Source: a virus
DNA: 64,000 nucleotides
IMG/VR virus record: IMGVR_UViG_3300037488_003551
Coordinates: 62,001-126,000 of that record
Reading direction: 5' to 3' (one strand)
In this document: in pieces, positions 1-64,000 of the stretch
Numbering within the stretch: position 1 is the first letter of the stretch
How the letters are laid out: each line of letters begins with the position of its first letter
Notes under the pieces: model-generated
What the model was told of the DNA's origin: nothing
Databases searched by the model: none
The model's input: the letters and a program-made list of their open reading frames with translations, nothing else
Program-made: the position numbers and the translations under genes

Positions 1-1
1 G

Positions 2-424
2 CACATCAAGGAGCTCGAAGCCGCGGACTATGTCTGCGTCGATTCCGCTGTGATGCTGGAACAGGCCGCCCAAGAATGCTGGGATGAGTTCAACTATGAA
101 GGGGACCGCCCCTTCGATTTTGTGAGCACCGAAATCATCCCCGAGGCCGTGCAAGAGCTCCACAAGTTCATACGAGAGTGGGCTGGTAAGTACCTCTATA
201 ACGTTGATGGGTTCTATATCCTGGAGGACACAGAGACCGTGGAGCTCGTTGCAAAAGAGAGGTTCGGGAATGAAGACGGAGATGCCGATGGAGACGACGA
301 CGGAGACGACGACGACGACGATTATGACGACTCCGAAGACGACGAAGACTCCGATGAAGAAGATGAAGGGGAAGACGAGGACGAGGAAGAAGACGAGGGG
401 AAGAAAGAGGGGGTAGTTAATTGA
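2..424 (+). CDS. 5'-truncated protein with acidic C-terminal tail
   Basis: The frame is open from base 2, so the true start lies outside the window. An in-frame GTG-ATG pair at 50/53 exists, but the codons before it read as normal protein. About 140 residues are visible. The first ~90 contain ordinary mixed sequence with aromatic residues; the last ~45, from about base 285, are almost entirely Asp and Glu with a few Ser, Lys and Tyr. Acidic tails of this kind occur in phage proteins that bind basic partners or mimic DNA, but no family is recognised. The sequence ends TTAATTGA just before a minus-strand terminator. Confidence 0.8.
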   Translation, partial: HIKELEAADYVCVDSAVMLEQAAQECWDEFNYEGDRPFDFVSTEIIPEAVQELHKFIREWAGKYLYNVDGFYILEDTETVELVAKERFGNEDGDADGDDDGDDDDDDYDDSEDDEDSDEEDEGEDEDEEEDEGKKEGVVN

Positions 425-445
425 GTAATACACTTATCGTAGGAG

Positions 446-466
446 CAAAAAAAGGGCTTACGCCCT
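446..466 (-). terminator. Rho-independent terminator of the 482-664 gene
   Basis: Read on the minus strand, AGGGC-GTAA-GCCCT (5-bp stem, 4-base loop) is followed by a run of seven T. It lies 16 bases beyond the stop codon of the minus-strand gene at 482-664. Confidence 0.7.
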
Positions 467-481
467 AGGAAGGTGGGAGCT

Positions 482-664
482 CTACTTGGGGTGCTTACGC
501 AGAACGGAGAGTTGGTCATCTTTCGCAGTGACCTCTAGGACTTGTAATACCTTTACGGTATCATAGTGTCCCGCTTTCTTGGCGTCCTTGAACGCCTTCA
601 TGGTGTCATACATCCATGAACCAATCTTTGTTCCATCCCAATCCACAACTAGAATTTTTCTCAT
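482..664 (-). CDS. Small protein with HAD-like N-terminal motif
   Basis: A 60-residue protein beginning MRKILVVDWDGT. The hydrophobic strand followed by DWDGT resembles motif I of HAD-superfamily phosphatases (DxDGT), but the rest of a HAD fold is missing, so this is a truncated relative or chance similarity. The start is fixed by AAGGAGA seven bases upstream of the ATG. It is isolated, has its own terminator, and is oriented against the surrounding plus-strand genes. A weak promoter candidate lies at 692-721. Function unknown. Confidence 0.75.
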   Translation of the reverse strand: MRKILVVDWDGTKIGSWMYDTMKAFKDAKKAGHYDTVKVLQVLEVTAKDDQLSVLRKHPK

Positions 665-691
665 AACGTTCTCCTTAGTTTGACTCGAAGC

Positions 692-721
692 AATTTACCT
701 CGAATCCTATTCTTATACCAA
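692..721 (-). promoter_or_regulatory. Weak sigma70-like promoter for the 482-664 gene
   Basis: On the minus strand TTGGTA is separated by 18 bases from TAAATT, about 28 bases before the ATG at 664. Both hexamers deviate from consensus. It would be divergent from the promoter at 731-759. Confidence 0.3.
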
Positions 722-730
722 TAAATTGAA

Positions 731-759
731 TTGATTTTTTTAAAGGAGCTGTATATTAT
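731..759 (+). promoter_or_regulatory. Sigma70-like promoter in front of a structured RNA
   Basis: TTGATT at 731-736 is followed after exactly 17 bases by TATTAT at 754-759. The expected transcription start, about seven bases later, falls at the 5' strand of the long hairpin beginning at 763. No open reading frame with a ribosome binding site follows closely, which fits a promoter for a non-coding RNA. Confidence 0.5.
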
Positions 760-762
760 CGA

Positions 763-862
763 AGAGAACGCCCCATTCTTTTTGGCCGACTGGTAAGGCA
801 AAATCCGCGCGGTTATCAATCTCAGTTCAAATCTGGGCGAAGAGTGGGTCGTTCTCTTTTTT
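763..862 (+). ncRNA. Small structured RNA with tRNA-like core
   Basis: AGAGAACG (763-770) pairs with CGTTCTCT (850-857). After one C/T mismatch the helix continues from 772-774 with 846-848 to about 781/839, giving roughly 18 bp. Inside lie a D-arm-like hairpin (GCC 785-787 with GGC 797-799, loop GACTGGTAA) and a T-arm-like hairpin (CTCAG 821-825 with CTGGG 833-837, loop TTCAAAT). The segment between them forms only a poor hairpin around CC-GCGC-GG. A T-tract ends the unit and a promoter precedes it. It lacks a normal anticodon arm and CCA, so it is probably not a working tRNA. It may be a tRNA-like regulatory RNA or a decayed tRNA. Confidence 0.5.
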
Positions 863-976
863 AGTGTCAGATTCTCCATGTCCTTCTCGTTATAAACTCG
901 AGTGTTTTTTGGGTACAAGTATATAAGCAGAACTCAAATGGGTTGGGTCTCTGCCTAATAACCAAGTCGCGCCCAT

Positions 977-1333
977 ATGAGGGTGCGCAAGGAGGTTCAC
1001 ATAAAAAAAGTATCCCGAGAAGAGCTTTGTCATGATGGTCTTTGGGGGCGAGCTCAAGGTCAGGGTAAGGAATGGGTCGGGCAAAGCTGGTATAGAATAC
1101 CGGCTCTAGATGACGAACCTGTAGAGGTGCGTCGGCTGGGGCTGCCAGATCCCCCCCGGCCCAAGAATTTCGGATATGCCTTGCTCCACCTGGAGTGGGC
1201 GGACGTTCGTGGCGGGGCGAAAGTCTCGCTGCACTTCTACCTTCCGAGAATCCCAGGGAGGTTTGAGGCGCGGCGCGAAAGCGCGCTGCGCATCTACATT
1301 CGCGGAATCATGTTCGGGTGGACACGCGCGTAA
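977..1333 (+). CDS. Hypothetical protein with internal tandem repeat
   Basis: Open frame of up to 118 residues, unrecognised. The ATG at 977 has no ribosome binding site. A perfect AAGGAGG lies at 989-995, five bases before an in-frame ATA at 1001, so translation may really begin there. The C-terminal half contains an imperfect tandem DNA repeat (1,213-1,250 and 1,275-1,311) encoding two similar segments of alternating hydrophobic residues. It is followed 42 bases later by another small gene. Confidence is limited because the start is abnormal and there is no recognisable family. Confidence 0.4.
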   Translation: MRVRKEVHIKKVSREELCHDGLWGRAQGQGKEWVGQSWYRIPALDDEPVEVRRLGLPDPPRPKNFGYALLHLEWADVRGGAKVSLHFYLPRIPGRFEARRESALRIYIRGIMFGWTRA

Positions 1334-1374
1334 TGTTTTCAACAGCGTCCTACGGGGCGCAGAAGAGGAATGTT

Positions 1375-1530
1375 ATGGAAGAGAAAATGGGATTTGCTGT
1401 CGTTTACGACTGCGGGGTATGGGTACCCTACCTCTGCACTCGGCGGGAGGAACTTCTGTACTCAAACCAGAGTGGATGGTTCGAGAGCCAAACTGAGGCT
1501 CAAGAACACGCTAACCAATTAAACCGTTAA
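1375..1530 (+). CDS. Small hypothetical protein
   Basis: A 51-residue protein starting MEEKMGFAVV. The start is chosen because AGAGGA lies five bases before this ATG; a longer frame from 1318 has no such site. It is rich in aromatic residues and has a C-terminal helix with Gln and Glu. No family recognised. Confidence 0.6.
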   Translation: MEEKMGFAVVYDCGVWVPYLCTRREELLYSNQSGWFESQTEAQEHANQLNR

Positions 1531-1556
1531 GCCCTATGGGGCAGAAAGGCTCTACT

Positions 1557-1934
1557 ATGACTATCTGGAAAGAGGCGGTTGAGGCCCCTGAGCTCCCCCG
1601 ACTCGGGGCTTACCCTGAGTCACCCCTCGAGGCGGAGGACAACGCGGCGAGGGCGAAAGCCCAAGCTGCCGTTTGGGCTATAGAGAAAAAACTCCGTGAG
1701 GCCCAGGTCGAACTGGCCCGAGCTCAGGCAGCGATGCCTGAGTATTGGGTAGAGCGGAGAGGGAACTGTGGAGGCGCCCACACCCACGGGGCTTGGTGCT
1801 ACACCAGCCACGTGCGGTTCTCTGTTCCACCGGCAGGGGTAAAGACCTACCCCGACCGGTTATGCGCCGAGCGCGCCGCTGTGCGCGCCGACGCCCAGTC
1901 CTCCAAGGACTGGCAGGACTTCCTGGCCTGCTAA
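1557..1934 (+). CDS. Hypothetical protein with helical middle segment
   Basis: About 125 residues. GAAAGG lies six bases before the ATG at 1557, so this start is preferred over the in-frame ATG at 1536. Residues ~25-60 are Ala/Glu/Lys rich and probably helical. The C-terminal half contains Cys, His and Trp residues (NCGGAHTHGAWC) and ends with DWQDFLAC; metal binding is possible but unproven. It is followed directly by a strong terminator. Confidence 0.7.
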   Translation: MTIWKEAVEAPELPRLGAYPESPLEAEDNAARAKAQAAVWAIEKKLREAQVELARAQAAMPEYWVERRGNCGGAHTHGAWCYTSHVRFSVPPAGVKTYPDRLCAERAAVRADAQSSKDWQDFLAC

Positions 1935-1951
1935 GTTCCTGCGCCTTTCCT

Positions 1952-1997
1952 AGAAAGCCCCACCTCCACTCCTAACGGAGGGTCGGGGCTTTCTTTT
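1952..1997 (+). terminator. Rho-independent terminator
   Basis: AGAAAGCCCC (1952-1961) pairs perfectly with GGGGCTTTCT (1985-1994), and the T-run continues to 1997. It lies 18 bases after the stop of the 1557-1934 gene. Confidence 0.85.
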
Positions 1998-2005
1998 CAT
2001 CTCTA

Positions 2006-2083
2006 AGAATTCCCATCCACCCTCTCGACGAAAGCTTGGGCAGCAACCTCGTCTTGTAGAGGGTGGATGGGAGTTCTTTTTTT
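2006..2083 (+). terminator. Very long hairpin with T-tract
   Basis: Positions 2006-2025 pair with 2058-2077 over 20 bp with a single G-T pair. Inside is a second helix, GACGA (2027-2031) with TCGTC. Seven T follow (2077-2083). It starts only nine bases after the previous terminator, so it is either a second terminator or the remnant of a small RNA. It sits immediately before the gene at 2117. Confidence 0.7.
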
Positions 2084-2116
2084 GTGTTTGCTAATAGACA
2101 CCAAAGGAGGCAAAAC

Positions 2117-2314
2117 ATGACCCTATTCGAAGCTCTGAAATACGTAGTGCGGGGTACACTGATGTTCTTTCTCGCGGATGAGTGCTCGTCCAAAACGCAC
2201 TCGAGGAAAGAACGGAGGAGGGAAAACTGGGCAGAGCATAAACAAAAAGGATACCAAACACACATCTACACCAACCGGATAAGAATCAACCGAATAAAGA
2301 TCAACAAGGTGTAA
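2117..2314 (+). CDS. Small membrane protein, MTLFEALK family copy 1
   Basis: A 65-residue protein starting MTLFEALKYVV, with AAAGGAGG seven bases before the ATG. One hydrophobic helix (about residues 8-20) is followed by a very basic, Arg/Lys-rich tail, so it is probably inserted in the inner membrane with the tail inside. It is a paralogue of the gene at 3096: both begin MTLFEALK and share a hydrophobic helix, then FLA, a Cys and K-x-H. Function unknown. Confidence 0.8.
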   Translation: MTLFEALKYVVRGTLMFFLADECSSKTHSRKERRRENWAEHKQKGYQTHIYTNRIRINRIKINKV

Positions 2315-2319
2315 AACGA

Positions 2320-2595
2320 ATGAAAACCCTGACATTTTTTGTAACCAAACCCAGCACCCTCACGCGCGAGGGATACGTCATACCGGCATCCACCGTTCGG
2401 TATGGCTGCTGGTGTAAACGCACTGAGACTAACCTCATCCAGCTGGCGCACCTAACACCCGGCGACATCATTTTGGATGAGGAAGGGCAGACAGTGAAAA
2501 TCACACCGAACGGCATTCTCATAACTGAAGGCGCTGTGACGAAGTATGAGATTGATGTGGAACCTTTTCACCTAAAAGAGAAAGAGAAAGAATAG
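2320..2595 (+). CDS. Hypothetical protein
   Basis: 91 residues, AAGGTG nine bases upstream of the ATG. It reads like a small beta-rich domain (alternating strands such as GDIILDEEGQTVKI) with a charged Lys/Glu tail. It starts five bases after the preceding stop and is followed four bases later by the next gene. No family recognised. Confidence 0.8.
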   Translation: MKTLTFFVTKPSTLTREGYVIPASTVRYGCWCKRTETNLIQLAHLTPGDIILDEEGQTVKITPNGILITEGAVTKYEIDVEPFHLKEKEKE

Positions 2596-2599
2596 ACAA

Positions 2600-3079
2600 A
2601 TGGCTAACAACTACACGCAGTTTAGTGAGGGTATGTTTGAAAACCTCACGGCGGAAGAAGAGGCTTGGATAACGGAGGTTCTCAAGGAAAAGGACACGGA
2701 GAAAGTTCAAGACCTCTTGGGAGACGTTCAGTTCGACGCTGAGATGTGGCCGGGGTTCCAATTCGAAATCGAGGAGGAAAAGAGATTTAGTGGGAGCGAA
2801 AAAGAAGAAGTGGTACGGTATCTCTGGCTCTACTCGGACGAATATGTCTGCAGCGATAACGTCATCGCTTTCCTCCAGTCATTCATCCGTAAGTTTCGAC
2901 CAAATGCGATAGTTTCTTTCACCTGGGCGGAGTACTGCTCCAAGCTTCGCATAGGTGAATTTGGCGGCGGTTGGGGCGTAATCACCGCAGAGAAATACGA
3001 GACAGGCTCTGCCCATGGGGAGGCGGCGCGCATCACGGAGGAGCTTAGTGCCGGCGGCAAGAAAAGCGCGCACTACTAA
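2600..3079 (+). CDS. Conserved phage-type hypothetical protein
   Basis: 159 residues starting MANNYTQFSEGMF. The N-terminal third is Glu/Lys rich and helical. The middle holds a segment with WLYSDEYVC and KFRPNA, then SFTWAEYCSKLRIGEFGGG. This combination resembles a hypothetical family seen in other phages, from memory only. Only weak purine-rich sequence precedes the ATG. Function unknown. Confidence 0.85.
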   Translation: MANNYTQFSEGMFENLTAEEEAWITEVLKEKDTEKVQDLLGDVQFDAEMWPGFQFEIEEEKRFSGSEKEEVVRYLWLYSDEYVCSDNVIAFLQSFIRKFRPNAIVSFTWAEYCSKLRIGEFGGGWGVITAEKYETGSAHGEAARITEELSAGGKKSAHY

Positions 3080-3095
3080 GAGAAAGGAGGGGAAC

Positions 3096-3236
3096 ATGAC
3101 CCTATTTGAGGCGCTGAAATTGATAGTCCTCGGTGCTCTTCTGCTTTTCTTGGCGACGAAATGCGTGGGGAAAGACCACTTCAAAGCCGAGAGGTTGAGG
3201 GCTACTTCGACCGATGTGACCCCTAAGTCGCCGTGA
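3096..3236 (+). CDS. Small membrane protein, MTLFEALK family copy 2
   Basis: A 46-residue protein, MTLFEALKLIVLGALL, with AAAGGAGG seven bases before the ATG. It has a single strong hydrophobic helix (residues 7-20), a Cys, and a short polar tail. It is a paralogue of the 2117 gene with a shorter basic tail. The same arrangement, strong ribosome binding site included, suggests a local duplication. Confidence 0.8.
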   Translation: MTLFEALKLIVLGALLLFLATKCVGKDHFKAERLRATSTDVTPKSP

Positions 3237-3343
3237 TAAAAAGAGAAGTTTTTTAGGGTTTTCGCAAGAATTCTCTTTACAAAGGCGCGAACCTGCTACA
3301 TTCATGTATTAGAAGCTTTTGCAAAAAAGCAAGGAGGCCCGCT

Positions 3344-3526
3344 ATGTCGCAAACGATACTCGCTTCTCCCAACCGCCGTGTATGGGGCGTCTTCAATTCG
3401 CCGAAAGATGCACGCGAATTCCAAGAGGCCAAGCCAGGTTGGACTGAAGAAGCGTTGCGTTGTAAAAAGTGTGGACTTTTACTTGAGGTCGTTGACGGTT
3501 TACCCCATAAATGTCCACATTTCTAG
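3344..3526 (+). CDS. Small zinc-ribbon protein
   Basis: 60 residues starting MSQTILASPN, with AAGGAGG seven bases upstream. The C-terminal half has CKKC and, 13 residues later, HKCPHF, a plausible Cys/His zinc site. The N-terminal half has VWGVFNSPKDAREF. Function unknown. It is a single-gene unit: hairpin-forming DNA lies on both sides. Confidence 0.8.
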   Translation: MSQTILASPNRRVWGVFNSPKDAREFQEAKPGWTEEALRCKKCGLLLEVVDGLPHKCPHF

Positions 3527-3541
3527 CTTTTCTAGCCTTTT

Positions 3542-3596
3542 GCTCCACGCACACCATTTAGTAGTTGCGCCTTTCACCTAAAGGTGGGCGTGGAGC
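3542..3596 (+). other. Long stem with internal hairpin after the 3344 gene
   Basis: GCTCCACGC (3542-3550) pairs perfectly with GCGTGGAGC (3588-3596). Inside is a second hairpin, CACC-TAAA-GGTG (3575-3586). The following sequence is pyrimidine rich but not a clean T-tract, so it may be a weak terminator or an RNA processing element. Confidence 0.5.
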
Positions 3597-3647
3597 CTCT
3601 TCCCTTTTCTAAGCCTATCTTCTAGTCTCGCATACTAAGGACTATCT

Positions 3648-4349
3648 ATGGAAAAACACAATGAACCAATTGAAGAGCAGTTGAAACGTCTTTCGAAGCT
3701 CAACCCGGATACGGGTTGTTTCGTCTGGATTGGGAGTAGAAGTGGGAGGTATGGAGCGGTACGAATACCGCCAAACAGACAGGAAAAAGCGCATATAGTC
3801 GCATGGGAATGTATCTACGGTCCGCGCCCAGAAGGATTTATAATACAGCATACGTGCCGGAACCCACTTTGCGTCAACATCCGCCATCTGGTTCTATTTA
3901 AGAGTTCAGGGGTAGATTCTAGAGACGATATTAAACGGCAATTAGACCGCCTAAAAAGAAGAATAATTATTAATCCTAAAACAGGTTGTTGGGAATGGCA
4001 AGGTTCTACAGCTAAAGGATACGGACGATTACGCGTCGGGAAGCGTTACGTTCTTGCGCATCGCCTAATGTGGGAGTGCGTATACGGAGAGACTAATAAC
4101 CTTCACATTCTTCATAAGTGTGACAATCGAAGTTGCATATGCCCGAGTCATCTATTCTTAGGTACAAATGCCGATAATATGCGAGATAAAGTACTCAAAG
4201 ATCGAGCAGGTATTAAATTAAATATAAAAGAAGTTAAAGATATCCGTACGAGCAAGCTCGCGCCCAAAGACTTAGCAAAAAAATACGGAGTAAGACTTGA
4301 TACTATCTATCGAATCTTGAACCGCGAAACCTGGAAACACATCGAATAA
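3648..4349 (+). CDS. HNH endonuclease with two HNH domains and C-terminal helix-turn-helix
   Basis: 233 residues with AAGGA before the ATG. Two related HNH_3-like units are visible: residues ~15-85 (GCFVWIG, AHIVAWECIYG, IQHTCRNPLCVNIRHL) and ~110-175 (GCWEWQG, AHRLMWECVYG, LHKCDNRSCICPSHL). Each has the Cys pair and His residues of the zinc-stabilised nuclease finger. The C-terminal ~35 residues (DLAKKYGVRLDTIYRIL) look like a DNA-binding helix-turn-helix. Proteins of this kind are free-standing or intron-borne homing endonucleases that nick or cut specific DNA. The gene is AT-richer than its neighbours, which suits a mobile gene, and is followed directly by highly structured non-coding DNA. 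Confidence 0.92.
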   Translation: MEKHNEPIEEQLKRLSKLNPDTGCFVWIGSRSGRYGAVRIPPNRQEKAHIVAWECIYGPRPEGFIIQHTCRNPLCVNIRHLVLFKSSGVDSRDDIKRQLDRLKRRIIINPKTGCWEWQGSTAKGYGRLRVGKRYVLAHRLMWECVYGETNNLHILHKCDNRSCICPSHLFLGTNADNMRDKVLKDRAGIKLNIKEVKDIRTSKLAPKDLAKKYGVRLDTIYRILNRETWKHIE

Positions 4350-4363
4350 CTTTTTAGAGTACA

Positions 4364-4651
4364 GTCCCCACTTGCGGAGAATACCGCCGCGAGTACGGGG
4401 ACACGAAGGGCTTCAAGCCCTTTTTTGATCTCAAAAACCAGGGCTATTTTTGGTAAAAGAATATGGAGAAGAACTTCGGTTCTTCACCCACCGGGTAGCA
4501 CGTGAAAACGTGACTATCCGCTCCCCCTCTTCAGAGGGGGTAAAAACCACTAGGCTCTGTTAGACCCTCCCACTGGGGTCAAAGGTTCAGTGGGCGGCAA
4601 TTGAGGCATGCCGTTAGCCTCCACCGTTCGGGGAGTTAGTCTTCATCTCCC
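4364..4651 (+). ncRNA. Structured RNA candidate with pseudoknots
   Basis: A chain of consecutive helices: GTCCCC 4364-4369 with GGGGAC 4397-4402, extended by ACTTGCGG 4370-4377 with CCGCGAGT 4387-4394; a terminator-like hairpin with six T at 4406-4426; GAAGAAC-TTCG-GTTCTTC at 4468-4485; an 11-bp stem with a GAAA tetraloop and one bulged A at 4492-4520; CCCCCTC-TTCA-GAGGGGG at 4523-4540. Then comes an H-type pseudoknot: GACCC 4563-4567 with GGGTC 4576-4580, whose loop CCCACTG 4569-4575 pairs with CAGTGGG 4588-4594. A possible second pseudoknot is CGGCA 4595-4599 with TGCCG 4609-4613, loop GAGGC with GCCTC 4617-4621. Last is GGGAG 4631-4635 with CTCCC 4647-4651. No gene with a proper start lies here. 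Class unknown. Confidence 0.6.
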
Positions 4652-4671
4652 AATAAAAAAAGGACATCCTC

Positions 4672-4767
4672 TATCCCTGCGTTGGCTCGATGGGATACGA
4701 GAGGAACTAGAAGGGCTGCAAAGCCTTTCTTTTGATCCCACAAAATCAGGGCCGTTTTTGGTAGAAG
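4672..4767 (+). repeat. Second, diverged copy of the 4364-4460 RNA element
   Basis: TATCCC (4672-4677) pairs with GGGATA (4692-4697), matching in place the GTCCCC/GGGGAC stem of the first copy with compensatory changes. The hairpin AAGGGCT-AGCCTTT (4711-4728) corresponds to 4406-4422. It is followed by a conserved T-rich stretch, TTTTGATC, then CAGGGC and TTTTTGGTA, as at 4423-4455. Primary sequence identity is highest over 4709-4767. It ends about 50 bases before the ATG of the next gene. Confidence 0.55.
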
Positions 4768-4814
4768 TCATTGTCGTCTATTTCGAACACAAACCAACCA
4801 AGGAGACTAAGCAC

Positions 4815-5051
4815 ATGGACCAATCAGACAAAGACCAGCCCTTAAATATTAAAATACCAATATCCCTAATACATAAGTTGGAACAGAAAAAAGTCGATCT
4901 GCGTGTGCATACAAACAAAAATATTTCTCGAAAGGAACTCGTTATAGTTCTTTTAGAACATGGACTTGAGCATTACGAACTCACGGATATTGCCCACGAT
5001 GTTAGCCTTCTCCGCTTACTAGAGAAGATGGAGGATGAATCCAATGTCTAA
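4815..5051 (+). CDS. Ribbon-helix-helix-like small protein
   Basis: 78 residues starting MDQSDKDQPLNIKIP. AAGGAG lies nine bases upstream; a longer frame from 4608 is rejected because it runs through the repeated RNA element. The segment PLNIKIPISLIHKLEQ followed by a second helix (ISRKELVIVLLEHGLEHYE) has the strand-helix-helix pattern of Arc/CopG DNA-binding proteins, which act as dimeric repressors. This assignment is by pattern only. It overlaps the next gene. Confidence 0.8.
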   Translation: MDQSDKDQPLNIKIPISLIHKLEQKKVDLRVHTNKNISRKELVIVLLEHGLEHYELTDIAHDVSLLRLLEKMEDESNV

Positions 5052-5274
5052 AACCCTAGGTTATCACAGAAACATGTGCGCAGTAGTTTTTGGAGAAGAC
5101 AGCCCTGCCACGAAATATTTGGACGAGAAAATAGCCAAGCTCGGAGAGGATGAAGAGGTAGTTATTAACGAGGGGCAGCTCATCTTCATGTTGCAAGAGC
5201 TGCATTTTGGTGGGGAGAAAACTGACTTTTTAAAGAAGAAAGAAGGAGAACCCAATGACAATCTGGCTGACTAA
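5044..5274 (+). CDS. Hypothetical protein
   Basis: 76 residues starting MSKTLGYHRN. GGAGG lies nine bases before the ATG at 5044, so the upstream in-frame ATG at 5035, which sits almost on the Shine-Dalgarno sequence, is not used. Mostly helical, acidic in the middle (AKLGEDEEVV), Lys/Glu tail. It overlaps both neighbours. No family recognised. Confidence 0.75.
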   Translation: MSKTLGYHRNMCAVVFGEDSPATKYLDEKIAKLGEDEEVVINEGQLIFMLQELHFGGEKTDFLKKKEGEPNDNLAD

Positions 5275-5551
5275 AACAGGCGAGTCCATCGAATTCAAAG
5301 ACCTCACCGACCAACATCTTCTCAACATCAAAAAGCATCTGGAGAAAAAAGAAGCAACCGAGTCCAGCATGTACTTCGCCGTGAAGCTCGAAGTCTTCGT
5401 GCGGCAGCATTCCAGTGCCTATCCGTTCATTAACGAGTTGGTAGACCTGCTGCGGGATTACGTGCATGCCGCTACGTCGGAGGCATCATATGAGTGGGAC
5501 CCCCACCAATATATTCTCGAGGACCTTAATGGTCTTGGACAGGAATGGTAG
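5255..5551 (+). CDS. Hypothetical helical protein
   Basis: 98 residues starting MTIWLTKTGESIEF. AAGGAG lies before the ATG and inside the end of the previous gene. Residues ~20-75 form probable helices (DQHLLNIKKHLEKK, INELVDLLRDYVH). Ends with GLGQEW. Function unknown. Confidence 0.82.
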   Translation: MTIWLTKTGESIEFKDLTDQHLLNIKKHLEKKEATESSMYFAVKLEVFVRQHSSAYPFINELVDLLRDYVHAATSEASYEWDPHQYILEDLNGLGQEW

Positions 5552-5554
5552 TAA

Positions 5555-6100
5555 ATGAACATCTATGAGACTTGGACTAAAGACGACCAACGCGTCGTCA
5601 TCCTTTACGACGAAGACGCAGAGAATCCACGAGAATGGTATTCTGATAGAAGTACGCTCGTCACAAAACATCGTCGTTATAAGCTGGGCGACCGGGAACC
5701 GCTCAGCGATACCGAGTACGGCGAACGATGCAACGATGAGAAGTTGGTGGTGCTCCCCGTGTACATGTACGAACATTCGAGTATTGCACTATCGACGGGT
5801 CCCTTTTCATGTCCTTGGGACAGCGGGCAATTAGGGTTCATCTACGCGAAAATTGAGGAGGGGCAAAAGCACGAAGATGTAGCGAAGCAGCTGGAGCAAG
5901 AGGTTAAAATCTATGGCGCCTTCCTAGGGGGCGAGGTCTTCTGTTTCAATCGAGAACGCAAGAAGACCTGTCCCACTTGTGAGCACACCACCTGGGAACA
6001 TATCGATAGCTGTGGCGGCTATATAGACTACCCTGAGAAGAGTAACATATACGAAGACGCTTTCCCCGAAGGAAAGGAAGGATGGGAACTAAGCACCTGA
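5555..6100 (+). CDS. Conserved phage-type hypothetical protein
   Basis: 181 residues starting MNIYETWTKDDQ. It carries YEHSSIALSTGPFSCPWDSG in its middle, a distinctive string I associate with an unnamed phage family. The C-terminal part has CPTCEHTTWEHIDSCGG, a possible zinc site. It starts three bases after the previous stop and overlaps the next gene. Function unknown. Confidence 0.87.
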   Translation: MNIYETWTKDDQRVVILYDEDAENPREWYSDRSTLVTKHRRYKLGDREPLSDTEYGERCNDEKLVVLPVYMYEHSSIALSTGPFSCPWDSGQLGFIYAKIEEGQKHEDVAKQLEQEVKIYGAFLGGEVFCFNRERKKTCPTCEHTTWEHIDSCGGYIDYPEKSNIYEDAFPEGKEGWELST

Positions 6101-6558
6101 TTGACTGGGACTCCGTTCCTTTAGGCTTGGAACCCGACCATATCGTCGCAAAACGGTTAGGATGCCGCCCTTCTTGGGTCAGTGATAACCGGCGAAAGCG
6201 CGGCATTCCTTCTCCCGAAAAAGAAGCACAAAAATTTAAAGTGGGCGCCGTTGCCACCTACGAGCAGCAGTGGCGATACAAAGAGCAATGGGAGCAATTC
6301 CCTTTAACAACAGAGACACTGTGTCGACAGTGCGAGGAGGATTTCTATTTAGATAAGCAGCGGGGGATAGGCAGACTCCGGGTAATTGAGCGCCGCGATA
6401 CGGACCAAGGAGTCTATTGCCTAAGTCATTACGCAGCCCTACCTCTCTGCGCGTGCTGTGAGCGCGACTTCGCACCCCGAGAAAATAGCCTGTGCGAGAG
6501 CTGCTGTAACAAATTCGGACAACAGATGGCAAAGTCTTATATGGAGCTGGAGGAGTGA
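6082..6558 (+). CDS. Putative DNA-binding protein with HTH-like start and zinc fingers
   Basis: 158 residues. Residues ~18-45 (DHIVAKRLGCRPSWVSDNRRKRG) have the shape of a helix-turn-helix. The C-terminal half has three CxxC pairs (CRQC, CACC and CESC), enough for zinc ribbons. Purine-rich GGAAAGGAAGG directly precedes the ATG. The previous gene overlaps it by 19 bases, and its TGATG end couples it to the next gene. A transcription regulator is plausible but unproven. Confidence 0.82.
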   Translation: MGTKHLIDWDSVPLGLEPDHIVAKRLGCRPSWVSDNRRKRGIPSPEKEAQKFKVGAVATYEQQWRYKEQWEQFPLTTETLCRQCEEDFYLDKQRGIGRLRVIERRDTDQGVYCLSHYAALPLCACCERDFAPRENSLCESCCNKFGQQMAKSYMELEE

Positions 6559-6875
6559 TGCGCATAAACAGGGAGGATATTCTCAGGTATATAACGGACT
6601 ATTATCAGCTGGAAAAATACATAGCACCCTACTTGGTAGATAAAGGATTCTACTATCATGGCTTCTGGGTTTTCATCTGGGTCTCGACGGAGATACACGA
6701 ATTCTTTCAAGAGTGGCTAAACGAGCATTTTTACTATATGGTACAATCCAATCTAAAGGGTTCAGTTTGGACGGGCACCACCATCCATTTTGGGGAGAGT
6801 GCCTGGGTAGAGAAAAACAAAAGCATAAGGGATTGGGGAGAAAAGCATGGGTATCAATTCTTCAACGAAAACTAA
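6558..6875 (+). CDS. Hypothetical protein
   Basis: 105 residues starting MRINREDILRYI. The ATG shares its A with the preceding TGA (TGATG), and GGAGG lies four bases upstream. Rich in Trp, Tyr and Phe (GFYYHGFWVFIWVS). No membrane helix is clear. Function unknown. Confidence 0.8.
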   Translation: MRINREDILRYITDYYQLEKYIAPYLVDKGFYYHGFWVFIWVSTEIHEFFQEWLNEHFYYMVQSNLKGSVWTGTTIHFGESAWVEKNKSIRDWGEKHGYQFFNEN

Positions 6876-7128
6876 ACTCATCGAGAATCTTCGACACGTG
6901 ATAGCGTTACGTAGAAAGCAGATAGTACTTCTGGAACAGCGGCTAAAATGGGCTGAGGCTTTTGTTAATAAAATTTCAGGCGGAACGGATACTTTATCCG
7001 AGGCAGAAAAAATCAGCCTCAGAAAAGTGGGATTCATTCTATTTGAATCACCTTTCGATTTAGACAAAATGGAAAAGGTAGAAAAGGAACTGAAGGAGCA
7101 AAATGGCGACCTACGGCGAGGTACGTGA
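6847..7128 (+). CDS. Hypothetical coiled-coil protein
   Basis: 93 residues starting MGINSSTKTKLIENL, with GGGGAG seven bases upstream. Residues 8-45 are heptad-like (IENLRHVIALRRKQIVLLEQ), then a Ser/Thr loop and a second helix. It resembles the N-terminal half of the 7282 gene product (lengths and pattern IRDLITLRKEQL), so the two may be distant paralogues. Confidence 0.8.
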   Translation: MGINSSTKTKLIENLRHVIALRRKQIVLLEQRLKWAEAFVNKISGGTDTLSEAEKISLRKVGFILFESPFDLDKMEKVEKELKEQNGDLRRGT

Positions 7129-7285
7129 AGTCCTTAAAACGCTAGACCACTGCATAACAAAAAGTGAGAAGTTCGGCGCCCGAATGGCGCTCTGGCGACA
7201 CGTCGACGAGACGGATATCCAAACGCTAGATAGACTCCTTGATGAATTGCGGGTATTAAGAGCAGGGAAAGAAGTGTGCAAATGA
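7103..7285 (+). CDS. Small hypothetical helical protein
   Basis: 60 residues starting MATYGEVREVLKTL. AAGGAG precedes the ATG. It starts inside the previous gene and ends in an ATGA overlap with the next. Probably all helical. Function unknown. Confidence 0.75.
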   Translation: MATYGEVREVLKTLDHCITKSEKFGARMALWRHVDETDIQTLDRLLDELRVLRAGKEVCK

Positions 7286-7854
7286 AACCTATCAAGAGTC
7301 TCGTCGCAACTATTCGTGACCTTATAACGCTTCGAAAGGAACAGCTCTCATCCCTGCATGTCATGCTGCACTGGGTCGAGGTCGAGCTCAATAAGGTCGT
7401 ATCAAAGTTGGATAACGCCGCCTTGATGTTGGACTCCAGGCTGGACGACGAGACCAAGGGGCGCTTGAAGATGCTCGTCTCCGCGTTGGAGATGTCCCCC
7501 ATCGACATGAAGCGGGTTGACGAGTTCGAGGCCCTGCTCAATAAGAAGACGGTAGAGATTCCGTCTATCCCGCCTTCCCTGGCGACACCCTCGACAGCGC
7601 CTCCACCCCCTGCTCGCATCATGCAGGCCGGCGAAGCCGTCAAGCGCTTTGGTAACACGCTTATCGGCCAGGTCATCCAGACAGAGGCCATGGGTCATTA
7701 TCCAGGCGGCCCTGCCATCGTATCGCAAATCAATCCCGACATCGGCGCCCCGGACATCGTCCTGAACGTGAAGAGCCCCGCCTATGACAACGGGCGCGAG
7801 ATTGGGATTTTTGAGGATGAGAATATCGGAGTAGAGGAGAAGAAAAATGATTGA
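7282..7854 (+). CDS. Coiled-coil protein with YPGG-type C-terminal domain
   Basis: 190 residues from the ATG that overlaps the previous stop (ATGA). The N-terminal ~90 residues are helical with heptads. A Pro-rich linker (PPSLATPSTAPPPPA) follows. The last ~70 residues form a domain (GNTLIGQVIQTEAMG, YPGGPAIV, APDIVLNV, REIGIFEDENI) that matches most of the small protein at 18426 (GNELIGKWVNTEKMG, FPGGRAIV, APEIVMNV, EEIGVFDHEEI). The domain looks like a small beta-barrel known as an unnamed module in phage proteins. Function unknown. Confidence 0.85.
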   Translation: MKPIKSLVATIRDLITLRKEQLSSLHVMLHWVEVELNKVVSKLDNAALMLDSRLDDETKGRLKMLVSALEMSPIDMKRVDEFEALLNKKTVEIPSIPPSLATPSTAPPPPARIMQAGEAVKRFGNTLIGQVIQTEAMGHYPGGPAIVSQINPDIGAPDIVLNVKSPAYDNGREIGIFEDENIGVEEKKND

Positions 7855-8443
7855 GTACAAGAGTAAATTAGTGAGATTGGTTGTAGCTATTAGCGACGAA
7901 GATACACAGGTCATGGCGTATCAATTACAGAAAAATCATGATCCTCGTGAATTCAAAAGATTACAACTAGACCTTTCGGATAAGCATGAAGGTTCAGCTT
8001 ATGACTTTTTAGATGTAAAAAATTGGTATGGTAGCAGGGACGTGTCTGATAACGATGAACTCTGGTATATCGAAGGATATCATTCTGGTGTTGAGCCGGA
8101 AAACGAAGACGAAGAAGAGGCGTTGTACGAGAGTAAAGCCGCTGACAGTAAATTCGAAATAACGCTTCGAGAGCCTCTTAACTTGAAAACCTATATAAAG
8201 CATTGGGTTATTCCTTTTGCCTTAAAAGACCATCAGATGATGCTGTTGATGGCAACAGATTGTTTACAGGCCTTTGCGTCACTTACCCATGCTTTGAGTC
8301 AATTATGGGAAAGTGAAAATCCCGCAGCAAAAACATTTGCATACGTCTTATCTACGTTGATTAAGAGAGCCATTAAAACCAAGAGTGGAATGACTTCTTT
8401 GGATTTTTGTTCGGTCTATATAGATAAAACACCTGAGGATTAG
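7847..8443 (+). CDS. Hypothetical protein
   Basis: 198 residues starting MIEYKSKLVRLVV. GAGGAG precedes the ATG, which overlaps the previous gene's end. There is an acidic stretch near residue 85 (ENEDEEEALYESK). The C-terminal half has hydrophobic helices (HQMMLLMATDCLQAFASL). It is more AT-rich than its neighbours. No family recognised. Confidence 0.82.
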   Translation: MIEYKSKLVRLVVAISDEDTQVMAYQLQKNHDPREFKRLQLDLSDKHEGSAYDFLDVKNWYGSRDVSDNDELWYIEGYHSGVEPENEDEEEALYESKAADSKFEITLREPLNLKTYIKHWVIPFALKDHQMMLLMATDCLQAFASLTHALSQLWESENPAAKTFAYVLSTLIKRAIKTKSGMTSLDFCSVYIDKTPED

Positions 8444-8710
8444 ATGGTCACATTCTTCACCTGCGCCTGGTTCGCCGTCCTCACCATCTTCGGGCTGCGT
8501 CATCTTATAGGACCAGACGACGATAACGAAGGGGCTAATTTTCATGTGAGAGCGCTCCCCAATAAACACGAGCTCGAGCTCCGAGTCACAGTCTCCAAAA
8601 CAGATGGGCGGTCGTGGCGCGTCGTCCATCGTTTCAACGAAGAAGAAATTAAACAGATTATAAGAGTTTGCTACGAGAGCATCGACGTCATGCCTAAGAG
8701 GGTGAAATGA
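8444..8710 (+). CDS. Small protein with N-terminal membrane helix
   Basis: 88 residues starting directly after the previous stop, with GAGGA five bases upstream. Residues 3-22 (TFFTCAWFAVLTIFGLRHLI) form one membrane helix. The remainder is a small strand-helix domain (HELELRVTVS, FNEEEIKQIIRVCYESI). It ends in an ATGA overlap with the next gene. Function unknown. Confidence 0.8.
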   Translation: MVTFFTCAWFAVLTIFGLRHLIGPDDDNEGANFHVRALPNKHELELRVTVSKTDGRSWRVVHRFNEEEIKQIIRVCYESIDVMPKRVK

Positions 8711-8946
8711 AAGGCATCTGGTATTCATCCAACGGTCGGGGGTGCGAGCACTGGTTCTTATATACCGAGCGAGCTAATAGAGCAGGCTGGGAAGCCATCA
8801 GCCGCTGTGGTATGACCTATGCTCTTCCCTCTCTTTTAAAAGATAAGTTCGAATGGCGCGAAGCACATCTACATGCGCCCCGTATTGAGGGGCGGCTTTG
8901 TGGGACGTGTTTGAAGCTGAAGAAGAAAGATAAGGAGGAGAAATGA
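8707..8946 (+). CDS. Small Cys/His-rich protein
   Basis: 79 residues starting MKGIWYSSNGRGCEHW in an ATGA overlap. Cys and His residues (CEHWF, RCGMTY, HLHAP, LCGTC) could bind zinc. A Lys/Glu-rich tail supplies AAGGAGG for the next gene. Function unknown. Confidence 0.8.
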   Translation: MKGIWYSSNGRGCEHWFLYTERANRAGWEAISRCGMTYALPSLLKDKFEWREAHLHAPRIEGRLCGTCLKLKKKDKEEK

Positions 8947-9557
8947 AAGCGAAAGAATTAGCTGAGCTTCTTTTGGAACGCCCAGAAAAAGAAATCACGG
9001 TATCAGTTGATATCTCAAAAGGAGAAGACGATGCTGAACTGCGTGCCTTCGGAGATGATATTATCGAGGTAATGCATACCACGAGTGAGACTGTTTTAAT
9101 CTGTACAGGTAAAACAAATCAGGAGTTAGTCGAAGGATATGACAAGCGGATGTTGGCTGACTTGAAAAAAATGTGGTCAGAAGCGTGCGAAATTGCGCGT
9201 ACGCATTGCCCTGTCGACGTAGGAAGAAGCCACCTGAAAGATGGTATCCCTAAGCTCGCAAAACGCGCAGCCGATGCCGAAGCTGAACGGGATAAGTTAT
9301 TAGAACAGATTGATGCGTATAGAGCTGACCGACGTGGACTAGAGCCTCTTCATTGGGCATTCGCTGAGTACGATAATATGAGACCATTACGGCCAAACTT
9401 GAACGAAAAATCTTATGAAGAATTGATGAAAAAGATAGATACGAAAATCGTCGAAGAACTAACGATAGCGTCTATCGTTGCAAAGAATGAGGAGCTCAAA
9501 GAACGCGTGGAGGTTTTGGAGATGGCGGTCGAATACCTGAACGGAGAAAAGAAATGA
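8943..9557 (+). CDS. Hypothetical protein with C-terminal coiled coil
   Basis: 204 residues starting MKAKELAELLLERP, AAGGAGG six bases upstream. The first ~55 residues (EITVSVDISKGEDDAE, RAFGDDIIEV) match a small N-terminal module I associate with phage hypothetical proteins. Residues ~110-130 and ~170-200 are coiled coils (AAERD and EELKERVEVLEMAVEYL types). Overlaps both neighbours by four bases. Confidence 0.85.
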   Translation: MKAKELAELLLERPEKEITVSVDISKGEDDAELRAFGDDIIEVMHTTSETVLICTGKTNQELVEGYDKRMLADLKKMWSEACEIARTHCPVDVGRSHLKDGIPKLAKRAADAEAERDKLLEQIDAYRADRRGLEPLHWAFAEYDNMRPLRPNLNEKSYEELMKKIDTKIVEELTIASIVAKNEELKERVEVLEMAVEYLNGEKK

Positions 9558-9838
9558 AAATCGGAGAACTAGCAGACCTGCTGCGCGAGCTCGATATATT
9601 CACGGAACGTTATATAGACCAAAGAGATTGGATTGGGCGTTTTGAAGCCCGGGGAGAAACGACAAAAGTTGAGGAGCAAAAGCTACGCATCGAGGAAATC
9701 AAGCAGAAAATTATGACGCTGCGGGATAAAGAGCTGACGCCTATGACGGAGATGCGAGAGGCATCGGCACGTAATCCGGCCGAAGAGCAGATACCCCTGG
9801 AGATTTGGAATTTGGCGCTAACTACAAAGGAGAACTAA
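9554..9838 (+). CDS. Hypothetical coiled-coil protein
   Basis: 94 residues starting MKIGELADLLREL, ATGA overlap with the previous gene. The N-terminus resembles the start of the 8943 product (MKAKELAELLLE). The middle is charged and helical. Function unknown. Confidence 0.8.
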   Translation: MKIGELADLLRELDIFTERYIDQRDWIGRFEARGETTKVEEQKLRIEEIKQKIMTLRDKELTPMTEMREASARNPAEEQIPLEIWNLALTTKEN

Positions 9839-9842
9839 AGAA

Positions 9843-10073
9843 ATGAACGAGATACTCGATAGAATCGCATCCCTAGAAGCTGACCTCACACACGCGTACC
9901 TTCTTAGGAAGGAATTAGAACGACGGCTAGAAGAGAAAGGAATCGAGCTACTGAGATACAAACAAACACTGGCCAAGATTTTGAATATGTCCCTGACCTA
10001 CACAGGAATTGAGGAGATGGATAAAATCAGCGAATTCATTAAAGAGTTCGTGGAGAAAGAGGTACGTGGATGA
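9843..10073 (+). CDS. Hypothetical coiled-coil protein, MNEILDRIA copy 1
   Basis: 76 residues. The first nine codons are identical at DNA level to the start of the next gene (9843-9869 and 10070-10096), so the two starts come from a duplication or recombination. The rest is a coiled coil (LRKELERRLEEKG). It ends in an ATGA overlap with the next gene. Confidence 0.8.
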   Translation: MNEILDRIASLEADLTHAYLLRKELERRLEEKGIELLRYKQTLAKILNMSLTYTGIEEMDKISEFIKEFVEKEVRG

Positions 10074-10594
10074 ACGAGATACTCGATAGAATCGCAGCGG
10101 CCCTCGAGAAGCAAACTGAGCTACTCGCTAAAAGTGTCGCGCTGCAAGAAGAGGGGTGCGTAAGAAGTCGGGAGATGCAAGCGCTCAATTACGAACATAC
10201 CCTGCTTTCTATAGAGCGGCATCACCTTCTGCGAATGCGTGAATTCTTGGCGCTCTTTGCCTATGCGGGAGCAGAGCGCTCGACCATATTCCCCGTTGTC
10301 TCGGCGGCCTACGAAAAATGGAAACTAGCCGTTGAAGATATCAGTCCTGAGGCAAATATTGGTTTTAATGTTATCGAGCGTATTTATCAAAACGACCTGA
10401 GACAAGTTCAACAAGAAATCTTAAAACGTATCGAGGCTGGAACTACGGAGGGCCTTTCTAGAGACTTAGTTGCAGCCCTTGAAGTCGTCAACAACTTTTT
10501 GCACAAGAAGGAAGAGGTTCCCGCGGAAGAGGACGAGGATGAAGATGAGGACGAGGACGAAGGCCCGGACGACCCCAAAAAAGCGTCGTTCTGA
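10070..10594 (+). CDS. Hypothetical protein with acidic tail, MNEILDRIA copy 2
   Basis: 174 residues. It shares its first nine residues with the upstream gene and then diverges. Mostly helical. Residues ~152-168 are an uninterrupted run of Glu and Asp. The upstream coding sequence supplies GAGGTACGTGG as a ribosome binding site. Function unknown. Confidence 0.83.
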   Translation: MNEILDRIAAALEKQTELLAKSVALQEEGCVRSREMQALNYEHTLLSIERHHLLRMREFLALFAYAGAERSTIFPVVSAAYEKWKLAVEDISPEANIGFNVIERIYQNDLRQVQQEILKRIEAGTTEGLSRDLVAALEVVNNFLHKKEEVPAEEDEDEDEDEDEGPDDPKKASF

Positions 10595-10651
10595 TTTACT
10601 CCTGCCCTTTTAACAAACAACCCAAAATCTAGATTCGAGGAGGACACAAAA

Positions 10652-11047
10652 ATGTATTGTGACGGATACCCTGCATTCAAAATGGGACGACTGGTAGACA
10701 ACAAGCTCTATTACTGCGATGATTATGGCATGGAATTGAAGGAGGCGAAATGTTGGCGGACCGATATCCAATGTCACAAGTACTGCGTCTTGTTTAACGA
10801 CGGTACTAAGTATTTCTACTGTGATAATAAGCCCTCGGCCAAGAGCTGGCTGGCGGATTTCAAAGATAAGCAGAAGCAGATAGAGGATGAAAAGAAATTG
10901 TGCGAACAGAAAGAAGCAAAAATCGAGAGCCTTCACTCTGAACTCATAAAGTTGAGGGAAGAAAATTCTAAAATGAAATACGCTCTATCCGCAACTCTGA
11001 CTGAAAAGAAGTTGCGCAAAACGCGTGAAAAGAAGGTCAAAGAATAG
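10652..11047 (+). CDS. Hypothetical Cys-rich protein with coiled-coil tail
   Basis: 131 residues starting MYCDGYPAFKMG, GAGGAGG eight bases before the ATG. The N-terminal ~65 residues hold seven Cys and many Tyr (YYCDDYG, CHKYCVLF, YFYCDNK), possibly a metal-binding domain. Residues 70-131 are a basic coiled coil. Function unknown. Confidence 0.82.
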   Translation: MYCDGYPAFKMGRLVDNKLYYCDDYGMELKEAKCWRTDIQCHKYCVLFNDGTKYFYCDNKPSAKSWLADFKDKQKQIEDEKKLCEQKEAKIESLHSELIKLREENSKMKYALSATLTEKKLRKTREKKVKE

Positions 11048-11482
11048 ATGAATTGGTACCTCCTCATAGGCCTCGGCCTCCTCGCTTGGCTCACCCAGAA
11101 CGTCACGCACGAGCTCTCCCACCTCTGGTCCGGCTGGTTGTGGGAGGGCCGGCGCCCCAAGAAGCTCATCCCCTGGCCCCACATGTACGAGAAGCGCCTC
11201 TACTGGGCGCGCTACGATAGCGGTCCACCTACCAAGAATGGCACCCCGCGGCACCGCTACAGCGCCCCAATCCGCTGGGCCTGCGTCCAGTTCTGTGTGA
11301 GCGTCTCGCTGTTCTGCGTCTTGATAATTCGTCAAGACGAGGGCTGGGCCTACTTCCTACCTTTTCTTCTCGCTCCTCTAATAGATTCAAGTGTTTGGAT
11401 GTGGGGGTACTTGAGAAATAGGCCGGGCACGGACGGGGCATGTTGGCGAGAACAGCGTCGAATTGATAGGAGAATTTATTGA
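11048..11482 (+). CDS. Membrane protein with HELSH metalloprotease motif
   Basis: 144 residues starting MNWYLLIGLGLLAW right after the previous stop. Hydrophobic helix 1 (residues 3-18) runs into VTHELSHLWSG, where HELSH fits the HExxH zinc-binding motif of metallopeptidases, placed at a membrane boundary as in intramembrane proteases. Two further hydrophobic segments lie at ~82-97 and ~102-120. A third zinc ligand is not obvious, so a protease function is only suggested. The surrounding genes give no clue. Confidence 0.8.
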   Translation: MNWYLLIGLGLLAWLTQNVTHELSHLWSGWLWEGRRPKKLIPWPHMYEKRLYWARYDSGPPTKNGTPRHRYSAPIRWACVQFCVSVSLFCVLIIRQDEGWAYFLPFLLAPLIDSSVWMWGYLRNRPGTDGACWREQRRIDRRIY

Positions 11483-11587
11483 TAATTTAGTAAATAGTTG
11501 ACGGATTATTAAGAGTAATTTGGAGTAAATTCTGAGAAAATGCAATGTACCGGCAATCGAAGCGTAGGTCAAGAGAGGACGAATTCG

Positions 11588-11980
11588 ATGAGAATCTGCA
11601 AGTTCTGCCGAACGGAATTCGGAGAAGCCCACCACGACCTCAACATCTGTTCAGGGTGCTGGGAGAAGAATATCACAAACCTGACTCTGACCGAGTATCC
11701 CTGCTCAAACAATGCTTGCGTCTTCACCCATGAGGGCGGGGAGGGCACGGCCAGGGGGTGCAACTGTTTGACCGATTTCCCCATGGCCGATGAAGTTCGG
11801 CGAGCTCTGCGCCAGGAGATTCGACTGAGCGGTATGCGCGCCACAAAAAACGGGCGCCGGCAAGCTATTAAATGGTTCGAGAAAGCTATCGAGGACCACC
11901 TCTGGAAGTCCGATGGAGTAGATGATAATATCCAAAAACAAATGGAGTACATTCTCGTACGAATGAAGATGGAGATATAA
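11588..11980 (+). CDS. Zinc-finger protein
   Basis: 130 residues starting MRICKFCRTEFG, GAGAGGA upstream. CKFC with CSGC (residues ~4-25) forms one probable zinc ribbon; C-x5-C and a CNC in the 36-62 range may form another. The C-terminal half is helical and basic (RRALRQEIRLSG). Nucleic acid binding is plausible. Confidence 0.82.
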   Translation: MRICKFCRTEFGEAHHDLNICSGCWEKNITNLTLTEYPCSNNACVFTHEGGEGTARGCNCLTDFPMADEVRRALRQEIRLSGMRATKNGRRQAIKWFEKAIEDHLWKSDGVDDNIQKQMEYILVRMKMEI

Positions 11981-11982
11981 CT

Positions 11983-12267
11983 GTGCTAAAAGAGATTTTG
12001 TTCGTGGTATGTGGATTGCTTTTTATTGGATTTATCGCAATCTGGAAAGAGCGCAATGAAGAAGTAACAGAGCTCGAGGATGCTCTTTCGAAAGAAAGAG
12101 TGGGGGATATTGGGTATAAAGAAAAGCTAGACAAAGCTCAGGCTGAGATCGGCGCGCTCAAAGCCGAGATTGAAAAGTCCACGGCTGTACTGCAGCAGTG
12201 TGTAAAAGAAGTAGAGACATGCAGCTCTATTGAATATGCTAGCCGAGCGTTGAGAATAAAGAGGTAA
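11983..12267 (+). CDS. Membrane-anchored coiled-coil protein
   Basis: 94 residues from a GTG start two bases after the previous stop, with GGAG eight bases upstream. Residues 3-20 (KEILFVVCGLLFIGFIAI) form a membrane helix. Residues 25-75 are coiled coil. This topology is also that of inner-membrane spanins, but no lysis genes are adjacent and the Rz sequence is not recognised. Confidence 0.78.
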   Translation: MLKEILFVVCGLLFIGFIAIWKERNEEVTELEDALSKERVGDIGYKEKLDKAQAEIGALKAEIEKSTAVLQQCVKEVETCSSIEYASRALRIKR

Positions 12268-12740
12268 TGTCGATGTACACCCGCGTCAAACCTGGCTCTC
12301 CTTGGTGGTGGTGGTTTTCCATCAATGGTAGACACGAGGTCTATCGCATCGTTCGAGATGGGAGCGGGGGCCTATGGGTCAACGATAATGGAGAAGGCTG
12401 TGCCCTCAAGGAATTCCGGGGTAAACCCATCGAGCCCGTGCGGCCGGCACAAGAGGTCGACACCCACGAGACCCTCTGCATGACCGCGGAAGAGCTTGCG
12501 AGCATGACGGGGGAATCCATCTTCTACATGGTCCAGCAGCAACGCACAGTTAAAGTAGAAGACCATGTCTTTTTCGATGTCTGGGCGGCAGTCCAACCCT
12601 TCTTCACTTTCAATGCCGCGGAAAAGTACATCCGTGACCATAACGCAGACCTACAAAATCCACGTGTCGTCGAGATGAGCGCCGAGGATAATCCAGAGTG
12701 GCGCGTGATTCAAAAGCTGTTCTTTAAAACCCAGGGCTAA
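12267..12740 (+). CDS. Hypothetical protein
   Basis: 157 residues. The first ATG overlaps the previous stop (TAATG); a second in-frame ATG at 12273 has better spacing to AGAGG and may be the real start. A run of four Trp near residue 15 (SPWWWWFSING) is notable. The rest alternates strands and helices. Function unknown. Confidence 0.8.
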   Translation: MSMYTRVKPGSPWWWWFSINGRHEVYRIVRDGSGGLWVNDNGEGCALKEFRGKPIEPVRPAQEVDTHETLCMTAEELASMTGESIFYMVQQQRTVKVEDHVFFDVWAAVQPFFTFNAAEKYIRDHNADLQNPRVVEMSAEDNPEWRVIQKLFFKTQG

Positions 12741-12762
12741 TAACAGAGAAAGAGGAAGAGTA

Positions 12763-13050
12763 ATGAGAGTCCTATTAATCTGGGAAATGATTCCCGAAAG
12801 CGCCGAAGCCTATGTCATCCAAGACCCCACGCAAGAGCAGCTGGATACGTTGCTCGCAGCGAATGAAACGTATATCGGTACCGACGATGATGACGCCGCT
12901 GCACTGATTATCAGTACTGCTATTGGGGACAAAGCGGATGCCGACCCCTATATCGACGAGAAATGGCATGCCATCTGGGAAAAATGCCGCGTCGAGTTCC
13001 CTGTGAAAGGTCCCATTGATTGGGTCGTGATTACAGGGTGTGCACTATGA
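12763..13050 (+). CDS. Small conserved phage-type protein, paralogue of 15092
   Basis: 95 residues starting MRVLLIWEMIPESA, AGAGGAAGAG upstream. It aligns along most of its length with the 15092 product: (M)xVLLxW at the start, an acidic middle, and WHAIWEKCRV against WDSIWVNSKI. I associate this pattern with an unnamed phage family. Function unknown. Confidence 0.83.
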   Translation: MRVLLIWEMIPESAEAYVIQDPTQEQLDTLLAANETYIGTDDDDAAALIISTAIGDKADADPYIDEKWHAIWEKCRVEFPVKGPIDWVVITGCAL

Positions 13051-13380
13051 CTAACGTAGAAAAAGGAGATGGCACCCAGATACAAGAGTACACAACACCT
13101 TGTATCGGGTGCGGTTGACTTCTGTTGTAGAAAAAGTCTGTGTTGGATGGGAAAGAAAGACCCGGAAGATAAACACTGCTGTTATCTTTTATGGGATGGA
13201 GGGAAGTGGCGCTGTGAGCTCATTCTAAGAAGTAAAACAATTGGGAAAGCGCTCTACGCAGGAGAAGGCTGCTGTGCGGACCTGAATACCTATTTCCGTT
13301 ATAAAATAGTTCCCACCCCAAAAGACCTTGCGAACGAAAATGCTTTTCTGTGTGATTTGAAAAAGAGAAGGAAGAAGTAA
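13047..13380 (+). CDS. Cys-rich zinc-ribbon-like protein with apparent +1 frameshift
   Basis: An ATG at 13047 overlaps the previous stop (ATGA) and encodes 23 residues ending PCIGCG before TGA at 13116-13118. The +1 frame continues as VDFCCRKSLCWMGKK and on to 13380. Read together, CxGCG plus FCC makes a sensible Cys cluster, and the later part has further Cys pairs (HCCYLLWDG, GCCADLN). The only ATG in the downstream frame (13069) sits directly on its GGAG, a poor start. A sequencing error, a recent mutation or programmed frameshifting at GGT-TGA-C could explain this. Alternatively the gene begins at 13069. Confidence 0.6.
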
Positions 13381-13381
13381 A

Positions 13382-13762
13382 ATGCGACTCCCAAAAGTAA
13401 CTGGCTACAATGGCCAGTACGATAAGCTTATTGAGAACGACCCGTTCGGGGGCACCGTCTTCTGGTCTCCCGGAGATATGACACAGTACTGCCTGGTCGC
13501 GCGCCGGCTGGAGTACGACGAGGCTCGAAGTTTGAGCGCTAGCCCGGGTTCCATGATAGTCTCCATGAGCACTGACCAAGAGAAGTGGACGACGGTTATC
13601 ATGGTCGAAGGGAATCTCTACCATTTGGATTACTTCATGGGCAAGGTCCATCACGGAGGGCCAAGCGTCTACACGATGACCGCGTACACGGCGCTTTTGA
13701 ATATGGTGCTGGGAAATGAATCCTACGGAGAAAACCTAGCCAAAAAGCTCCTAAAGAGGTAA
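13382..13762 (+). CDS. Hypothetical protein
   Basis: 126 residues starting MRLPKVTGYNGQYD two bases after the previous stop. Mixed strand/helix sequence, no motif recognised. The DNA is GC-rich compared with the gene before it. Confidence 0.8.
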   Translation: MRLPKVTGYNGQYDKLIENDPFGGTVFWSPGDMTQYCLVARRLEYDEARSLSASPGSMIVSMSTDQEKWTTVIMVEGNLYHLDYFMGKVHHGGPSVYTMTAYTALLNMVLGNESYGENLAKKLLKR

Positions 13763-13766
13763 CGTA

Positions 13767-14120
13767 ATGGGTACACCGATACCTACGGATACCGTTTTGG
13801 CAGTCTCACAGGCGCGACAGAAACCGCTCTCTACCCCACCCAAAGGACCAGCGGGTCCCATCCTCTTTCAAGTCGAAACCATAGGTATCGGCCTATCTAT
13901 CGCCACCTCTGTCATCTGCTCCATGCTCGCCGGGGTAGTCCTGGGCTTCATCTTCGGAATGAACGTCCAGGGCTGCCCCGAGCTCTACTCTCGAAAAATC
14001 TTGGCGGACAAGTGCGTTTGCACCGATGGTCTGTGTGGCCTGTTCGCCCTTATTTCACAAGACGATGGCACACGCTTTTGGGCAGATACAAAAGCTGCCT
14101 GTAAGAAGGAACCAGAATGA
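13767..14120 (+). CDS. Small membrane protein
   Basis: 117 residues starting MGTPIPTDTVLAV, AGAGG upstream. A Pro-rich N-terminus precedes one long hydrophobic helix at ~40-66 (IGIGLSIATSVICSMLAGVV). A Cys-containing C-terminal domain (CPELYSRK, CVCTDGLC) follows. It overlaps the next, lipoprotein-like gene by ATGA, so both may act at the envelope. Confidence 0.8.
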   Translation: MGTPIPTDTVLAVSQARQKPLSTPPKGPAGPILFQVETIGIGLSIATSVICSMLAGVVLGFIFGMNVQGCPELYSRKILADKCVCTDGLCGLFALISQDDGTRFWADTKAACKKEPE

Positions 14121-14515
14121 AATTTGTTTGGACGCTTGCTCTTTCTCTCGCTTGCGCCTTCGGGCTTAACAGCTGCGGAGCGCCCCAGGACTCGAAGAAG
14201 AAAGAGGAGAAGGTCATCATCGACCAGATCGGACCTATCTTCGTGTTCTGTATTTACGGGGTGAGGTACGGCTCGTATGGCCAATTCGCTGATAAGTACC
14301 TCGCTCCGCTCATGGGAACCGACGGCTGGCCGCTGCCCTGCAAGAACCCGACCCCCGAGAACTGCGAGAAAAAACTGCTCGCATGTCAAGTAGACTGCCT
14401 GGCCGACCAGTCCACCCTCCGCGAGCTCGAGGAGTGCGAAGGCCTGGATGCGTTCATCGACAAGTGCATCGGCGGGGACGGGACGAATGTGAAGCCTGAC
14501 CCCCATGGTAAGTAA
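14117..14515 (+). CDS. Putative lipoprotein
   Basis: 132 residues. The N-terminus MKFVWTLALSLACAFGLNSC has a basic start, a hydrophobic core and a lipobox-like LNSC with Cys at residue 20, so it is probably a secreted lipid-anchored protein. The mature part has eight or nine Cys in pairs (PCKNPTPENCEKK, CQVDC), suggesting disulphides in the periplasm or on the surface. Phage lipoproteins often alter surface receptors, which is only an inference here. Confidence 0.83.
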   Translation: MKFVWTLALSLACAFGLNSCGAPQDSKKKEEKVIIDQIGPIFVFCIYGVRYGSYGQFADKYLAPLMGTDGWPLPCKNPTPENCEKKLLACQVDCLADQSTLRELEECEGLDAFIDKCIGGDGTNVKPDPHGK

Positions 14516-14849
14516 AAAAAAGACGGAAGAGGTGGAGGTGGATGACGACCCCGAGGGAGAAATCATCCTCCTCCGCGACGACCGAAAAAAGACGCTATTC
14601 CGGCTACGAAGAATTTTTGAGACAAAGATGCAGCAGCTCGAAATCGTGTGCGCGCTTTTAAGAAGCGTGGGTCAGCAGCTTACGGTTTGGGAAAAGAATG
14701 AAAAGGTTCCTTTAAGAAAAAAGGACTGTTGGTTTTTAATGCAAACCCTAATGCATTTTTCAACGCAAAGAGAACATTCAGACCTATTGCAAAAAGAATG
14801 GGCTAAGAGGTTCTCTGGCAGTACACTGGAGGTAAAGGCAAAACAGTAG
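14505..14849 (+). CDS. Hypothetical helical protein
   Basis: 114 residues starting MVSKKKTEEVEVDDD, overlapping the end of the lipoprotein gene; no strong ribosome binding site. Charged N-terminus, then long helices (LRRIFETKMQQLEIVCALL). Function unknown. Confidence 0.75.
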   Translation: MVSKKKTEEVEVDDDPEGEIILLRDDRKKTLFRLRRIFETKMQQLEIVCALLRSVGQQLTVWEKNEKVPLRKKDCWFLMQTLMHFSTQREHSDLLQKEWAKRFSGSTLEVKAKQ

Positions 14850-14860
14850 GGAGGTGGTCG

Positions 14861-15079
14861 ATGGAAGGACACATTTGGGGATTGAATGAGCTCCGAGGAT
14901 GTCGCGAAGAATATACGCCCGCCCATGAAAAGATTCTGGCTGTCCCTAAAAACTTCATAAAGCAACCCGTTATGGTCAGCGAGGGGGATATGGTATCATG
15001 GCATGGACTATGGCATCGTGTCTGTCGAGTGGACTACGACGAGGCGCGCGAGGAGCTCGTCATGATCCTTGCGCACTAA
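14861..15079 (+). CDS. Small hypothetical protein
   Basis: 72 residues starting MEGHIWGLNELRGC, GGGAGG upstream. The C-terminal part (GDMVSWHGLWHRVCRVDYD) looks like a small beta-barrel. Function unknown. Confidence 0.78.
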   Translation: MEGHIWGLNELRGCREEYTPAHEKILAVPKNFIKQPVMVSEGDMVSWHGLWHRVCRVDYDEAREELVMILAH

Positions 15080-15091
15080 AAAGGAAAACAA

Positions 15092-15418
15092 ATGAGCGTC
15101 CTTTTAGTGTGGGTGAAATTTTCTGAACCGCATTGGCTCTTCGAGCTCGAGGATTTAACTGAAAAGCAGGTGCGGGTACTCAAAGAAGCCACGGAAGCTT
15201 TTGTGACTAACGAAGACCGCACGGAGCATTCGGCCACCCACAAAATAGCGGAGGCTGTTGGGGATAAGAAAAGAGATGTAGCTGACCCTGAATGGGATTC
15301 CATTTGGGTTAATAGTAAGATAATAACAAGAATGAAAAATCCAAGCACAGGTATATTCTGCTGTGGTTGGGGAGAAGAAACCGATCCAAAAGAACAGGAA
15401 AAAGTGTGTCATGTCTGA
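15092..15418 (+). CDS. Small conserved phage-type protein, paralogue of 12763
   Basis: 108 residues starting MSVLLVWVKFSEPH, AAGGAAAAC upstream. Paralogue of the 12763 product with a different C-terminal ~30 residues that contain CCGW. It overlaps the next gene by eight bases. Confidence 0.82.
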   Translation: MSVLLVWVKFSEPHWLFELEDLTEKQVRVLKEATEAFVTNEDRTEHSATHKIAEAVGDKKRDVADPEWDSIWVNSKIITRMKNPSTGIFCCGWGEETDPKEQEKVCHV

Positions 15419-15890
15419 CGAAATTATTACCACGAACACGGGCGTCAAAATCAATATCACCGCGGCTATCAAGGACCAGGCAGACGCGGAGCAGACCCTC
15501 TGTATTCTCTGCAACCACATCGATGAAATCGATGCTGCGCACAAAAAAGAAGTGGCGGAATTCAAGAAGGTGGCGGCTGAGAATGGAAGAAGGCTCGAGA
15601 GCTGTGAGCTCGAGGTTACACGGCACCTGAAAAGAGCGCTTGAGGAAATCTCTCTTAAGCTGCGGGCTGAGAGAAAAATAGAGCAGATGCAGAAGAAGCT
15701 CGAAGAAAACGAAGTCCGCAATCTTAAACAGAAGAAGCGTATTCAAGAGCTCGAGAATATCAATAGGACGATGAAGAGGTCTTCTGAAGAGACATTGGAG
15801 CAGATGAAGAAGAAGGTAGAGGAGGCGCTAATGCGCGTCGTAGCTAAAGAAAAGGCAGAGGACAACGCTGAGCCGGTAGTTCCAAAATGA
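15411..15890 (+). CDS. Long coiled-coil protein
   Basis: 159 residues starting MSDEIITTNTGVKIN. The ATG is preceded by CAGGAAAAAG and overlaps the previous gene. Residues ~45-150 are one long, highly charged coiled coil. It shares the short start MSD and a coiled-coil body with the 17397 gene. Probably a scaffold or adaptor; not recognised. Confidence 0.8.
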   Translation: MSDEIITTNTGVKINITAAIKDQADAEQTLCILCNHIDEIDAAHKKEVAEFKKVAAENGRRLESCELEVTRHLKRALEEISLKLRAERKIEQMQKKLEENEVRNLKQKKRIQELENINRTMKRSSEETLEQMKKKVEEALMRVVAKEKAEDNAEPVVPK

Positions 15891-16156
15891 AGGCACTCTC
15901 TTGGAGTTTAGCTTTAGCTGCGTTGGTTATTATTCCTCTCCTAATTGGAACGTGGGGGAAATCCAGTAACGCGAAAAAAGAAGAGACCATAATGGATTTT
16001 ACGCCCAAGAATAGAGCGCAGGTGGTTATCGATGATCAGGGAATCCTGGTCATCGGTTTCTGCTGGCAAGACCGCCCTTTCCTCGTCGCGACCCATAACA
16101 CTTTTGCCGGAGGCGGAGGCCTGCAGCTTTTGAAAGTAGAAGGGTGGTGTCAGTAA
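15887..16156 (+). CDS. Small membrane-anchored protein
   Basis: 89 residues starting MKALSWSLALAALVII in an ATGA overlap. Residues 4-22 are a membrane helix or uncleaved signal. The rest is a short beta-rich domain (AQVVIDDQGILVIGF). TAATG couples it to the next gene. Confidence 0.78.
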   Translation: MKALSWSLALAALVIIPLLIGTWGKSSNAKKEETIMDFTPKNRAQVVIDDQGILVIGFCWQDRPFLVATHNTFAGGGGLQLLKVEGWCQ

Positions 16157-16509
16157 TGGAAGCTAAGGGAACAGAGGGGCGCAAGGTCCATCTCTATTTT
16201 ACCGACGAGAACGGTGAGTGGATGTGGGCCATTTGCATGCACGAGAATAGAGAATGGTGGCTCGATACGTATGACACGCACGATAATGCTGTGAGCCACT
16301 GCGAATCGATGCAATGGGAAATCGTAAGCAAGTCGTCAGCGGAGGGGTGGCACGGGAATGACCCCGAGGCTGCTTTTTCAGAACCCCGCTGCCCCTATTG
16401 TGGAACGGATAATCCAGCAAGAGCAGGCACCCTTTCTTGTCGGGGATGCTCTCGAACTTTTATAAGCTATGAGATACCTGCTGGGGTGGTTTACTGCACA
16501 CGTAAATAA
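16156..16509 (+). CDS. Zinc-ribbon protein
   Basis: 117 residues from the ATG that overlaps the previous TAA. The C-terminal third has CPYCGTDNPARAG and CRGCSRTF, a typical four-Cys zinc ribbon, followed by a last Cys near the end. The N-terminal part is Trp-rich. Function unknown. Confidence 0.8.
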   Translation: MEAKGTEGRKVHLYFTDENGEWMWAICMHENREWWLDTYDTHDNAVSHCESMQWEIVSKSSAEGWHGNDPEAAFSEPRCPYCGTDNPARAGTLSCRGCSRTFISYEIPAGVVYCTRK

Positions 16510-16521
16510 GAAGGAGTTTTA

Positions 16522-16842
16522 ATGAAGGACTATGAAGCTCCAGGGACGTTTCGGTTGAAGCTGACCATGGAGGACATGCAGCTGACAGTGATGCGTTGTA
16601 TCCACGAGCATCTGACTGGGTTGGATGTAGAGATTAGCAAAGCTGTTAAAGAGATATGTACGCCTTCAAATATCATCGCTGAAATCAGACCCATAGCAGA
16701 GGAATGCTTACATCGAGCTCTAAAAGAAGAGATGGAAGCCTACTTTAAATACGGGCCTGGCAGGAAATCAATCAAGGCCGAGGTGTTCTCGTCTTTGGAT
16801 AGATTCTTTGCGAATCAAGTGGAGGATAAAGATGACCATTGA
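16522..16842 (+). CDS. Hypothetical helical protein
   Basis: 106 residues starting MKDYEAPGTFRLKL, AAGGAG seven bases upstream. Mainly helices. Its end supplies GGAGG for the next gene, which it overlaps. Function unknown. Confidence 0.8.
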   Translation: MKDYEAPGTFRLKLTMEDMQLTVMRCIHEHLTGLDVEISKAVKEICTPSNIIAEIRPIAEECLHRALKEEMEAYFKYGPGRKSIKAEVFSSLDRFFANQVEDKDDH

Positions 16843-17404
16843 AAGATGTATCGAGTGCGAGAATCCCGTGGAAAGAACGGGTGAAGAGGCACTTTATATG
16901 GATGGCGAGGGTCCGCTTTGTGAGAAGTGCTTTGATTATAGCGCGCTGGAAGCGGAGCACCAAGAGGTCGTAGAAAAGCTCGAGGCCGAGGTGGAGCGGC
17001 TCAAGGAAGAAACGAAGCTCTTGCCGGAGCTCACTCGAAAGGCTGAGCGTTTTACAGAAATTTGGGACATCGCAACACAATCAAGAAGCGCAGATGCTGT
17101 ACAGTCGATGGAAGCTACATGGAGAAAATGGGAGCAGTTAAGGGCGGGAACCCATATACCCATGGAGCAGGCGTTGATTATGAAGATGGAGCTCGCGGCT
17201 GAGGTGGAGCGGCTCGAGGCGCACACCTGGGAGCAAGAGCGAGCGGCAGTGGTGGCGTTAGCAGCCGGGTGGATAGATGCTATGAGTCCAAGCCCTAATG
17301 AGCACAATCCGAGCATGTCCGCAAAATGTGAGGTTTTGTCAGAGCTTATTTGCATTATCGAACGCAGCGAGCACTGGCCGGAAGGAAGGAATAATCATGT
17401 CTGA
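16832..17404 (+). CDS. Zinc-ribbon protein with ERAAVV/EHWPEG cassette
   Basis: 190 residues from the ATG behind GGAGG. The N-terminal zinc ribbon CIECENP...LCEKCF is paralogous to that of the 17709 product (CIECDEP...FCEACF). A coiled coil follows (AEVERLKEE), then the cassette EVERLEAHTWEQERAAVV, a variable segment and SEHWPEG at the C-terminus. The same cassette ends several neighbouring proteins. The DNA of its last codons, GGAAGGAAGGA, acts as ribosome binding site for the next gene. Function unknown. Confidence 0.83.
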   Translation: MTIERCIECENPVERTGEEALYMDGEGPLCEKCFDYSALEAEHQEVVEKLEAEVERLKEETKLLPELTRKAERFTEIWDIATQSRSADAVQSMEATWRKWEQLRAGTHIPMEQALIMKMELAAEVERLEAHTWEQERAAVVALAAGWIDAMSPSPNEHNPSMSAKCEVLSELICIIERSEHWPEGRNNHV

Positions 17405-17672
17405 CACGCAGAATAATTACGGCGTTCAGATCGAGAAGTTGGAATGGAGGATTAGGGAATTAAGTAAAGAAGCAGAACACCTATCACAGATCGCCGCTCA
17501 TTATCTTGGTGAATCAACTGTATTGAGGGTTAAAGTGGCCGCGCTCGAGGCCGAGGTGGAGCGGCTCAAGAACCAAGTCAGTTTGGCAGCGTACGGTCTA
17601 GTTACAGAACCCGTCCAGTTGCCACATGACCACACCTGGAAGCAGAACGGGCGGCGGTGGTGGCGCGGATAA
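17397..17672 (+). CDS. Coiled-coil protein with frame-decayed cassette
   Basis: 91 residues starting MSDTQNNYGVQIEKL behind GGAAGGAAGGA. The body is coiled coil with LEAEVERLK. Near the end HTWKQNGRRWWRG replaces the expected HTWEQERAAVV: the DNA has lost one base relative to the other cassette copies, so the reading frame changes and stops early. The remaining cassette DNA down to 17700, still containing GCGAGCACTGGCAGGAAGGA, is no longer translated in frame but may still provide the ribosome binding site for the next gene. Confidence 0.7.
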   Translation: MSDTQNNYGVQIEKLEWRIRELSKEAEHLSQIAAHYLGESTVLRVKVAALEAEVERLKNQVSLAAYGLVTEPVQLPHDHTWKQNGRRWWRG

Positions 17673-17708
17673 ATCATATGGCGAGCACTGGCAGGAAGGA
17701 TGGGAGGG

Positions 17709-18170
17709 ATGAAGATTGAGAAGTGTATTGAATGTGATGAACCCACGGGTAGGGCAGGCAAGTGCGAGGAATCACTGTACGTGGAGGAGAGCGGGCCATT
17801 TTGCGAGGCATGTTTTAAGTGGAAGGCAGCACAGGTTGTCATGCCCACCGATTACGATAGGAGTATTCATTCGAATCCTGACGCGCAGGCGTGGGCTAAG
17901 TTTTTCTGCGAGACGTTTCCGGGGGCCGATGAGGCATTGATGATCGGATGGTTTGCCAATTCCATGATGGCTATGCACGATCATGTCAAAACAGAAGCCA
18001 AAGCCGAGGTGGAGCAGCTCAATGCCCACACCTGGGAGCAGGAGCGGGCGGCGGTGGTGAAGTGGCTAGGTAGTGCGAAAGACTCACATCCAGTTATCAT
18101 TAAGCTTCTGAGTTATGTGTTGGATTGCATTGAAAAGGGCGAGCACTGGCCGGAAGGCGAGAAGACATGA
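17709..18170 (+). CDS. Zinc-ribbon protein with ERAAVV/EHWPEG cassette
   Basis: About 153 residues. The start is taken as the ATG at 17709, nine bases after AAGGA; an in-frame ATG at 17700 is possible. N-terminal zinc ribbon CIECDEPTGRAG...FCEACF, an internal unrelated segment with FFCETFPGADEALM, then the cassette VEQLNAHTWEQERAAVVKW and GEHWPEG. Paralogous at both ends to the 16832 product, with a different middle. Confidence 0.82.
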   Translation: MKIEKCIECDEPTGRAGKCEESLYVEESGPFCEACFKWKAAQVVMPTDYDRSIHSNPDAQAWAKFFCETFPGADEALMIGWFANSMMAMHDHVKTEAKAEVEQLNAHTWEQERAAVVKWLGSAKDSHPVIIKLLSYVLDCIEKGEHWPEGEKT

Positions 18171-18439
18171 CGTGTGAAATCGAAAAGGACAGGGAGTGGG
18201 TCGGACAATATGAATGTGCAACTCATGGGGTGTGGTACAGGGACAGCGACAAGAAGCCAAAGGAACTATGTCCAGTGGGGGAGGCCGAGGCGGAGGTCGC
18301 TCGGCTCAATGCCCACACCTGGCAACAGGAGCGGGCGGCGGTGGTGAAGTGGCTGCGCGGAGCGGGATGGATGGCAAACCCTAGGGACATCGAAACCGGG
18401 GAGCACTGGCAGGAAGGAGGAACAAATGCTAGCAAGTAA
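18167..18439 (+). CDS. Small protein with ERAAVV/EHWQEG cassette
   Basis: 90 residues in an ATGA overlap. The N-terminal ~40 residues carry VGQYECATHGVWYRD, a small Cys/His segment. The cassette follows (EVARLNAHTWQQERAAVVKW, GEHWQEGG). The cassette DNA AAGGAGG is the ribosome binding site of the gene at 18426. Confidence 0.8.
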   Translation: MTCEIEKDREWVGQYECATHGVWYRDSDKKPKELCPVGEAEAEVARLNAHTWQQERAAVVKWLRGAGWMANPRDIETGEHWQEGGTNASK

Positions 18440-18686
18440 ATTTGTTGAAATTTATGGAAATGAATTGATTGGAAAATGGGTAAATACCGAGAAAATGGGT
18501 TTGTTCCCTGGTGGACGAGCAATAGTTATTGATCTCGGTACAGACCCTAATGCCCCTGAGATTGTTATGAATGTTAAGGCCGATAATTGGCACGAAGAAA
18601 TAGGGGTATTTGACCATGAGGAAATAAACTTCTGGCCGGAAGGAGGGGCACCATTACTGACGATGAGTCAAATCTTAATACAATAG
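18426..18686 (+). CDS. YPGG-type domain protein
   Basis: 86 residues, AAGGAGG six bases upstream. It is almost entirely the domain found at the C-terminus of the 7282 product (FPGGRAIV, APEIVMNV, EEIGVFDHEEI). It has no coiled coil. FWPEGG near the end is a remnant of the cassette, and its DNA, GGAAGGAGG, precedes the possible ATT-started gene at 18653. More AT-rich than its neighbours. Confidence 0.82.
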   Translation: MLASKFVEIYGNELIGKWVNTEKMGLFPGGRAIVIDLGTDPNAPEIVMNVKADNWHEEIGVFDHEEINFWPEGGAPLLTMSQILIQ

Positions 18687-18856
18687 AAGACTGTCTGCGG
18701 TTGTTTATTACAGGTGTGTATGAAGCATACGCACAGAATGGGATAGTTTTCAAATCATTAGATGATATGGAGACATCTCTTCGATGTCACGGATGGATTC
18801 CCAACAACGCACCTCTAGTGTTTTCTAAAAGCAAGTTGCTTGGGAGGGAGGGATGA
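18653..18856 (+). CDS. Probable gene with ATT start codon
   Basis: An open frame of 67 codons begins at an ATT that sits six bases behind a perfect AGGAGG (18641-18646) and ends in an ATGA overlap with the next gene at 18853. The protein reads sensibly (ITDDESNLNTIEDCLRLF, YEAYAQNGIVFKSLDDM, HGWIPNNAPLVFSK). No ATG, GTG or TTG in this frame is placed behind a ribosome binding site. The gap would otherwise be an unusual 166 bases in a tightly packed array. ATT starts are rare but known, for example for infC. Function unknown. Confidence 0.55.
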   Translation: MTDDESNLNTIEDCLRLFITGVYEAYAQNGIVFKSLDDMETSLRCHGWIPNNAPLVFSKSKLLGREG

Positions 18857-19059
18857 CCTATAACACTAATACAAATAAAACACCGTGCACGTCTTGCGGT
18901 CGAGGTGACATCGAGGGCCAATGGTGGTCCTTATCGGGATATTCTACAGGCGATAGGTTGGTGTCGGGTTATTACTGTCCGAAATGCGCTCACAAAGTTT
19001 TTGATGAACGAAAAAAATATGATGACGAAAGGCGCTGCCTGGAAGGAGAAAAGCACTGA
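18853..19059 (+). CDS. Small zinc-ribbon protein
   Basis: 68 residues starting MTYNTNTNKTPCTSCG, GGGAGGGAGGG directly upstream. CTSC and CPKC, 30 residues apart, form a probable zinc ribbon. The tail RRCLEGEKH resembles a shortened cassette end. Function unknown. Confidence 0.8.
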   Translation: MTYNTNTNKTPCTSCGRGDIEGQWWSLSGYSTGDRLVSGYYCPKCAHKVFDERKKYDDERRCLEGEKH

Positions 19060-19060
19060 C

Positions 19061-19426
19061 ATGGATGAGTTAAAACCGTGCCCATTTTGTGGCTGTACTC
19101 AAGTTCTCGTATCACAACGAGATGGTGTGCCTTTAATTGCGTGCAATGAGTGCTGGGGAGAAAACCGGACGATTAAAGCTTGGAACCGGCGTGAAGAGGT
19201 CACAGCGCTAGAGGCCGAGGTGGAGCGGCTCAAGGCCAACTGGTTGGGAGCTTTTCTAGGCGTGGTAACAGCCGCCATGTTTGCGATGCTCAGCTGGGTC
19301 GCACTCCATAATCCAAATGGGTCACAATCTCTAATCGGCATGGTGTACGGTGTGGTGATGGCTATAGTGGTATCGCTGCTTCCGTGTGCAGTGTCCCTGT
19401 TGCAAGGGGAAAGGGTATGTAGTTGA
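19061..19426 (+). CDS. Lar-like zinc protein fused to a membrane domain
   Basis: 121 residues starting MDELKPCPFCG. Residues 1-45 match the Lar restriction-alleviation family pattern: LKPCPFCG, then Cys28-x2-Cys31, then AWNRRE. In Rac prophage, Lar modulates type I restriction to protect unmodified DNA. A short cassette remnant (EAEVERLK) follows, then two hydrophobic helices (~62-82 and ~91-114). The fusion to a membrane domain is unusual. AAGGAG lies about 13 bases before the ATG, a long spacing. Family assignment is by motif; the antirestriction role is inferred. Confidence 0.78.
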   Translation: MDELKPCPFCGCTQVLVSQRDGVPLIACNECWGENRTIKAWNRREEVTALEAEVERLKANWLGAFLGVVTAAMFAMLSWVALHNPNGSQSLIGMVYGVVMAIVVSLLPCAVSLLQGERVCS

Positions 19427-19728
19427 CGATGGAAAGAAGAAAACTGGAAATAGAACTGGACAGAGAAATAGCTGAAGAGAACGACAAAGTCTGGGAGATG
19501 CAGCATAGCCGCACGTTGGATAAGCTCCAGCGCATGGCTTTTATGTACATCCAGAGGGTCACGACGCTGCTCGAAATACTGCACAAAGTCGACCAGCTCC
19601 TCATGGTGAACAGGTCAAAGAAAGAAATCACACGCGCAGAGGCAGCGCTCTATATGCGGGCGTTTTCACTGTTCACACTCGCTGAAGAGAACATGGAGAA
19701 GGTCGAGGAAGAATTGAAAAGGAGATGA
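19423..19728 (+). CDS. Hypothetical helical protein with TTG start
   Basis: 101 residues. TTG at 19423 overlaps the previous stop (TTGA) and has AAAGGG seven bases upstream; the ATG at 19429 is spaced too far from it. Nearly all helical and highly charged. Function unknown. Confidence 0.75.
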   Translation: MTMERRKLEIELDREIAEENDKVWEMQHSRTLDKLQRMAFMYIQRVTTLLEILHKVDQLLMVNRSKKEITRAEAALYMRAFSLFTLAEENMEKVEEELKRR

Positions 19729-19731
19729 GAT

Positions 19732-20061
19732 GTGGCATTCAAAACCCTAGAAGAATATCAGCAGCGCGTTGTCGCACTCCACAAGCAAATCCGGCCCTTT
19801 GTAGACAGTAGCCACCTCGATGCCAGTGAATTCATCGTCCGCTTTACTCCGGGTGCCAGCCATAAGATGTTTCTCGACCTTTTAGAGGACGAGATTTGCT
19901 TGGTGAGTGTCTACGGGGAAGATAGGGGTATTGGCACGTACTATAAAGATGAACACGTCTTTTTTGCGGGTGGGGGAAGTCCGAGAGTTTGGCCTATGGG
20001 GAAGGCGCAGAAGATAAGAGAGTGGTTTAAAAAGAACGCTCCCGAAGTGAAGTTGTGGTGA
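19732..20061 (+). CDS. Hypothetical protein, FAGGG paralogue 1
   Basis: 109 residues from GTG, AAGGAG eight bases upstream. It is a clear paralogue of the next gene: both have EEY near residue 8, HLxxS, FxPG, a D/E-I-CLV segment, FFAGGG, a W, KIRxWF and AP(E/D)V near the end. The gene at 21328 is a more distant relative. Function unknown. Confidence 0.83.
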   Translation: MAFKTLEEYQQRVVALHKQIRPFVDSSHLDASEFIVRFTPGASHKMFLDLLEDEICLVSVYGEDRGIGTYYKDEHVFFAGGGSPRVWPMGKAQKIREWFKKNAPEVKLW

Positions 20062-20066
20062 GAGGG

Positions 20067-20384
20067 ATGAGAATTTATGGGTCGATAGAAGAGTACCGGG
20101 CGTGTGTTGAGACCTATTACAAACAAATAGGGCCGTATGTCCGCCACGCCCACTTATCTGAAAGCCCTCTCTTCGTCGTATTTCTCCCGGGGGACATGGG
20201 AAAAACCTGGCTAAAGCTTTTAGCGAAAGATATTTGTTTGGTTGTTGATTATGGGGGGATAGAGAATGAACGTCTTTCCTATTCGTTCTTCGCTGGCGGA
20301 GGCGCTAAAGAAGTTTGGACTCGGCAGGAGCGTCACAAAATACGTCGATGGTTTGTGGAGCGGGCGCCGGATGTGAGGCTTTGA
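20067..20384 (+). CDS. Hypothetical protein, FAGGG paralogue 2
   Basis: About 105 residues. The ATG at 20067 is chosen because it aligns with the start of the upstream paralogue, although GTG codons at 20055 and 20058 are possible starts and GAGAGGG lies directly before it. About a third of residues match the 19732 product. Function unknown. Confidence 0.8.
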   Translation: MRIYGSIEEYRACVETYYKQIGPYVRHAHLSESPLFVVFLPGDMGKTWLKLLAKDICLVVDYGGIENERLSYSFFAGGGAKEVWTRQERHKIRRWFVERAPDVRL

Positions 20385-20394
20385 GGAGAAAAAG

Positions 20395-20413
20395 GATGAT
20401 TATGGTGATCATC
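20395..20413 (+). other. Short inverted repeat before the antirepressor gene
   Basis: GATGAT (20395-20400) and ATCATC (20408-20413) form an inverted repeat between the FAGGG gene and the BRO gene. It could be an operator or a small leader hairpin. A seven-codon frame behind AAAAAGG also lies here. Confidence 0.3.
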
Positions 20414-20435
20414 TCTTAAATAGGAGAAAAGTGGA

Positions 20436-21224
20436 ATGAGTACAGAAATCGTAGTTCAAGAGTACATGTTCGAAAATTTGGCAGTACGCATTGGAATGTT
20501 CAACGGCGAGCCTTGGTGGGTGGCAAAGGATGTGATGGCGGCCCTAGGGTATGCGGAGAACAGCGACGTAAGCAGCATAACATCGAAGGTCCCCGAGGAG
20601 TGGAAGGGTCACAAACGGTTTGGGACCCTTGGCGGAGTACAGGAAATGATTGCACTTTCCGAGCAAGGCCTTTACCACTTCGTCGCCCGAAGCGACAAAC
20701 CGGCAGCTCTCCCCTTCCAAAAGTGGGTGGCCGGCGAGGTCCTCCCCTCCATCCGCAAAACGGGCTCCTACGGCATCCAAAAGAAGACGCCCGCCGAGAT
20801 GTTGCTCGACTCCGTGCAGATGCTCGTAGACCAAGAGAAAAAGCAGCGAGAGCACGATACGCGCCTCGTCCGCCTTGAAAAACTCGAGGAACAACGCATC
20901 CATGCGACTGTCAAAATGATGGATGAATTCCCCGTCCCAGCTGAACGCGTAGAAGAAGTCTCTGACCGGGCCATGGTCAATCGCGTGGTGCGCAACGCCG
21001 TCTATCGAAGCACAGGCCTTCGCCACAGCGATGCGTTTGCGCGGCTATATCGAGAATTCAGAGACAGGACCGGCATCGACCTCTCGGCTCGAGCTCGCAA
21101 TCGCAAACTGAAAAATGCCCTGGATGCGGCAGAAGCCGATGGTCTCATGGCCAGGCTTTACGCGGTGGCCTACGAAATCTTCGAAGTCCTGCCTATTCCC
21201 ACTGAATGGTCTGAAGAAAATTAA
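20436..21224 (+). CDS. BRO-family antirepressor
   Basis: 262 residues, AGGAGAAAAG upstream. Residues ~10-110 form a BRO-N domain: FNGEPWWVAKDVMAALGY, then a strand, LSEQGLYHFVARSDKP and FQKWVAGEVLPSIRKTG. The middle is a coiled coil (DQEKKQREHDTRLVRL). The C-terminal ~90 residues (STGLRHSDAFARLYREF) resemble the ORF6C/ORF6N-type C-terminal domain of phage antirepressors. These bind DNA or repressors to switch phage gene expression. It is the last gene before a strong terminator. Confidence 0.92.
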   Translation: MSTEIVVQEYMFENLAVRIGMFNGEPWWVAKDVMAALGYAENSDVSSITSKVPEEWKGHKRFGTLGGVQEMIALSEQGLYHFVARSDKPAALPFQKWVAGEVLPSIRKTGSYGIQKKTPAEMLLDSVQMLVDQEKKQREHDTRLVRLEKLEEQRIHATVKMMDEFPVPAERVEEVSDRAMVNRVVRNAVYRSTGLRHSDAFARLYREFRDRTGIDLSARARNRKLKNALDAAEADGLMARLYAVAYEIFEVLPIPTEWSEEN

Positions 21225-21240
21225 TCCCGTTTAAAAGAAG

Positions 21241-21283
21241 AAGAGCGCCTACGTGAGATAATCACGTGGGCGTTCTTTTTTTG
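21241..21283 (+). terminator. Rho-independent terminator
   Basis: A 16-bp stem (21241-21256 with 21262-21277, two G-T pairs, five-base loop) is followed by seven T. It lies 16 bases after the BRO stop codon. Confidence 0.9.
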
Positions 21284-21327
21284 ACGCCATCCTTGGTATA
21301 AGAGGGGGACAGAAAAGAAGGTTTGGT

Positions 21328-21672
21328 GTGACTTATTCCGAACAGGTGAAGGTCTTCGAAAAAAGGATAGCGCCTTTTATCAGCGGGGCCTCGGATGGAA
21401 TCGAATACGCCGGCTTTATCTGCTCGGTCTACCACTTTTTAAGCGAGGCCACACGACGGGAATGGGACTGGATTGGGCGGAAAAAGGTCGTGGTGCTCGG
21501 CTCCGGGGGGCCTAAGAGCCTCGTGATTGGGCGAGGGTGGGATAGGGGTAAGTGGCATAGCCCTGACCCTATAAGCCGCGTAAAAGAGTGGTCCAGGCAC
21601 TACTGCCCGGGGATGATGGAGGAGAAGGAATGGACACTGGACGGACTGAGAATGAAGAGTCGGGGAGGCTGA
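21328..21672 (+). CDS. Hypothetical protein, distant FAGGG relative
   Basis: 114 residues from GTG with GAAGG upstream. N-terminal pattern (EQVKVFEKRIAPFI) and GSGGPKSLVIGRGW resemble the 19732 and 20067 products. First gene after the terminator. It overlaps the next gene by 43 bases. Confidence 0.78.
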   Translation: MTYSEQVKVFEKRIAPFISGASDGIEYAGFICSVYHFLSEATRREWDWIGRKKVVVLGSGGPKSLVIGRGWDRGKWHSPDPISRVKEWSRHYCPGMMEEKEWTLDGLRMKSRGG

Positions 21673-21962
21673 GAAAAGCTCTGGGGGTGCTGAGGGAGCT
21701 GGCCTACCTGTACGAAAGTCGAGCAGACGATATGGGGAACTACAAAGGGTATCAAGGGCCTATCTGGCGCACCAACATCATCTGCGTGTCAGAAGAGGCG
21801 GGAGAGGCGCTGAGGGGGTTGTTAGAAGAGTGTGGGGTAGAGGCTGAGGTAAAAAATGAGTCCGCTTTTGGGGGCCGGCTCGTCGTCATGAGCGTGGAGC
21901 TTATAAATGCGGAAGTAGAGCAGATTCGGAGTGAAAGTTTGGAGGCAGGAGGTGTGGCGTGA
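21630..21962 (+). CDS. Hypothetical protein, distant member of the MTPF array
   Basis: 110 residues starting MDTGRTENEESGR, GGAGAAGGA upstream. After a polar N-terminus the pattern LGVLRELAYLYESRA...IICVSEEAGEALRGLLEE parallels the following four genes, so it is probably a diverged member of the same family. Confidence 0.75.
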   Translation: MDTGRTENEESGRLRKALGVLRELAYLYESRADDMGNYKGYQGPIWRTNIICVSEEAGEALRGLLEECGVEAEVKNESAFGGRLVVMSVELINAEVEQIRSESLEAGGVA

Positions 21963-22234
21963 CACCCTTCGAAGAAATCATGGTGGTCTACAAGCAGGTG
22001 ATGATGCTTCTCAACCATGCGAGACACAGCTGCACGGTCTGGGAAGCAGACCTGGGTGGAAACAACTACGTGGGTACGTGGGTCGCAGTAACTCTTGAGG
22101 CAGAACGGGTAATAATTGAGTTGATACGAACAAAAACAAAGGCTGCAGTGTACGCCATAGAGTGTGACCTGCGTGTGAGTTGCCCTGTCACCAATGAAGA
22201 AAGTAGGAAGGTACGACGAATGAAGGAATTTTGA
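21959..22234 (+). CDS. MTPF-array protein 1
   Basis: 91 residues from a GTG that overlaps the previous stop (GTGA), AGGAGG upstream. Starts (V)TPFEEIMVVYKQVMML, then NNYVGTWVAVTLEAERVI and a C-terminal RVSCPVT. First of four tandem paralogues. A helix-strand-helix-strand pattern is likely. Function unknown. Confidence 0.82.
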   Translation: MTPFEEIMVVYKQVMMLLNHARHSCTVWEADLGGNNYVGTWVAVTLEAERVIIELIRTKTKAAVYAIECDLRVSCPVTNEESRKVRRMKEF

Positions 22235-22237
22235 AAG

Positions 22238-22543
22238 ATGACGCCCTTTGAAAAGGTTCTGGAAGTTGCGAAACAGGCGTCGATGCTGATTGAAGAAGCG
22301 CACCATGACTGGACTTATCCCACGGCAAGCTCTATCCACCATTACGCGATATACAAAACTGTTTATGTGTACGAAGGGTCGTACGTGGGCGTTACAGAAA
22401 AAGCAGCGCGGATGCTGCTCAATCTTTTTAAGGAAGTGGCGGATGTCAGATATTCACGCTTGGACCGCGTGGTAACTGTGTCGTGCTGTCTAAGTAGAGA
22501 AGGAAGAGACCGAGTCGAGGAGTTATGGAGGAAGGATGAATGA
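22238..22543 (+). CDS. MTPF-array protein 2
   Basis: 101 residues starting MTPFEKVLEVAKQASML. It shares YEGSYVGVTEKAARML and a C-terminal VVTVSCCLS with its neighbours; an insertion in the first loop (YPTASSIHHYAIYKTV) makes it longer. Three bases after the previous gene, overlapping the next. Confidence 0.82.
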   Translation: MTPFEKVLEVAKQASMLIEEAHHDWTYPTASSIHHYAIYKTVYVYEGSYVGVTEKAARMLLNLFKEVADVRYSRLDRVVTVSCCLSREGRDRVEELWRKDE

Positions 22544-22809
22544 CACCTTTTGAAAAGGTTCTGGGGACTCTCAAACAAGCGTCAGTACTCGTCGAAAAAG
22601 TAAAGCATGGATGGGCGGTTCCACCTGGACGGCCAAAATACGTATACGTGGGCTCCGTATTAGGCGTGACACGCGAAGCCGCCCTGGAACTAAAAGAGCT
22701 GTTAGCAGACGAGCGTATTAGGGTCTGCCTATCTAGCCGCACTATGAGTATCGAGTGCGTTTTAACTGGAATGGAGATGTTGGTACTAGAGAGGATGAGA
22801 ATAGAGTGA
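22540..22809 (+). CDS. MTPF-array protein 3
   Basis: 89 residues starting MTPFEKVLGTLKQASVL, GGAAGG upstream, ATGA overlap. Shares YVGSVLGVTREAALEL and MSIECVLT with the other copies. Function unknown. Confidence 0.82.
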   Translation: MTPFEKVLGTLKQASVLVEKVKHGWAVPPGRPKYVYVGSVLGVTREAALELKELLADERIRVCLSSRTMSIECVLTGMEMLVLERMRIE

Positions 22810-23081
22810 CGCCTTTTGAAAAGGTTATGGGAGTTTATAAGAAGGCTGAGATGCTCATCGAGAGCGTTCATCATAACTGGCATTACTCGCGGGACGGGGG
22901 AGGCGCCATCTATTCGGGTAGCTACACAGGACTGACATGTGATGTGGCGCACGAATTATGGGCGCTATTCAAAGAAGCAGGAGCCTGGACTTGGATTTCA
23001 GCCCGTATCGTGTCCGTGGAGTGCCCCATCACCGACGACGAAAAGGTATGGGTGAATAAGAAGCGAGGTTATAGGGGATGA
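22806..23081 (+). CDS. MTPF-array protein 4
   Basis: 91 residues from GTG at 22806, which overlaps the previous stop as GTGA and aligns with the other copies' starts ((V)TPFEKVMGVYKKAEML). Shares YSGSYTGLTCDVAHEL and IVSVECPIT. Last member of the array; ATGA links it to the next gene. Confidence 0.82.
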   Translation: MTPFEKVMGVYKKAEMLIESVHHNWHYSRDGGGAIYSGSYTGLTCDVAHELWALFKEAGAWTWISARIVSVECPITDDEKVWVNKKRGYRG

Positions 23082-23494
23082 GACGAAGAAGAAGGCACAA
23101 AATAAATCGATGCATCTTGAAACCCACCGAAGACCAGCTGGAAGCGGCTTACTACGCGGTCAAGGGCTGGGCGAAACAGCATGGGGCCTTAATTGAAAAT
23201 GCTTCGGAGAAAGACTTTTGGATGGACGTTACGGATGGACATGGAATTTTAAGTATCTACTGGCCTAGGCTCAGCACGCTAGAAACAGCGCAATTTGCTT
23301 TTGAAAATAGGAAAGGCCGTGTGTTTGCGTTCCAAGACGCCACACAGCGAACACGAGCTCAAGAGATTATGAATATGGGAATCGTGCTCGATGTCTGGGG
23401 CGTGTCCCGTAAGAACGCTAAGAGGTATGTGGAGTACCGGAGGTGGCTGAAGGTCGAGCGAAAGTACTTGAGATGGGTGCGGAGACATTTTTAG
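23078..23494 (+). CDS. Hypothetical basic protein
   Basis: 138 residues starting MRRRRRHKINRC in an ATGA overlap. Strongly basic at both ends (last segment WLKVERKYLRWVRRHF). The middle has strands and helices (GWAKQHGALIENA). Nucleic acid binding is possible from charge alone. Confidence 0.8.
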   Translation: MRRRRRHKINRCILKPTEDQLEAAYYAVKGWAKQHGALIENASEKDFWMDVTDGHGILSIYWPRLSTLETAQFAFENRKGRVFAFQDATQRTRAQEIMNMGIVLDVWGVSRKNAKRYVEYRRWLKVERKYLRWVRRHF

Positions 23495-23532
23495 GGATAG
23501 ATTAAACAATCACGGAAGAAGAGGTAGGTTTC

Positions 23533-24366
23533 ATGCAACATGCAATTGAACAACGTTGGCACGCGGTGATTCGGTTTTCTGAAGAGTTCACTCGAGTGAT
23601 GAAAGATGGAGGGTTTACAGGTAATTATAAAGATATAAAAGAACGAGGAGTATACTATCGCGAGTTTGAAATGACAGACGATAAAGTACTGAAGAAGAAG
23701 CTGCAGTTAATACATCAAAAAATACGTATCCCAAATTTTAGTGTTGATAGTAGAGTAGGATTTCAACTTACATATACTGAGAGATACCATAAAATAGCCT
23801 ATGCAAGAGATGATGGTCATAGGGTAGGAAACATGATTCCTGAAGTGTTCCTTGTAAGCTTAAACCCTTCCATATCAGCAGAAGAGTCAATGGCACTCAT
23901 AGCACAAAGGTCATTGGGTTACTATACGCATTTCAACTATAAATGCCAGACAACACTAGAACACTGCATGGAAGTACTACAAGAAGATAAACACAGAACA
24001 GCACAAGATGAGAAGATGGATAGAACAATGTGTGAAAGAGAAATAGACCGACACACACTTGAAAAGAGAGTGTTGAGAATCACCTGCACTGACCCGCAGC
24101 ACTTTCCGCAGCTCCAAAAGGTTCAGGATGTCCCCGGGGTCGAGGAGGTGACGCCGGAGTCCGCTACTACTATGAAGGTCAAGCTCTCCGTCTTCGGGGC
24201 GGAAAAAGAGCTACGGGAAACGACTGAGTGGTACTACGACGGGCACCAATGTATTCAAAAGGCAGAAGTTTCGTCTATAGATATAATAGACGATAGTCGA
24301 GAGGAGAGTCCCAAAATGGTGGAGATGACCGAGGCAGAAATCTGGGGGTGGGAGCCCGACGCGTAA
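23533..24366 (+). CDS. Hypothetical protein with mosaic base composition
   Basis: 277 residues starting MQHAIEQRWHAVIRF, with AGAGGTAGG upstream. The first ~175 residues are encoded by AT-rich DNA; from about base 24,070 the coding DNA becomes clearly GC-rich (LRITCTDPQHFPQLQKVQDV). The N-terminal half is beta/helix mixed, and an internal helical segment (TAQDEKMDRTMCEREIDR) links to the second half. No family recognised. It is the last gene before the 1.15-kb non-coding stretch. Confidence 0.82.
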   Translation: MQHAIEQRWHAVIRFSEEFTRVMKDGGFTGNYKDIKERGVYYREFEMTDDKVLKKKLQLIHQKIRIPNFSVDSRVGFQLTYTERYHKIAYARDDGHRVGNMIPEVFLVSLNPSISAEESMALIAQRSLGYYTHFNYKCQTTLEHCMEVLQEDKHRTAQDEKMDRTMCEREIDRHTLEKRVLRITCTDPQHFPQLQKVQDVPGVEEVTPESATTMKVKLSVFGAEKELRETTEWYYDGHQCIQKAEVSSIDIIDDSREESPKMVEMTEAEIWGWEPDA

Positions 24367-24783
24367 ACCATACAAAAGGAGGGTATGGGAGGGTTCGCAG
24401 CGCTTACGGGAAAGGGGAGATGCTGCTTGAGAATATTCGGCCTAAAAGACAAATGAAAATCAATACTTAAGTATAATTTCCAGATATAAGACTTTTTCCA
24501 AGATACATAAACAACGTCAATTAGGATTTACCATATGAAAATTATCTGTTGTTAATTCTGGATTGTCTAACCCAACTTAAAAGGGCTATGCGACCCCCAT
24601 CCCCGACTCAAAAGGGTGGTGCTTGTACTTACTCCTGAGAAACAGGGAGGAGCACGCAGCATCTTTTGTGTTTAGAAAGTAGTGGATATCTTTAAATTTT
24701 TTAGTTGAAAAATGAGTATCAAATTCTCATCCGTTAAAAAATAAAAAAATATAAAGTCGGCGTAAAAATAGCTTAAATGGGTG

Positions 24784-24850
24784 TCTCTTCTCTTCTCTTC
24801 TTTTCTTTCTAACTCTTTCTAATGATTAAAGAATAAGAGAAGAGAAGAGA
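24784..24850 (+). repeat. Pyrimidine/purine inverted repeat
   Basis: TCTCTTCTCTTCTCTT (24784-24799) is matched downstream by AAGAGAAGAGAAGAGA (about 24835-24850), giving a ~16-bp stem around a T-rich loop. The strictly pyrimidine then purine arms could form a hairpin in RNA or a triplex-type structure in DNA. No T-tract follows. Confidence 0.6.
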
Positions 24851-25279
24851 AGGGGACGGGTGGTGGACACAACATATCCACGAACTCCGGATGCTTTTGG
24901 ATGTGTCATTTACGCGGACGTGAGATTCAGGGGTACTTCGTAAAGCGACGTAGGCTTAATACGTGGGGGAAGAGTGTATCAGGTGTTTATACTCATTTAT
25001 AGAGAATCTGGAAGAGATGGGTGAGTTCGGCGAAAACTGCGTTCGCTCGTGTGTAAATGAGCAGTCCGAAGGCAGAAAGTTCCTGCGGAGACTATTCTTT
25101 AGCGATATATTTTGCGCGGAATCCTTGATATTTAAGGCTTTTATCCTCCGGCATACGCTTTATTATTTCTTTGTAGCACTTTTTTCCGTAAACATTCCTG
25201 TTTTTATTTCTCTAGCTTTTTAAATCTAGGACTATACTTATTTTATTTCCTTTCATTTGTATTCGCATACTTAGGTCTC

Positions 25280-25309
25280 TTGACCTCCCTCCCTCGAGTG
25301 TGGTACTCT
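25280..25309 (+). promoter_or_regulatory. Sigma70-like promoter candidate
   Basis: TTGACC (25280-25285) and TACTCT (25304-25309) are 18 bases apart. The -10 element overlaps the hairpin at 25303-25324. It would drive the 25520-28902 genes with a ~200-base leader. Confidence 0.4.
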
Positions 25310-25519
25310 CTCAGGAGAAAGTACAAGCATGACCCTTTTCTACCAACTATATCGGGCGAAAGGCTCAATTTTCTCAGCCTCACTAATTCCATATTTTTAT
25401 GGAAAATATTTTGGTGTGTGCTTTGTGTGTCTTTATCTTACTTTTACTTACTTTAACTTACCTGTTTTTAGGTTTAAATATCCAAAACTGTCCCCTAACC
25501 CCGTTTAAGAGGTGTTTAT

Positions 25520-28500
25520 ATGTCGTACGAAAACGCACAGAATCCTACAGATGTCCCCGATTCCTCCTCGGCTGCCGCCCTATCGGACGCAGTAGACCTT
25601 GTTCTTGATCAAGACTTGATTCTTTCGCGGCAAGGTCAGAACCTTTCTGTAAGCCCGCCTAGCGCTCTTCCCTGCCCCGAGGGTCCCGAGATGCCACCCC
25701 TCGACCTTGAGGGCGTTCACGTGGCGCCTGGAGTGCTCTTGCGGAAGCCGCGCTTGCCGGCGGTGCGCCTCGATGCCGCTCAGTATCTGACCTTTCCCGA
25801 AGAATGCGCAACCCCTTTCACTCTTCTAGCTCGAGAGGTAACGCATCAGTGCCCGACTATCTCGCGAGATACCTATCACCAATTAAGCCTATACCGGTCT
25901 TTTAAGCCGGTAGAACTGGGTAGCCTTCTTTCGTACGACGCAGGTTGTTTTGTATCTTTGGCGCATGCTATTATTAAAGAAGATGGCAATGTGCATAAGT
26001 TTGCCCTAGATACGCAAGCTACGCACTATGATTGGTTACGCATTTCTGCTACAAAGTTCGTAAGACTTCTTCTTCACCCTGAGACATCCCTACCCACTTT
26101 TGTAGATAATAGCCTATCATATTTTGATGGTTCTTTAAATGGTATATCTTCTTCTGAATTTCCTTCTGAATTTCCTTCTGGTCTCCTATCCTTAGATGCT
26201 CTTTACCGCGTCTTTTTCTTAGATAGGGCATTACCTTACTATGTCTATTTATATGCAATGGATATTCGAGGCGAAAGGGCGATGCTTAAGGCTGATGAAC
26301 TTGCCTTTATTTCTACGTTTGATTATTATACTTTTGTAGCGGCTATTACGTATCTAGGAAGTCTTTTATTAATGGCAGCAGAAGGTTTTAGCCGTATTCT
26401 TTATGAGGGTGTTCGTTGGATGCTTTTGCGCGCTTATTGTAATTTAGGTATTTTAGAATGGACAATCGTAAAAGCCCACTTATCTAAGGACAATCCAGAC
26501 TATAGCCGAATTGTTTTTTCTGGTATGTTGTCTCCTTCTGAACGATTTAACTCCAAGGATACTACATGTGATTCTTATGCGCAATATGGGTGGGAATCTT
26601 TTCGCCGTACATCCAATGCGCCATTTTACTTAGCATCGATAACTCAGATTGCATTCTTTAATTCACATAGATATGAGTCAAGTGATAGATTATTTGATTT
26701 ACAAGACCGTTGTTTAAGTGGAGGATATGTTCCCTACAAATCAACAACTCTAAAACGAAAGATTAGTGAGGAGCATTACAGAAAGAAAGATTTAAAGCGC
26801 TTCTGTACTTATGCTTTAGAAGAAGAAGAATGCATCTTTTGTCGTATTCCTATCACCGAAGATAACACACTAGATATAGCACACGAATTATATTTTCTGT
26901 TTGAATTATTAGGTATTAATAAGCAGGATTTTGGTGGTACTAAGTATTTACCGTACTTTTTACAGAAAACTAAATTAGAAGAAGTACGCTCTTCTAATCC
27001 AACTTCCAATTTAATTCCTTCTTCTTTGTGTTTTCCTTTACCACCTAATTTGGGTATAAATCGTTTCAAATCGGAACCTATTTATCGCTTTGACTTTGCT
27101 CGATATTTACAAGTACGCTATTCTATAACGTTTAATCCCTTTATCTTGGACACTATTCCGCGTCTTATTTACCGTAGTATCTTTGATGAGCAAGCAAATA
27201 CTTTAACACCAATAGCTCAACTTCGCGATGAATATTCAAAGTTAAATGTCTTATATGAAGATAGTCTTGCTAATAAAAAGTATGATATTAGCAAAGGTGC
27301 CTCGGATGAAGCTGCCCGAAAATTAATGCAAGGGGAGGCTAAAATAGAATTATCTGATCTCGAAAACAAAATTAAAGAATCATTACTTGAATTATTTTCA
27401 ACTATTTTAGCTAATCAATTAGATTTAGAATCTTATCGCACTAGTAAATTAAATAAAGAGGACCTTATCTCTTTGATAACTTCGTCCAATTCTTTGAAAT
27501 CATGGGAGATTTATTTATCGCTTGAAGACTTAACACAGATGTCAACTGTTATTCATAGTTCTTATTCTAATCCTTCTCCTAAAGCAATTATAGCTAAGAC
27601 TAAAGCGTTATCTATAGTCGTACCTGACTCTATTTCTGATACAGTTTATTTACCTCGACCAAATGTTAATCATCCTGATGCCATGTTCTTTGCGCTTAAG
27701 GTTCCACCCGTGAGTGCTGAAACAATGATTGTTACTTCTTTCAAAAATATTCTTTACGCTGGTTTTTCGGGTGTATTACAAGGCATTATATCTAGAACTA
27801 TTGAAAATGATGAGCTTACAAAACCTAAGACACGTACTTATAAAGTTTATCCTTACACTTTTGTACCGTTAGCTACGCTTTGTGGGAATAGAGGTTTAAT
27901 GCAAAGCTTGGGAGAGTACATCGATATGCCAACCATTATTGATATTTATCAGAATTTACAGTTAGAATATCCTCAAACAGATATTTTTGCTTTAGCGTGT
28001 CGCATGGGAATAACTCCATATTGGATGGAGCAGCATTTAGGGTCGACAAACGCTAAGCATTATTTTGAGCTAAGCAGTAGGATTCGAATGAATCCTATTG
28101 TCATGGAACAGTTGGCTTCTATTTACTCTATTCCAATCCCGGATCATATTCCTACTTTAACCGTTGCGGATTATGACCGCATACGTAATTCAGGTCGAGT
28201 TTTAAATTATGTCCCACGCTTTACGGATATCAATGACCAATATATTCGCAAATTGTTTTCGCCCGATATGACTAAGGCAGACAAGAAGTGCCTTCTCGAC
28301 AATTGTAAAGGCCACACCTGGAAATCCATCGAAGCCCGTGCTAGAGTCATATCCAAGAAGATGCTCGAAGAAGAACGAGTCTTCAACATCAACATCCTCC
28401 CTGTCCGCAACTATACAGCCAAGACGAGAGAGCTCTTGGAGCGCAACTTCAACACTGCTTTGAACGTTGACCACCGCCTCAAAGTGGACGATACTAAGAA

Positions 28501-28558
28501 GACTGAAGCCGCGTTAAGAAAGAAATACTTGACGCCCCGTCCTCGGAGGCCGCTATGA
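25520..28558 (+). CDS. Large orphan protein (1,012 residues)
   Basis: AGAGGTG precedes the ATG. The protein starts MSYENAQNPTDVPDSSS with a Ser/Pro/Asp-rich, probably disordered region (~90 residues), then a long mixed region with several hydrophobic helices (FVAAITYLGSLLLMAAEGF at ~270-290), a CIFC pair near residue 435, and a basic C-terminus (EAALRKKYLTPRPRRPL). The first ~350 and last ~300 bases are GC-rich while the ~2.4 kb between are AT-rich with many TTA codons. Its place ahead of virion-like genes suggests a structural or ejected protein, but no family is recognised. Confidence 0.88.
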   Translation: MSYENAQNPTDVPDSSSAAALSDAVDLVLDQDLILSRQGQNLSVSPPSALPCPEGPEMPPLDLEGVHVAPGVLLRKPRLPAVRLDAAQYLTFPEECATPFTLLAREVTHQCPTISRDTYHQLSLYRSFKPVELGSLLSYDAGCFVSLAHAIIKEDGNVHKFALDTQATHYDWLRISATKFVRLLLHPETSLPTFVDNSLSYFDGSLNGISSSEFPSEFPSGLLSLDALYRVFFLDRALPYYVYLYAMDIRGERAMLKADELAFISTFDYYTFVAAITYLGSLLLMAAEGFSRILYEGVRWMLLRAYCNLGILEWTIVKAHLSKDNPDYSRIVFSGMLSPSERFNSKDTTCDSYAQYGWESFRRTSNAPFYLASITQIAFFNSHRYESSDRLFDLQDRCLSGGYVPYKSTTLKRKISEEHYRKKDLKRFCTYALEEEECIFCRIPITEDNTLDIAHELYFLFELLGINKQDFGGTKYLPYFLQKTKLEEVRSSNPTSNLIPSSLCFPLPPNLGINRFKSEPIYRFDFARYLQVRYSITFNPFILDTIPRLIYRSIFDEQANTLTPIAQLRDEYSKLNVLYEDSLANKKYDISKGASDEAARKLMQGEAKIELSDLENKIKESLLELFSTILANQLDLESYRTSKLNKEDLISLITSSNSLKSWEIYLSLEDLTQMSTVIHSSYSNPSPKAIIAKTKALSIVVPDSISDTVYLPRPNVNHPDAMFFALKVPPVSAETMIVTSFKNILYAGFSGVLQGIISRTIENDELTKPKTRTYKVYPYTFVPLATLCGNRGLMQSLGEYIDMPTIIDIYQNLQLEYPQTDIFALACRMGITPYWMEQHLGSTNAKHYFELSSRIRMNPIVMEQLASIYSIPIPDHIPTLTVADYDRIRNSGRVLNYVPRFTDINDQYIRKLFSPDMTKADKKCLLDNCKGHTWKSIEARARVISKKMLEEERVFNINILPVRNYTAKTRELLERNFNTALNVDHRLKVDDTKKTEAALRKKYLTPRPRRPL

Positions 28559-28902
28559 GTAAGAAGCCTGTAACAGAGAAACCTTCTACGGAAAAGCCCC
28601 TTGTTAGAGTCAACACTAAAACGTTTGTGGATACGGGTTTGGTGTGGCTAATTAATCGTTTCCTCCACTTGTACGGCTTTGCCATTGCATACGACATGAA
28701 CGAGGAGACGGGTGAATGTTCAGACTTCTACGTCTGCCGCACTATCTTCCGAGGATTCGAGGAGCCTTTTGACAGCGAGGGTTACGAGAGGGTGGCTCGG
28801 TACATGAAGGAAAACGCTGCCGAGCTCTATACCGAGGCTGAGTACCCCGTCGCCGCAGACTTCGTTCACCGCGGCTCCAGAGACGCTCTCCTTCCTCGTT
28901 GA
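28555..28902 (+). CDS. Hypothetical phage protein
   Basis: 115 residues, ATGA overlap with the large gene. The N-terminus is a Lys/Glu/Pro/Thr-rich linker (VTEKPSTEKPLVRV), then WLINRFLHLYGFAIAYDMNE and CRTIFRGFEEPFD. Small single-domain protein co-translated with the 25520 product, so possibly a partner. Function unknown. Confidence 0.85.
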   Translation: MSKKPVTEKPSTEKPLVRVNTKTFVDTGLVWLINRFLHLYGFAIAYDMNEETGECSDFYVCRTIFRGFEEPFDSEGYERVARYMKENAAELYTEAEYPVAADFVHRGSRDALLPR

Positions 28903-28937
28903 CGTCTCGGGGGTACCTCTGGTAGGCTCTCTCTAAC

Positions 28938-29225
28938 ATGGTCCAAGTTCGGCGGCTGCTGCCGGCTCTAGTAATGGTTCTAGGGCTTGCAGCAGCTGCA
29001 TTTTTCTCGTATGCTTTAGGTAGCTCGAGTTACCTCGGGTCAGCGCTCTTCAGACTCCCCCCCGGTCTGCTGAGCGCTTTTTTTCTTGCGTCATCACTCG
29101 TCTACGCTTATAGTGAGTTTCTCGGAAGCTCTCCTGTGTTGGTTGTCATTGTCCGTCCATTCTCTCCGCCAGTCCCAATGGATTCACCCGCTGCTCCTAA
29201 CCAGTGGGTGAGTTCTATTTTTTGA
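28938..29225 (+). CDS. Doubtful hydrophobic ORF
   Basis: A 95-residue frame starting MVQVRRLLPALVMVLG with two hydrophobic segments (~7-27 and ~43-60). It has no clear ribosome binding site, and a strong rho-independent terminator (29042-29084) lies inside it, so it is probably not translated. It is kept because the hydrophobic pattern would suit a small membrane protein. Confidence 0.25.
   Translation: MVQVRRLLPALVMVLGLAAAAFFSYALGSSSYLGSALFRLPPGLLSAFFLASSLVYAYSEFLGSSPVLVVIVRPFSPPVPMDSPAAPNQWVSSIF
29042..29084 (+). terminator. Rho-independent terminator
   Basis: AGCGCTC (29042-29048) pairs with GAGCGCT (29072-29078) and CAGAC (29051-29055) with GTCTG (29065-29069), separated by a 2x2 internal loop. 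Seven T follow. It would end the 25520-28902 transcript. Confidence 0.75.
29184..29222 (+). terminator. Second terminator candidate
   Basis: CACCC-G-CTG pairs with CAG-T-GGGTG around an eight-base loop, followed by a T-rich run ending in six T. Weaker than the preceding one. It lies about 55 bases before the Nudix gene. Confidence 0.45.
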
Positions 29226-29275
29226 TTCTAGAATCTCGTATTCCCCTATACTTCTCGTAGAAATGGAGACTCGCC

Positions 29276-30325
29276 GTGTCCAAACCCTATCGTGAACGCG
29301 CAGAGCTTTTTGCCCAAAACCCTCAAGGGCGTATTTACGGCGGCTTTTATCCGGGGCAAGGCTTTGGGACGTTTGGTGGAGGGGTAGACTCTGGAGAAGA
29401 CCCACAGGAAGCCGCAGCACGTGAGTTTCAAGAGGAGTCGGGTTATCCCGTATCCAACGTGCGCCCAGCCCCTGTCGACCCCTACGTCGAGGATTGGAAG
29501 CCTCTATCGAAGAAGCCTGAGTACGCTAACGACCCCAAGTTCCAAGAACGTTTTAAGAAGTTCAAGGGTTCACGTACTCATTATTATTTAGGGGATATTG
29601 CTGGAAAGCGTAAATCTAAAGGTTCAAACGACTCGGCCTATCCTTTTGAGTCTGTCCGATTTCGCGCAGCACCAACTGTTATCTCCAAGCATGAGAAAGA
29701 TTTGCAGTCGGTTACTGACCCTATAGATGTCGCACGATTACAGCAGCGTTTGGCTGTGTTGCGAAGTCTTCAAGGGACTACAAAAGAAGCGGAGGTTTTA
29801 CCCGTGAGCGTTTTTTCAGCGGCAGGATATCAGGCTGCTTTTGAGAAGTTGGCGCTTCCTCGCTGGGAGCAGATGGCTAGGAAGTTCCCGGAGATATTGG
29901 AGGGCAAGGATCTCCTAAAGTATCGACTGCGCAGTTACTTACAGGCAAAGGATAAATGGAATACGTTATATCCTCGTACTCCGACTAGAGACGCACGTGC
30001 TATGTATGACAGGGATTTCTTTCCTAAAGACATACGTGACTTTAATAGGGGACTTAACTCTGACGACCTATTTAATCTGCGTGGGCGAAGCCAAATAGCT
30101 CCATTAAAGTATCCCTATCCTGAATTAAAAAATACACCTTTTCAGGAACGGGCATTAGAGGCGTATAAGAAGCTCCCACTCGAGGCGGGTGGTCTTACGC
30201 GGAAAGAGCGTGTACGGGAACTCTGGAAGCGGGATAAGCCTATTAGTTCTATAAGGGATAAAGCATTATACCAACCAGAAAGTGATTTTGTTCGCGCTAC
30301 TCGACCTATAATGTCCACGTTATAG
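29276..30325 (+). CDS. Nudix-domain protein with C-terminal extension
   Basis: 349 residues from a GTG start. Residues 35-57 match the Nudix box GX5EX7REUXEEXGU exactly (G35, E41, R49, E50, E53, E54, G56), so the first ~150 residues should be a Nudix hydrolase that cleaves nucleoside diphosphate-linked compounds. The rest (residues ~165-349) is unrelated, with SAAGYQAAFEKLALPRW, Arg/Lys-rich helices and many Tyr/Pro. A Nudix domain inside a block of virion-like genes and fused to ~200 extra residues is unusual. No promoter is certain; a TTGATT...TATACT pair with 19-base spacing lies upstream. Confidence 0.88.
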   Translation: MSKPYRERAELFAQNPQGRIYGGFYPGQGFGTFGGGVDSGEDPQEAAAREFQEESGYPVSNVRPAPVDPYVEDWKPLSKKPEYANDPKFQERFKKFKGSRTHYYLGDIAGKRKSKGSNDSAYPFESVRFRAAPTVISKHEKDLQSVTDPIDVARLQQRLAVLRSLQGTTKEAEVLPVSVFSAAGYQAAFEKLALPRWEQMARKFPEILEGKDLLKYRLRSYLQAKDKWNTLYPRTPTRDARAMYDRDFFPKDIRDFNRGLNSDDLFNLRGRSQIAPLKYPYPELKNTPFQERALEAYKKLPLEAGGLTRKERVRELWKRDKPISSIRDKALYQPESDFVRATRPIMSTL

Positions 30326-30358
30326 GGCAATGTAAAATTAGTGCGGAGGTACGTAGAT

Positions 30359-31279
30359 ATGCCCTTCAAATCCAAATCTCAGCAGAGATTCATGTTCGCC
30401 TCCGAGGCTGAGGGCGAGCTTCCCAAAGGTACGGCTAAGCGCTGGGCGAATGAAACAGAGAAAAAGAAGGGCGGCATCGAAGCGCTGCCGGAGAAGGTGA
30501 AGCCTTCTAAGAAGACGGCAAGCGCTATTGCTGGGGTTATTTTGGAAAAGCGTGGGGATGCTGCTGGCCGTGATTACGCGGAAGAACCAGAAGAGCTTCT
30601 ACTTCAACGGCGTGCTGCAGCAAAGAATTTAATGTTATACTATTTAAATAATTCGAATTCTTTTCAGCAAAAAAAGGATGGAGTAACAGACATATATTCG
30701 CAGCAGCTACCAGAAGAGCTACATACACAGGTTCGAGAGGCTTTTAAGGGGTATAGACCCTTTCCACGTAAGGAGGCTAGTGTTCAAATGGCTAATCGTA
30801 TCGGAGCTTTGTCCAGTTTTGTGAAGAATGCAGCGAATCCTTTTTATGATGACGGCAGGCAATCGGAGCGTCTCGACCCCAAAACAGTAGGTCTTTTGAG
30901 CGCGTTACCGATTGATGTCCTAGGTCCCATAGCGTCAGGATTGGGCGCACCTAAGGGCAGAGGTGCAGCGGCCGTTGGTGGAAATATTGTCGGTCAACTA
31001 GGAGGCGCTGCATTAGGAGCAGGAGCAGGCGTAGGGTTGGGTTCTCTAGGTGCTCTCCTAGGAATTAAAGACCCAGAACTTCTCCAGGGTATATTAGGTG
31101 GCGCTGGTCTTCTTGCAGGAAAAGGTATCGGAGGTGGCTATGGTTATCATTTAGCCACTAAAGATGCGGTTAGAAAAGAGGCCGCTTGCGCTTCGAGCCC
31201 ATCCTCTTCTAAGCCCAAAAAAATGAAGAAATCTCCAAAAGAGATTGCGAATAAAGTTTGGACATCCAAAAAAAAATGA
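30359..31279 (+). CDS. Putative virion protein with MPFKSKSQQRFMFA start
   Basis: 306 residues. CGGAGGT lies eight bases before the ATG at 30359, which begins MPFKSKSQQRFMFASEAEG. This N-terminal motif is common in small phage proteins near head genes. Two copies of an x-K-x-A motif (KKTASAIAGVI, FVKNAANPFY) follow. Residues ~190-265 are Gly/Ala-rich and hydrophobic (GGAALGAGAGVGLGSLGALL), like a membrane-inserting hairpin. The C-terminus is basic (KKMKKSPKEIANKVW). ATGA overlap with the next gene. Probably a virion or ejection protein. Confidence 0.85.
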   Translation: MPFKSKSQQRFMFASEAEGELPKGTAKRWANETEKKKGGIEALPEKVKPSKKTASAIAGVILEKRGDAAGRDYAEEPEELLLQRRAAAKNLMLYYLNNSNSFQQKKDGVTDIYSQQLPEELHTQVREAFKGYRPFPRKEASVQMANRIGALSSFVKNAANPFYDDGRQSERLDPKTVGLLSALPIDVLGPIASGLGAPKGRGAAAVGGNIVGQLGGAALGAGAGVGLGSLGALLGIKDPELLQGILGGAGLLAGKGIGGGYGYHLATKDAVRKEAACASSPSSSKPKKMKKSPKEIANKVWTSKKK

Positions 31280-32223
31280 AAAATTCAATTGAAAAAATTG
31301 CTGCGCGTGTATTGGAAAAACAAGAGATAACTAAAGCTCTCCCAAGCGCGACTAAATACGATGAGTCTCGTACGAAATTACCCCTTGGCACGATGGCGGG
31401 TACAGTAGGTGCTGGTTTCTTAGGTAATTTGGCGGTTGCACGCCATATAATGCCCGACTGGCTTCCTCCTGGGGAGGATATGCTACCAGATATGGAATTT
31501 GATATGCCGGATGGTTCTAAATGGTCACCCCCAAAAAAGACATATCCGACAGAGATAGACCAAAAACATTTATATGATTCTTTAGATGAGTCTATGTGGT
31601 CTAAGCATGTAGGTGGCAAGCCCGTGCTACATCATAGAGATCCTCTATTCCAAGGAACGAGGGGTCCTTATTCCATGAATCTTAATGATTTACCTGAAGT
31701 GGTGCGTGACTCGATGCGTGATACTGCGAAATTTGATGTGGATAAACCTTATGTGTATGTTCCACGTACATCATCACCGGAGATATTAGCGCATGAACTC
31801 GGTCACAGTTTGGAGTCTAGGCCGTTGCACTATGCGCGTATGCTAGGCGGAATTACGATGTCAAAGCCCTGGGCTATTCCTGCAAATATTGCTTCTGTTC
31901 TTGCATATAGAGCGGACAAAAAACATCCAGGATTAAGTGATGCTACCGTATATGGGTTAGGCGGAGCAGGGGCTTTAGGATTGGGTGCAACCTTAGGCAA
32001 TGAATTTGGTGCTAGTCTTAAAGGGTATAAATTGATGAAGCAGGTAGGTTTGAAACCGCGAGTTGGAAAAGCTTTTATTCCTAATTTGTCATATCTCACA
32101 ATGGGAGCTTTAATGAACGGCATCCCGATGACATTAGCAGCTAAGAGATTCATAGACAATAGAAAGCGTGATTCTTTAGAGCGTGCAGCACAGGCTCCTA
32201 CTCCGGGACTATTGCGTAAGTAA
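31276..32223 (+). CDS. Putative virion-associated metallopeptidase (HELGH)
   Basis: 315 residues from the ATG in the ATGA overlap. N-terminus MKNSIEKIAARVLEKQ, a Gly-rich hydrophobic segment at ~38-58, then a central domain in which SSPEILAHELGHSLESR (HELGH at 173-177) is a clear HExxH zinc site of gluzincin/metzincin type. The C-terminal third is Gly/Ala-rich and hydrophobic (LGGAGALGLGATLGNEFGA). A zinc protease between membrane-like segments could act during particle maturation or entry; this is inferred from motif and position. Confidence 0.82.
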   Translation: MKNSIEKIAARVLEKQEITKALPSATKYDESRTKLPLGTMAGTVGAGFLGNLAVARHIMPDWLPPGEDMLPDMEFDMPDGSKWSPPKKTYPTEIDQKHLYDSLDESMWSKHVGGKPVLHHRDPLFQGTRGPYSMNLNDLPEVVRDSMRDTAKFDVDKPYVYVPRTSSPEILAHELGHSLESRPLHYARMLGGITMSKPWAIPANIASVLAYRADKKHPGLSDATVYGLGGAGALGLGATLGNEFGASLKGYKLMKQVGLKPRVGKAFIPNLSYLTMGALMNGIPMTLAAKRFIDNRKRDSLERAAQAPTPGLLRK

Positions 32224-32243
32224 AAAAGAAAGGAGGCTTTATA

Positions 32244-33734
32244 GTGGACAATTCTATGCTCGACAAAGCCCTCGGCTTCATTTCGTCTGTGCAAGATGCG
32301 CGTAAAGAGGGCCGAGATGAGCTCATGCGAACTATTCTCCCTGAGGTGTTGCAGCCTGAGGAATTAAAACAGGCTGCTGCCCCTATGAAGGAGGAAGCCT
32401 CCAAGACGCTCCATGCGCCTAAGTACGACAGGCGTATGAAGTTCAACACTGCCCTCGAGCGAAGTCAGAACAAGGCGACAAGCGAGGAGCCAGTACGGGC
32501 TGAAGAAGACCCGGCGTGGTTGAAGGAGGCAGCGGAGAAGGTTGCTATTTCGGAAGGACTTGCTATCAGAGCTCTTACACGTGCGACGGAGGGTGCTACT
32601 GATGCGGCATCTGCTTTTAAAGCAATAAATAAATACCCGCGTATTAATTTACGAGCCCAAGGTGTAACGGACCCTACGATAAGGCGAGAAGCCTTACCAT
32701 ATTTTAAGGAGTATACTGAAGCCGCTTCGCAGGTTGCTAATCCAGCAGCACTTACACCAGAAATGTCTGAAAGTCTTTTTTCTCGTCTATTTTCGTCTCA
32801 AAATAGATTGGGAGAAATTCTTGGCAAGCAAGCTGGTGATCCAGATTTTGATGGCATCACGGGAAGAGAAGGCGTGGTCACAGTTGAGGATGAGCTCGAG
32901 CGCACGCCTCCGCTGCCTATCGAAGAGCCAATGGAATATGACGTGGCGAATAAGCCTGTAATGCAGAAGTTGGCTCTTGCTGACCCCCCCCCAGTAAATA
33001 AAGGAATTTTCGAAGTAGCTGAACCTACAGCATCAGAAAAAGCTCTACCTATCGTAGGTGGCCTAAGCGCGGGTATCCTCCCCCTGACTGGAGCTTTTTT
33101 TAATCCAAATCCTTCGCTGAAATCTTTAGGAGTCGCAGGATTGGCTAGCGCTGGATTCGGGTTGGGAACTTACGGCCTCTTGCGGCATAGACAGAATAAG
33201 CATCGAGAACAAGCTCAGAAATTCGTTGATCGCCTTAATGCTGTGGCACGTTCTCCCATGGAAGATTTTGCGAGAGCTGAAATTGAGAATGTAAATAAGA
33301 CCGCCGCTTATCCCGAGGATGAGTCTTTCACTCAGCGTCATCCCTGGGTTCTTCCTGCGGGCGTAGGCCTTCTTGGGGCGGCAGCGGGGGCAATTCCAGG
33401 AGGACTTTTAGGCGGAAGGCACGCAGTAAAATCTGTTACGAAGCGTTATAATAAACGCTTGGCGGACCTAGGTACTGAATTCTCAGATGCTACTAACATC
33501 TACGGAGGAGCGGCTGCAGGTAAAGCAACATCTAAAGCTAAACTAGATGAATTAGAGCGTGCTGCACGCGACGCGGAAAAGGCTTTCGCCAAAGCTACCG
33601 AAAACAAACCCGACCTCGGGTATCACAAAGCTTTAGGCCATGTCGGCGGCGGCACCCTCGGGGGCCTCACGGGCGGTTCCCTTGGCGTGCTCGGGGGCTT
33701 AGCTGCCAACAAGCCCCAGCCCTGGGAACAGTAG
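32244..33734 (+). CDS. Putative virion protein with glycine-rich membrane segments
   Basis: 496 residues from GTG, AAAGGAGG seven bases upstream. The N-terminal ~100 residues are charged and helical. EKVAIS, MQKLALADP and NVNKTAAYP repeat the EKxA-type motif seen in the three preceding proteins. Hydrophobic Gly-rich segments lie at ~268-310, ~365-395 (GVGLLGAAAGAIPGGLLGG) and at the C-terminus (GGGTLGGLTGGSLGVLGG). Such segments fit a protein that enters the host membrane. No family recognised. Confidence 0.85.
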   Translation: MDNSMLDKALGFISSVQDARKEGRDELMRTILPEVLQPEELKQAAAPMKEEASKTLHAPKYDRRMKFNTALERSQNKATSEEPVRAEEDPAWLKEAAEKVAISEGLAIRALTRATEGATDAASAFKAINKYPRINLRAQGVTDPTIRREALPYFKEYTEAASQVANPAALTPEMSESLFSRLFSSQNRLGEILGKQAGDPDFDGITGREGVVTVEDELERTPPLPIEEPMEYDVANKPVMQKLALADPPPVNKGIFEVAEPTASEKALPIVGGLSAGILPLTGAFFNPNPSLKSLGVAGLASAGFGLGTYGLLRHRQNKHREQAQKFVDRLNAVARSPMEDFARAEIENVNKTAAYPEDESFTQRHPWVLPAGVGLLGAAAGAIPGGLLGGRHAVKSVTKRYNKRLADLGTEFSDATNIYGGAAAGKATSKAKLDELERAARDAEKAFAKATENKPDLGYHKALGHVGGGTLGGLTGGSLGVLGGLAANKPQPWEQ

Positions 33735-33761
33735 ACGCTCACCACTCCCTTCTCCTATAAT
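33732..33761 (+). promoter_or_regulatory. Promoter candidate for the tail fibre genes
   Basis: TATAAT at 33756-33761 is a perfect -10 hexamer; TAGACG at 33732-33737 is a weak -35 at 18-base spacing, overlapping the previous stop codon. The fibre gene starts 40 bases downstream behind AAGAGGAGG. Confidence 0.5.
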
Positions 33762-33801
33762 TCTCCAGCACTATTCGTTTTCTAAGAGGAGGCGTCCGCC
33801 G

Positions 33802-34671
33802 ATGTCGAATAAGATTGACCTTTCAGGCGGGTTCAATCGCTTGAAGCCCCATAACATTGCGGAAACCAAGAACGCAATGTTTGCTCATGCGAAGACCTAC
33901 GCGAACCGCACAGCCCGGGAGGCGGATGCCACGCTCACCGCGGACGATATAAATACCGTCGCTATCCAAACTAACGAAAAGTCGATGTGGCTTTTGACAG
34001 CGAATGGTCCTCCTCCAGTGTGGGTAGAGCTCCCCGTGGCCTATGTCGCTCCCACGTTTTCAGCGTTTGCTATCGCAACCCAGACTACGCCACTCGAGGT
34101 CGGGGACACGATTGCTGCCGCCAGGACGTTTACCTGGACAACGACTACACCCACTAGTCTCGAGGCAAATTCGATAGACCTCGCTGACACAACCCTCGGT
34201 CTTTCTATCGCTACGGGTTTAGCAGACGACGGCACGCAAGCCACAGCCTATCCCGCAGCTCCAATTCAAAAGACCTCGGCTCTCTCACACGTTTTTGGGG
34301 TACGGGGTTACACGAGCCGCGGGTCTTCGATTATTCGAAGCTACACTGTGTCTTGGTATTGGAGACGCTTTTCGGGCACGAGTGCTTTGACCAGTCTCAA
34401 TGAAGTGCAGGTTGAGGCGCTTACAACGAGTGCTTTGGCCAGTGGATTTGCCGGCACCTATGTCCTCGGGGCGAACGATTACAAGTACATCTGTTACGCC
34501 GCAGCTCTCGGCACAGCCACATCTTTCGTAGATGCGGGAACAGGTTTTGCTGTTGCGATGAATGCTCCGGACACGGTCTCTCTGACCAATGCTTTTGGAC
34601 AAACGACCAACTATAACGTGCATCGGACGACCAACACAATCGTGTCGGCCATTAACATCGTGGTGGCGTAA
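33802..34671 (+). CDS. Tail fibre/adhesin-like structural protein
   Basis: 289 residues, AGAGGAGG upstream. Starts MSNKIDLSGGFNRLKPH; from residue ~65 on it is Thr/Ala/Ser-rich beta sequence with repeated two-strand units. WVELPVAY and SYTVSWYWRRFSG suggest Ig-like or fibre domains. The gene begins a 17-kb run of fibre-like genes with start/stop overlaps. Exact family unknown. Confidence 0.82.
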   Translation: MSNKIDLSGGFNRLKPHNIAETKNAMFAHAKTYANRTAREADATLTADDINTVAIQTNEKSMWLLTANGPPPVWVELPVAYVAPTFSAFAIATQTTPLEVGDTIAAARTFTWTTTTPTSLEANSIDLADTTLGLSIATGLADDGTQATAYPAAPIQKTSALSHVFGVRGYTSRGSSIIRSYTVSWYWRRFSGTSALTSLNEVQVEALTTSALASGFAGTYVLGANDYKYICYAAALGTATSFVDAGTGFAVAMNAPDTVSLTNAFGQTTNYNVHRTTNTIVSAINIVVA

Positions 34672-37600
34672 TGACAGCAATACCCGGAAGCGTTCGTGTA
34701 ACAGGTTTTCTCGCTCCCTCGGATTCGGCTGATACCTACGCGGTCACGGATGACACGTACCATCGAGGCGGTTTTCGTCCAGTTGCTGATGCGGCTGCGC
34801 GCGATGCGATAACAGAAGGCCGGCGCAAGGTCGGCATGCTCGTTTACTGCATCGCTGAGGACAAGTATTACCAGTGCACGGTTGCGACGACGCCTCCTAC
34901 TTGGGCAGAGGCTGCTTTTGGTGGTGATACCCGAGAGGGCGTTTGCGAGTTGGTCACTGCCAATCGTATGGTTCTCCCAGCGGACAACCGCCTTTTCCTA
35001 GAGTCCGATGCTGCAGGCAGCTCTGTAACGCCTATCGGAATGACGATTGACCAGGCCCCCTTTGTTCTTTTGGATGATGAAGGCTGGCAGGTCACGTTTA
35101 AAGTTGGTATGAACGACGATGGTGACCCCGTCCCTGTTTTTGCGGCCTGCTCTACAAGCGAGATGTCCATCGATGATGCGACGTTCATCCAGACGCTTTA
35201 TAGCGCGCAGCTGGGTGATTATCTAACCGTCCGGTATGCGTATGCTGGAGCTCGTCGTGGACGTTTTCTCGTTGTGGGCGGTAAGGGCACGTGGACGGAT
35301 GACCTAGGCGGCGTCCATGTTTTTGGCAGCTCGGGAGCTATTAACGTTGCTACGACCATGTATGTCGATGGCACGGCCGGCGACGACGGCAACGATGGTC
35401 TCGCGTGGCTTACCGCGAAAAAGACCTTCGGCTTTCTCATTGCTGGCGCGACCGATGCCATTTCGCACGAGATCAATGCCGTACTGACCATCAACTTCCG
35501 CAACGACATCCGAGCTCGAGACGCCAACGGGCATCTTGTCCTAAAAGGGTTCTACGGCACAGGACGAATTGATTTTGTCGGCACGCTCACTGCGGTTGAG
35601 ACTTTCACGGCGACCACTTACGAGAATGACCCCGCAGTACGTAGCTCTCGAGTCTGGATTCAGGACGGCACCAAGTCATGGACTCCAGGGCAATGGCGGC
35701 GGCACTTCGTCGGCTTGGCTCCTGGCTCGGCTTCCTACCCTGTTTATGACAACGATGCGACCACACTCAACCTTGCGCTGCACGCGAGTCTCGTAGGAGC
35801 GCCAGCAGGAACGATCTACAAAGCGCCTGAGTTGCTGGAGGAGTTGGAATCCGACCCTGGCGTCAAGTACGACTTCGGCACATTTCCATCGATATATTTT
35901 GGCATAAGGAATTGCGGAGTGCCTGTGGCCATAAGCAACCTCTGGGTTGATGAGGCGATGTCGTCAAACGACGGGCCTGTCTTCAGAGATTGCTATGAAG
36001 TGAACCTGTACCGGGTGGCGTTCACAACGATGTCCACTTCCTACATAACTTCCATCAATCACTTCGGCTGCTACTACAATCTGTCGAACAACAGCTACGT
36101 TCTTGACGGGTACAGCTATTCGAGCTTTTCGAACTGCGCGCTTCATTCCCTGGATGACACTGGCTGGGGCTACAACTCATACGGTCACTCTTCGGCATAT
36201 TTCTACCACTGCATCTTCAGCCGACAACTGTTCGGCGTGTACCTCTCGCACTTCGGTGCTGTTCTATTTCAAGAGGGAGTCTATTTTGAAGACTGCGATC
36301 TCGGTGTCGGGACAGCAGGTGGAGTTGTCGAGCTTGTGCATCCCGGTGGGGTTACGCCGCAGGTGCGGTTTGATACATGCGACAAGGCAATTCAGGGCAC
36401 CGGCTTATTGTTGCGCCTGGACTCGACAGAGGTTGCTGTTTGGGACGTCGGCACGGAGATCGTGTTCGGCACAGATGACGAGGGCACATTCGCGGAGCTG
36501 TCCGCGAAGACGCTCAAAGGTCGCGCGGGTTTGAATGTCATCTATTCCAATGTGGACTTCGACCTCAACGTTCCCAACGAGTATGACAACACGACTTCGG
36601 AGCTCTACGCTGTTAATTATCAGGATGCCATCGACGAGGTTGCAGCTGCAGGCGGTAAAGGAACCTATCTCGCTACGTTCACAGAGACAAACATAGACCT
36701 TGTCGACGATACTGATTTTACGGCAATAGAACTAAGCAGTTTCTGGACTGAGGGTATGGGTTATACGCTCGAGATTACTCCAACGTCCGCCACAGGAAAT
36801 TTGACGGTCATTCTTTATCAGGATGCAGCACGTCTAGTCCCTGTGTACATGTTGATTTCAGATTTGAGTGACGCAGATACTTGGCGTTCTTCTGAGGCTT
36901 TTGGTTTTGAGCTCGAGACAGCGGGCACCCTTTATGGAACAGCTTTTGTTTCAGGGGCAGAGCCCGGTAAGGTTTTTAGTATCAGCCTTTCGACTGTAGT
37001 CGTGCAGCCTGTTGATCCACCAGAGCCTCTCACGGGTCCTTATGGAGACGGCATCGAGGACGATGGTGGCGGCCTGCCCCGCATCGCGTTCCCGAGCGAT
37101 GGTGGGTTTGCTTTTGTGAGCCATAAGCTCGAGCTCAAGCCCGACATCACAGCGGATGTGTACCCGACCCTGACCGCCGCGGGCGTCGCTATTACGGGCG
37201 CGGTCACGACGACCACAGATGAGGACGTGCCGGCCAAGAAGCGATTCACCGCTGTGGGTATGGACTACCTCGCCGCGAACGGTCCTCCGGTAGCTGGGAC
37301 GTACCTGGCAGGGCATGAGGTCCTCGACCTCTCGGGAGTCAAGTGGCGCTGCATTTCAGACGGTACACCGGGCACGTGGGTATTGGTGGACTTCGTTGCG
37401 GATGATGTCGCTGACTATGAGACGGCGCTACTTACTCCAGGAGATTCTGAGGTCGTTGAAATTCTAACGACTGGTGATGTTGGCTATTTTCAGCATATTC
37501 AAATTTGGGGAGTTGTAGCTACAGCAGCTGAGTACTCGAGCGAGTTCCGTGCGCGCATCTATCAAACCTCGAATATTTTAGGGCGGGAGATGGTTTGGCA

Positions 37601-37997
37601 GGGTGTCGGTACCGTGCGTCAATCTTATTTGACGGTACTTCTTCCCGCTGCTACTGCGTCTGCCACCGTAGATAATGAAGATGTTTTTGATACGGATGAA
37701 GCCTGCGTGGTCTTTGAAGATAATACGCGTTACGAATTAGCACGTATAAACAGCAGAAGTACCGCGACGGTTTCTTTTGATGAGGTTTTAGTGGACCCTT
37801 CATCCTGGGCAATCAACACATTAGTTTGTAGCTCTGCTCAGTTTGACATGGTTCCTTTCAGGAATACAGACGGGACTCCGGCGAATCGCCGTCGAGCATT
37901 TTTGCATATTCGAAATGATAGCGCGGGAAATGAAGTGGTATTTTTTATCCGCGTTATGCCTATGAGTACGGGCATTATTGGGGGAGGTTTGGCATGA
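34671..37997 (+). CDS. Tail fibre/spike with beta-helix module
   Basis: 1,108 residues; the ATG overlaps the previous TAA. Residues ~60-85 (GMLVYCIAEDKYYQCT, WAEAAFGG) are a fibre-type collar module. From residue ~230, YVDGTAGDDGNDGLAW starts a right-handed beta-helix-like module (~400 residues) closely related to the second module of the 44718 protein. The linker EYDNTTSELYAVNYQDAIDE closes it. Later parts are further beta domains ending with FFIRVMPMSTGIIGGG. Likely receptor-binding or polysaccharide-binding; enzymatic residues cannot be assigned. Confidence 0.88.
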   Translation: MTAIPGSVRVTGFLAPSDSADTYAVTDDTYHRGGFRPVADAAARDAITEGRRKVGMLVYCIAEDKYYQCTVATTPPTWAEAAFGGDTREGVCELVTANRMVLPADNRLFLESDAAGSSVTPIGMTIDQAPFVLLDDEGWQVTFKVGMNDDGDPVPVFAACSTSEMSIDDATFIQTLYSAQLGDYLTVRYAYAGARRGRFLVVGGKGTWTDDLGGVHVFGSSGAINVATTMYVDGTAGDDGNDGLAWLTAKKTFGFLIAGATDAISHEINAVLTINFRNDIRARDANGHLVLKGFYGTGRIDFVGTLTAVETFTATTYENDPAVRSSRVWIQDGTKSWTPGQWRRHFVGLAPGSASYPVYDNDATTLNLALHASLVGAPAGTIYKAPELLEELESDPGVKYDFGTFPSIYFGIRNCGVPVAISNLWVDEAMSSNDGPVFRDCYEVNLYRVAFTTMSTSYITSINHFGCYYNLSNNSYVLDGYSYSSFSNCALHSLDDTGWGYNSYGHSSAYFYHCIFSRQLFGVYLSHFGAVLFQEGVYFEDCDLGVGTAGGVVELVHPGGVTPQVRFDTCDKAIQGTGLLLRLDSTEVAVWDVGTEIVFGTDDEGTFAELSAKTLKGRAGLNVIYSNVDFDLNVPNEYDNTTSELYAVNYQDAIDEVAAAGGKGTYLATFTETNIDLVDDTDFTAIELSSFWTEGMGYTLEITPTSATGNLTVILYQDAARLVPVYMLISDLSDADTWRSSEAFGFELETAGTLYGTAFVSGAEPGKVFSISLSTVVVQPVDPPEPLTGPYGDGIEDDGGGLPRIAFPSDGGFAFVSHKLELKPDITADVYPTLTAAGVAITGAVTTTTDEDVPAKKRFTAVGMDYLAANGPPVAGTYLAGHEVLDLSGVKWRCISDGTPGTWVLVDFVADDVADYETALLTPGDSEVVEILTTGDVGYFQHIQIWGVVATAAEYSSEFRARIYQTSNILGREMVWQGVGTVRQSYLTVLLPAATASATVDNEDVFDTDEACVVFEDNTRYELARINSRSTATVSFDEVLVDPSSWAINTLVCSSAQFDMVPFRNTDGTPANRRRAFLHIRNDSAGNEVVFFIRVMPMSTGIIGGGLA

Positions 37998-39361
37998 GAG
38001 GGACTTTGGTAGGAACAGGCGAACAAGCTATTCTTAATCTCAAGCCTGCTTTATATTGGGATGCTCGAATGGCTCAACATGCTATTGGTCCTTCCAGGTA
38101 TGGAACTTCCCTAATACCTATAGAAGTCTATGAAACTACGAGCCAGGTTAGCACAGCACAGTGGCTGACGATGCGTGACGATAAGCGCATGGGATTCATG
38201 AAAAATGGCATCGATACAAATGCCGGAAAAGATGAATGCTTAGGTTCTGTCGGAGCTTTCTACGCTTCCACTACGAATTATTTTACAGCTTATACTACTT
38301 CTAAGTATGGCTTTGCGGTTGTTACTCCAACTGACCCTTCACAGCTCACGGAAGATGCTGCTGAATTCCCGGATGTCGTCCGTGACCCCGCTATTGCAAC
38401 GAGTCGTTATCGTATCTTTCTCGATACGTCTATAGATGCAGTAAACGATTGTGTGATGGAGAAATCACAGACTCGTAGTAGTACGTTTGTTCGTACTTTC
38501 CAGGTTCTTGTGCGTAATACAAACGGTTCCACTGACCCAAGTAGTCTCATAGAATTGGGTTGGAATAGTACAGCGGGGACACGGACTACTGTCGCAACTC
38601 AGTTTCGATATCTAGGATTTAATGGGTGGTATGCGGCAAGTATTCTAGTAGAGGCAGGCGGCACAACGGGATATCTTTCAATAAAGGCGACTGCTGATAC
38701 GGCTGTTTGGGAGATAGCTCTTCCACTCTGGTTTACTTCAACGGCGTCAATAGAGCGTATTACTCGTTCAGGTTTTTCGGCTGTGAGCGGTGCACGTTAT
38801 AAGTACGCGGTTAGAACGCCAGCTGACCTCGTTTTAAGGTCTAATGGCTGGCTGGCGATGAGTATCGTTCTCCCTGATAGGTCCGTGAGTAATGGGCATA
38901 CGGATAATCTTGGGAATGCTAACTATAGATTCATGGGTCTATTTGATTTATCGGCTAGTACATGGAGGCTTAGGGCTTCTATGAGTGATACGTATGACCG
39001 AGTAGTTGTTACGCTCGGAGACACAAGCGGGACTAATTTTGCATTCTTAGACGGTCCATCTGATTGGGATGATTTCGCCGGGTTGGGGATTGTTGCAACG
39101 TGGTATACATCGAACGAAAGTACTTTCGCAGCTCTTTATGTCAACGGAGTACGGATGGATTCTATTCAAGATCCATTGACTTGGTACCCACAAATAGGAC
39201 CAGTTGGAAAAATAATAATCGGTAACAGCGCAGAAGATGGCACTTCTGCGGAGACCTTTATTTCGCGGGTAGCTTTCGGGAACAATCGTTTGCACCGGTC
39301 AACAGCTAGGATGCTCTCAAATCATATGTATAAGTTAGCGCGAGGAAAAAATCCAATATGA
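37994..39361 (+). CDS. Lectin-like virion protein
   Basis: 455 residues, ATGA overlap with the preceding gene. Beta-rich throughout. The last ~130 residues (ALYVNGVRMDS, KIIIGNSAEDG, FISRVAFGNNRLH) carry the strand pattern of concanavalin A/LamG-like jelly-roll domains, which bind carbohydrates. It is followed by ATGA overlap with the carboxypeptidase-like gene, suggesting joint assembly. Confidence 0.82.
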   Translation: MRGTLVGTGEQAILNLKPALYWDARMAQHAIGPSRYGTSLIPIEVYETTSQVSTAQWLTMRDDKRMGFMKNGIDTNAGKDECLGSVGAFYASTTNYFTAYTTSKYGFAVVTPTDPSQLTEDAAEFPDVVRDPAIATSRYRIFLDTSIDAVNDCVMEKSQTRSSTFVRTFQVLVRNTNGSTDPSSLIELGWNSTAGTRTTVATQFRYLGFNGWYAASILVEAGGTTGYLSIKATADTAVWEIALPLWFTSTASIERITRSGFSAVSGARYKYAVRTPADLVLRSNGWLAMSIVLPDRSVSNGHTDNLGNANYRFMGLFDLSASTWRLRASMSDTYDRVVVTLGDTSGTNFAFLDGPSDWDDFAGLGIVATWYTSNESTFAALYVNGVRMDSIQDPLTWYPQIGPVGKIIIGNSAEDGTSAETFISRVAFGNNRLHRSTARMLSNHMYKLARGKNPI

Positions 39362-42300
39362 AAAAACTTACGTTTGAACAAATGGCCTTTTCGCGTGCGT
39401 CAGACGCTTGGTGTCCAGTTACGGGTAGAGCGTACGGCCCTAATATCCCGCGTGTTCATTCTGAGAGAATTCTTGCCAGCGTTGGAAATGCGAAGATTTA
39501 TAATCGCTTTTCGGAGAGTCAGGGCTTCGTACGTTATAGCGATGAACCCGGATGTTATGATCGTCCTGGAGAGCAGACACACGTATTTACGGAGCAAATT
39601 CTTTACTTAGAATCCTCTCTTTCAGCTATTCCTACGTTTAGCCGTGGACCTTGTGGGGATGGGTTATCACAAGATGGACGCCCTCTCGAGGTTTTTACTG
39701 TTGGAACAACCGGTCCCAGCGCTGAGTGGTTCCTTATTGATACCTTGATTCACGGCAATGAACCCGACGGTATTCTAGGAACGTTTGCGGCATTTGTTAC
39801 GCTTGCATGGCACGAGGATTTTGCCCCGCTACGTGACCAATATAGCCTCGCTCTCATGCCTTGCTGTAATCCAGATGGTTATTATATCGGACAGCGCAAT
39901 CTCAATCTTTTAGGCCCTCATCCGAGTGGTACTCCGACGGGTATTAACTTGAATCGAGTGTGGCCTTGGTTTTGGGATGAGTTTATCCCTACGGACGGGG
40001 AGTCAAAAGGCGATGTACCTATAACTTGCACGTTGGAATCTATTGCTATGGAAGCGTGGCGGGCTCCATTAGGCGTCCCGAAGAAGATAGCGTGGGCACT
40101 CGACCAGCATGCTACAGCCGGCGACGGCGCTCGATACGCTTCAAGAGATAGGTGCTTCCGTAATATCGACGAAGATGAGATGGAAAAGATTTGGGCAGAC
40201 TGGACGTTGCTTCGTCTGCTGCGTTCTATCCAAGCAAAGCGCGTGCACGAAGGTCCTAATCCAGACCTTTGGATTAACTACTTCCGGTCTCGGTGGAGGC
40301 CACATTGGCATTCGTACCTTTCGACACTTTCCAAAAATGGCAACGGAGGAATTCCGTGCTGCTCTTTTGTGGGCGAGCATAATAAGGTCTCTAGTCAGGT
40401 TGTCACGTCTGATTTGGAAACGTATAAGTCCGCATCTGACTTCAATTTCGATCATATCATCGCGCTGGCTCTTGTGGCGCAAGGCGGTATTACCGAGCGT
40501 AAGGCGGCCGTTTTTGTTGAGCACGAGGTTGGAGATAACCAAGTCCTGAACTCTGATTTTGCTCAGTGGAATTCACTTGATGCTGAATATCGTCCCAGTT
40601 GGTGGAGCTTGGGGCGCGCAGACCTTTTAGCATCAGAGCGTGCGGAAAGACACATGGAGGGTAATGGGCGTCCCGCGCGCTTGCAGGTAGATGTTTTAAT
40701 GGAGATTGAGGAACCCAACTACTGCGATAGTGTAGGTGGAAACGACATAGTGCTCGCGCACGGCGTTACAACTTCAGCTGTTATTTGTGCGAGAGCTCCG
40801 GCTGAAATAGGTATAGGAGTCCTCGCTGTCTATTCGTGGAATTTTGAATTAGACCCAGTAAAACTATTTGAAGAATCGTATCTAGCCGACCAACATAAAC
40901 AATGGAGGTTAGGTAAGTCGAGCGTCACTAGTGCCATTTATTTGGTCGGCTTAGGTGAGCGTACGGCTCCGTTGGATGCGGTCTTTACCAAGCACACATT
41001 GAGTGCAGGTGTATGGTCAGAGACAGTTCTCGTTACCCACACCGATTCTTTAGAAGATGCGGGTGCGTGTTTAGACCATGCCAATGGGAATCTCTATATC
41101 TTCGGAGGGCGCGGAAGTGCAACCTCCTCTTTAAAAGTTTATAAAGCAGATTGTACTGCTGAGACTTTTACGGAAGTAGGTACAGATCTCTGGGCTTCTG
41201 GTCGATACGGGATGGGTTCCTGTTTCTGTTCGGGCGGTGATTTGGGCGGGATGATTGTTTTAATAGGTGGAAATAATGATGGAGAGCTTGGTCTAGTTGT
41301 TTCAGTTTTTGACACGAGCGATAATTCTCTTGATTCGTATTTAGTTGACCCAGGGGATTCTGGCCTTGATCCACCGTCTATTATGCATTGTGCATGTGTG
41401 TATAATGGATATGATACGATATGGTTCTATGGCGGGGAATCGATAACGGGAGCGTTAATTTACCCTTCAGCCTATTCTATAACATGGAATGGGACTGGAT
41501 TCGACCCAATAGAGATTCACATGCTTGCGGCAGGTCTTTCGGATGATGGTGACCCTGAAGACTTTGCGGGTGATGAGGACTGGATTCGCCCGTTCCGCTA
41601 TTGGCGAGGGGTACGCGCGCGTGACCCGGATACCGGTCATTACGTGCACATGTTATGGGGAGGACTCGAGCGTCTATCTGATGGGACCGACGAGACCGAC
41701 CTTACCTTTCGCCGTGGCTTCTATACACACTATCTCGACACAGCAGAGATGGGTCGACCTTCGGATTATAACTTTGGTTACCTACGTTATAATACGCATT
41801 TTGATGTGCCAGTAAATGCGAAGATGGCTGTTTCTTGGAGTATGCGAGCTGACACGGTGGATGACGATACGCAGTCTGCAGCTTATGCGCGACTCAATAA
41901 CGCCCCAGGCGATAGTATCCTTGGAATTTTGACGACTCGTCGCGTACGAACATATTACATGCATCCTCCGCAATGGTGGTGGCGTGAGAATGCGAGTATT
42001 GATTGTCAGATGAAGCAGCCTTTGGATACCGAGGATGAATTACGTACGTACATTCGCGGTTATAGACAGGGCCAAGAACTTTTAACAGATGCTCCGATGG
42101 TACAGATGGATACGCTATGGCCGTCTTCTTGGAGTCCATTTGGAGTGACACGAGCTGTTGAGACTGCGACTTGGGCTAATACGTTGGACCCTCGGTGGTG
42201 CAGAGTGCAAATTGATTGGCTTCCGAGTGCACCGTTTATGGCAATGACGAATGACGTCAAGCTCGTGACTATTGGAGGAGACGAGGGTGGTCATATCGAG

Positions 42301-43368
42301 CTGTGGGCTGTAAACCCTGGAGATAATCAGCGAGAATACAATCGTAGGAATGTAGTTGGACCGTCCGAACCCGTTTTCAGGCTAAGACAAATTGTCGGGG
42401 AATCCCTAGAAGAATTAGATATCCCCTGTTATTGGGGTGGACATATCCGAGATATCGCAATAGGTAGGTTTGATTCTCCCATACAGTTTGAGCTGTGGAA
42501 TCATTCGGATTACGGCAGTGGTCTTGTAGTTCGTAATGGTTGGGCCGAAGGATGGATTCGCATTTCTAATAAAACCAACCTCGCGGAGTGGGTTACTCTA
42601 GGTGGAGTAGTTGTTCATGGTGGAGGTTGGTGGGGAGAACCCCAAATGCTCGAGATGGATAGGGTTTGGCGTAATAAATACGTTGAGACTTCTTTTCCGC
42701 AGGGTGCGCTTCACATAGGAGATCGCGATCCGACATCAGGCCAGGTCTCTTCTCGTGGCGTGTTTCGTTATAGCGATACTTTTAATCGGGTAGATGACTT
42801 TAACTTGGGAAACGACTGGCTTGTTATGCATCAGACGGGGAATGGTTGGAATGTTTCTTCTAATAAGGCTCGGTGTGAACAGGTTGGTTGGGAGAGGTGG
42901 ATTGCATATCCATATCTCCGAGATTGTTCAATCCTAGCAGAAGTAGAAGTTCCCAGCGGTGGTAAAGTTGGACTTTTCACTCGTTTGAATTGGACGTTAG
43001 CTTCCGGTACGTATCCCCATGGGTACTGCGGGCATCTTGATTGTACAGGCGCTACGACGGGTAATCTTATCATCACTCGGCACTACGTATTCGGAGAACT
43101 TGAAGAGGGTACAGAGGTGCTAGCTACGCAGGCAGTGACGTATAATGCGGGAACGGAGGTCACGCTCGAGCTTGCAGCTCTGGGGAGTGCTATCACTCTT
43201 ACGATGAGTGGCGCACATACTGGAACGGTAACTGTTTCAGACGTGGACCATATTTTGCCTGGTGCGTTTGGCTTATTCGGAGAATCGTCGGGCGTTGGAG
43301 CGTATGTGTGGGCAAACAATGTGCGCGCGAGCGTACCAGCAGGCATTAAGTTGCGTATTACGGAGTAG
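39358..43368 (+). CDS. M14 carboxypeptidase domain fused to beta-propeller and lectin-like domain
   Basis: 1,336 residues. Residues ~90-370 form a zinc carboxypeptidase (M14) domain: H132-GN-E135 (HxxE), NPDGY, GINLNR with R200, D-Q-H251, and E340 in FVGEHNK as probable catalytic Glu. Residues ~510-780 contain Kelch-like repeats (NLYIFGGRG, GMIVLIGGNNDG, TIWFYGGES), a probable beta-propeller. The last ~190 residues (DTFNRVDDFNLGNDW) resemble a laminin-G/lectin domain. M14 enzymes remove C-terminal residues from peptides, and some cleave peptidoglycan stem peptides. In a tail position it could act on a surface protein or on cell wall, which is inference. All key residues seem present. Confidence 0.88.
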   Translation: MKKLTFEQMAFSRASDAWCPVTGRAYGPNIPRVHSERILASVGNAKIYNRFSESQGFVRYSDEPGCYDRPGEQTHVFTEQILYLESSLSAIPTFSRGPCGDGLSQDGRPLEVFTVGTTGPSAEWFLIDTLIHGNEPDGILGTFAAFVTLAWHEDFAPLRDQYSLALMPCCNPDGYYIGQRNLNLLGPHPSGTPTGINLNRVWPWFWDEFIPTDGESKGDVPITCTLESIAMEAWRAPLGVPKKIAWALDQHATAGDGARYASRDRCFRNIDEDEMEKIWADWTLLRLLRSIQAKRVHEGPNPDLWINYFRSRWRPHWHSYLSTLSKNGNGGIPCCSFVGEHNKVSSQVVTSDLETYKSASDFNFDHIIALALVAQGGITERKAAVFVEHEVGDNQVLNSDFAQWNSLDAEYRPSWWSLGRADLLASERAERHMEGNGRPARLQVDVLMEIEEPNYCDSVGGNDIVLAHGVTTSAVICARAPAEIGIGVLAVYSWNFELDPVKLFEESYLADQHKQWRLGKSSVTSAIYLVGLGERTAPLDAVFTKHTLSAGVWSETVLVTHTDSLEDAGACLDHANGNLYIFGGRGSATSSLKVYKADCTAETFTEVGTDLWASGRYGMGSCFCSGGDLGGMIVLIGGNNDGELGLVVSVFDTSDNSLDSYLVDPGDSGLDPPSIMHCACVYNGYDTIWFYGGESITGALIYPSAYSITWNGTGFDPIEIHMLAAGLSDDGDPEDFAGDEDWIRPFRYWRGVRARDPDTGHYVHMLWGGLERLSDGTDETDLTFRRGFYTHYLDTAEMGRPSDYNFGYLRYNTHFDVPVNAKMAVSWSMRADTVDDDTQSAAYARLNNAPGDSILGILTTRRVRTYYMHPPQWWWRENASIDCQMKQPLDTEDELRTYIRGYRQGQELLTDAPMVQMDTLWPSSWSPFGVTRAVETATWANTLDPRWCRVQIDWLPSAPFMAMTNDVKLVTIGGDEGGHIELWAVNPGDNQREYNRRNVVGPSEPVFRLRQIVGESLEELDIPCYWGGHIRDIAIGRFDSPIQFELWNHSDYGSGLVVRNGWAEGWIRISNKTNLAEWVTLGGVVVHGGGWWGEPQMLEMDRVWRNKYVETSFPQGALHIGDRDPTSGQVSSRGVFRYSDTFNRVDDFNLGNDWLVMHQTGNGWNVSSNKARCEQVGWERWIAYPYLRDCSILAEVEVPSGGKVGLFTRLNWTLASGTYPHGYCGHLDCTGATTGNLIITRHYVFGELEEGTEVLATQAVTYNAGTEVTLELAALGSAITLTMSGAHTGTVTVSDVDHILPGAFGLFGESSGVGAYVWANNVRASVPAGIKLRITE

Positions 43369-43371
43369 CTA

Positions 43372-43764
43372 ATGGATGTCTCAAATGCTTTGACCCCTAT
43401 CCGAGGAGACGCGCGTTACGTCAAGAAACTCTTTAATCATGAGGATTTTTTTGATAACACGACAAACATTATTACACTGGGGTCATCCACAGATTTCGAG
43501 CATTTTGAAATCGAGTATGTCCTCCAACTCCCGGTCTCTGGGCGGTCGCATCATGGGATTATTTCTGTGGCGATACTGAGTACGTCTTCAGCTGAAATCG
43601 CTAATCATACCTACGAGTTCCCAGACAGTGAATTGGAAATCGAGACGCTTACTTATTCTGTAAACGTAAACGTTGGTATCGTACAATTGAGAGTATCTGT
43701 TGCAAGTGTCGGGGAGAACCCGACGTTCAACTACCGCATCGCCGCCATTTCGGCCGCGGATTAG
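43372..43764 (+). CDS. Small structural protein
   Basis: 130 residues starting MDVSNALTPIRGDARY three bases after the previous stop. Beta-rich (FEHFEIEYVLQLPVSG, LEIETLTYSVNVNVG). Probably a fibre tip or connector. No clear family. Confidence 0.8.
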   Translation: MDVSNALTPIRGDARYVKKLFNHEDFFDNTTNIITLGSSTDFEHFEIEYVLQLPVSGRSHHGIISVAILSTSSAEIANHTYEFPDSELEIETLTYSVNVNVGIVQLRVSVASVGENPTFNYRIAAISAAD

Positions 43765-43776
43765 GAGAGACGAAGA

Positions 43777-44589
43777 ATGGCGACCAAAAATTATGGACTG
43801 GTTGGCCTTGGTGGCAATGTAGAGTTGAGCAAGGGTGGAGCTCGAATCAAGAATACAGCCGGCGTGGTCGAGGCGCGCAACAATGCGGACAGCGCATACG
43901 CGGTCGTTCGCGGTGACCATCCTGTCGGCTTGAATGACTTTGTAACTCTCCAGTATCTCAAGACAAAAGGCGATGTTGTCGTTATTGGGCAGATTCACGG
44001 CGGAGCTCCTCCCGCCGCGGGTTCTGCCGGTCGCGTGTACGTGTGCACGACAACGGGTGGCGGTTATACGATCAACCATCTGTATTTCGATAACGGAGTT
44101 TCTTGGGAAGATGTTGGGCCGGCTGAAGGCCAAACGATGGCGGTTACAGATGCTCTGGCAGGCGGAGCTGTCGCGTTTCTTGCGGACACGACTTATATCT
44201 GGAATGCGGATGCTACCGTTTGGGTTAACATCGGCCCATCCACCGTTACGGAATCGAAGCACGTCCTCAAGCGGTCGGCGGATATCGCGTACACCGATAC
44301 GGGTGTCGTGAATATCGGTGCCGCTGTTTCAGGGAATGGGCGTGTGTCAGGGGTTTGGATAAATGTAACGCAAATTTTCAATGGGGTGGCTCCCACGCTC
44401 ACGGTTGGTGACGCAGGAGATGCCGACCGTTTCGTTGCGACAACCGAAGTCGACCTGAAGACCGTGGGTCTGTACAAGATGGACGCCTCCCATTTGTTCA
44501 GCATCTCGACACAGGTTTACGCGACCGTGGTTCCTGACTCGAGTACGACTGGCGCCGCCAATATCACGCTGTACTACGCTGAAGCCTAG
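43777..44589 (+). CDS. Tail fibre protein
   Basis: 270 residues, GGAGAGACGAAG upstream. The N-terminus NYGLVGLGGNVELSKGG is a fibre attachment-type start. Residues ~65-145 contain two repeats of the kind VYVCTTTGGG...LYFDNGVSWEDVGP, similar to the triple repeats of the opposite-strand fibre at 50256. The C-terminal beta domain ends with ANITLYYAEA. Likely a trimeric fibre. Confidence 0.82.
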   Translation: MATKNYGLVGLGGNVELSKGGARIKNTAGVVEARNNADSAYAVVRGDHPVGLNDFVTLQYLKTKGDVVVIGQIHGGAPPAAGSAGRVYVCTTTGGGYTINHLYFDNGVSWEDVGPAEGQTMAVTDALAGGAVAFLADTTYIWNADATVWVNIGPSTVTESKHVLKRSADIAYTDTGVVNIGAAVSGNGRVSGVWINVTQIFNGVAPTLTVGDAGDADRFVATTEVDLKTVGLYKMDASHLFSISTQVYATVVPDSSTTGAANITLYYAEA

Positions 44590-44717
44590 AACTCGACCTA
44601 TTATTTCTACGACGCTGCTTTGCCTGTAACGGTACTGGTATCGTTAGGAGCTCGCCCGATGCGTGAGTTCCTACAGGTTTGGCAGTTTAAAAGTCCGCCG
44701 AAGACAGCAGGTGTAAC

Positions 44718-47700
44718 GTGGGATTCAAGTACGGAAATCTCGAAGGTACTCGTAAGCCTTTTCATATTGGTATTGGTACACAGGACGCGAGCGCGCAGCT
44801 GCAGGCCGATGCGACTGACAAGGGATTCCTCCCTCCCCGAATGACGACGGCTCAGAGAGCAGCCATCGTGGCCCCTGCTGAGGGCCTGTTGGTCTTCGAT
44901 ACGGATTTCGACGAGTACTACGTCTTCAAGTCTGCGAGCTGGAAGCAGCTGAGCGGGGTCCACGTGGGCGACCTCGCCTACTACGTGGACGGAACGAGTG
45001 GCAGTGACGCCAATGGCGGCACGGGCTGGGGAGACGCCAAGAAGACCTTCACGTTCATCCGTGAGACCTCGAAGGAAATCCCCCGAGTCATCATCGGCAA
45101 CCTGACCCTCAACGTGCGAGGGGTGGTTTGCTCGACGGATAATGTCCACAACTTGAATATTAAATCGTTCGTAGTGAGCGGCGGCATTTACGTTGCAGGC
45201 GAGATGACGGACGTGCACACAGGCCTAGCAGTCGTAGGCTTCGAGAATACGACGTCTGTCATTTCGCATCATAGCTACATCACGACTCCGGGTGAGGGTT
45301 GGGTCGCGGGGGACTTCAAAGGTTTCTACGTCATCATCACGGCTGGTACGGGCGCGGGCTCGACCTATTATCCGATTCTCGATAATACGGACGAGAGGTT
45401 GGAGCTCATTAATCTCCCAGACCTCTCAGTGACGAGCGTCTATTCGATTGTTTCCCCGTCAGAGATTCGTGGAGCTCTGGTTGCAGACCCGAGCACCTTG
45501 ATTGCGTACGTGGATGAGTTCCTTGAGGAGCAGGATAATAACGCGGCATATCTGCGTTTTAGTAAGTTGCTTATTACAGCGAATGACTCATTAACACCTG
45601 CTAACTATATTCGAGTAGGGAGTAGGTCCTCTATATCCCAAACAGATTGGTATAACTGTTCTATTAATTCTACATTTCAACAAGTTGAAAGTGGCGGACA
45701 CTATTTTCATTATTGTTGGGCCAGTTTAGATAATTACAGACTATGGACCTCGAGTGGTGGGGCTATTGGAAGTGGAGCTTTGGTTATTTATAGTTCTGTC
45801 TTTTACGCGTCGGGGACTACAGGGGGTGGTATTAAATATTATATGACACCTTTAGCGATATCACTGAGCCGTTTTAAAGGACAAGACCTCGCCATTGGTT
45901 ATTACGGCGCCACATACATTGAACTTTATGATTTATTTTTCGATAGCTGTAATATCGGATTAAGCGTATCTTGTTCGTCTGTTTACGTAGACGGTCAGCA
46001 TCGTTTTAAAGATACGCTTACAGCTATTTCTGTTTTAGGCGGACAACTTGTTTCTGCCGATAGCGCCACATACCTAACTGATACGGTAACGACCGAAATC
46101 TCGTTAGGTGGCGGAGAGACCTATGACTTCGCGGATATCGGTACGAAGAATATCTCGAATGCGGCGATGGGTTCTTCTGTCGTTGTTTTTAATTGGACAA
46201 CGGGACTCGTAGACCATGTCGAAGAGTACGATGGTACTACCTCGGGTCTTGTCGCAACCAAGTATCAAACAGCTATTGATGAACTAGCAGCGAATCAAGA
46301 GTCCGAAGCTATTACCTCTCCACTTACGATGTACGTGGATGGAACGACTGGCGATGACGCGAATGACGGCTTAGCGTGGGGCACAGCAAAAAAGACTTTG
46401 GGATTTCTTGTTGCAGGGCAAACCGATGCGCTGCCTAGAGAGATTAACGCCGCAGTTACCATCAATATTCGTAATGATATAAGGGCTAGAAGTAACTCTG
46501 TTCCGCCTTTATCTGTGAGAGATTTTTATGGTTCTGGTTCAATTACTCTGACAGGAGTTCTTACGTCGGTTGAAACTTTTACAGCTTCCACATATGAAAA
46601 TGATTTAAGTGTAAGAAAATCTCGATTATGGATTACGGACGGAACTAAGTCCTGGACTTCGAATCAATGGAGAAGGCACTTTGTAGATATTGGTAGTGGC
46701 TATTATTATCCAGTACGAGGTAATACGGGGACTAAACTTAATTTATGTAGTATTCAGTCTATTACAGGGACTCCCGCAGGTACAATATATTCAGCGCCTG
46801 AAATTCTCACTGAAGTTGTAACTAATCCGGGCACCAAGTACGATTTTGCACATCCGGGCTCCTTTAATGTTAGACAAAATACTATATCAATCTTTATAAA
46901 TAATTTGTGGTTTGATGAGTATTCCTACGTAGATTCTATGTTTGAGATAGTACGTTGTAATAGGGTAGAGCTTATTCGCGTAGCATTGGCTGATTTACTT
47001 TTAGAGTCATGTGATTTTGTATCCATAGTTTCTTGTTATTCGGACCTAACTGAATCTAAATATTCTCTCTTCGAGCACGCACATGTAGAAATTTTTTATT
47101 CTGTTATTGATAGTACGGATTCCACTGGGTATGGTATTTATTTTAATGGAGAAGTTCTGTTAAGGTTATATTCCACTTGGATGGGTAATCAGATTACAGG
47201 ATATTGGTTAGGGGCAAGTTCTCATATTTGGTTGTACGAAGGCGTCTATTTAGAAAATATTACTGACGGTATACTCCTATTTGATTCTACTTTTCACTAC
47301 GAAAACGGTGGAGTAAATGCAATACGTTTTGATACTGTAACGAAGGCTTTTAGTGGTTCTGGAGATATTATCGTATCTCAGGGACCAGAATTTTTAGGAT
47401 GGGACGTAACACAAGATATTGCCTTTTCGGCTGTAGACACTGGAACATTTGCGGAGTTAGATGCAGGTACTTTATCTAGTAGGGGTAATATCTCAATTAC
47501 TTATTTGGATGCTGATTATAGAGCGGTAGTGCTTCCAGAATACGACAACACGACCTCGGGCCTGGCGGCCACACGCTACCAGACCGCCATCGACGAGCTC
47601 GCCAACCGGGTTATTGTCGCGGACGAGACCTACTACGTTGACGGCACGAGCGGTGACGATGCTGCTGACGGGCTCGGATGGGGCACGGCGAAGAAGACCT

Positions 47701-47810
47701 TCGCGTTCCTGCGCACGGCCTATGGCGAGGTGCGTCCGCTCGTGACCTTCCGCGTGTACGCGCGAGGGACGGTGCTTTCCGTAGACAACGTGGGGCATCT
47801 TATGCCTTGA
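44718..47810 (+). CDS. Tail fibre/spike, upstream part of a split gene
   Basis: 1,030 residues from GTG, with GCAGGTG five bases upstream. The N-terminus has LPPRMTTAQRAAIVAPAEGL, a common phage fibre collar motif. Three YVDGTxGxDAxxGLxWGxAKKT modules start near residues 88, 538 and 972. The second matches the 34671 module closely in protein but is encoded by much AT-richer DNA. The third is cut short: the frame stops at 47808-47810 after NVGHLMP, while the next frame continues as fibre protein. The hinge YDxTTSGLxATxYQTAIDELA occurs twice. Probably one long protein with the following gene before a frame change. Confidence 0.82.
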   Translation: MGFKYGNLEGTRKPFHIGIGTQDASAQLQADATDKGFLPPRMTTAQRAAIVAPAEGLLVFDTDFDEYYVFKSASWKQLSGVHVGDLAYYVDGTSGSDANGGTGWGDAKKTFTFIRETSKEIPRVIIGNLTLNVRGVVCSTDNVHNLNIKSFVVSGGIYVAGEMTDVHTGLAVVGFENTTSVISHHSYITTPGEGWVAGDFKGFYVIITAGTGAGSTYYPILDNTDERLELINLPDLSVTSVYSIVSPSEIRGALVADPSTLIAYVDEFLEEQDNNAAYLRFSKLLITANDSLTPANYIRVGSRSSISQTDWYNCSINSTFQQVESGGHYFHYCWASLDNYRLWTSSGGAIGSGALVIYSSVFYASGTTGGGIKYYMTPLAISLSRFKGQDLAIGYYGATYIELYDLFFDSCNIGLSVSCSSVYVDGQHRFKDTLTAISVLGGQLVSADSATYLTDTVTTEISLGGGETYDFADIGTKNISNAAMGSSVVVFNWTTGLVDHVEEYDGTTSGLVATKYQTAIDELAANQESEAITSPLTMYVDGTTGDDANDGLAWGTAKKTLGFLVAGQTDALPREINAAVTINIRNDIRARSNSVPPLSVRDFYGSGSITLTGVLTSVETFTASTYENDLSVRKSRLWITDGTKSWTSNQWRRHFVDIGSGYYYPVRGNTGTKLNLCSIQSITGTPAGTIYSAPEILTEVVTNPGTKYDFAHPGSFNVRQNTISIFINNLWFDEYSYVDSMFEIVRCNRVELIRVALADLLLESCDFVSIVSCYSDLTESKYSLFEHAHVEIFYSVIDSTDSTGYGIYFNGEVLLRLYSTWMGNQITGYWLGASSHIWLYEGVYLENITDGILLFDSTFHYENGGVNAIRFDTVTKAFSGSGDIIVSQGPEFLGWDVTQDIAFSAVDTGTFAELDAGTLSSRGNISITYLDADYRAVVLPEYDNTTSGLAATRYQTAIDELANRVIVADETYYVDGTSGDDAADGLGWGTAKKTFAFLRTAYGEVRPLVTFRVYARGTVLSVDNVGHLMP

Positions 47811-50200
47811 CTGAGGCGACTTCAGCTGTAAACCGTTTCTTTAATTTCTTTATATACGGTACGGCTGACATGCATACGCCTGTGTACTGTTTTGCGGAAA
47901 CCGTAACATCAACGGTTGCGACTAATAACGGATATAATAATGCGACAGCTGCGCGTGCGATTCCATTTCCGGCTCTTTCCGCTTTCAATTTATCTCCAGA
48001 ACTTAAGCCTTTATACCGTTTAATTGTGCGCGCAGACGGGCAGGTTCAGGCCATTACAAGTGCGGATGATTATCGTTTGGTATCGTCATTGCCCCTATCT
48101 GCGGGTATTACAGGTACTACGGCTTCTTCTGTCTCGTTCACGCCCGCGGGGGATATAGCTTCTTCAAACGTGCAGCTTGCGCTCGAGGAGCTCGACGCGG
48201 AGAAGGCTGCTCTTTCAGCTATTCCTGCGTTCGAGGCCTCTACGGCGAACATTCTCATGGACGGTACGGTCAGCGTGGGCGACACAACAGTCGTCCCTAG
48301 GTCGAACCACCGACATCCTACGGATACGACGCGCCTCGCGGCCACGCGCGGCAATTGGAAAGCTTTTCACAGTAATGGATCGGGTGTGTTTTCTGAAATA
48401 GCGCTCGGCGCAGCTGGCACAGTGCTCAAGGGCAATGGAGTTGCAGCGGCACCTTCTTTTGGTGCTGTGGGTGCGGTGTTCCCCGTTTTCAACGTTAAAG
48501 ACTACGGCGCGATTGGTAACGGGGTGGCGGATGATACGACGGCAATTCGCAATACACTCACTGCGGTGGGGGCGTCGGGTGAGCGTGGTTCGACTGTTTA
48601 TTTCCCCGGTGGCATTTATGTGACCACAGGTACTATCACGGTGAACGACACCGCGTTGACCTTCCGTGGCCCAGGTATGGGCGCGGCCTTGATCAACCCG
48701 ACGAGCACGAACATTCCGGTCTTCCAGCTCACGGCCGGCAACGAGTTCATCACGTTCCGCGATCTGGATATTGGAACCATCACAGCACAGGTCGCGGGCT
48801 CGAGCTTCATCGACACCAACGGCGCGCATAACGTGCTGATCGACCGCGTCAATATGTTCGGCTGGTTCTATGGCATCTACATCCGCGGCGCGTCCGGCAA
48901 GGTCACTGTGAGCAACGTTCAGCTCAAGGACGGCGTGGCGACTACCGGGGTGGGCGTCTACATCGACAACAGCACGGCGACGGACGTGAACCTTGGCCCG
49001 TGGGTCATGGTGACAAACGCGACCGGCGCAAAGCCTTTGGCGGGGGTCCTGATCAAGGCCTGCGGCGGGTTCAGCCTGAACAACGTCACGGTTAATAACA
49101 CGACGCATGGCATTCAACTTTATCCAAGCAGTGGCGCCTTAGTGCAATACGGGCGTATAACGGACTGCGTCTTCGACCTTACTGGGACAAATGGTGCCTA
49201 CATTTACACGCCGACACAGGCGTCTCCAGGTCAGGTGCGCAGCATCAAGTTCATCGGATGCTTATTCAGTAATGCCAATGTGGCTGGCATCGGCTACGGC
49301 GTCACGTTGGAAGGCGCGAGTAATGGCGTGATGGATGATGTGTCGTTTGATTCCTGCCGCATCTTTGGGAACGGCCGGCACGGCATCAACTATCTATTCG
49401 GCAGCAACATCCGCGTCAATGGCTCGACGATCTCGGGCAATTCGGCTGCGTCTTCTAATACATATGATGGTATCTCTGTTGCGGCTAATCTTTCAGACTT
49501 TGAAATCTTAAGTAATCGCATTGGCCAGTCGGGACCAGCTGCTAATACGCAACGTTATGCGGTCAATATTGCCGCGGGCACCTCGGACCGTTATCAGATT
49601 GTGGGTAACGATGTCGGGTTGAACAATACTGCGCCGTACATCCTCGACGGCGGCACAGGCGTCTTCAAACGCATTCTGCAGAACGGCAACGCGATGCCAA
49701 TCTCGCATATGCCCGCGCTGTCTGCGGCCGTGCAATCTCTTTCGGTTGCAGCCAATCTTTTAACGGGTTCTCGTATAAGTCTTCCAGTGAACAGTTTGCT
49801 CGTGGGTACGCGGTTCTGTTGGGAGATCGTATTGACCAAGACGGCGGCGGGCACGGCGACGTGGGAACTCCAGGTGAAGTTTGGTGTCAATGGAACGACT
49901 GCAGACGCGGCCATCGCCTCGTGGACAAGCGGTACTAACACGGCGGCTATTGACCAGTGCCGCTTGCGAATTGTGTGCGACATCCTCACGCTGGGGGCCT
50001 CGGCTACGGCACGATGCAACGCGTTTTATTGTCAGACGTTGACGAGTGTGACCGGGCTCGGTCGTATTAATGGTGCGCCGAGCTCTACGGCAACGTTCAA
50101 CTCGGCATCGAGTCCGGCCTTTATTCACATCGGTGTGACGCCTGGCACGAGTGCTGTCATGACGTCGATGTGCGAAGCGCAGATTATCGGCGCTGGCTGA
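47807..50200 (+). CDS. Tail spike with pectate-lyase-like beta-helix, downstream part of a split gene
   Basis: The frame is open from 47678, but sensible protein begins only near 47795 (SYALTEATSAVNRFF), just where the upstream fibre frame stops, so the true start is unclear; TTG 47807 and ATG 47870 are possible and neither has a good ribosome binding site. About 795 residues. A middle region with VFPVFNVKDYGAIGNGVADD and VYFPGGIYVTTGTI is typical of the pectate lyase 3 fold of tailspikes. The C-terminal domain looks like a trimer tip. Such proteins bind or degrade capsule or O-antigen. Confidence 0.8.
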   Translation: MTEATSAVNRFFNFFIYGTADMHTPVYCFAETVTSTVATNNGYNNATAARAIPFPALSAFNLSPELKPLYRLIVRADGQVQAITSADDYRLVSSLPLSAGITGTTASSVSFTPAGDIASSNVQLALEELDAEKAALSAIPAFEASTANILMDGTVSVGDTTVVPRSNHRHPTDTTRLAATRGNWKAFHSNGSGVFSEIALGAAGTVLKGNGVAAAPSFGAVGAVFPVFNVKDYGAIGNGVADDTTAIRNTLTAVGASGERGSTVYFPGGIYVTTGTITVNDTALTFRGPGMGAALINPTSTNIPVFQLTAGNEFITFRDLDIGTITAQVAGSSFIDTNGAHNVLIDRVNMFGWFYGIYIRGASGKVTVSNVQLKDGVATTGVGVYIDNSTATDVNLGPWVMVTNATGAKPLAGVLIKACGGFSLNNVTVNNTTHGIQLYPSSGALVQYGRITDCVFDLTGTNGAYIYTPTQASPGQVRSIKFIGCLFSNANVAGIGYGVTLEGASNGVMDDVSFDSCRIFGNGRHGINYLFGSNIRVNGSTISGNSAASSNTYDGISVAANLSDFEILSNRIGQSGPAANTQRYAVNIAAGTSDRYQIVGNDVGLNNTAPYILDGGTGVFKRILQNGNAMPISHMPALSAAVQSLSVAANLLTGSRISLPVNSLLVGTRFCWEIVLTKTAAGTATWELQVKFGVNGTTADAAIASWTSGTNTAAIDQCRLRIVCDILTLGASATARCNAFYCQTLTSVTGLGRINGAPSSTATFNSASSPAFIHIGVTPGTSAVMTSMCEAQIIGAG

Positions 50201-50255
50201 TCCTATAAAGCTGGAGATTAGATGGGGGGATGGGGGAGTTAGAGGAGAACTAACT

Positions 50256-52079
50256 TCAGATTTGGCGTCCGATTACGAACACATCAATTTCGAGTGTGCC
50301 CGCGCCGGTCTCGGCGGTCTCCACGTTGACGTACAGCGTGGCGTTGCCAGCCACGGGGACTGCGTGTGCGGGGAGAGGGAACATGCGTGCGGTATCGACA
50401 GCACCGATGCTTGTGAGGGCGATGGCGGCTGCGATTTGCGCGCCGTCCGCGGCGGTACCGATGTTGATGGTTCCATCGGCATTGACTGCGCCTACGTTCA
50501 CCGAGCTCTTGATCATGACGTGCGTGGCGAGGAAGCGTTTTCCTACCAGACCGTTCAGAGCTCCGCTGTGCTCGTGTTCATCGGTCTTCATGTCGAGACC
50601 AGTGACGCTCATGAAGACGTGGTCGTCTGCGATGGCGGCCAAGGTGGTCGCTTGAGCTGCCGTCATGAAGCCCGAGCTCACGCCCGCGACCACGTCGGAA
50701 TGCAGTGTCCCACCGAGCTGATTCCCGTGCGCGTGCACGTGATCATCGGGAGAGGGAACGATGCTTGTTCCGGCTGCTGCGACACCAACGGCGGCGGCAG
50801 TGGCCGCGGAAGCAACGGGCACTGCTCTGGCGAGGGTTTTCCAGCGACCTACCGCGACGCACTGGAATGTCACGCTGGCGTAGTTCTTATTGATGGCGAT
50901 GGGAGCGTTCACACCATCGATGGTGTCCGTTGCGTTCGGTGTGATGGTAATGGCATTGGCGCCAGCTCCACCTGTGACGTCGCTGACGGTGATTTTTCGT
51001 CCAGCCATAATGGCGGTCGCGGCCGGAAGTGCCATCGCAGAGGGGCCAGCGATGGTTGCGGTGTCGACGAAGTTCACTGAGTCGCCCGCGGGAACCACGA
51101 TGGGAGTGACGGATGCAACCTGAACGGTTTCTTTGTCCCCGAGGGTTGCCCAGGTGGCGCCGGTCCAGACGATGACATCGCCGGCTTGGAAGGTGAGGCC
51201 GGTGTTGGTGTAGGTCGCGCCTGCGTTGTCGACGGTGTAGGCGGTGACCCGATAGGTGTAACCGCGCTTGACGAGAGCGACGAGGGGGAAGTCTGTTGAG
51301 AGGGCAATGGTTCCCATCTCGAGCATGGCGTTTGCGTTGCTGAGAACGACCCAGCCCGAGGTGCGCCAGACGATCATGTCGCCGAGGAGGAAAGCTTGTC
51401 CGGTATTCGTCTTGGTGGCGTCGTTGTCGGTGACTGCCGCGGTGCAGTAATAGGCGTAGCCGTCACGAACGCCTGTGGTGGCGGTAGCGACTGGGGGTGG
51501 GAAGTCCGAGGCGATTGCGATGCTGCCCTTGAGTTGGAAGGGTCCGGTGAGTGTTTTGCCTAGGCGTACCCAGGTAGAACCATCCCACACGATTTCTTCG
51601 CTAGGCGTAAAAACAAGACCTGTATTCGTGTAGGTCGCGCCCGCGTTGTCCGTCACGTCTGCGGTGATGGTGTAGAGCCATCCGGACAGAACGTTGGCGA
51701 TAAGTGGAAAGCTGGTGTTTACAGCGATAGAGCCCTTATAGAGGAAGGGACTGGGCATCGCTGTAATTGAGAGCTGCAGCGCCGTGATGTCTTTTCGGAA
51801 AGAATTGAGCAGTGCCCAATCCGACCGATTGTAAGTCGTGTTGGGACCAGAGGTGCTGTCTGTTCCGGTTGGAGTCACCTCGATAAGCGCGACGGTGCAG
51901 AGACCAGCCGCTCGATAGGCCTCGATTTTGGTGCTGATTCGATGCCAGATATCCCAGTCGCACGTGAAGGTCTTCGACCCGTTTGCGGGGACGGTCTTAG
52001 AGAAGATTCCGTGAACGGGATGAGGGTCCTGAATAACCAGTGGACCGCCCAGGGAAGTAATGGTAACGGATAACTGCAT
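50256..52079 (-). CDS. Tail fibre protein on the opposite strand
   Basis: About 607 residues. AAAGGA lies eight bases before the ATG at 52079; the in-frame ATG at 52088 sits directly on it. The N-terminus is a small beta domain. Three repeats of ~65 residues (FPLIANVLSGWLYTI...IVWDGSTWVRLG and relatives) occupy ~130-320. Then follow PDDHVHAHGNQLGGTLH and AAQATTLAAI, typical of phage fibres with His-coordinated metal sites, and a C-terminal beta domain similar in pattern to the 43777 protein. It converges on the 47807 gene with a 55-base gap and is divergent from 52175. Confidence 0.85.
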   Translation of the reverse strand: MQLSVTITSLGGPLVIQDPHPVHGIFSKTVPANGSKTFTCDWDIWHRISTKIEAYRAAGLCTVALIEVTPTGTDSTSGPNTTYNRSDWALLNSFRKDITALQLSITAMPSPFLYKGSIAVNTSFPLIANVLSGWLYTITADVTDNAGATYTNTGLVFTPSEEIVWDGSTWVRLGKTLTGPFQLKGSIAIASDFPPPVATATTGVRDGYAYYCTAAVTDNDATKTNTGQAFLLGDMIVWRTSGWVVLSNANAMLEMGTIALSTDFPLVALVKRGYTYRVTAYTVDNAGATYTNTGLTFQAGDVIVWTGATWATLGDKETVQVASVTPIVVPAGDSVNFVDTATIAGPSAMALPAATAIMAGRKITVSDVTGGAGANAITITPNATDTIDGVNAPIAINKNYASVTFQCVAVGRWKTLARAVPVASAATAAAVGVAAAGTSIVPSPDDHVHAHGNQLGGTLHSDVVAGVSSGFMTAAQATTLAAIADDHVFMSVTGLDMKTDEHEHSGALNGLVGKRFLATHVMIKSSVNVGAVNADGTINIGTAADGAQIAAAIALTSIGAVDTARMFPLPAHAVPVAGNATLYVNVETAETGAGTLEIDVFVIGRQI

Positions 52080-52120
52080 GCGTTTCATCCTTTGTTGCAG
52101 GGGCGGCCATTGGCCCCACC

Positions 52121-52148
52121 TTGTTGCTTCATTCCTCCAAAATATACT
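52121..52148 (+). promoter_or_regulatory. Promoter candidate for the 52175 gene
   Basis: TTGTTG (52121-52126) and TATACT (52143-52148) are 16 bases apart, about 26 bases before the ATG. A hairpin, GGGGC/GCCCC, lies just upstream between the two divergent genes. Confidence 0.5.
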
Positions 52149-52174
52149 ATCATTTGCAAGAAGCGAGGTGTCAT

Positions 52175-52750
52175 ATGCGAGTTACCTATGCGGGCGAAGC
52201 AGTAGTTGACCAATTTTCGGTGTGGAATGAAGCTGGAACTGCCAAAGTCTCTGGGCTCGTGACTTTTACGAAGCTCTCCTGGAAAAATGCAGTATCGCAG
52301 GTGATGACAATTGCCATTACGGAAATTGGAACTACTCCGGGCGAGTACATGATGGTTTTTACGCCTCCTTCAACGGGTTTCTGGAAAGTGGAGGTGACCG
52401 AGCCTTCATCTGGAGACGTTTTTACGAGTTTTTACGATGTGCAGTTGCGACCATATCGTTTGAGGATGTCCGCAGTCGATAATCGCACAAACGTCCGTTT
52501 CGCTATTTGGGCTGAAAATGAAGATGGTACACGTGCGAATGGATTCACGACGGTCAGCGCCTCTATCCTCGAACCAGACGGTACGCTAGTGGATAATATG
52601 GGGTCTGCGACTCCTACGAGTGACGGTGTATCTATATTCCTAGCGGATAGCACGGACGTGCCCTCGGGCGCGGAGTATATCGTCAAGGTTATTGGTACGC
52701 AGGGAGCTCTAACCTGGACGTATAACATCGGTTTTGCGAAGGTAGCATAG
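52175..52750 (+). CDS. Ig-like structural protein
   Basis: 191 residues. GAGGTG four bases before the ATG at 52175 fixes the start (MRVTYAGEAVVDQ). Two beta-sandwich-like repeats (~1-95 and ~96-191), each ending in a long strand (GEYMMVFTPPSTGFWKVEV; SGAEYIVKVIGTQG), suggest Ig-like domains as found on phage surfaces. Confidence 0.8.
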   Translation: MRVTYAGEAVVDQFSVWNEAGTAKVSGLVTFTKLSWKNAVSQVMTIAITEIGTTPGEYMMVFTPPSTGFWKVEVTEPSSGDVFTSFYDVQLRPYRLRMSAVDNRTNVRFAIWAENEDGTRANGFTTVSASILEPDGTLVDNMGSATPTSDGVSIFLADSTDVPSGAEYIVKVIGTQGALTWTYNIGFAKVA

Positions 52751-52758
52751 AAGGGCAA

Positions 52759-52938
52759 ATGCCCAAATTCCTAACAGCCCAGCAGCTATTTGAAGTCCTC
52801 CGAGTTCTTCCGGAAGAAGACCGCAAGCGGATGCGTGTCGTTGTCTCGGACGTAAACGATGAGCGGTCGGAAATTGATGATTATTTTCTTTGTATAAACC
52901 GAATTATTTTACACGTAAAACATTCTTTTAACAGCTAG
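52759..52938 (+). CDS. Small hypothetical protein (59 residues)
   Basis: Starts MPKFLTAQQLFEVL eight bases after the previous stop, GAAGGGC just upstream. The sequence has a helix, then RMRVVVSDVNDE, and a C-terminal segment with FLCINRIILHV. The pattern (TAQQLFEVLRVLPEEDR) is that of a real small phage protein of unknown function. Confidence 0.6.
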   Translation: MPKFLTAQQLFEVLRVLPEEDRKRMRVVVSDVNDERSEIDDYFLCINRIILHVKHSFNS

Positions 52939-53022
52939 AAAATTCCCTTTAAATCGTGGTACAAGAAGACGATCCACAAGGTGTGGTTCATTGATTTTTT
53001 GTTATCCCATCAAGGAGGGAAG

Positions 53023-53991
53023 ATGACGCTTCGCATCCTGCACCACAACGATCCGGATGGTTATGCTTCGGCTTATATTGTTTTTGATTTTGCTCTGAAA
53101 TCTGAGCTCGTGAATCTTGTTTCCGAGATTAAATTCCATTCGATGGCTTATGGGCAGCCTGTTCCGGTTGAGATTGATTATTCTCAAGACCGTGTAATCA
53201 TGGTCGATTTTTCCCTGCAGCCACTCCGTGCCATGGAAGAATTCGCGGCTCGATTTCCAGTAGGGCAATTCATTTGGATTGACCATCACCAGACCTCGAT
53301 TGACATGGAAGAGCTTTCTTCTTTTGGGTTGAAAGACATCCCAGGCATACGAGAGGTTTCGGATAAGAAGGGCAGACCTACCGCAGCCTGTGAGCTCACG
53401 TGGCAGTTCTTTTTTCCAGGAGAAGATTTGCCTCCAGGAATCGAAATGCTAGGGGGATGGGATACTTGGAGATACGTCAAAGAGGAAGATTCTCGTTCCA
53501 AGTTCTTTATCCAGTACTGCAATTCTATAAACTGCACACCGTATTCACAAGAAGGTCAAACATTTTGGGAGAATATTTTACTCGCTAACGACAACCCTCA
53601 CGATTGGCTTTATGAGAATGTTTTAAGGGAAGGTGAGGCTATTGACCGTTTTCGTACGAATGACAACGTGAAGCGCATCAAGGGCTCGGGTTTTGCAGGA
53701 AAGTTTGGTGGGTACTCAGCTATCATGGTAAACGACGCGGGAGGGTCTCTTCTTTTCGAAGGGTTCAAGCCGGCGCCGTCTGAAGTGGATTTGATGGTGG
53801 CGTTCAAGTTCACAAAGAACGGGTATTTCACTGTGAGCTTGTACAGCGTGCAGGAGCACATCGACTGTGGAGCCATCGCGAAGAAGCTCGGGGAAGCGGG
53901 TCCTATCCCTTCTGGTGGTGGTCACAAGGGCGCGGCTGGGTTTCAGTGTAATTGGTCGTATTTAGAGTCTATCATCGAAAGGAATGTGTGA
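53023..53991 (+). CDS. DHH-family phosphoesterase
   Basis: 322 residues; AAGGAGGG directly before the ATG at 53023. Motifs: HNDPDGYASA (residues 8-17), VDFS (61-64), IDHHQTS (DHH 87-89), and SGGGHKGAAGF near residue 300 (DHHA1 signature). These are the metal-binding residues of the RecJ/NrnA superfamily, which degrades single-stranded DNA, short oligonucleotides or cyclic dinucleotides. The length matches NrnA-like oligoribonuclease/phosphatases. A role in nucleotide recycling or removal of host signalling nucleotides is possible; the substrate cannot be told. Confidence 0.9.
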   Translation: MTLRILHHNDPDGYASAYIVFDFALKSELVNLVSEIKFHSMAYGQPVPVEIDYSQDRVIMVDFSLQPLRAMEEFAARFPVGQFIWIDHHQTSIDMEELSSFGLKDIPGIREVSDKKGRPTAACELTWQFFFPGEDLPPGIEMLGGWDTWRYVKEEDSRSKFFIQYCNSINCTPYSQEGQTFWENILLANDNPHDWLYENVLREGEAIDRFRTNDNVKRIKGSGFAGKFGGYSAIMVNDAGGSLLFEGFKPAPSEVDLMVAFKFTKNGYFTVSLYSVQEHIDCGAIAKKLGEAGPIPSGGGHKGAAGFQCNWSYLESIIERNV

Positions 53992-53993
53992 GG

Positions 53994-54341
53994 ATGTCAA
54001 GAGTTAAGATTAAACCAAAAGCATCAGTACGTAGTGTGACGCGCGACGCCGAGAAGTACCTCGAGGAGCTCCAGGGGATTAACGAGCGCCTGAAACAGGC
54101 TAACAACCAGCTCGCGCAAGCGCACGTGGCCATGCACGGGTGGGTGAAGGTCTTGGAGGAGCGAGTGGTGAAGCTAGAGGCGCACCTGGGCCTCCTTCCG
54201 AAGCCGGAAGTTCTTGCTGAGCCAGTTGCGGGTGAGGCTCTTGAAGGGCCACGCGTAGAAGTAAGCGCGCCCGGAGAGACCCTGGACGTAGTCCTCTATA
54301 CACCCGGCATAATCCAAACCCAGGCCGTCGATAGCCAGTAG
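53994..54341 (+). CDS. Coiled-coil protein
   Basis: 115 residues starting MSRVKIKPKASVRSV two bases after the DHH stop, AAGGA nine bases upstream. Residues ~18-65 are coiled coil (EKYLEELQGINERLKQANNQ). The C-terminal ~55 residues are Pro/Glu/Val-rich and may be disordered. Its last 168 bases are antisense to the 3' end of the gene at 54174. Both frames read as protein. Confidence 0.75.
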   Translation: MSRVKIKPKASVRSVTRDAEKYLEELQGINERLKQANNQLAQAHVAMHGWVKVLEERVVKLEAHLGLLPKPEVLAEPVAGEALEGPRVEVSAPGETLDVVLYTPGIIQTQAVDSQ

Positions 54342-54713
54342 TTCTTCGAGAACGGCATTTCTTTCTACGCGATATCTCCCGTAAGCAAAGAGGATGGGGA
54401 AGGGAAGAAAGAGGTAGATAATTAATCCAAATACGAGGCCGAAGCGTTTGAAGAACTTTAGGTGTTCGGCCTCGTGTTTGAGCGTAACATAGGTAGTTTC
54501 CAGAGGTGTTTCGTTGTAATCCCAATTGCTAGGCATGTAGATGAGTTTACCTAGAGTGCTTGCACGTTTTAAAAAGTTATTATCACTGCTAGAGGTTAGG
54601 TCATTCCAGATATCGTTTATAACGTGGCACCAACCATTTATATTTTTCTTTCGTACGACGCCTGCATCGATGAGCTTGTCACAAAAATTACGCATAACTT
54701 CTTTGGAGACCAT
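54174..54713 (-). CDS. Membrane protein with HEAEH metallopeptidase motif
   Basis: 179 residues, AAAAGGAG seven bases before the ATG. Residues ~77-85 (TLKHEAEHL) contain HExxH (HEAEH). It is followed by a hydrophobic helix (GLVFGLIIYLFLPFPILFA, ~95-113) and RYRVERNAVLEELLA, where a Glu after the helix could be the third zinc ligand, as in M48/M56-like membrane proteases. The N-terminus is soluble. Its 3' end overlaps the convergent 53994 gene. A zinc protease role is likely from the motif, substrate unknown. Confidence 0.8.
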   Translation of the reverse strand: MVSKEVMRNFCDKLIDAGVVRKKNINGWCHVINDIWNDLTSSSDNNFLKRASTLGKLIYMPSNWDYNETPLETTYVTLKHEAEHLKFFKRFGLVFGLIIYLFLPFPILFAYGRYRVERNAVLEELLAIDGLGLDYAGCIEDYVQGLSGRAYFYAWPFKSLTRNWLSKNFRLRKEAQVRL

Positions 54714-54779
54714 TCCGAGCTCCTTTTGAACGTGATAGGGTGCCGTGTGTAAAGTTTAGGACGAATAGGAGATGTGTCG

Positions 54780-54842
54780 ATGTTTGGGAAGAGTGGGACG
54801 ACCTATGAAGCTACTTTTGATGTGGTAAATCCGCAATTCTGA
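54780..54842 (+). CDS. Very small ORF (20 residues)
   Basis: ATG with AGGAG about eight bases upstream encodes MFGKSGTTYEATFDVVNPQF and stops. It lies in the gap between two genes that are otherwise well spaced. Too short for family recognition; could be a real peptide or a leader. Confidence 0.35.
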   Translation: MFGKSGTTYEATFDVVNPQF

Positions 54843-54869
54843 ATGAATTAATTCGGGAGGCCTTTGGAA

Positions 54870-55352
54870 ATGTCAAAGATGAGCCCAAGAATGAGCCGCA
54901 TAATGGAGGACCGTATGTTGAAAAAGATATACCTAACGGATAGTTTACAGCTACAAAATATTGTTAAGCCTGCAGACGGGCAAGAGGCGGTCATGTATAT
55001 CGTGAGTTCAATAACGGGTGCTTTTGCCTGTAGCTTGTTAGGTGCGGTGGTATGGGATTCGCATATACATGCTCCTGAAATCGCGACGGTTATTTCTACC
55101 GTTTCGAAACAGAATGTCTCGTCGAGAAAGAAACCCCTTCCTCTTCTCAAAGAAGGTGAAGGATATTTATCCGTTACAGCTAAACCCGAGTCGGACCCGG
55201 AGGCTCCATTGGAAGTGGACTGGCATTTAGTCGTACTGGCCTACGCGGAGATGCCCGACAGCAAGACTGAGGAAGAAGATGAAGAGTCCTTATTGGATTG
55301 TTCGTCGTGTGAGAGCGCGTCTCGGTGTTTTAAGTCGGATATTGAGGCGTAG
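54870..55352 (+). CDS. Hypothetical protein with acidic Cys-rich tail
   Basis: 160 residues; GGGAGG nine bases before the ATG at 54870 (an in-frame TTG at 54864 is less likely). The middle has ADGQEAVMYIVSSITGAFACSLL, a hydrophobic stretch. The C-terminus is acidic (TEEEDEESLLDCSSC) and ends with Cys residues, perhaps a metal site. Last plus-strand gene of the window. Confidence 0.78.
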   Translation: MSKMSPRMSRIMEDRMLKKIYLTDSLQLQNIVKPADGQEAVMYIVSSITGAFACSLLGAVVWDSHIHAPEIATVISTVSKQNVSSRKKPLPLLKEGEGYLSVTAKPESDPEAPLEVDWHLVVLAYAEMPDSKTEEEDEESLLDCSSCESASRCFKSDIEA

Positions 55353-55376
55353 AAAGGTTGGCACAAGTATCTTTAG

Positions 55377-55736
55377 CTAAATTCCAGGAGTCTCTTCTTT
55401 TTTAGGAGAGGCTTCTTTTTTGCCCAGGCCGATATCTCTCAGCATCTGCGTCTTCAGTTCGTCCGTGATATTTCCTCCGAGGAGCGCCATCCCGCGCGTG
55501 TAGATGTCTTGCTTGGCCTGCGTCGAGTTGAAGGCCAGGGCGATGGAGGCCATCGAGAAAATGGTCACGACGAGGACGGCGGCGTGTGCCCATTCGAGCG
55601 TGCGCGTGACGTAGAGGATGTAGATGATGATAGCGAAAAAAAAGATTTCCATGAGCAAGAAAGCGAGGAACTTCTTGCTACGGTGCCAGGCCTTCTCGAG
55701 TACGTCGAGAATAGATTTGGTTTCATGGGGTGACAT
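55377..55736 (-). CDS. Two-helix membrane protein, holin candidate
   Basis: 119 residues from the ATG in a TGATG overlap with the upstream gene. Two hydrophobic helices (~25-44 KFLAFLLMEIFFFAIIIYI and ~52-70 HAAVLVVTIFSMASIAL) separated by a short loop, then a polar tail ending in KKEASPKKEETPGI. Size and topology fit a class II holin, and a secreted transglycosylase gene lies ~2 kb upstream on the same strand. No holin sequence family is recognised, so this is only a candidate. Confidence 0.8.
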   Translation of the reverse strand: MSPHETKSILDVLEKAWHRSKKFLAFLLMEIFFFAIIIYILYVTRTLEWAHAAVLVVTIFSMASIALAFNSTQAKQDIYTRGMALLGGNITDELKTQMLRDIGLGKKEASPKKEETPGI

Positions 55737-56356
55737 CAAACACCTCGTATTGTTTTCTCTTCTTGTGATTTAGGCGCCAGGAGGTCCTTGAGGCTATTCA
55801 CGGGAATGCACTCGGCGCACTTGGGTTCGATGAGCTCGATGCTCTCTTCCTTCTCATTTAGCCGATAGGAGCGCTCCTTGAGGTTCAGGCCGTACTTGAC
55901 CGCGGCCTTTTGGAAGCGGTCGTGCTCGAGCTGGTTGTAGTTCAGCTCTAGCTGCTGGAGCTGCGCGCTCAGACTTGATGCTTCGAGAGCCATGCCCTCG
56001 AGCTGTTGTGTCATGGCCACGAGCTCTTCATCGTCCTGGAAGCGCACGGCTGTCCGGACGCTGAGGTTGTTCGAACAGTGGATGTCCGCCATGATGCAGG
56101 CCTTCGTGCCGGCCGTGAGACGGTCTACCTCCTCCACGTTGCGCCTGTCGAGTTCCTGGCGCAGGGCAAGGTCCAGTTGCTTCGTGAGAGTAACCATGGG
56201 GCAGCTGTGGAGCTGCTGAAGGATGGCGGTCCCCTCCTTGGTAGGAGGGAGCGGGTTGAGCTTGGTTCTGTCGATAGCAGTGCGCTTCTCCGGGGGCACG
56301 CGCTGCGCGTGATGGAGCTGTCCCAATTGCATGCGGCGTTCGAGGTCTGGGTGCAT
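55736..56356 (-). CDS. Hypothetical coiled-coil protein
   Basis: 206 residues starting MHPDLERRMQLGQL, AAAGGA eight bases upstream. Helical throughout, with a coiled coil at ~115-150 (LEGMALEASSLSAQLQQLEL) and CAECIP near residue 180. GC-rich compared with the genes upstream. Function unknown. Confidence 0.8.
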   Translation of the reverse strand: MHPDLERRMQLGQLHHAQRVPPEKRTAIDRTKLNPLPPTKEGTAILQQLHSCPMVTLTKQLDLALRQELDRRNVEEVDRLTAGTKACIMADIHCSNNLSVRTAVRFQDDEELVAMTQQLEGMALEASSLSAQLQQLELNYNQLEHDRFQKAAVKYGLNLKERSYRLNEKEESIELIEPKCAECIPVNSLKDLLAPKSQEEKTIRGV

Positions 56357-56369
56357 TTGAAAATCCTTT

Positions 56370-56777
56370 CTAATCTCGGTTTTTTAGAGTTGCCATTCGG
56401 TACATCATGATTCGGTTGGGACAGGAAAAGGCAGACTGCGTGTCGATTACGCAAAAGTTTTTATTGAGAGATATGTTAGAGGGAGATGTATGTGTCGTAG
56501 CTGTCTTAAATCCAAAGCCTTCGTAAAAGACTACTGCGTCTAGTATCCAATCCTCAATAACGACACTTATTATCGTTGGGAGTGGTTCTACGCAGGTAAT
56601 ATCTACTAGTTGCCAATAATGTTGAGATGTCGGCATTCGCATGAGAGAGGCAGCGCGCCCAATTAACGTGCGATCCTCTCGGTGGATTAAAATTCGCCTC
56701 TCAATCCCATCTGCGAGTTCATTTTCCTGTTTTTGAATGAGTCCGGGAATGGGCTCGAAAGGAAAATCATCATCCAT
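56370..56777 (-). CDS. Hypothetical protein
   Basis: 135 residues starting MDDDFPFEPIPGLIQ, overlapping the end of the kinase gene by eight bases. Alternating strands (RRILIHREDRTLIGRAA, TIISVVIEDWILDAVVFY). No family recognised. Confidence 0.78.
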   Translation of the reverse strand: MDDDFPFEPIPGLIQKQENELADGIERRILIHREDRTLIGRAASLMRMPTSQHYWQLVDITCVEPLPTIISVVIEDWILDAVVFYEGFGFKTATTHTSPSNISLNKNFCVIDTQSAFSCPNRIMMYRMATLKNRD

Positions 56778-57423
56778 GATTCGGCTCCGGGATAATGGAG
56801 TTCAAATGCTGCTCCATCCGAGAGAGGATATTGAATACTTGAGCTGCTAATTGGTCCATGCTCCCATCGTTATACAGGGTGTGTTCGATGTGTTCAAGAG
56901 GGATAAGACTTTGAGACGTTTCACTCGAGTGTTGTCTCTGTTTTTCGGACATATCTGCCGATGTCTTGGGATTTTCTTTTGTTATTCTGATTACGTGTCC
57001 TCCGGGGATGGCTGCAATTGCTTCTGCCTCGTTTGGAAAGCGAATATCGCCAATAGCTATACGAGGTGGATGCATTTGAGTGGTGAGAGCCTCCACAAGG
57101 CCGAGGGGGTCGAGGCCGGTTGTTACGTAAGTGTTGAGCCTGTGCATAAAAAGTCGCACCCAGATATCGGGGTCATAGGTTCTTGCAAAATCTGTTCCTA
57201 GGTGCTGCATCATCGCTCTAAAATGAGCATTCTTTTTTTCACTAGGTCCAAACAAAACGTCGAATGGGATATCGAACCACCTATGAAGTGTCAGCTTTAG
57301 GTCGTCTGCGAAATTGAAGTTTACGAATCCGTAGCGATATTCGAGAATTTGAGCAACAGTTGATTTGCCTACGCCCGCGCTACCGACGATACCTACGACA
57401 GTACAGTTATTCAGAGAATACAT
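56770..57423 (-). CDS. Deoxynucleoside monophosphate kinase
   Basis: 217 residues. The P-loop GSAGVGKST (residues 14-22) and the segment PRIAIGDIRFPNEAEAI are the hallmarks of the phage dNMP kinase family (T4 gene 1 type), which phosphorylates dGMP, dTMP or modified dNMPs with ATP for phage DNA synthesis. Length is close to the ~220-240 usual for the family. The start is the ATG at 57423 behind GCAGG; an in-frame GTG at 57429 is also possible. Confidence 0.9.
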   Translation of the reverse strand: MYSLNNCTVVGIVGSAGVGKSTVAQILEYRYGFVNFNFADDLKLTLHRWFDIPFDVLFGPSEKKNAHFRAMMQHLGTDFARTYDPDIWVRLFMHRLNTYVTTGLDPLGLVEALTTQMHPPRIAIGDIRFPNEAEAIAAIPGGHVIRITKENPKTSADMSEKQRQHSSETSQSLIPLEHIEHTLYNDGSMDQLAAQVFNILSRMEQHLNSIIPEPNHG

Positions 57424-57470
57424 GTGCACCTGCTTTTGTGATACAGAGAGTCTAGCATATCTCTAGGACC

Positions 57471-57655
57471 AAAAAAAGAGCCCTCGCTCTTCTTCCACCC
57501 TGAGAGTTATTCGGCCAGAGAGCTCGGGTCGAGAAGCCGCACGGCGGCGAGGACCGAGCTATCGGTTGAACACTCTAAACACTATTGAACGTTTTAATAC
57601 TGCTGTAACAGCAGCTTGCGTTTTAAAAACGCTGCGTGGAAGAAGAGGAGGGCAC
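57471..57655 (-). ncRNA. Structured small RNA candidate
   Basis: Read on the minus strand, CTCTTCTTCCAC (57647-57636) pairs perfectly with GTGGAAGAAGAG (57498-57487), extended past one bulge by CCCTC/GAGGG, a 17-bp closing stem. A run of seven T follows at once (57477-57471). Enclosed helices: CTGCTG/CAGCAG (57600-57614), GCGTTT/AAACGC (57618-57632), and AGCTCGG/CCGAGCT (57521-57560) capped by GCC/GGC. No reading frame with a start lies here. The unit sits between the dNMP kinase and transglycosylase genes. Class unknown. Confidence 0.6.
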
Positions 57656-57663
57656 AAGGACTT

Positions 57664-58239
57664 TTAACCCCCGTAATCGGTAGTGGAAAGAGCTTCTACT
57701 TCTTTCTCTATTTTTTTCCATTGCCGCATACGGTAGGCGATTTTACTTCGAGTAGTTTTAGATGTGGATACGCAGAAACCTCGTGTCGCGTAAGCGGTGA
57801 GAGACTTTTCCCATGATTTACAAACTGGTAAATAGTGAGCAAGCCATTTTGCACCGCATTCGAGTTGTCCGGGGACGGTTGCTAGGTCGCAGTTTCGAGC
57901 GGCAATTCCGTGTACTTGTGTGAGGCCCACTTCTCCTAGTTTTCCGAGAGCTGTCATCTCGAAGGTGCTCTCGTTATAGACGATTGTCGTCAGAAGGAGA
58001 GGTGGAATCCCATGCGTTTGAGAAGCCTCGACAATGGCTTTTGCCATATCGATGCGAACCTCGGAGTCTCGTGACAGGATCTTTCCGGGTTCTGCGCGCA
58101 TGAAATACTTGATTGCAAGGTCCACGGAGCGTACTTCTTCGTCGAAGCTTTTAGGGAGTTGCTCTGCGGGCTCTGCGGCGGTGGCATCCCTGCTCGATAA
58201 AAGCAGCATCACCATTAGCGTCGTTTTAGCCAGGCGCAT
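57664..58239 (-). CDS. Secreted lytic transglycosylase
   Basis: 191 residues from the ATG at 58239, which gives a clean signal peptide (MRLAKTTLMVMLLLSSRDATA); AAAGGA lies about 10 bases upstream. The SLT domain follows: VYNESTFEMTALGKLGEVG with E90 as probable catalytic acid, GLTQVHG, then CGAKWLAHYL and TAYATRG. These enzymes cleave the MurNAc-GlcNAc bond of peptidoglycan. Four Cys in the mature part fit a periplasmic protein. It may serve as phage endolysin exported by Sec, or as a virion muralytic enzyme. Confidence 0.88.
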   Translation of the reverse strand: MRLAKTTLMVMLLLSSRDATAAEPAEQLPKSFDEEVRSVDLAIKYFMRAEPGKILSRDSEVRIDMAKAIVEASQTHGIPPLLLTTIVYNESTFEMTALGKLGEVGLTQVHGIAARNCDLATVPGQLECGAKWLAHYLPVCKSWEKSLTAYATRGFCVSTSKTTRSKIAYRMRQWKKIEKEVEALSTTDYGG

Positions 58240-58379
58240 CGTTCTGTTATGTCCTTTCCGCGCGTGATTGCGCATGTGGTAGTTTAGGATGTTGGTTGTA
58301 TCACAAACAACATCGTTCCGACTTTATTTTATACGTTCTACAAAACTGATAGAAGGAGCTTTTTGGATAATCATATAGA

Positions 58380-59582
58380 TTACCGTAGCCCCTTCGTGTT
58401 TGTTTCCTGCTTCCTCGTTTTAAGTTTCGTTTTAGTCGGTTTCCGAATTGAAGACCGAATAACACCAGAGCTCGAAACTCCACAGGCTGTTACCGCTGAA
58501 CTAGCGGCCAAATTTTGCAGATTTAGGGCTGCGTTTATATCTCGGTGTGCTGCATATGCACATGTAGGACAAATAAATATCTTATCTCGTTTAAATTCTT
58601 CATGTATTTCCCCACAGTTGGAACAAGTTTTTGATGAGGGATAGAATCTATTAGCAATTACAATTGTAGTCCCCGTTAAGGCAGCTTTATATGTTAATTG
58701 ACGTCTAAATTCATAGAATCCTAAGGAAGAAATTGCGGGTGCGAAGGACCTATTAGCCAGCATTCCACGTACATTTAAGTCTTCGATACCTAAAATTGCG
58801 TAGGTAGATGTAAGATTTTTAGTTAGCTTGTGCAGACAGTCGGTACGTAGACAAAAGATTCTATAATGCTGGTTTCTTAGTTTGTTCAGAGCCTTTAGTT
58901 TATTATTAGAGCCCTTTTTCTTCCGCGAGAATTGACGATTTAAACGAGCTAGTTTTTTGAGTTCTAGAGATAAGCTAGGAGGTTTGAGTATTATTTCGCC
59001 TGTTGAAATCGTTGCAAGATGCGTAATACCTAAATCTATACCCGCTATTCCGTGGTTATTGTGAGTAGCTCGGTTATAGGACTCAGGTAATTTTACTAGT
59101 ATGCTCACAAACCAAAATTCAGCCTTTCTAGAAATGGTTGCGGAGAGCATCTTTCCGTTAAAGCGTAAGGCTTCGAACATTCGTATTTTCCCTATTTTAG
59201 GTAATTTTATGTAATTATTTTCAACTTTAAAAGTACCGGGTCCAGTATCGGCTCGGAATGAGTCGTGTACGCCCTTGCGTTTAAATCTAGGATACTGACT
59301 TTGCTTCTTAAAAAAGCGGTTAAAAGCTTGTCCTAGATTTAATATTGCATATTGAGGAGCAGCTTTTGTTACGTTCTTCATCCAAGGAAATTGTATTTTT
59401 TTAATTTTGTTTAATTCTCGCAGTAGTCCCAGCGCTGTTGTGCTGAGACCTTTTGCATGATTATTGTTCCATTCCTCCAGTCCCCAATTATAAGCTTTGC
59501 GGGCTACCCCGCAGGCTTGTATCATGTATGTTTTTTGAATGTTATTAGGATTGAGGCGTATCTTATGGGCTAAGATTGGCAT
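58380..59582 (-). mobile_element. tnpB: IS200/IS605-type TnpB (RNA-guided nuclease) without TnpA
   Basis: 400 residues, full length for TnpB. N-terminal HTH/wedge part, then RuvC motifs with catalytic D183 (GIDLGI), E267 (GIEDLNV) and D348 (HRDINAA). The zinc finger has C320, C323, C338 and C341. TnpB is an RNA-guided DNA endonuclease encoded by IS200/605 transposons; its guide RNA overlaps the 3' end of the gene. The last ~40 codons (KTKLKTRKQETN) keep the composition usual for guide-RNA-encoding ends. The gene starts 22 bases after the preceding gene and no TnpA is present, so it is a stand-alone or domesticated copy. Confidence 0.9.
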
Positions 59583-59604
59583 GTCAGACCTTATACCATT
59601 TTAT

Positions 59605-59949
59605 TTAGGATTTTCGCAATTCTTCTTTGAACCACTCCCAGCACTTTTTAGTGAGTTCGTCATACGCGGGGGTCCCGCCATTTGTTGGCGGATAAAAATG
59701 TCGAATGCTGCAACTTTCGATATACATCCCTGCTGCAATTTCCTCAGGAGTTAATCCGTGGTCGTTTGCATAGGAGATATAGACTTTATTTATATAGTGC
59801 GTAAAAGTACTTACGCGTTTAAAAAACTCTGCGCGTGCAGCTTCTTCGCGCGCCTGCTCGACTTTTTCTTTATCGAGTTCGACCTTTGTACCTACAGGGA
59901 CTTTTTTAAATCCCCCTTTGCCGTCGTAGACGTTTATGGTGTCTGTCAT
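59605..59949 (-). CDS. Hypothetical protein
   Basis: 114 residues from the ATG that overlaps the upstream stop (ATGA); a longer frame to 59976 exists but this start is better placed. Starts MTDTINVYDGKGGFKKV. The middle is helical (QAREEAARAEFFKRV). Ends KEELRKS. Function unknown. Confidence 0.78.
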   Translation of the reverse strand: MTDTINVYDGKGGFKKVPVGTKVELDKEKVEQAREEAARAEFFKRVSTFTHYINKVYISYANDHGLTPEEIAAGMYIESCSIRHFYPPTNGGTPAYDELTKKCWEWFKEELRKS

Positions 59950-60203
59950 TTCGTCTTCCCTCGGTGTTTTCCGCAATGTTTGCGTACTTCATTAGCCATC
60001 ACGATTTCGATTTTGTGGACGGCGTTCTCTCGGAACTCGACCTTAGCTCTGGGCGGATAAACCGGATTTCCCGGCTTGTTTTCCGCGAAAATGGAGCGGT
60101 CGAGACAGTATCCTTGAATCAAGGTCTTTCTTTGTCCGTTTTTGAGTCCTCTTTCGAGTGCCCAATAGTGTTCACAGGTTCCACAGGGTTTTAGATTTTC
60201 CAC
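59946..60203 (-). CDS. Small Cys-rich protein
   Basis: 85 residues from GTG, AAAGGGC upstream. CGTCEHYW, then GYCLDRSIF and a C-terminal HCGKH give a plausible zinc site (C-x2-C...C...C-x2-H). Function unknown. Confidence 0.78.
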   Translation of the reverse strand: MENLKPCGTCEHYWALERGLKNGQRKTLIQGYCLDRSIFAENKPGNPVYPPRAKVEFRENAVHKIEIVMANEVRKHCGKHRGKTK

Positions 60204-60204
60204 G

Positions 60205-60645
60205 TTAGGCCCTTTCGACGATGGTTATACCGTATTTTTTCAATAATACGTGTGGTCCCAGCCCTTGAATAGCGAAACCGAGGCGGCGATAGGCTGATTC
60301 GGGTGATTTGTCTTCTCCAACATAGATAGAGAGCATTTTAGGGCCGTAACGCAGGATAACGAAGCCTTCCTCGGGTTCTTCGGGAGAAGATGGGAGAGCG
60401 GCAACTCCGCGAGTAGCCATTTTCTGTTTATCGCGTCCTTCGAGTATGTGAAAAAAGTCTAAAAGTCGTTCTCCCGCGGCTTTTGCAGTTTCTGTTTCTT
60501 TTATGTAGATGGTATATCGTCCTCCGTCTAGTATGATGGAGGGAGGTTGTATTTTAGGGGCTTCGGTATCCACACCTTCATCGTACACGGACTTGAAATT
60601 GGGCTTTTTTTTGATTTCCTCTTTTACAAAAGGATTACGAATCAT
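60205..60645 (-). CDS. Hypothetical protein
   Basis: 146 residues from the ATG in an ATGA overlap with the upstream gene, AAAGGTG upstream (MIRNPFVKEEIKKKP). The C-terminal half (GGRYTIYIKETETAKAAGER, LGPHVLLKKYGITIVE) looks like a small alpha/beta domain. Function unknown. Confidence 0.78.
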   Translation of the reverse strand: MIRNPFVKEEIKKKPNFKSVYDEGVDTEAPKIQPPSIILDGGRYTIYIKETETAKAAGERLLDFFHILEGRDKQKMATRGVAALPSSPEEPEEGFVILRYGPKMLSIYVGEDKSPESAYRRLGFAIQGLGPHVLLKKYGITIVERA

Positions 60646-61007
60646 TTTAGCACCTTTGAGGCGAGTTTGACCGTCCAATGGTTTGATAGTTGCTGCACTC
60701 TTCCGGGTATTTCAACTTTTGAGAGTTGTTTCGGGACATATATTGTGACTGGAGGTACACAGGCAGCCGGATTAGGAATGAATTTGGATATAAACATGCG
60801 TTCGTAGAGGCGTTGAAGTGCAGCGCGCGTTGCGATGGCGGGGTCCGAGTGCACAGCCTGGGCGGTCGCGGGTAAGAGGCGCCGTATTTCCCATGATTCA
60901 CGTTTTACGTACTTCTCAGGGATATTATCCGAGGCTTCTGCTGCAACGGCTACTGCTATTGTTCTATTCCCGGAGGTCGCTGTGTGTATTCCGATGTAGT
61001 AGCGCAT
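60642..61007 (-). CDS. Hypothetical protein with RNase H-like start
   Basis: 121 residues starting MRYYIGIHTATSGN. The start (YIGIHTATSGNRTIAVAV) resembles the first strands of an RNase H-type fold, but an Asp is missing at the expected position and the protein is short. Only a weak ribosome binding site is seen. It begins 22 bases after a terminator, so its promoter must lie in or before that hairpin. Function unknown. Confidence 0.75.
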   Translation of the reverse strand: MRYYIGIHTATSGNRTIAVAVAAEASDNIPEKYVKRESWEIRRLLPATAQAVHSDPAIATRAALQRLYERMFISKFIPNPAACVPPVTIYVPKQLSKVEIPGRVQQLSNHWTVKLASKVLK

Positions 61008-61029
61008 GCGTTGATGTTAGCACAAAAAG

Positions 61030-61063
61030 AAAAAGCCTGAAAAGGTGTCTTTCCAGGCTTTTT
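61030..61063 (-). terminator. Bidirectional rho-independent terminator
   Basis: AAAAAGCCTG (61030-61039) pairs perfectly with CAGGCTTTTT (61054-61063). It lies 20 bases after the stop of the minus-strand AT-hook gene and has T-runs in both directions. Confidence 0.8.
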
Positions 61064-61082
61064 CCGTTACAGGGTCCGCTTA

Positions 61083-61592
61083 TCAGTTGTAGGCGCGTTT
61101 CGGGGGTCGGATGGTTCCTTTTGGACTTTGAACAGCTAGCGCAGCTTTTTGCATGGGTGGTCGTCCTCTCCTCTTCGGAGCTTCGTCGACCTCTACCGCC
61201 TGGGTAGTGGGCTTACGACTGCGCTTTGGCGGCTCTTCTGCCACGTCGAGCTTCGAAAGGGGAGGACGCCCTCGTCTTTTAGGCTCTTCGACCGCTTCAA
61301 CCTGTGCCACGGGCTTACGCCCACGTCTTTTAGGCTCTTCGACCACTTCAACCTGTGCCGCGGGCTGACGTCCACGCTTTTGAGACACTGGAGCTGGCAC
61401 TGGCTTTCCCTTTTGCACCTTCTGCGGTTCTGAAGCAGAGCGTGCAATAGGCATTTGGGCTGCCAAAAGGATTTTGGTCAGCTTGGTTCTCGTACCACAG
61501 GCTTTGCACGTCCCGTACTCGCCCGGGAGGGCCACGACTCGTTCCGTGCATTTCGGGCAAGAGAAGATTTTGGAACCTTTGGGACGGGGCAT
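61083..61592 (-). CDS. AT-hook protein with N-terminal zinc ribbon
   Basis: 169 residues, AAGGAG seven bases upstream. A zinc ribbon (C12, C15, C29, C32) is followed by a disordered basic tail with repeated AT-hook-like units: KRGRQP, KRRGRKP, KRRGRPP, KRSRKP and KRRGRPP, spaced ~20 residues apart by acidic linkers (VEVVEEP). AT-hooks bind the minor groove of AT-rich DNA. Proteins of this design are chromatin-like or transcription-associated; in a phage it could organise or cover DNA. Followed by a strong terminator and preceded by the helicase gene. Confidence 0.88.
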   Translation of the reverse strand: MPRPKGSKIFSCPKCTERVVALPGEYGTCKACGTRTKLTKILLAAQMPIARSASEPQKVQKGKPVPAPVSQKRGRQPAAQVEVVEEPKRRGRKPVAQVEAVEEPKRRGRPPLSKLDVAEEPPKRSRKPTTQAVEVDEAPKRRGRPPMQKAALAVQSPKGTIRPPKRAYN

Positions 61593-61607
61593 CTCAGACT
61601 CCTTAGG

Positions 61608-63884
61608 TTATGCGCTCTTTAATTTGTTAAAGAGCGTTATCGTTTTCTTTAGTAGAGTACAGGCATAATCCTGGCTGTCAATAAGTATTAAGCCTAAAGA
61701 ACGATAAATTTTCATTCCGTAACCCATAGGAGACTTTTCCTTCTGAAAATTTATGTTCTTCATATGGGCTTTGTGCCGTATAAGATTGGACGTTCCCGTC
61801 CAAAAACGGCTATCCAAAATGGCAACGACTCCTAGGTCGGTTTGAGACCGTATTAGGCGTCCAGCCCCTTGGCGTACGGCTTCGAGCATGATGGGAACGG
61901 ATACTTCCATGAAGGAATTCGATCCAGCACGCGCGGTAAGAGCGCGGATGATTGGGTCGTCTGGTACGGGGAAAGGAAGTTTTGGGATAATCACCAGGCG
62001 TAGTTTGCTACCTTGGATATCGACCCCTTCCCAGAAGCTCTTGAGGCCATAGAGCATGGAATTAGGGGTTTGGTGATACTGTTTGGTCAGCGCGTCGGCT
62101 GTTATCCCGTCGCTTTGGGTAAGGACTGGGATGCCAGCTTCTTCTAAACGTCTTCGAGTTCGGTTAGCGACCTCTCGTAGGTCTTTGGCCGAAGAAAACA
62201 GGACGAATCCATCGCCAACGCTAGCTGTGGCGAGCGCTACGATTTCGTTTGCGATGTCGTCGTACCATTCGAAAAAGCCTCCCTTGGCGGGAATCGTATC
62301 CATGCGCGGAATATAGAGGCGAGCTGCTTTTCGATAGTCAAAGGGACTACCTACGACTTTTTCGACAACGTCGTCCTCCAGGCGATTATACCCAAGCGAT
62401 GCGCGCATGTAGGAGAAGTCGTTTCCATTTTGTGCGAGCGTAGCACTCGTGATGACGATGTGTTTGAAGTGTTTGTTTAGGGCTGGGCGGATAAGAGTTC
62501 CAACATCTACGGGAATAAGGCTGAGCCCTCGAGGGTCCAGTGCGGCTGTTTTGGTAGTGTAAAAATCCTCGGTACGAGCCTCTGTTAGGAATGAATTCAG
62601 TCGTTTGAGTTTGTTGATGAGGCGTGCGCGAATGGTGCAACCCTTCGGATTTTCCTCAAAGACTTCTTCTGTTATTGGTATACTTTCTAAGTACGTTGTT
62701 ACGCTGGAAATTCTAGTTACGAGCTGCGCATCAACTCCTAGGTCTTCTACGTACTTATTTATTTCAGCTAGTACTACAGGTGCAAAGTTATATTTATGGT
62801 CGTCGTTATCTGTAAAATTAGGAATTTCATTGAATGTAGGTCTGCTTACTGTATTTGCTATGTCTAGACGGTCTTTTAAATTTTTAGCTAATATATCTAG
62901 TTCTTCAGCTAATGGATGGTATGTAGCGTATCCTAGTCCCTCAGAACCCAGGAGCAGGAGGTCGGTACGCTGTAACTCGCTCGAAATTCCACCTAGATAT
63001 CCAGGAGATATTGTTGCTTGAAATGCGCTGCGTAGCGATGCCACCGCTTGGTGTGCTTCATCCATAACTAAAAACTTAAAAGCACGCTTTCCAAGACCGT
63101 CATCGAGTATTCCAGGAAAACGCAAGAAGGTTCCGAAGTAGTGGTAATTAGTAATGATTATGCGCGCTTTACGTGCGTTTTTTCCATAGCAATCATACTT
63201 ACAAACGCCAGGTTTTGGACAATTATCGGTTGAGATTTTTCCCCACCATTTGGCTTCGATATGTGCAGGCCAATTATCGAGGTCCGCAGGGCGTCCCTTG
63301 TACTTTTCTAAGAATGCGTCGAAATGTCCTTTGTAATTGTCAGGTACTTCTTTTCGTAGCTCCGGGCATGCGTAGTTGTTGCGGCCTTTGAGAAGGGCGT
63401 AGGAGATTCCGGTTTCCCCGTCGGCTCCAAGCGCTTCCAATATCTTCGGAAAATCGCGTGTGAGCTGTTTTTGTAGGGCTTTGTTTGATGTGATGATGAT
63501 GGCTCGAGCTGTACGGTCTTTTAAGAGCTCGAGGATAACAGGGATGATGTAGGCGTAACTTTTTCCAACGCCGGTTCCTCCTTCGATAAAGGTGACACTT
63601 TTGGGTTCGGCAAATTGCATGTCGATTGTGTTTGCATACTCGAGCTGTGCGGGTCTCCTTTCCTTGACGAGATTGCCTACTCCAATTTCTAGGAGGTCCG
63701 CCCCTGTCTTGGACAGGAGCTCACCGCAGAAGGTGCAGGGCATTTTGTTGGGGTCTTTGTCGGCATCGTACTCGACATCATAAGTGAGCCGGTAGATACC
63801 ACAGTTCGGGTTCTTACAGAGCATGTAGGGGTCCCTCCGAATTTTGATACGAGTCCCGGGTTTTTTGGGAATAGCTAGAGGCAT
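61608..63884 (-). CDS. DinG/XPD-like superfamily 2 helicase
   Basis: 758 residues. An N-terminal zinc ribbon (C23, C28, C50, C53) precedes the helicase core: Walker A GGTGVGKS (102-109), four Cys (173, 222, 228, 232) placed like the iron-sulphur cluster ligands of XPD/DinG, MDEAH (274-278), FWEGVDIQG, and GAGRLIRSQTDLG as motif VI. These enzymes unwind DNA 5' to 3' and resolve R-loops or G-quadruplexes. The ATG is close to AGGA, so the start is slightly uncertain. A good promoter lies at 63934-63962. Confidence 0.92.
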   Translation of the reverse strand: MPLAIPKKPGTRIKIRRDPYMLCKNPNCGIYRLTYDVEYDADKDPNKMPCTFCGELLSKTGADLLEIGVGNLVKERRPAQLEYANTIDMQFAEPKSVTFIEGGTGVGKSYAYIIPVILELLKDRTARAIIITSNKALQKQLTRDFPKILEALGADGETGISYALLKGRNNYACPELRKEVPDNYKGHFDAFLEKYKGRPADLDNWPAHIEAKWWGKISTDNCPKPGVCKYDCYGKNARKARIIITNYHYFGTFLRFPGILDDGLGKRAFKFLVMDEAHQAVASLRSAFQATISPGYLGGISSELQRTDLLLLGSEGLGYATYHPLAEELDILAKNLKDRLDIANTVSRPTFNEIPNFTDNDDHKYNFAPVVLAEINKYVEDLGVDAQLVTRISSVTTYLESIPITEEVFEENPKGCTIRARLINKLKRLNSFLTEARTEDFYTTKTAALDPRGLSLIPVDVGTLIRPALNKHFKHIVITSATLAQNGNDFSYMRASLGYNRLEDDVVEKVVGSPFDYRKAARLYIPRMDTIPAKGGFFEWYDDIANEIVALATASVGDGFVLFSSAKDLREVANRTRRRLEEAGIPVLTQSDGITADALTKQYHQTPNSMLYGLKSFWEGVDIQGSKLRLVIIPKLPFPVPDDPIIRALTARAGSNSFMEVSVPIMLEAVRQGAGRLIRSQTDLGVVAILDSRFWTGTSNLIRHKAHMKNINFQKEKSPMGYGMKIYRSLGLILIDSQDYACTLLKKTITLFNKLKSA

Positions 63885-63933
63885 TTCCTGGAACCGTATT
63901 CTTTGTTTCCAACCATAATTGATTGGTGCCTGA

Positions 63934-63962
63934 AGAATACGCGCAGAAATTAAGTTTGTAAA
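63934..63962 (-). promoter_or_regulatory. Sigma70-like promoter for the helicase gene
   Basis: On the minus strand TTTACA is followed after exactly 17 bases by TATTCT, about 50 bases before the helicase ATG. Confidence 0.6.
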
Positions 63963-64000
63963 GCTCGTTCTTTTACCAGAAAAAGTGTGATATTCTCACT

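Follow-up and report, generated by a model that had tools for sequence, protein, structure and literature searches.

A terminator-promoter-like cassette and a probable small non-coding RNA gene with predicted abutting pseudoknots in a phage encoding a multisubunit RNA polymerase

T4-like phages reportedly carry promoter-terminator cassettes called PeSL, described by Comeau, Arbiol and Krisch in 2014. These are composite intergenic units of a terminator hairpin and a promoter that recur between the genes of large phages, and in this they resemble the locus described here. The present units differ in that they use another motif and occur in another phage group, which has its own multisubunit polymerase, and in that one of them precedes a stretch devoid of ORFs. 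Among phage-encoded RNAs, those of the GOLLD and ROOL classes are several hundred nucleotides long (many GOLLD RNAs exceed 800), conserved, often located near tRNAs and represented by Rfam models (PMC12286853). The RNA proposed here is likewise phage-encoded, noncoding and densely structured with pseudoknots, but it is an orphan without an Rfam match. The initial annotation had likened it to the large phage non-coding RNAs; at about 270 nt, the candidate is not of that large, ornate type. The RNA antitoxin ToxI consists of 3 to 5.6 repeats (PMC8860590); tandem H-type pseudoknots upstream of a terminator and a gene are common to both loci, but the RNA considered here lacks sequence repeats and is not accompanied by a toxin gene. 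Finally, the giant phage AR9 has multisubunit RNA polymerases and uses the promoters AAATATATATTAT-N6-G (early) and AACA-N6-TA/G (late) (PMC5312081). The phage under study shares with AR9 a multisubunit RNA polymerase of its own and repeated intergenic motifs, here putative promoters, but its motif, TATTTTnGGTAcAAGaATATG, is neither the early nor the late motif of AR9.

A single structured RNA had been proposed at positions 4364-4651 of the window analyzed here, whose 64,000 nucleotides are bases 62001-126000 in a phage record of 172,892 bases. Comparison with a related phage contig, G004, split this interval into parts. It is, on this comparison, a chimaera that joins the terminator of an HNH endonuclease gene to a promoter-like motif and to the 5′ portion of a candidate RNA (Table 1). 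We read it as a terminator-promoter cassette, in which comparison with relatives supports both the HNH terminator and the family of the motif, followed by a small non-coding RNA gene, and give this reading a probability of about 0.6; the RNA itself is, with equal confidence, probably a stand-alone gene beside the HNH gene. The right-hand two thirds are thus best read as the structured RNA that had been proposed, whereas the left third closes the HNH gene at its 3′ end; the likely RNA runs on to about position 4733. The activity and start site of the promoter, the second terminator and the independence of the RNA are what we infer from sequence.

Table 1 Features of the locus and of a second RNA family (window coordinates unless a contig is named)
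Feature	Position	Strand	Basis
HNH (homing-type) endonuclease gene, 233 aa, upstream neighbor	3648-4349	+	Pfam HNH_3, E 2e-24; PHROG endonuclease, E 2e-52
3′-UTR hairpin, HNH gene	4364-4402	+	kept in G004
Intrinsic terminator of the HNH gene (GAAGGGCTTCAAGCCCTTTTTT)	4405-4426	+	terminator scan; G004 comparison
Strong first copy of the promoter-like motif; transcript probably starts at its 3′ end	4427-4470	+	matrix score; relatives
Candidate stand-alone non-coding RNA, about 270 nt	4466-4733	+	no plausible ORF; z -5.14
5′-terminal hairpin, UUCG loop	4468-4485	+	folding
12-bp hairpin, GAAA tetraloop, one bulge	4492-4520	+	folding
CCCCCTC/GAGGGGG hairpin	4523-4540	+	folding
H-type pseudoknot 1 (5 bp + 7 bp)	4563-4594	+	rank 4, both strands of window
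H-type pseudoknot 2 (5 bp + 5 bp), abutting pseudoknot 1	4595-4621	+	rank 15, both strands of window
GGGAG/CTCCC hairpin, large loop	4631-4651	+	folding
Nested hairpin TCCTCT-ATCCC/GGGAT-AGAGGA, just before terminator 2	4667-4705	+	folding
Probable intrinsic terminator of the RNA: 9-bp stem, GCAA loop, TTTCTTTT	4709-4733	+	folding
Promoter-like motif, weak second copy	4735-4778	+	26-nt direct repeat of copy 1, 85%
Next gene, 78 aa, weakly similar to phage transcriptional repressor	4815-5051	+	phrog_4738, E 3e-4
Second structured RNA family, window copy	57430-57660	-	3-4 copies in all
Second family, same genome	L034:11325-11517	+	
Second family, G004	L090:17559-17748	+	
Second family, G004	L090:17759-17953	+	

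The multisubunit RNA polymerase is encoded at L032:6941-15587 (+) by genes for a 1792-aa protein with beta and beta′ domains and a 622-aa beta′ part, between which lies a LigD primase-polymerase-like gene. The genome record (G000) appears to be circularly complete, since the near-identical contig L093 (G001) spans the junction of its two ends, base 172892 and base 1, about 190 bases being shared. Searches of described phages found only distant relatives. Related contigs were collected through the DNA polymerase (nine, G001-G009) and through the promoter-like motif (two, G010 and G011). The closest relatives, G001 and G005, are represented by contigs that do not span this locus, and the most useful one was G004 (100 kb).

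In G004, the HNH gene has an orthologue that lies, as here, downstream of a gene for a 60-aa protein, and nucleotide identity at the locus (73%) reaches into the 3′ hairpin. Two one-sided, pair-keeping changes distinguish the hairpins of the two phages and double compensatory changes in three pairs distinguish their terminator stems, with no broken pair in either. By this comparison, the helices between 4364 and 4426 are part of the HNH transcript and not of the downstream RNA. Beyond them the region and the next gene differ: G004 has another gene within about 100 bases of the HNH terminator, and the RNA is absent at that place. Because G004 retains the HNH gene and its hairpins but not what follows, the endonuclease does not appear to have a functional tie to the RNA, although a homing-type endonuclease gene does adjoin it, as initially annotated. 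Relatives of the HNH protein were only distant (30 loci), and those of the 60-aa protein were found only in G004. A 17-bp inverted repeat (88% complementary) is present between these two genes at 3540-3597, with a comparable one in G004.

Genes for HNH endonucleases are often housed in introns. That frequency, together with the GAAA tetraloop, would fit an intron or ribozyme tied to the HNH gene, of which the RNA would be a part. We regard this as the least probable of all the readings, as Rfam gave no intron or ribozyme match, no split exon was recognized, the HNH gene has its own terminator, and in G004 the HNH gene stands without the RNA. A group I intron split by the HNH gene was rejected for want of an Rfam match and of exons.

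The HNH terminator is followed immediately by the promoter-like motif, which carries a TCAaa/TCAtat element upstream. The motif was discovered through a 26-nt direct repeat (4434-4459 and 4742-4767) and recurs in G000, G001, G002, G004, G007, G010, and G011. Many sites come after a terminator, and most are followed by an ORF that has a short leader with a Shine-Dalgarno sequence; several sites in G004 show the same order of terminator and motif as positions 4405-4470 here. A terminator directly before a recurring motif, the arrangement expected of a PeSL-like terminator-promoter cassette, was thus found. From its position before genes, we infer that the motif acts as a promoter. A 44-position matrix was built from 13 training sites, leaving out both copies at this locus. 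Since these sites had been selected visually by someone already aware of the motif, a fair comparison uses the window copy, which was not in the training set and scores 40.6, and the leave-one-out scores, which range from 11 to 44. Scores above 20 were reached at sixteen sites in about 0.8 Mb, whereas one Markov-resampled set of the same size had none above 16. For the second copy, the full matrix score was only 4.2 and that of the core 15.4. The strong copy is conserved as sequence, not as structure. An early reading of the 26-nt repeat, two RNA copies in tandem that share a conserved RNA motif, was dropped because the copies in relatives precede genes, often follow terminators and have no conserved motif fold. 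A pattern search for the motif in genome contigs gave one match, which resembled coding sequence.

Two other observations concern sites of this motif. At about L032:6930-6850 (-), it precedes a gene for a tiny hydrophobic peptide (15-19 aa, e.g., MVIQPAMILAALLIAVLRR), which has its own terminator as well as a strong Shine-Dalgarno sequence and is kept across the phage family, with orthologous sites in L093, L101, L096, L111, L112, and L110. An odd tRNA-like sequence at about 766-853 of the window, upstream of another motif copy, was not called by ARAGORN; the program calls its G004 counterpart (L088:11454-11526) tRNA-Ala(TGC).

The extent of the candidate RNA was set by the flanking motif and terminator. 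Between 4463 and 4740, no ORF with a plausible start was found, only short ones without a well-placed Shine-Dalgarno sequence, and the RNA part gave neither an Rfam intron nor a credible ORF, either of which would have spoken against a new RNA. The helices named in the initial annotation are present, and folding confirmed both the UUCG and the GAAA tetraloop. The first H-type pseudoknot was also recovered as described (S1 GACCC/GGGTC, L1 U, S2 CCCACTG/CAGTGGG, L3 7 nt), and the second, until then only suspected, combines CGGCA/TGCCG with GAGGC/GCCTC. The probable terminator of the RNA resembles terminators of related phages in the group and was not picked up by a simple terminator scan. Hairpins comparable to the one at the 5′ end occur in mRNA leaders behind other motif copies, three of which show both-sided changes in 9 of 16 pairs in at least one sequence. 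The pseudoknot pair is without parallel in the leaders behind the motif.

The interval 4364-4651 has a minimum free energy of -123.5 kcal/mol (z -6.46), and in the shuffling control proposed with the annotation none of 200 dinucleotide shuffles folded as well. The core (4466-4651) alone gave a z of only -3.6, so that the extreme value of the interval stems partly from the terminator hairpins at its left end; the density of helices does exceed chance, as had been claimed, but by an inflated measure. The reverse complement of the core had a z of -3.4, and 21 of 688 equal windows lay below the core by a noisy 16-shuffle estimate. A strict scan for H-type pseudoknots on both strands of the window (128 kb) predicts about 0.03 sites as strong as these two per 273 nt, and here two stand back to back, while equally strong single pseudoknots occur elsewhere in the window, including in coding DNA.

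These figures bear on the view that the region is a functionless terminator stack with decayed sequence between two genes, its pseudoknots having arisen by chance in a G+C-rich spacer. The modest z of the core, the single pseudoknots in coding DNA, the lack of a homologue among relatives and the absence of the RNA from this place in G004 would all agree with it, and the nearly equal folding of the reverse strand of the core argues against our preferred explanation. However, the z of the whole RNA, the abutment of two strong pseudoknots and a strong motif copy immediately upstream, in a densely coded genome, weigh against it; we consider this view improbable and place it second among the rivals.

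Searches for homologues of the RNA gave none. Rfam, including GOLLD, ROOL, HEARO, and group I introns, yielded no match at the gathering score, and at loose thresholds its best match reached 20.1 bits against a cut-off of 50, in agreement with the initial statement that no class was recognized. BLAST of the RNA against phages and plasmids, and against the related phage contigs, found no homologue. A single-sequence covariance model (R1), run on 43 sequence pieces and 34 viral records, found only the RNA itself, with all other hits at E values of 0.76 and above, and the pattern AAANCAGGGCNNTTTTTGG had 15 apparently chance matches in viral contigs. As the searches found no homologue from which covariation could be counted, the pseudoknots are predictions from thermodynamics and geometry only. 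A structured leader after tRNA-Ala in G004 (L088:11596-11866) was rejected as a relative, having no homology by eye or BLAST, and tmRNA, with its tRNA-like domain and tag ORF, was rejected since ARAGORN found none.

Tandem pseudoknots, a terminator and a small gene form the order of ToxI-ToxN, which would suggest a type III toxin-antitoxin locus with the pseudoknots as RNA antitoxin for a downstream toxin. Yet tandem sequence repeats were looked for in the RNA and none were found, the neighboring products match no toxin, and the 78-aa product is weakly repressor-like. Without repeats and an adjacent endoribonuclease toxin this reading is largely refuted and seems very improbable.

The main rival is a long, structured 5′ leader: transcripts from about 4466 would normally continue into the 78-aa repressor-like gene, with the pseudoknots and terminator as a cis-regulatory attenuator. 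That gene starts just 80 bases past the terminator, the second promoter copy is weak, and one motif copy in G004 precedes a structured leader of ~270 nt and then a gene. Nevertheless, a terminator and the second motif copy separate the RNA from the gene, and an alternative antiterminator fold was not identified; we judge a leader unlikely, though less so than the other alternatives. The 78-aa gene has a Shine-Dalgarno sequence, AAGGAG, ahead of its ATG. No relatives of its protein were found, a match in G007 being no homologue as it sits within a 351-aa ORF, and the product had no match among toxin or defense families.

If the RNA is a stand-alone gene, as we prefer, RNA polymerase finishing the HNH gene would stop at the first terminator, and a new transcript would begin near 4466 from the putative promoter. 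The multisubunit polymerase genes of the phage agree with this reading. At its 5′ end the transcript would carry a stable hairpin, a trait of several mRNAs behind the motif; rod-like hairpins and the two abutting pseudoknots would follow, and it would end at the second terminator. Its stable ends and few long single-stranded stretches lead us to expect a long-lived RNA that would act in trans. Tentatively, we conjecture that it might serve as a decoy or scaffold, offering its two pseudoknots to a partner that could be a protein or another RNA. Since the second motif copy is weak, transcription may also continue into the gene at 4815. More doubtful is the idea of a new class of compact non-coding RNAs in phages, with this RNA as its first known member, made abundantly from a phage-specific promoter and binding a host or phage protein through its tandem pseudoknots.

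A z-score scan of the whole window flagged a second region, 57430-57670 on the minus strand (z -5.39). Copies L034:11325-11517 and L090:17759-17953 have 49 common pairs, 11 of them with double compensatory changes and none broken, and a covariance model built from these two found the untrained window copy with an E value of 1.3e-9. The fourth, more divergent copy adjoins L090:17759-17953 in G004. The fold comprises a long closing stem, a hairpin GCAGC..GC, a second hairpin (either CUGAAG-AUA-CUUCAG or CUGCUG-UUA-CAGCAG), a third arm that is long and bears CUCCUCG on two loop strands, and a tail AACUCUCAGG, the window copy ending in U7. For this copy, no Rfam match was found at E values up to 5. 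As judged from its covariation, this is a separate structured-RNA family of the phage group, and arguably a more valuable lead than the RNA at 4466-4733.

The same scan gave its lowest folding z in the longest stretch of the window without a called gene (24367-24962, 596 nt), which contains a long TCTCTTCTCTTC... inverted repeat near 24783-24853. Elsewhere, the window encodes a 400-aa IS605 OrfB/TnpB-like protein with a Cas12f-like TNB domain (58380-59582, -), and the genome encodes a 380-aa reverse transcriptase (L037:6968-8110, -) whose closest PADLOC models are defense-type and retron-outgroup reverse transcriptases.

A dense run of helices can thus be a chimaera of regulatory signals, whose parts the comparison with one relative separates. 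The locus names one concrete candidate orphan non-coding RNA gene for testing. For this phage group, which encodes a multisubunit RNA polymerase and has been little described, it also yields a promoter-like motif that can be put to use.
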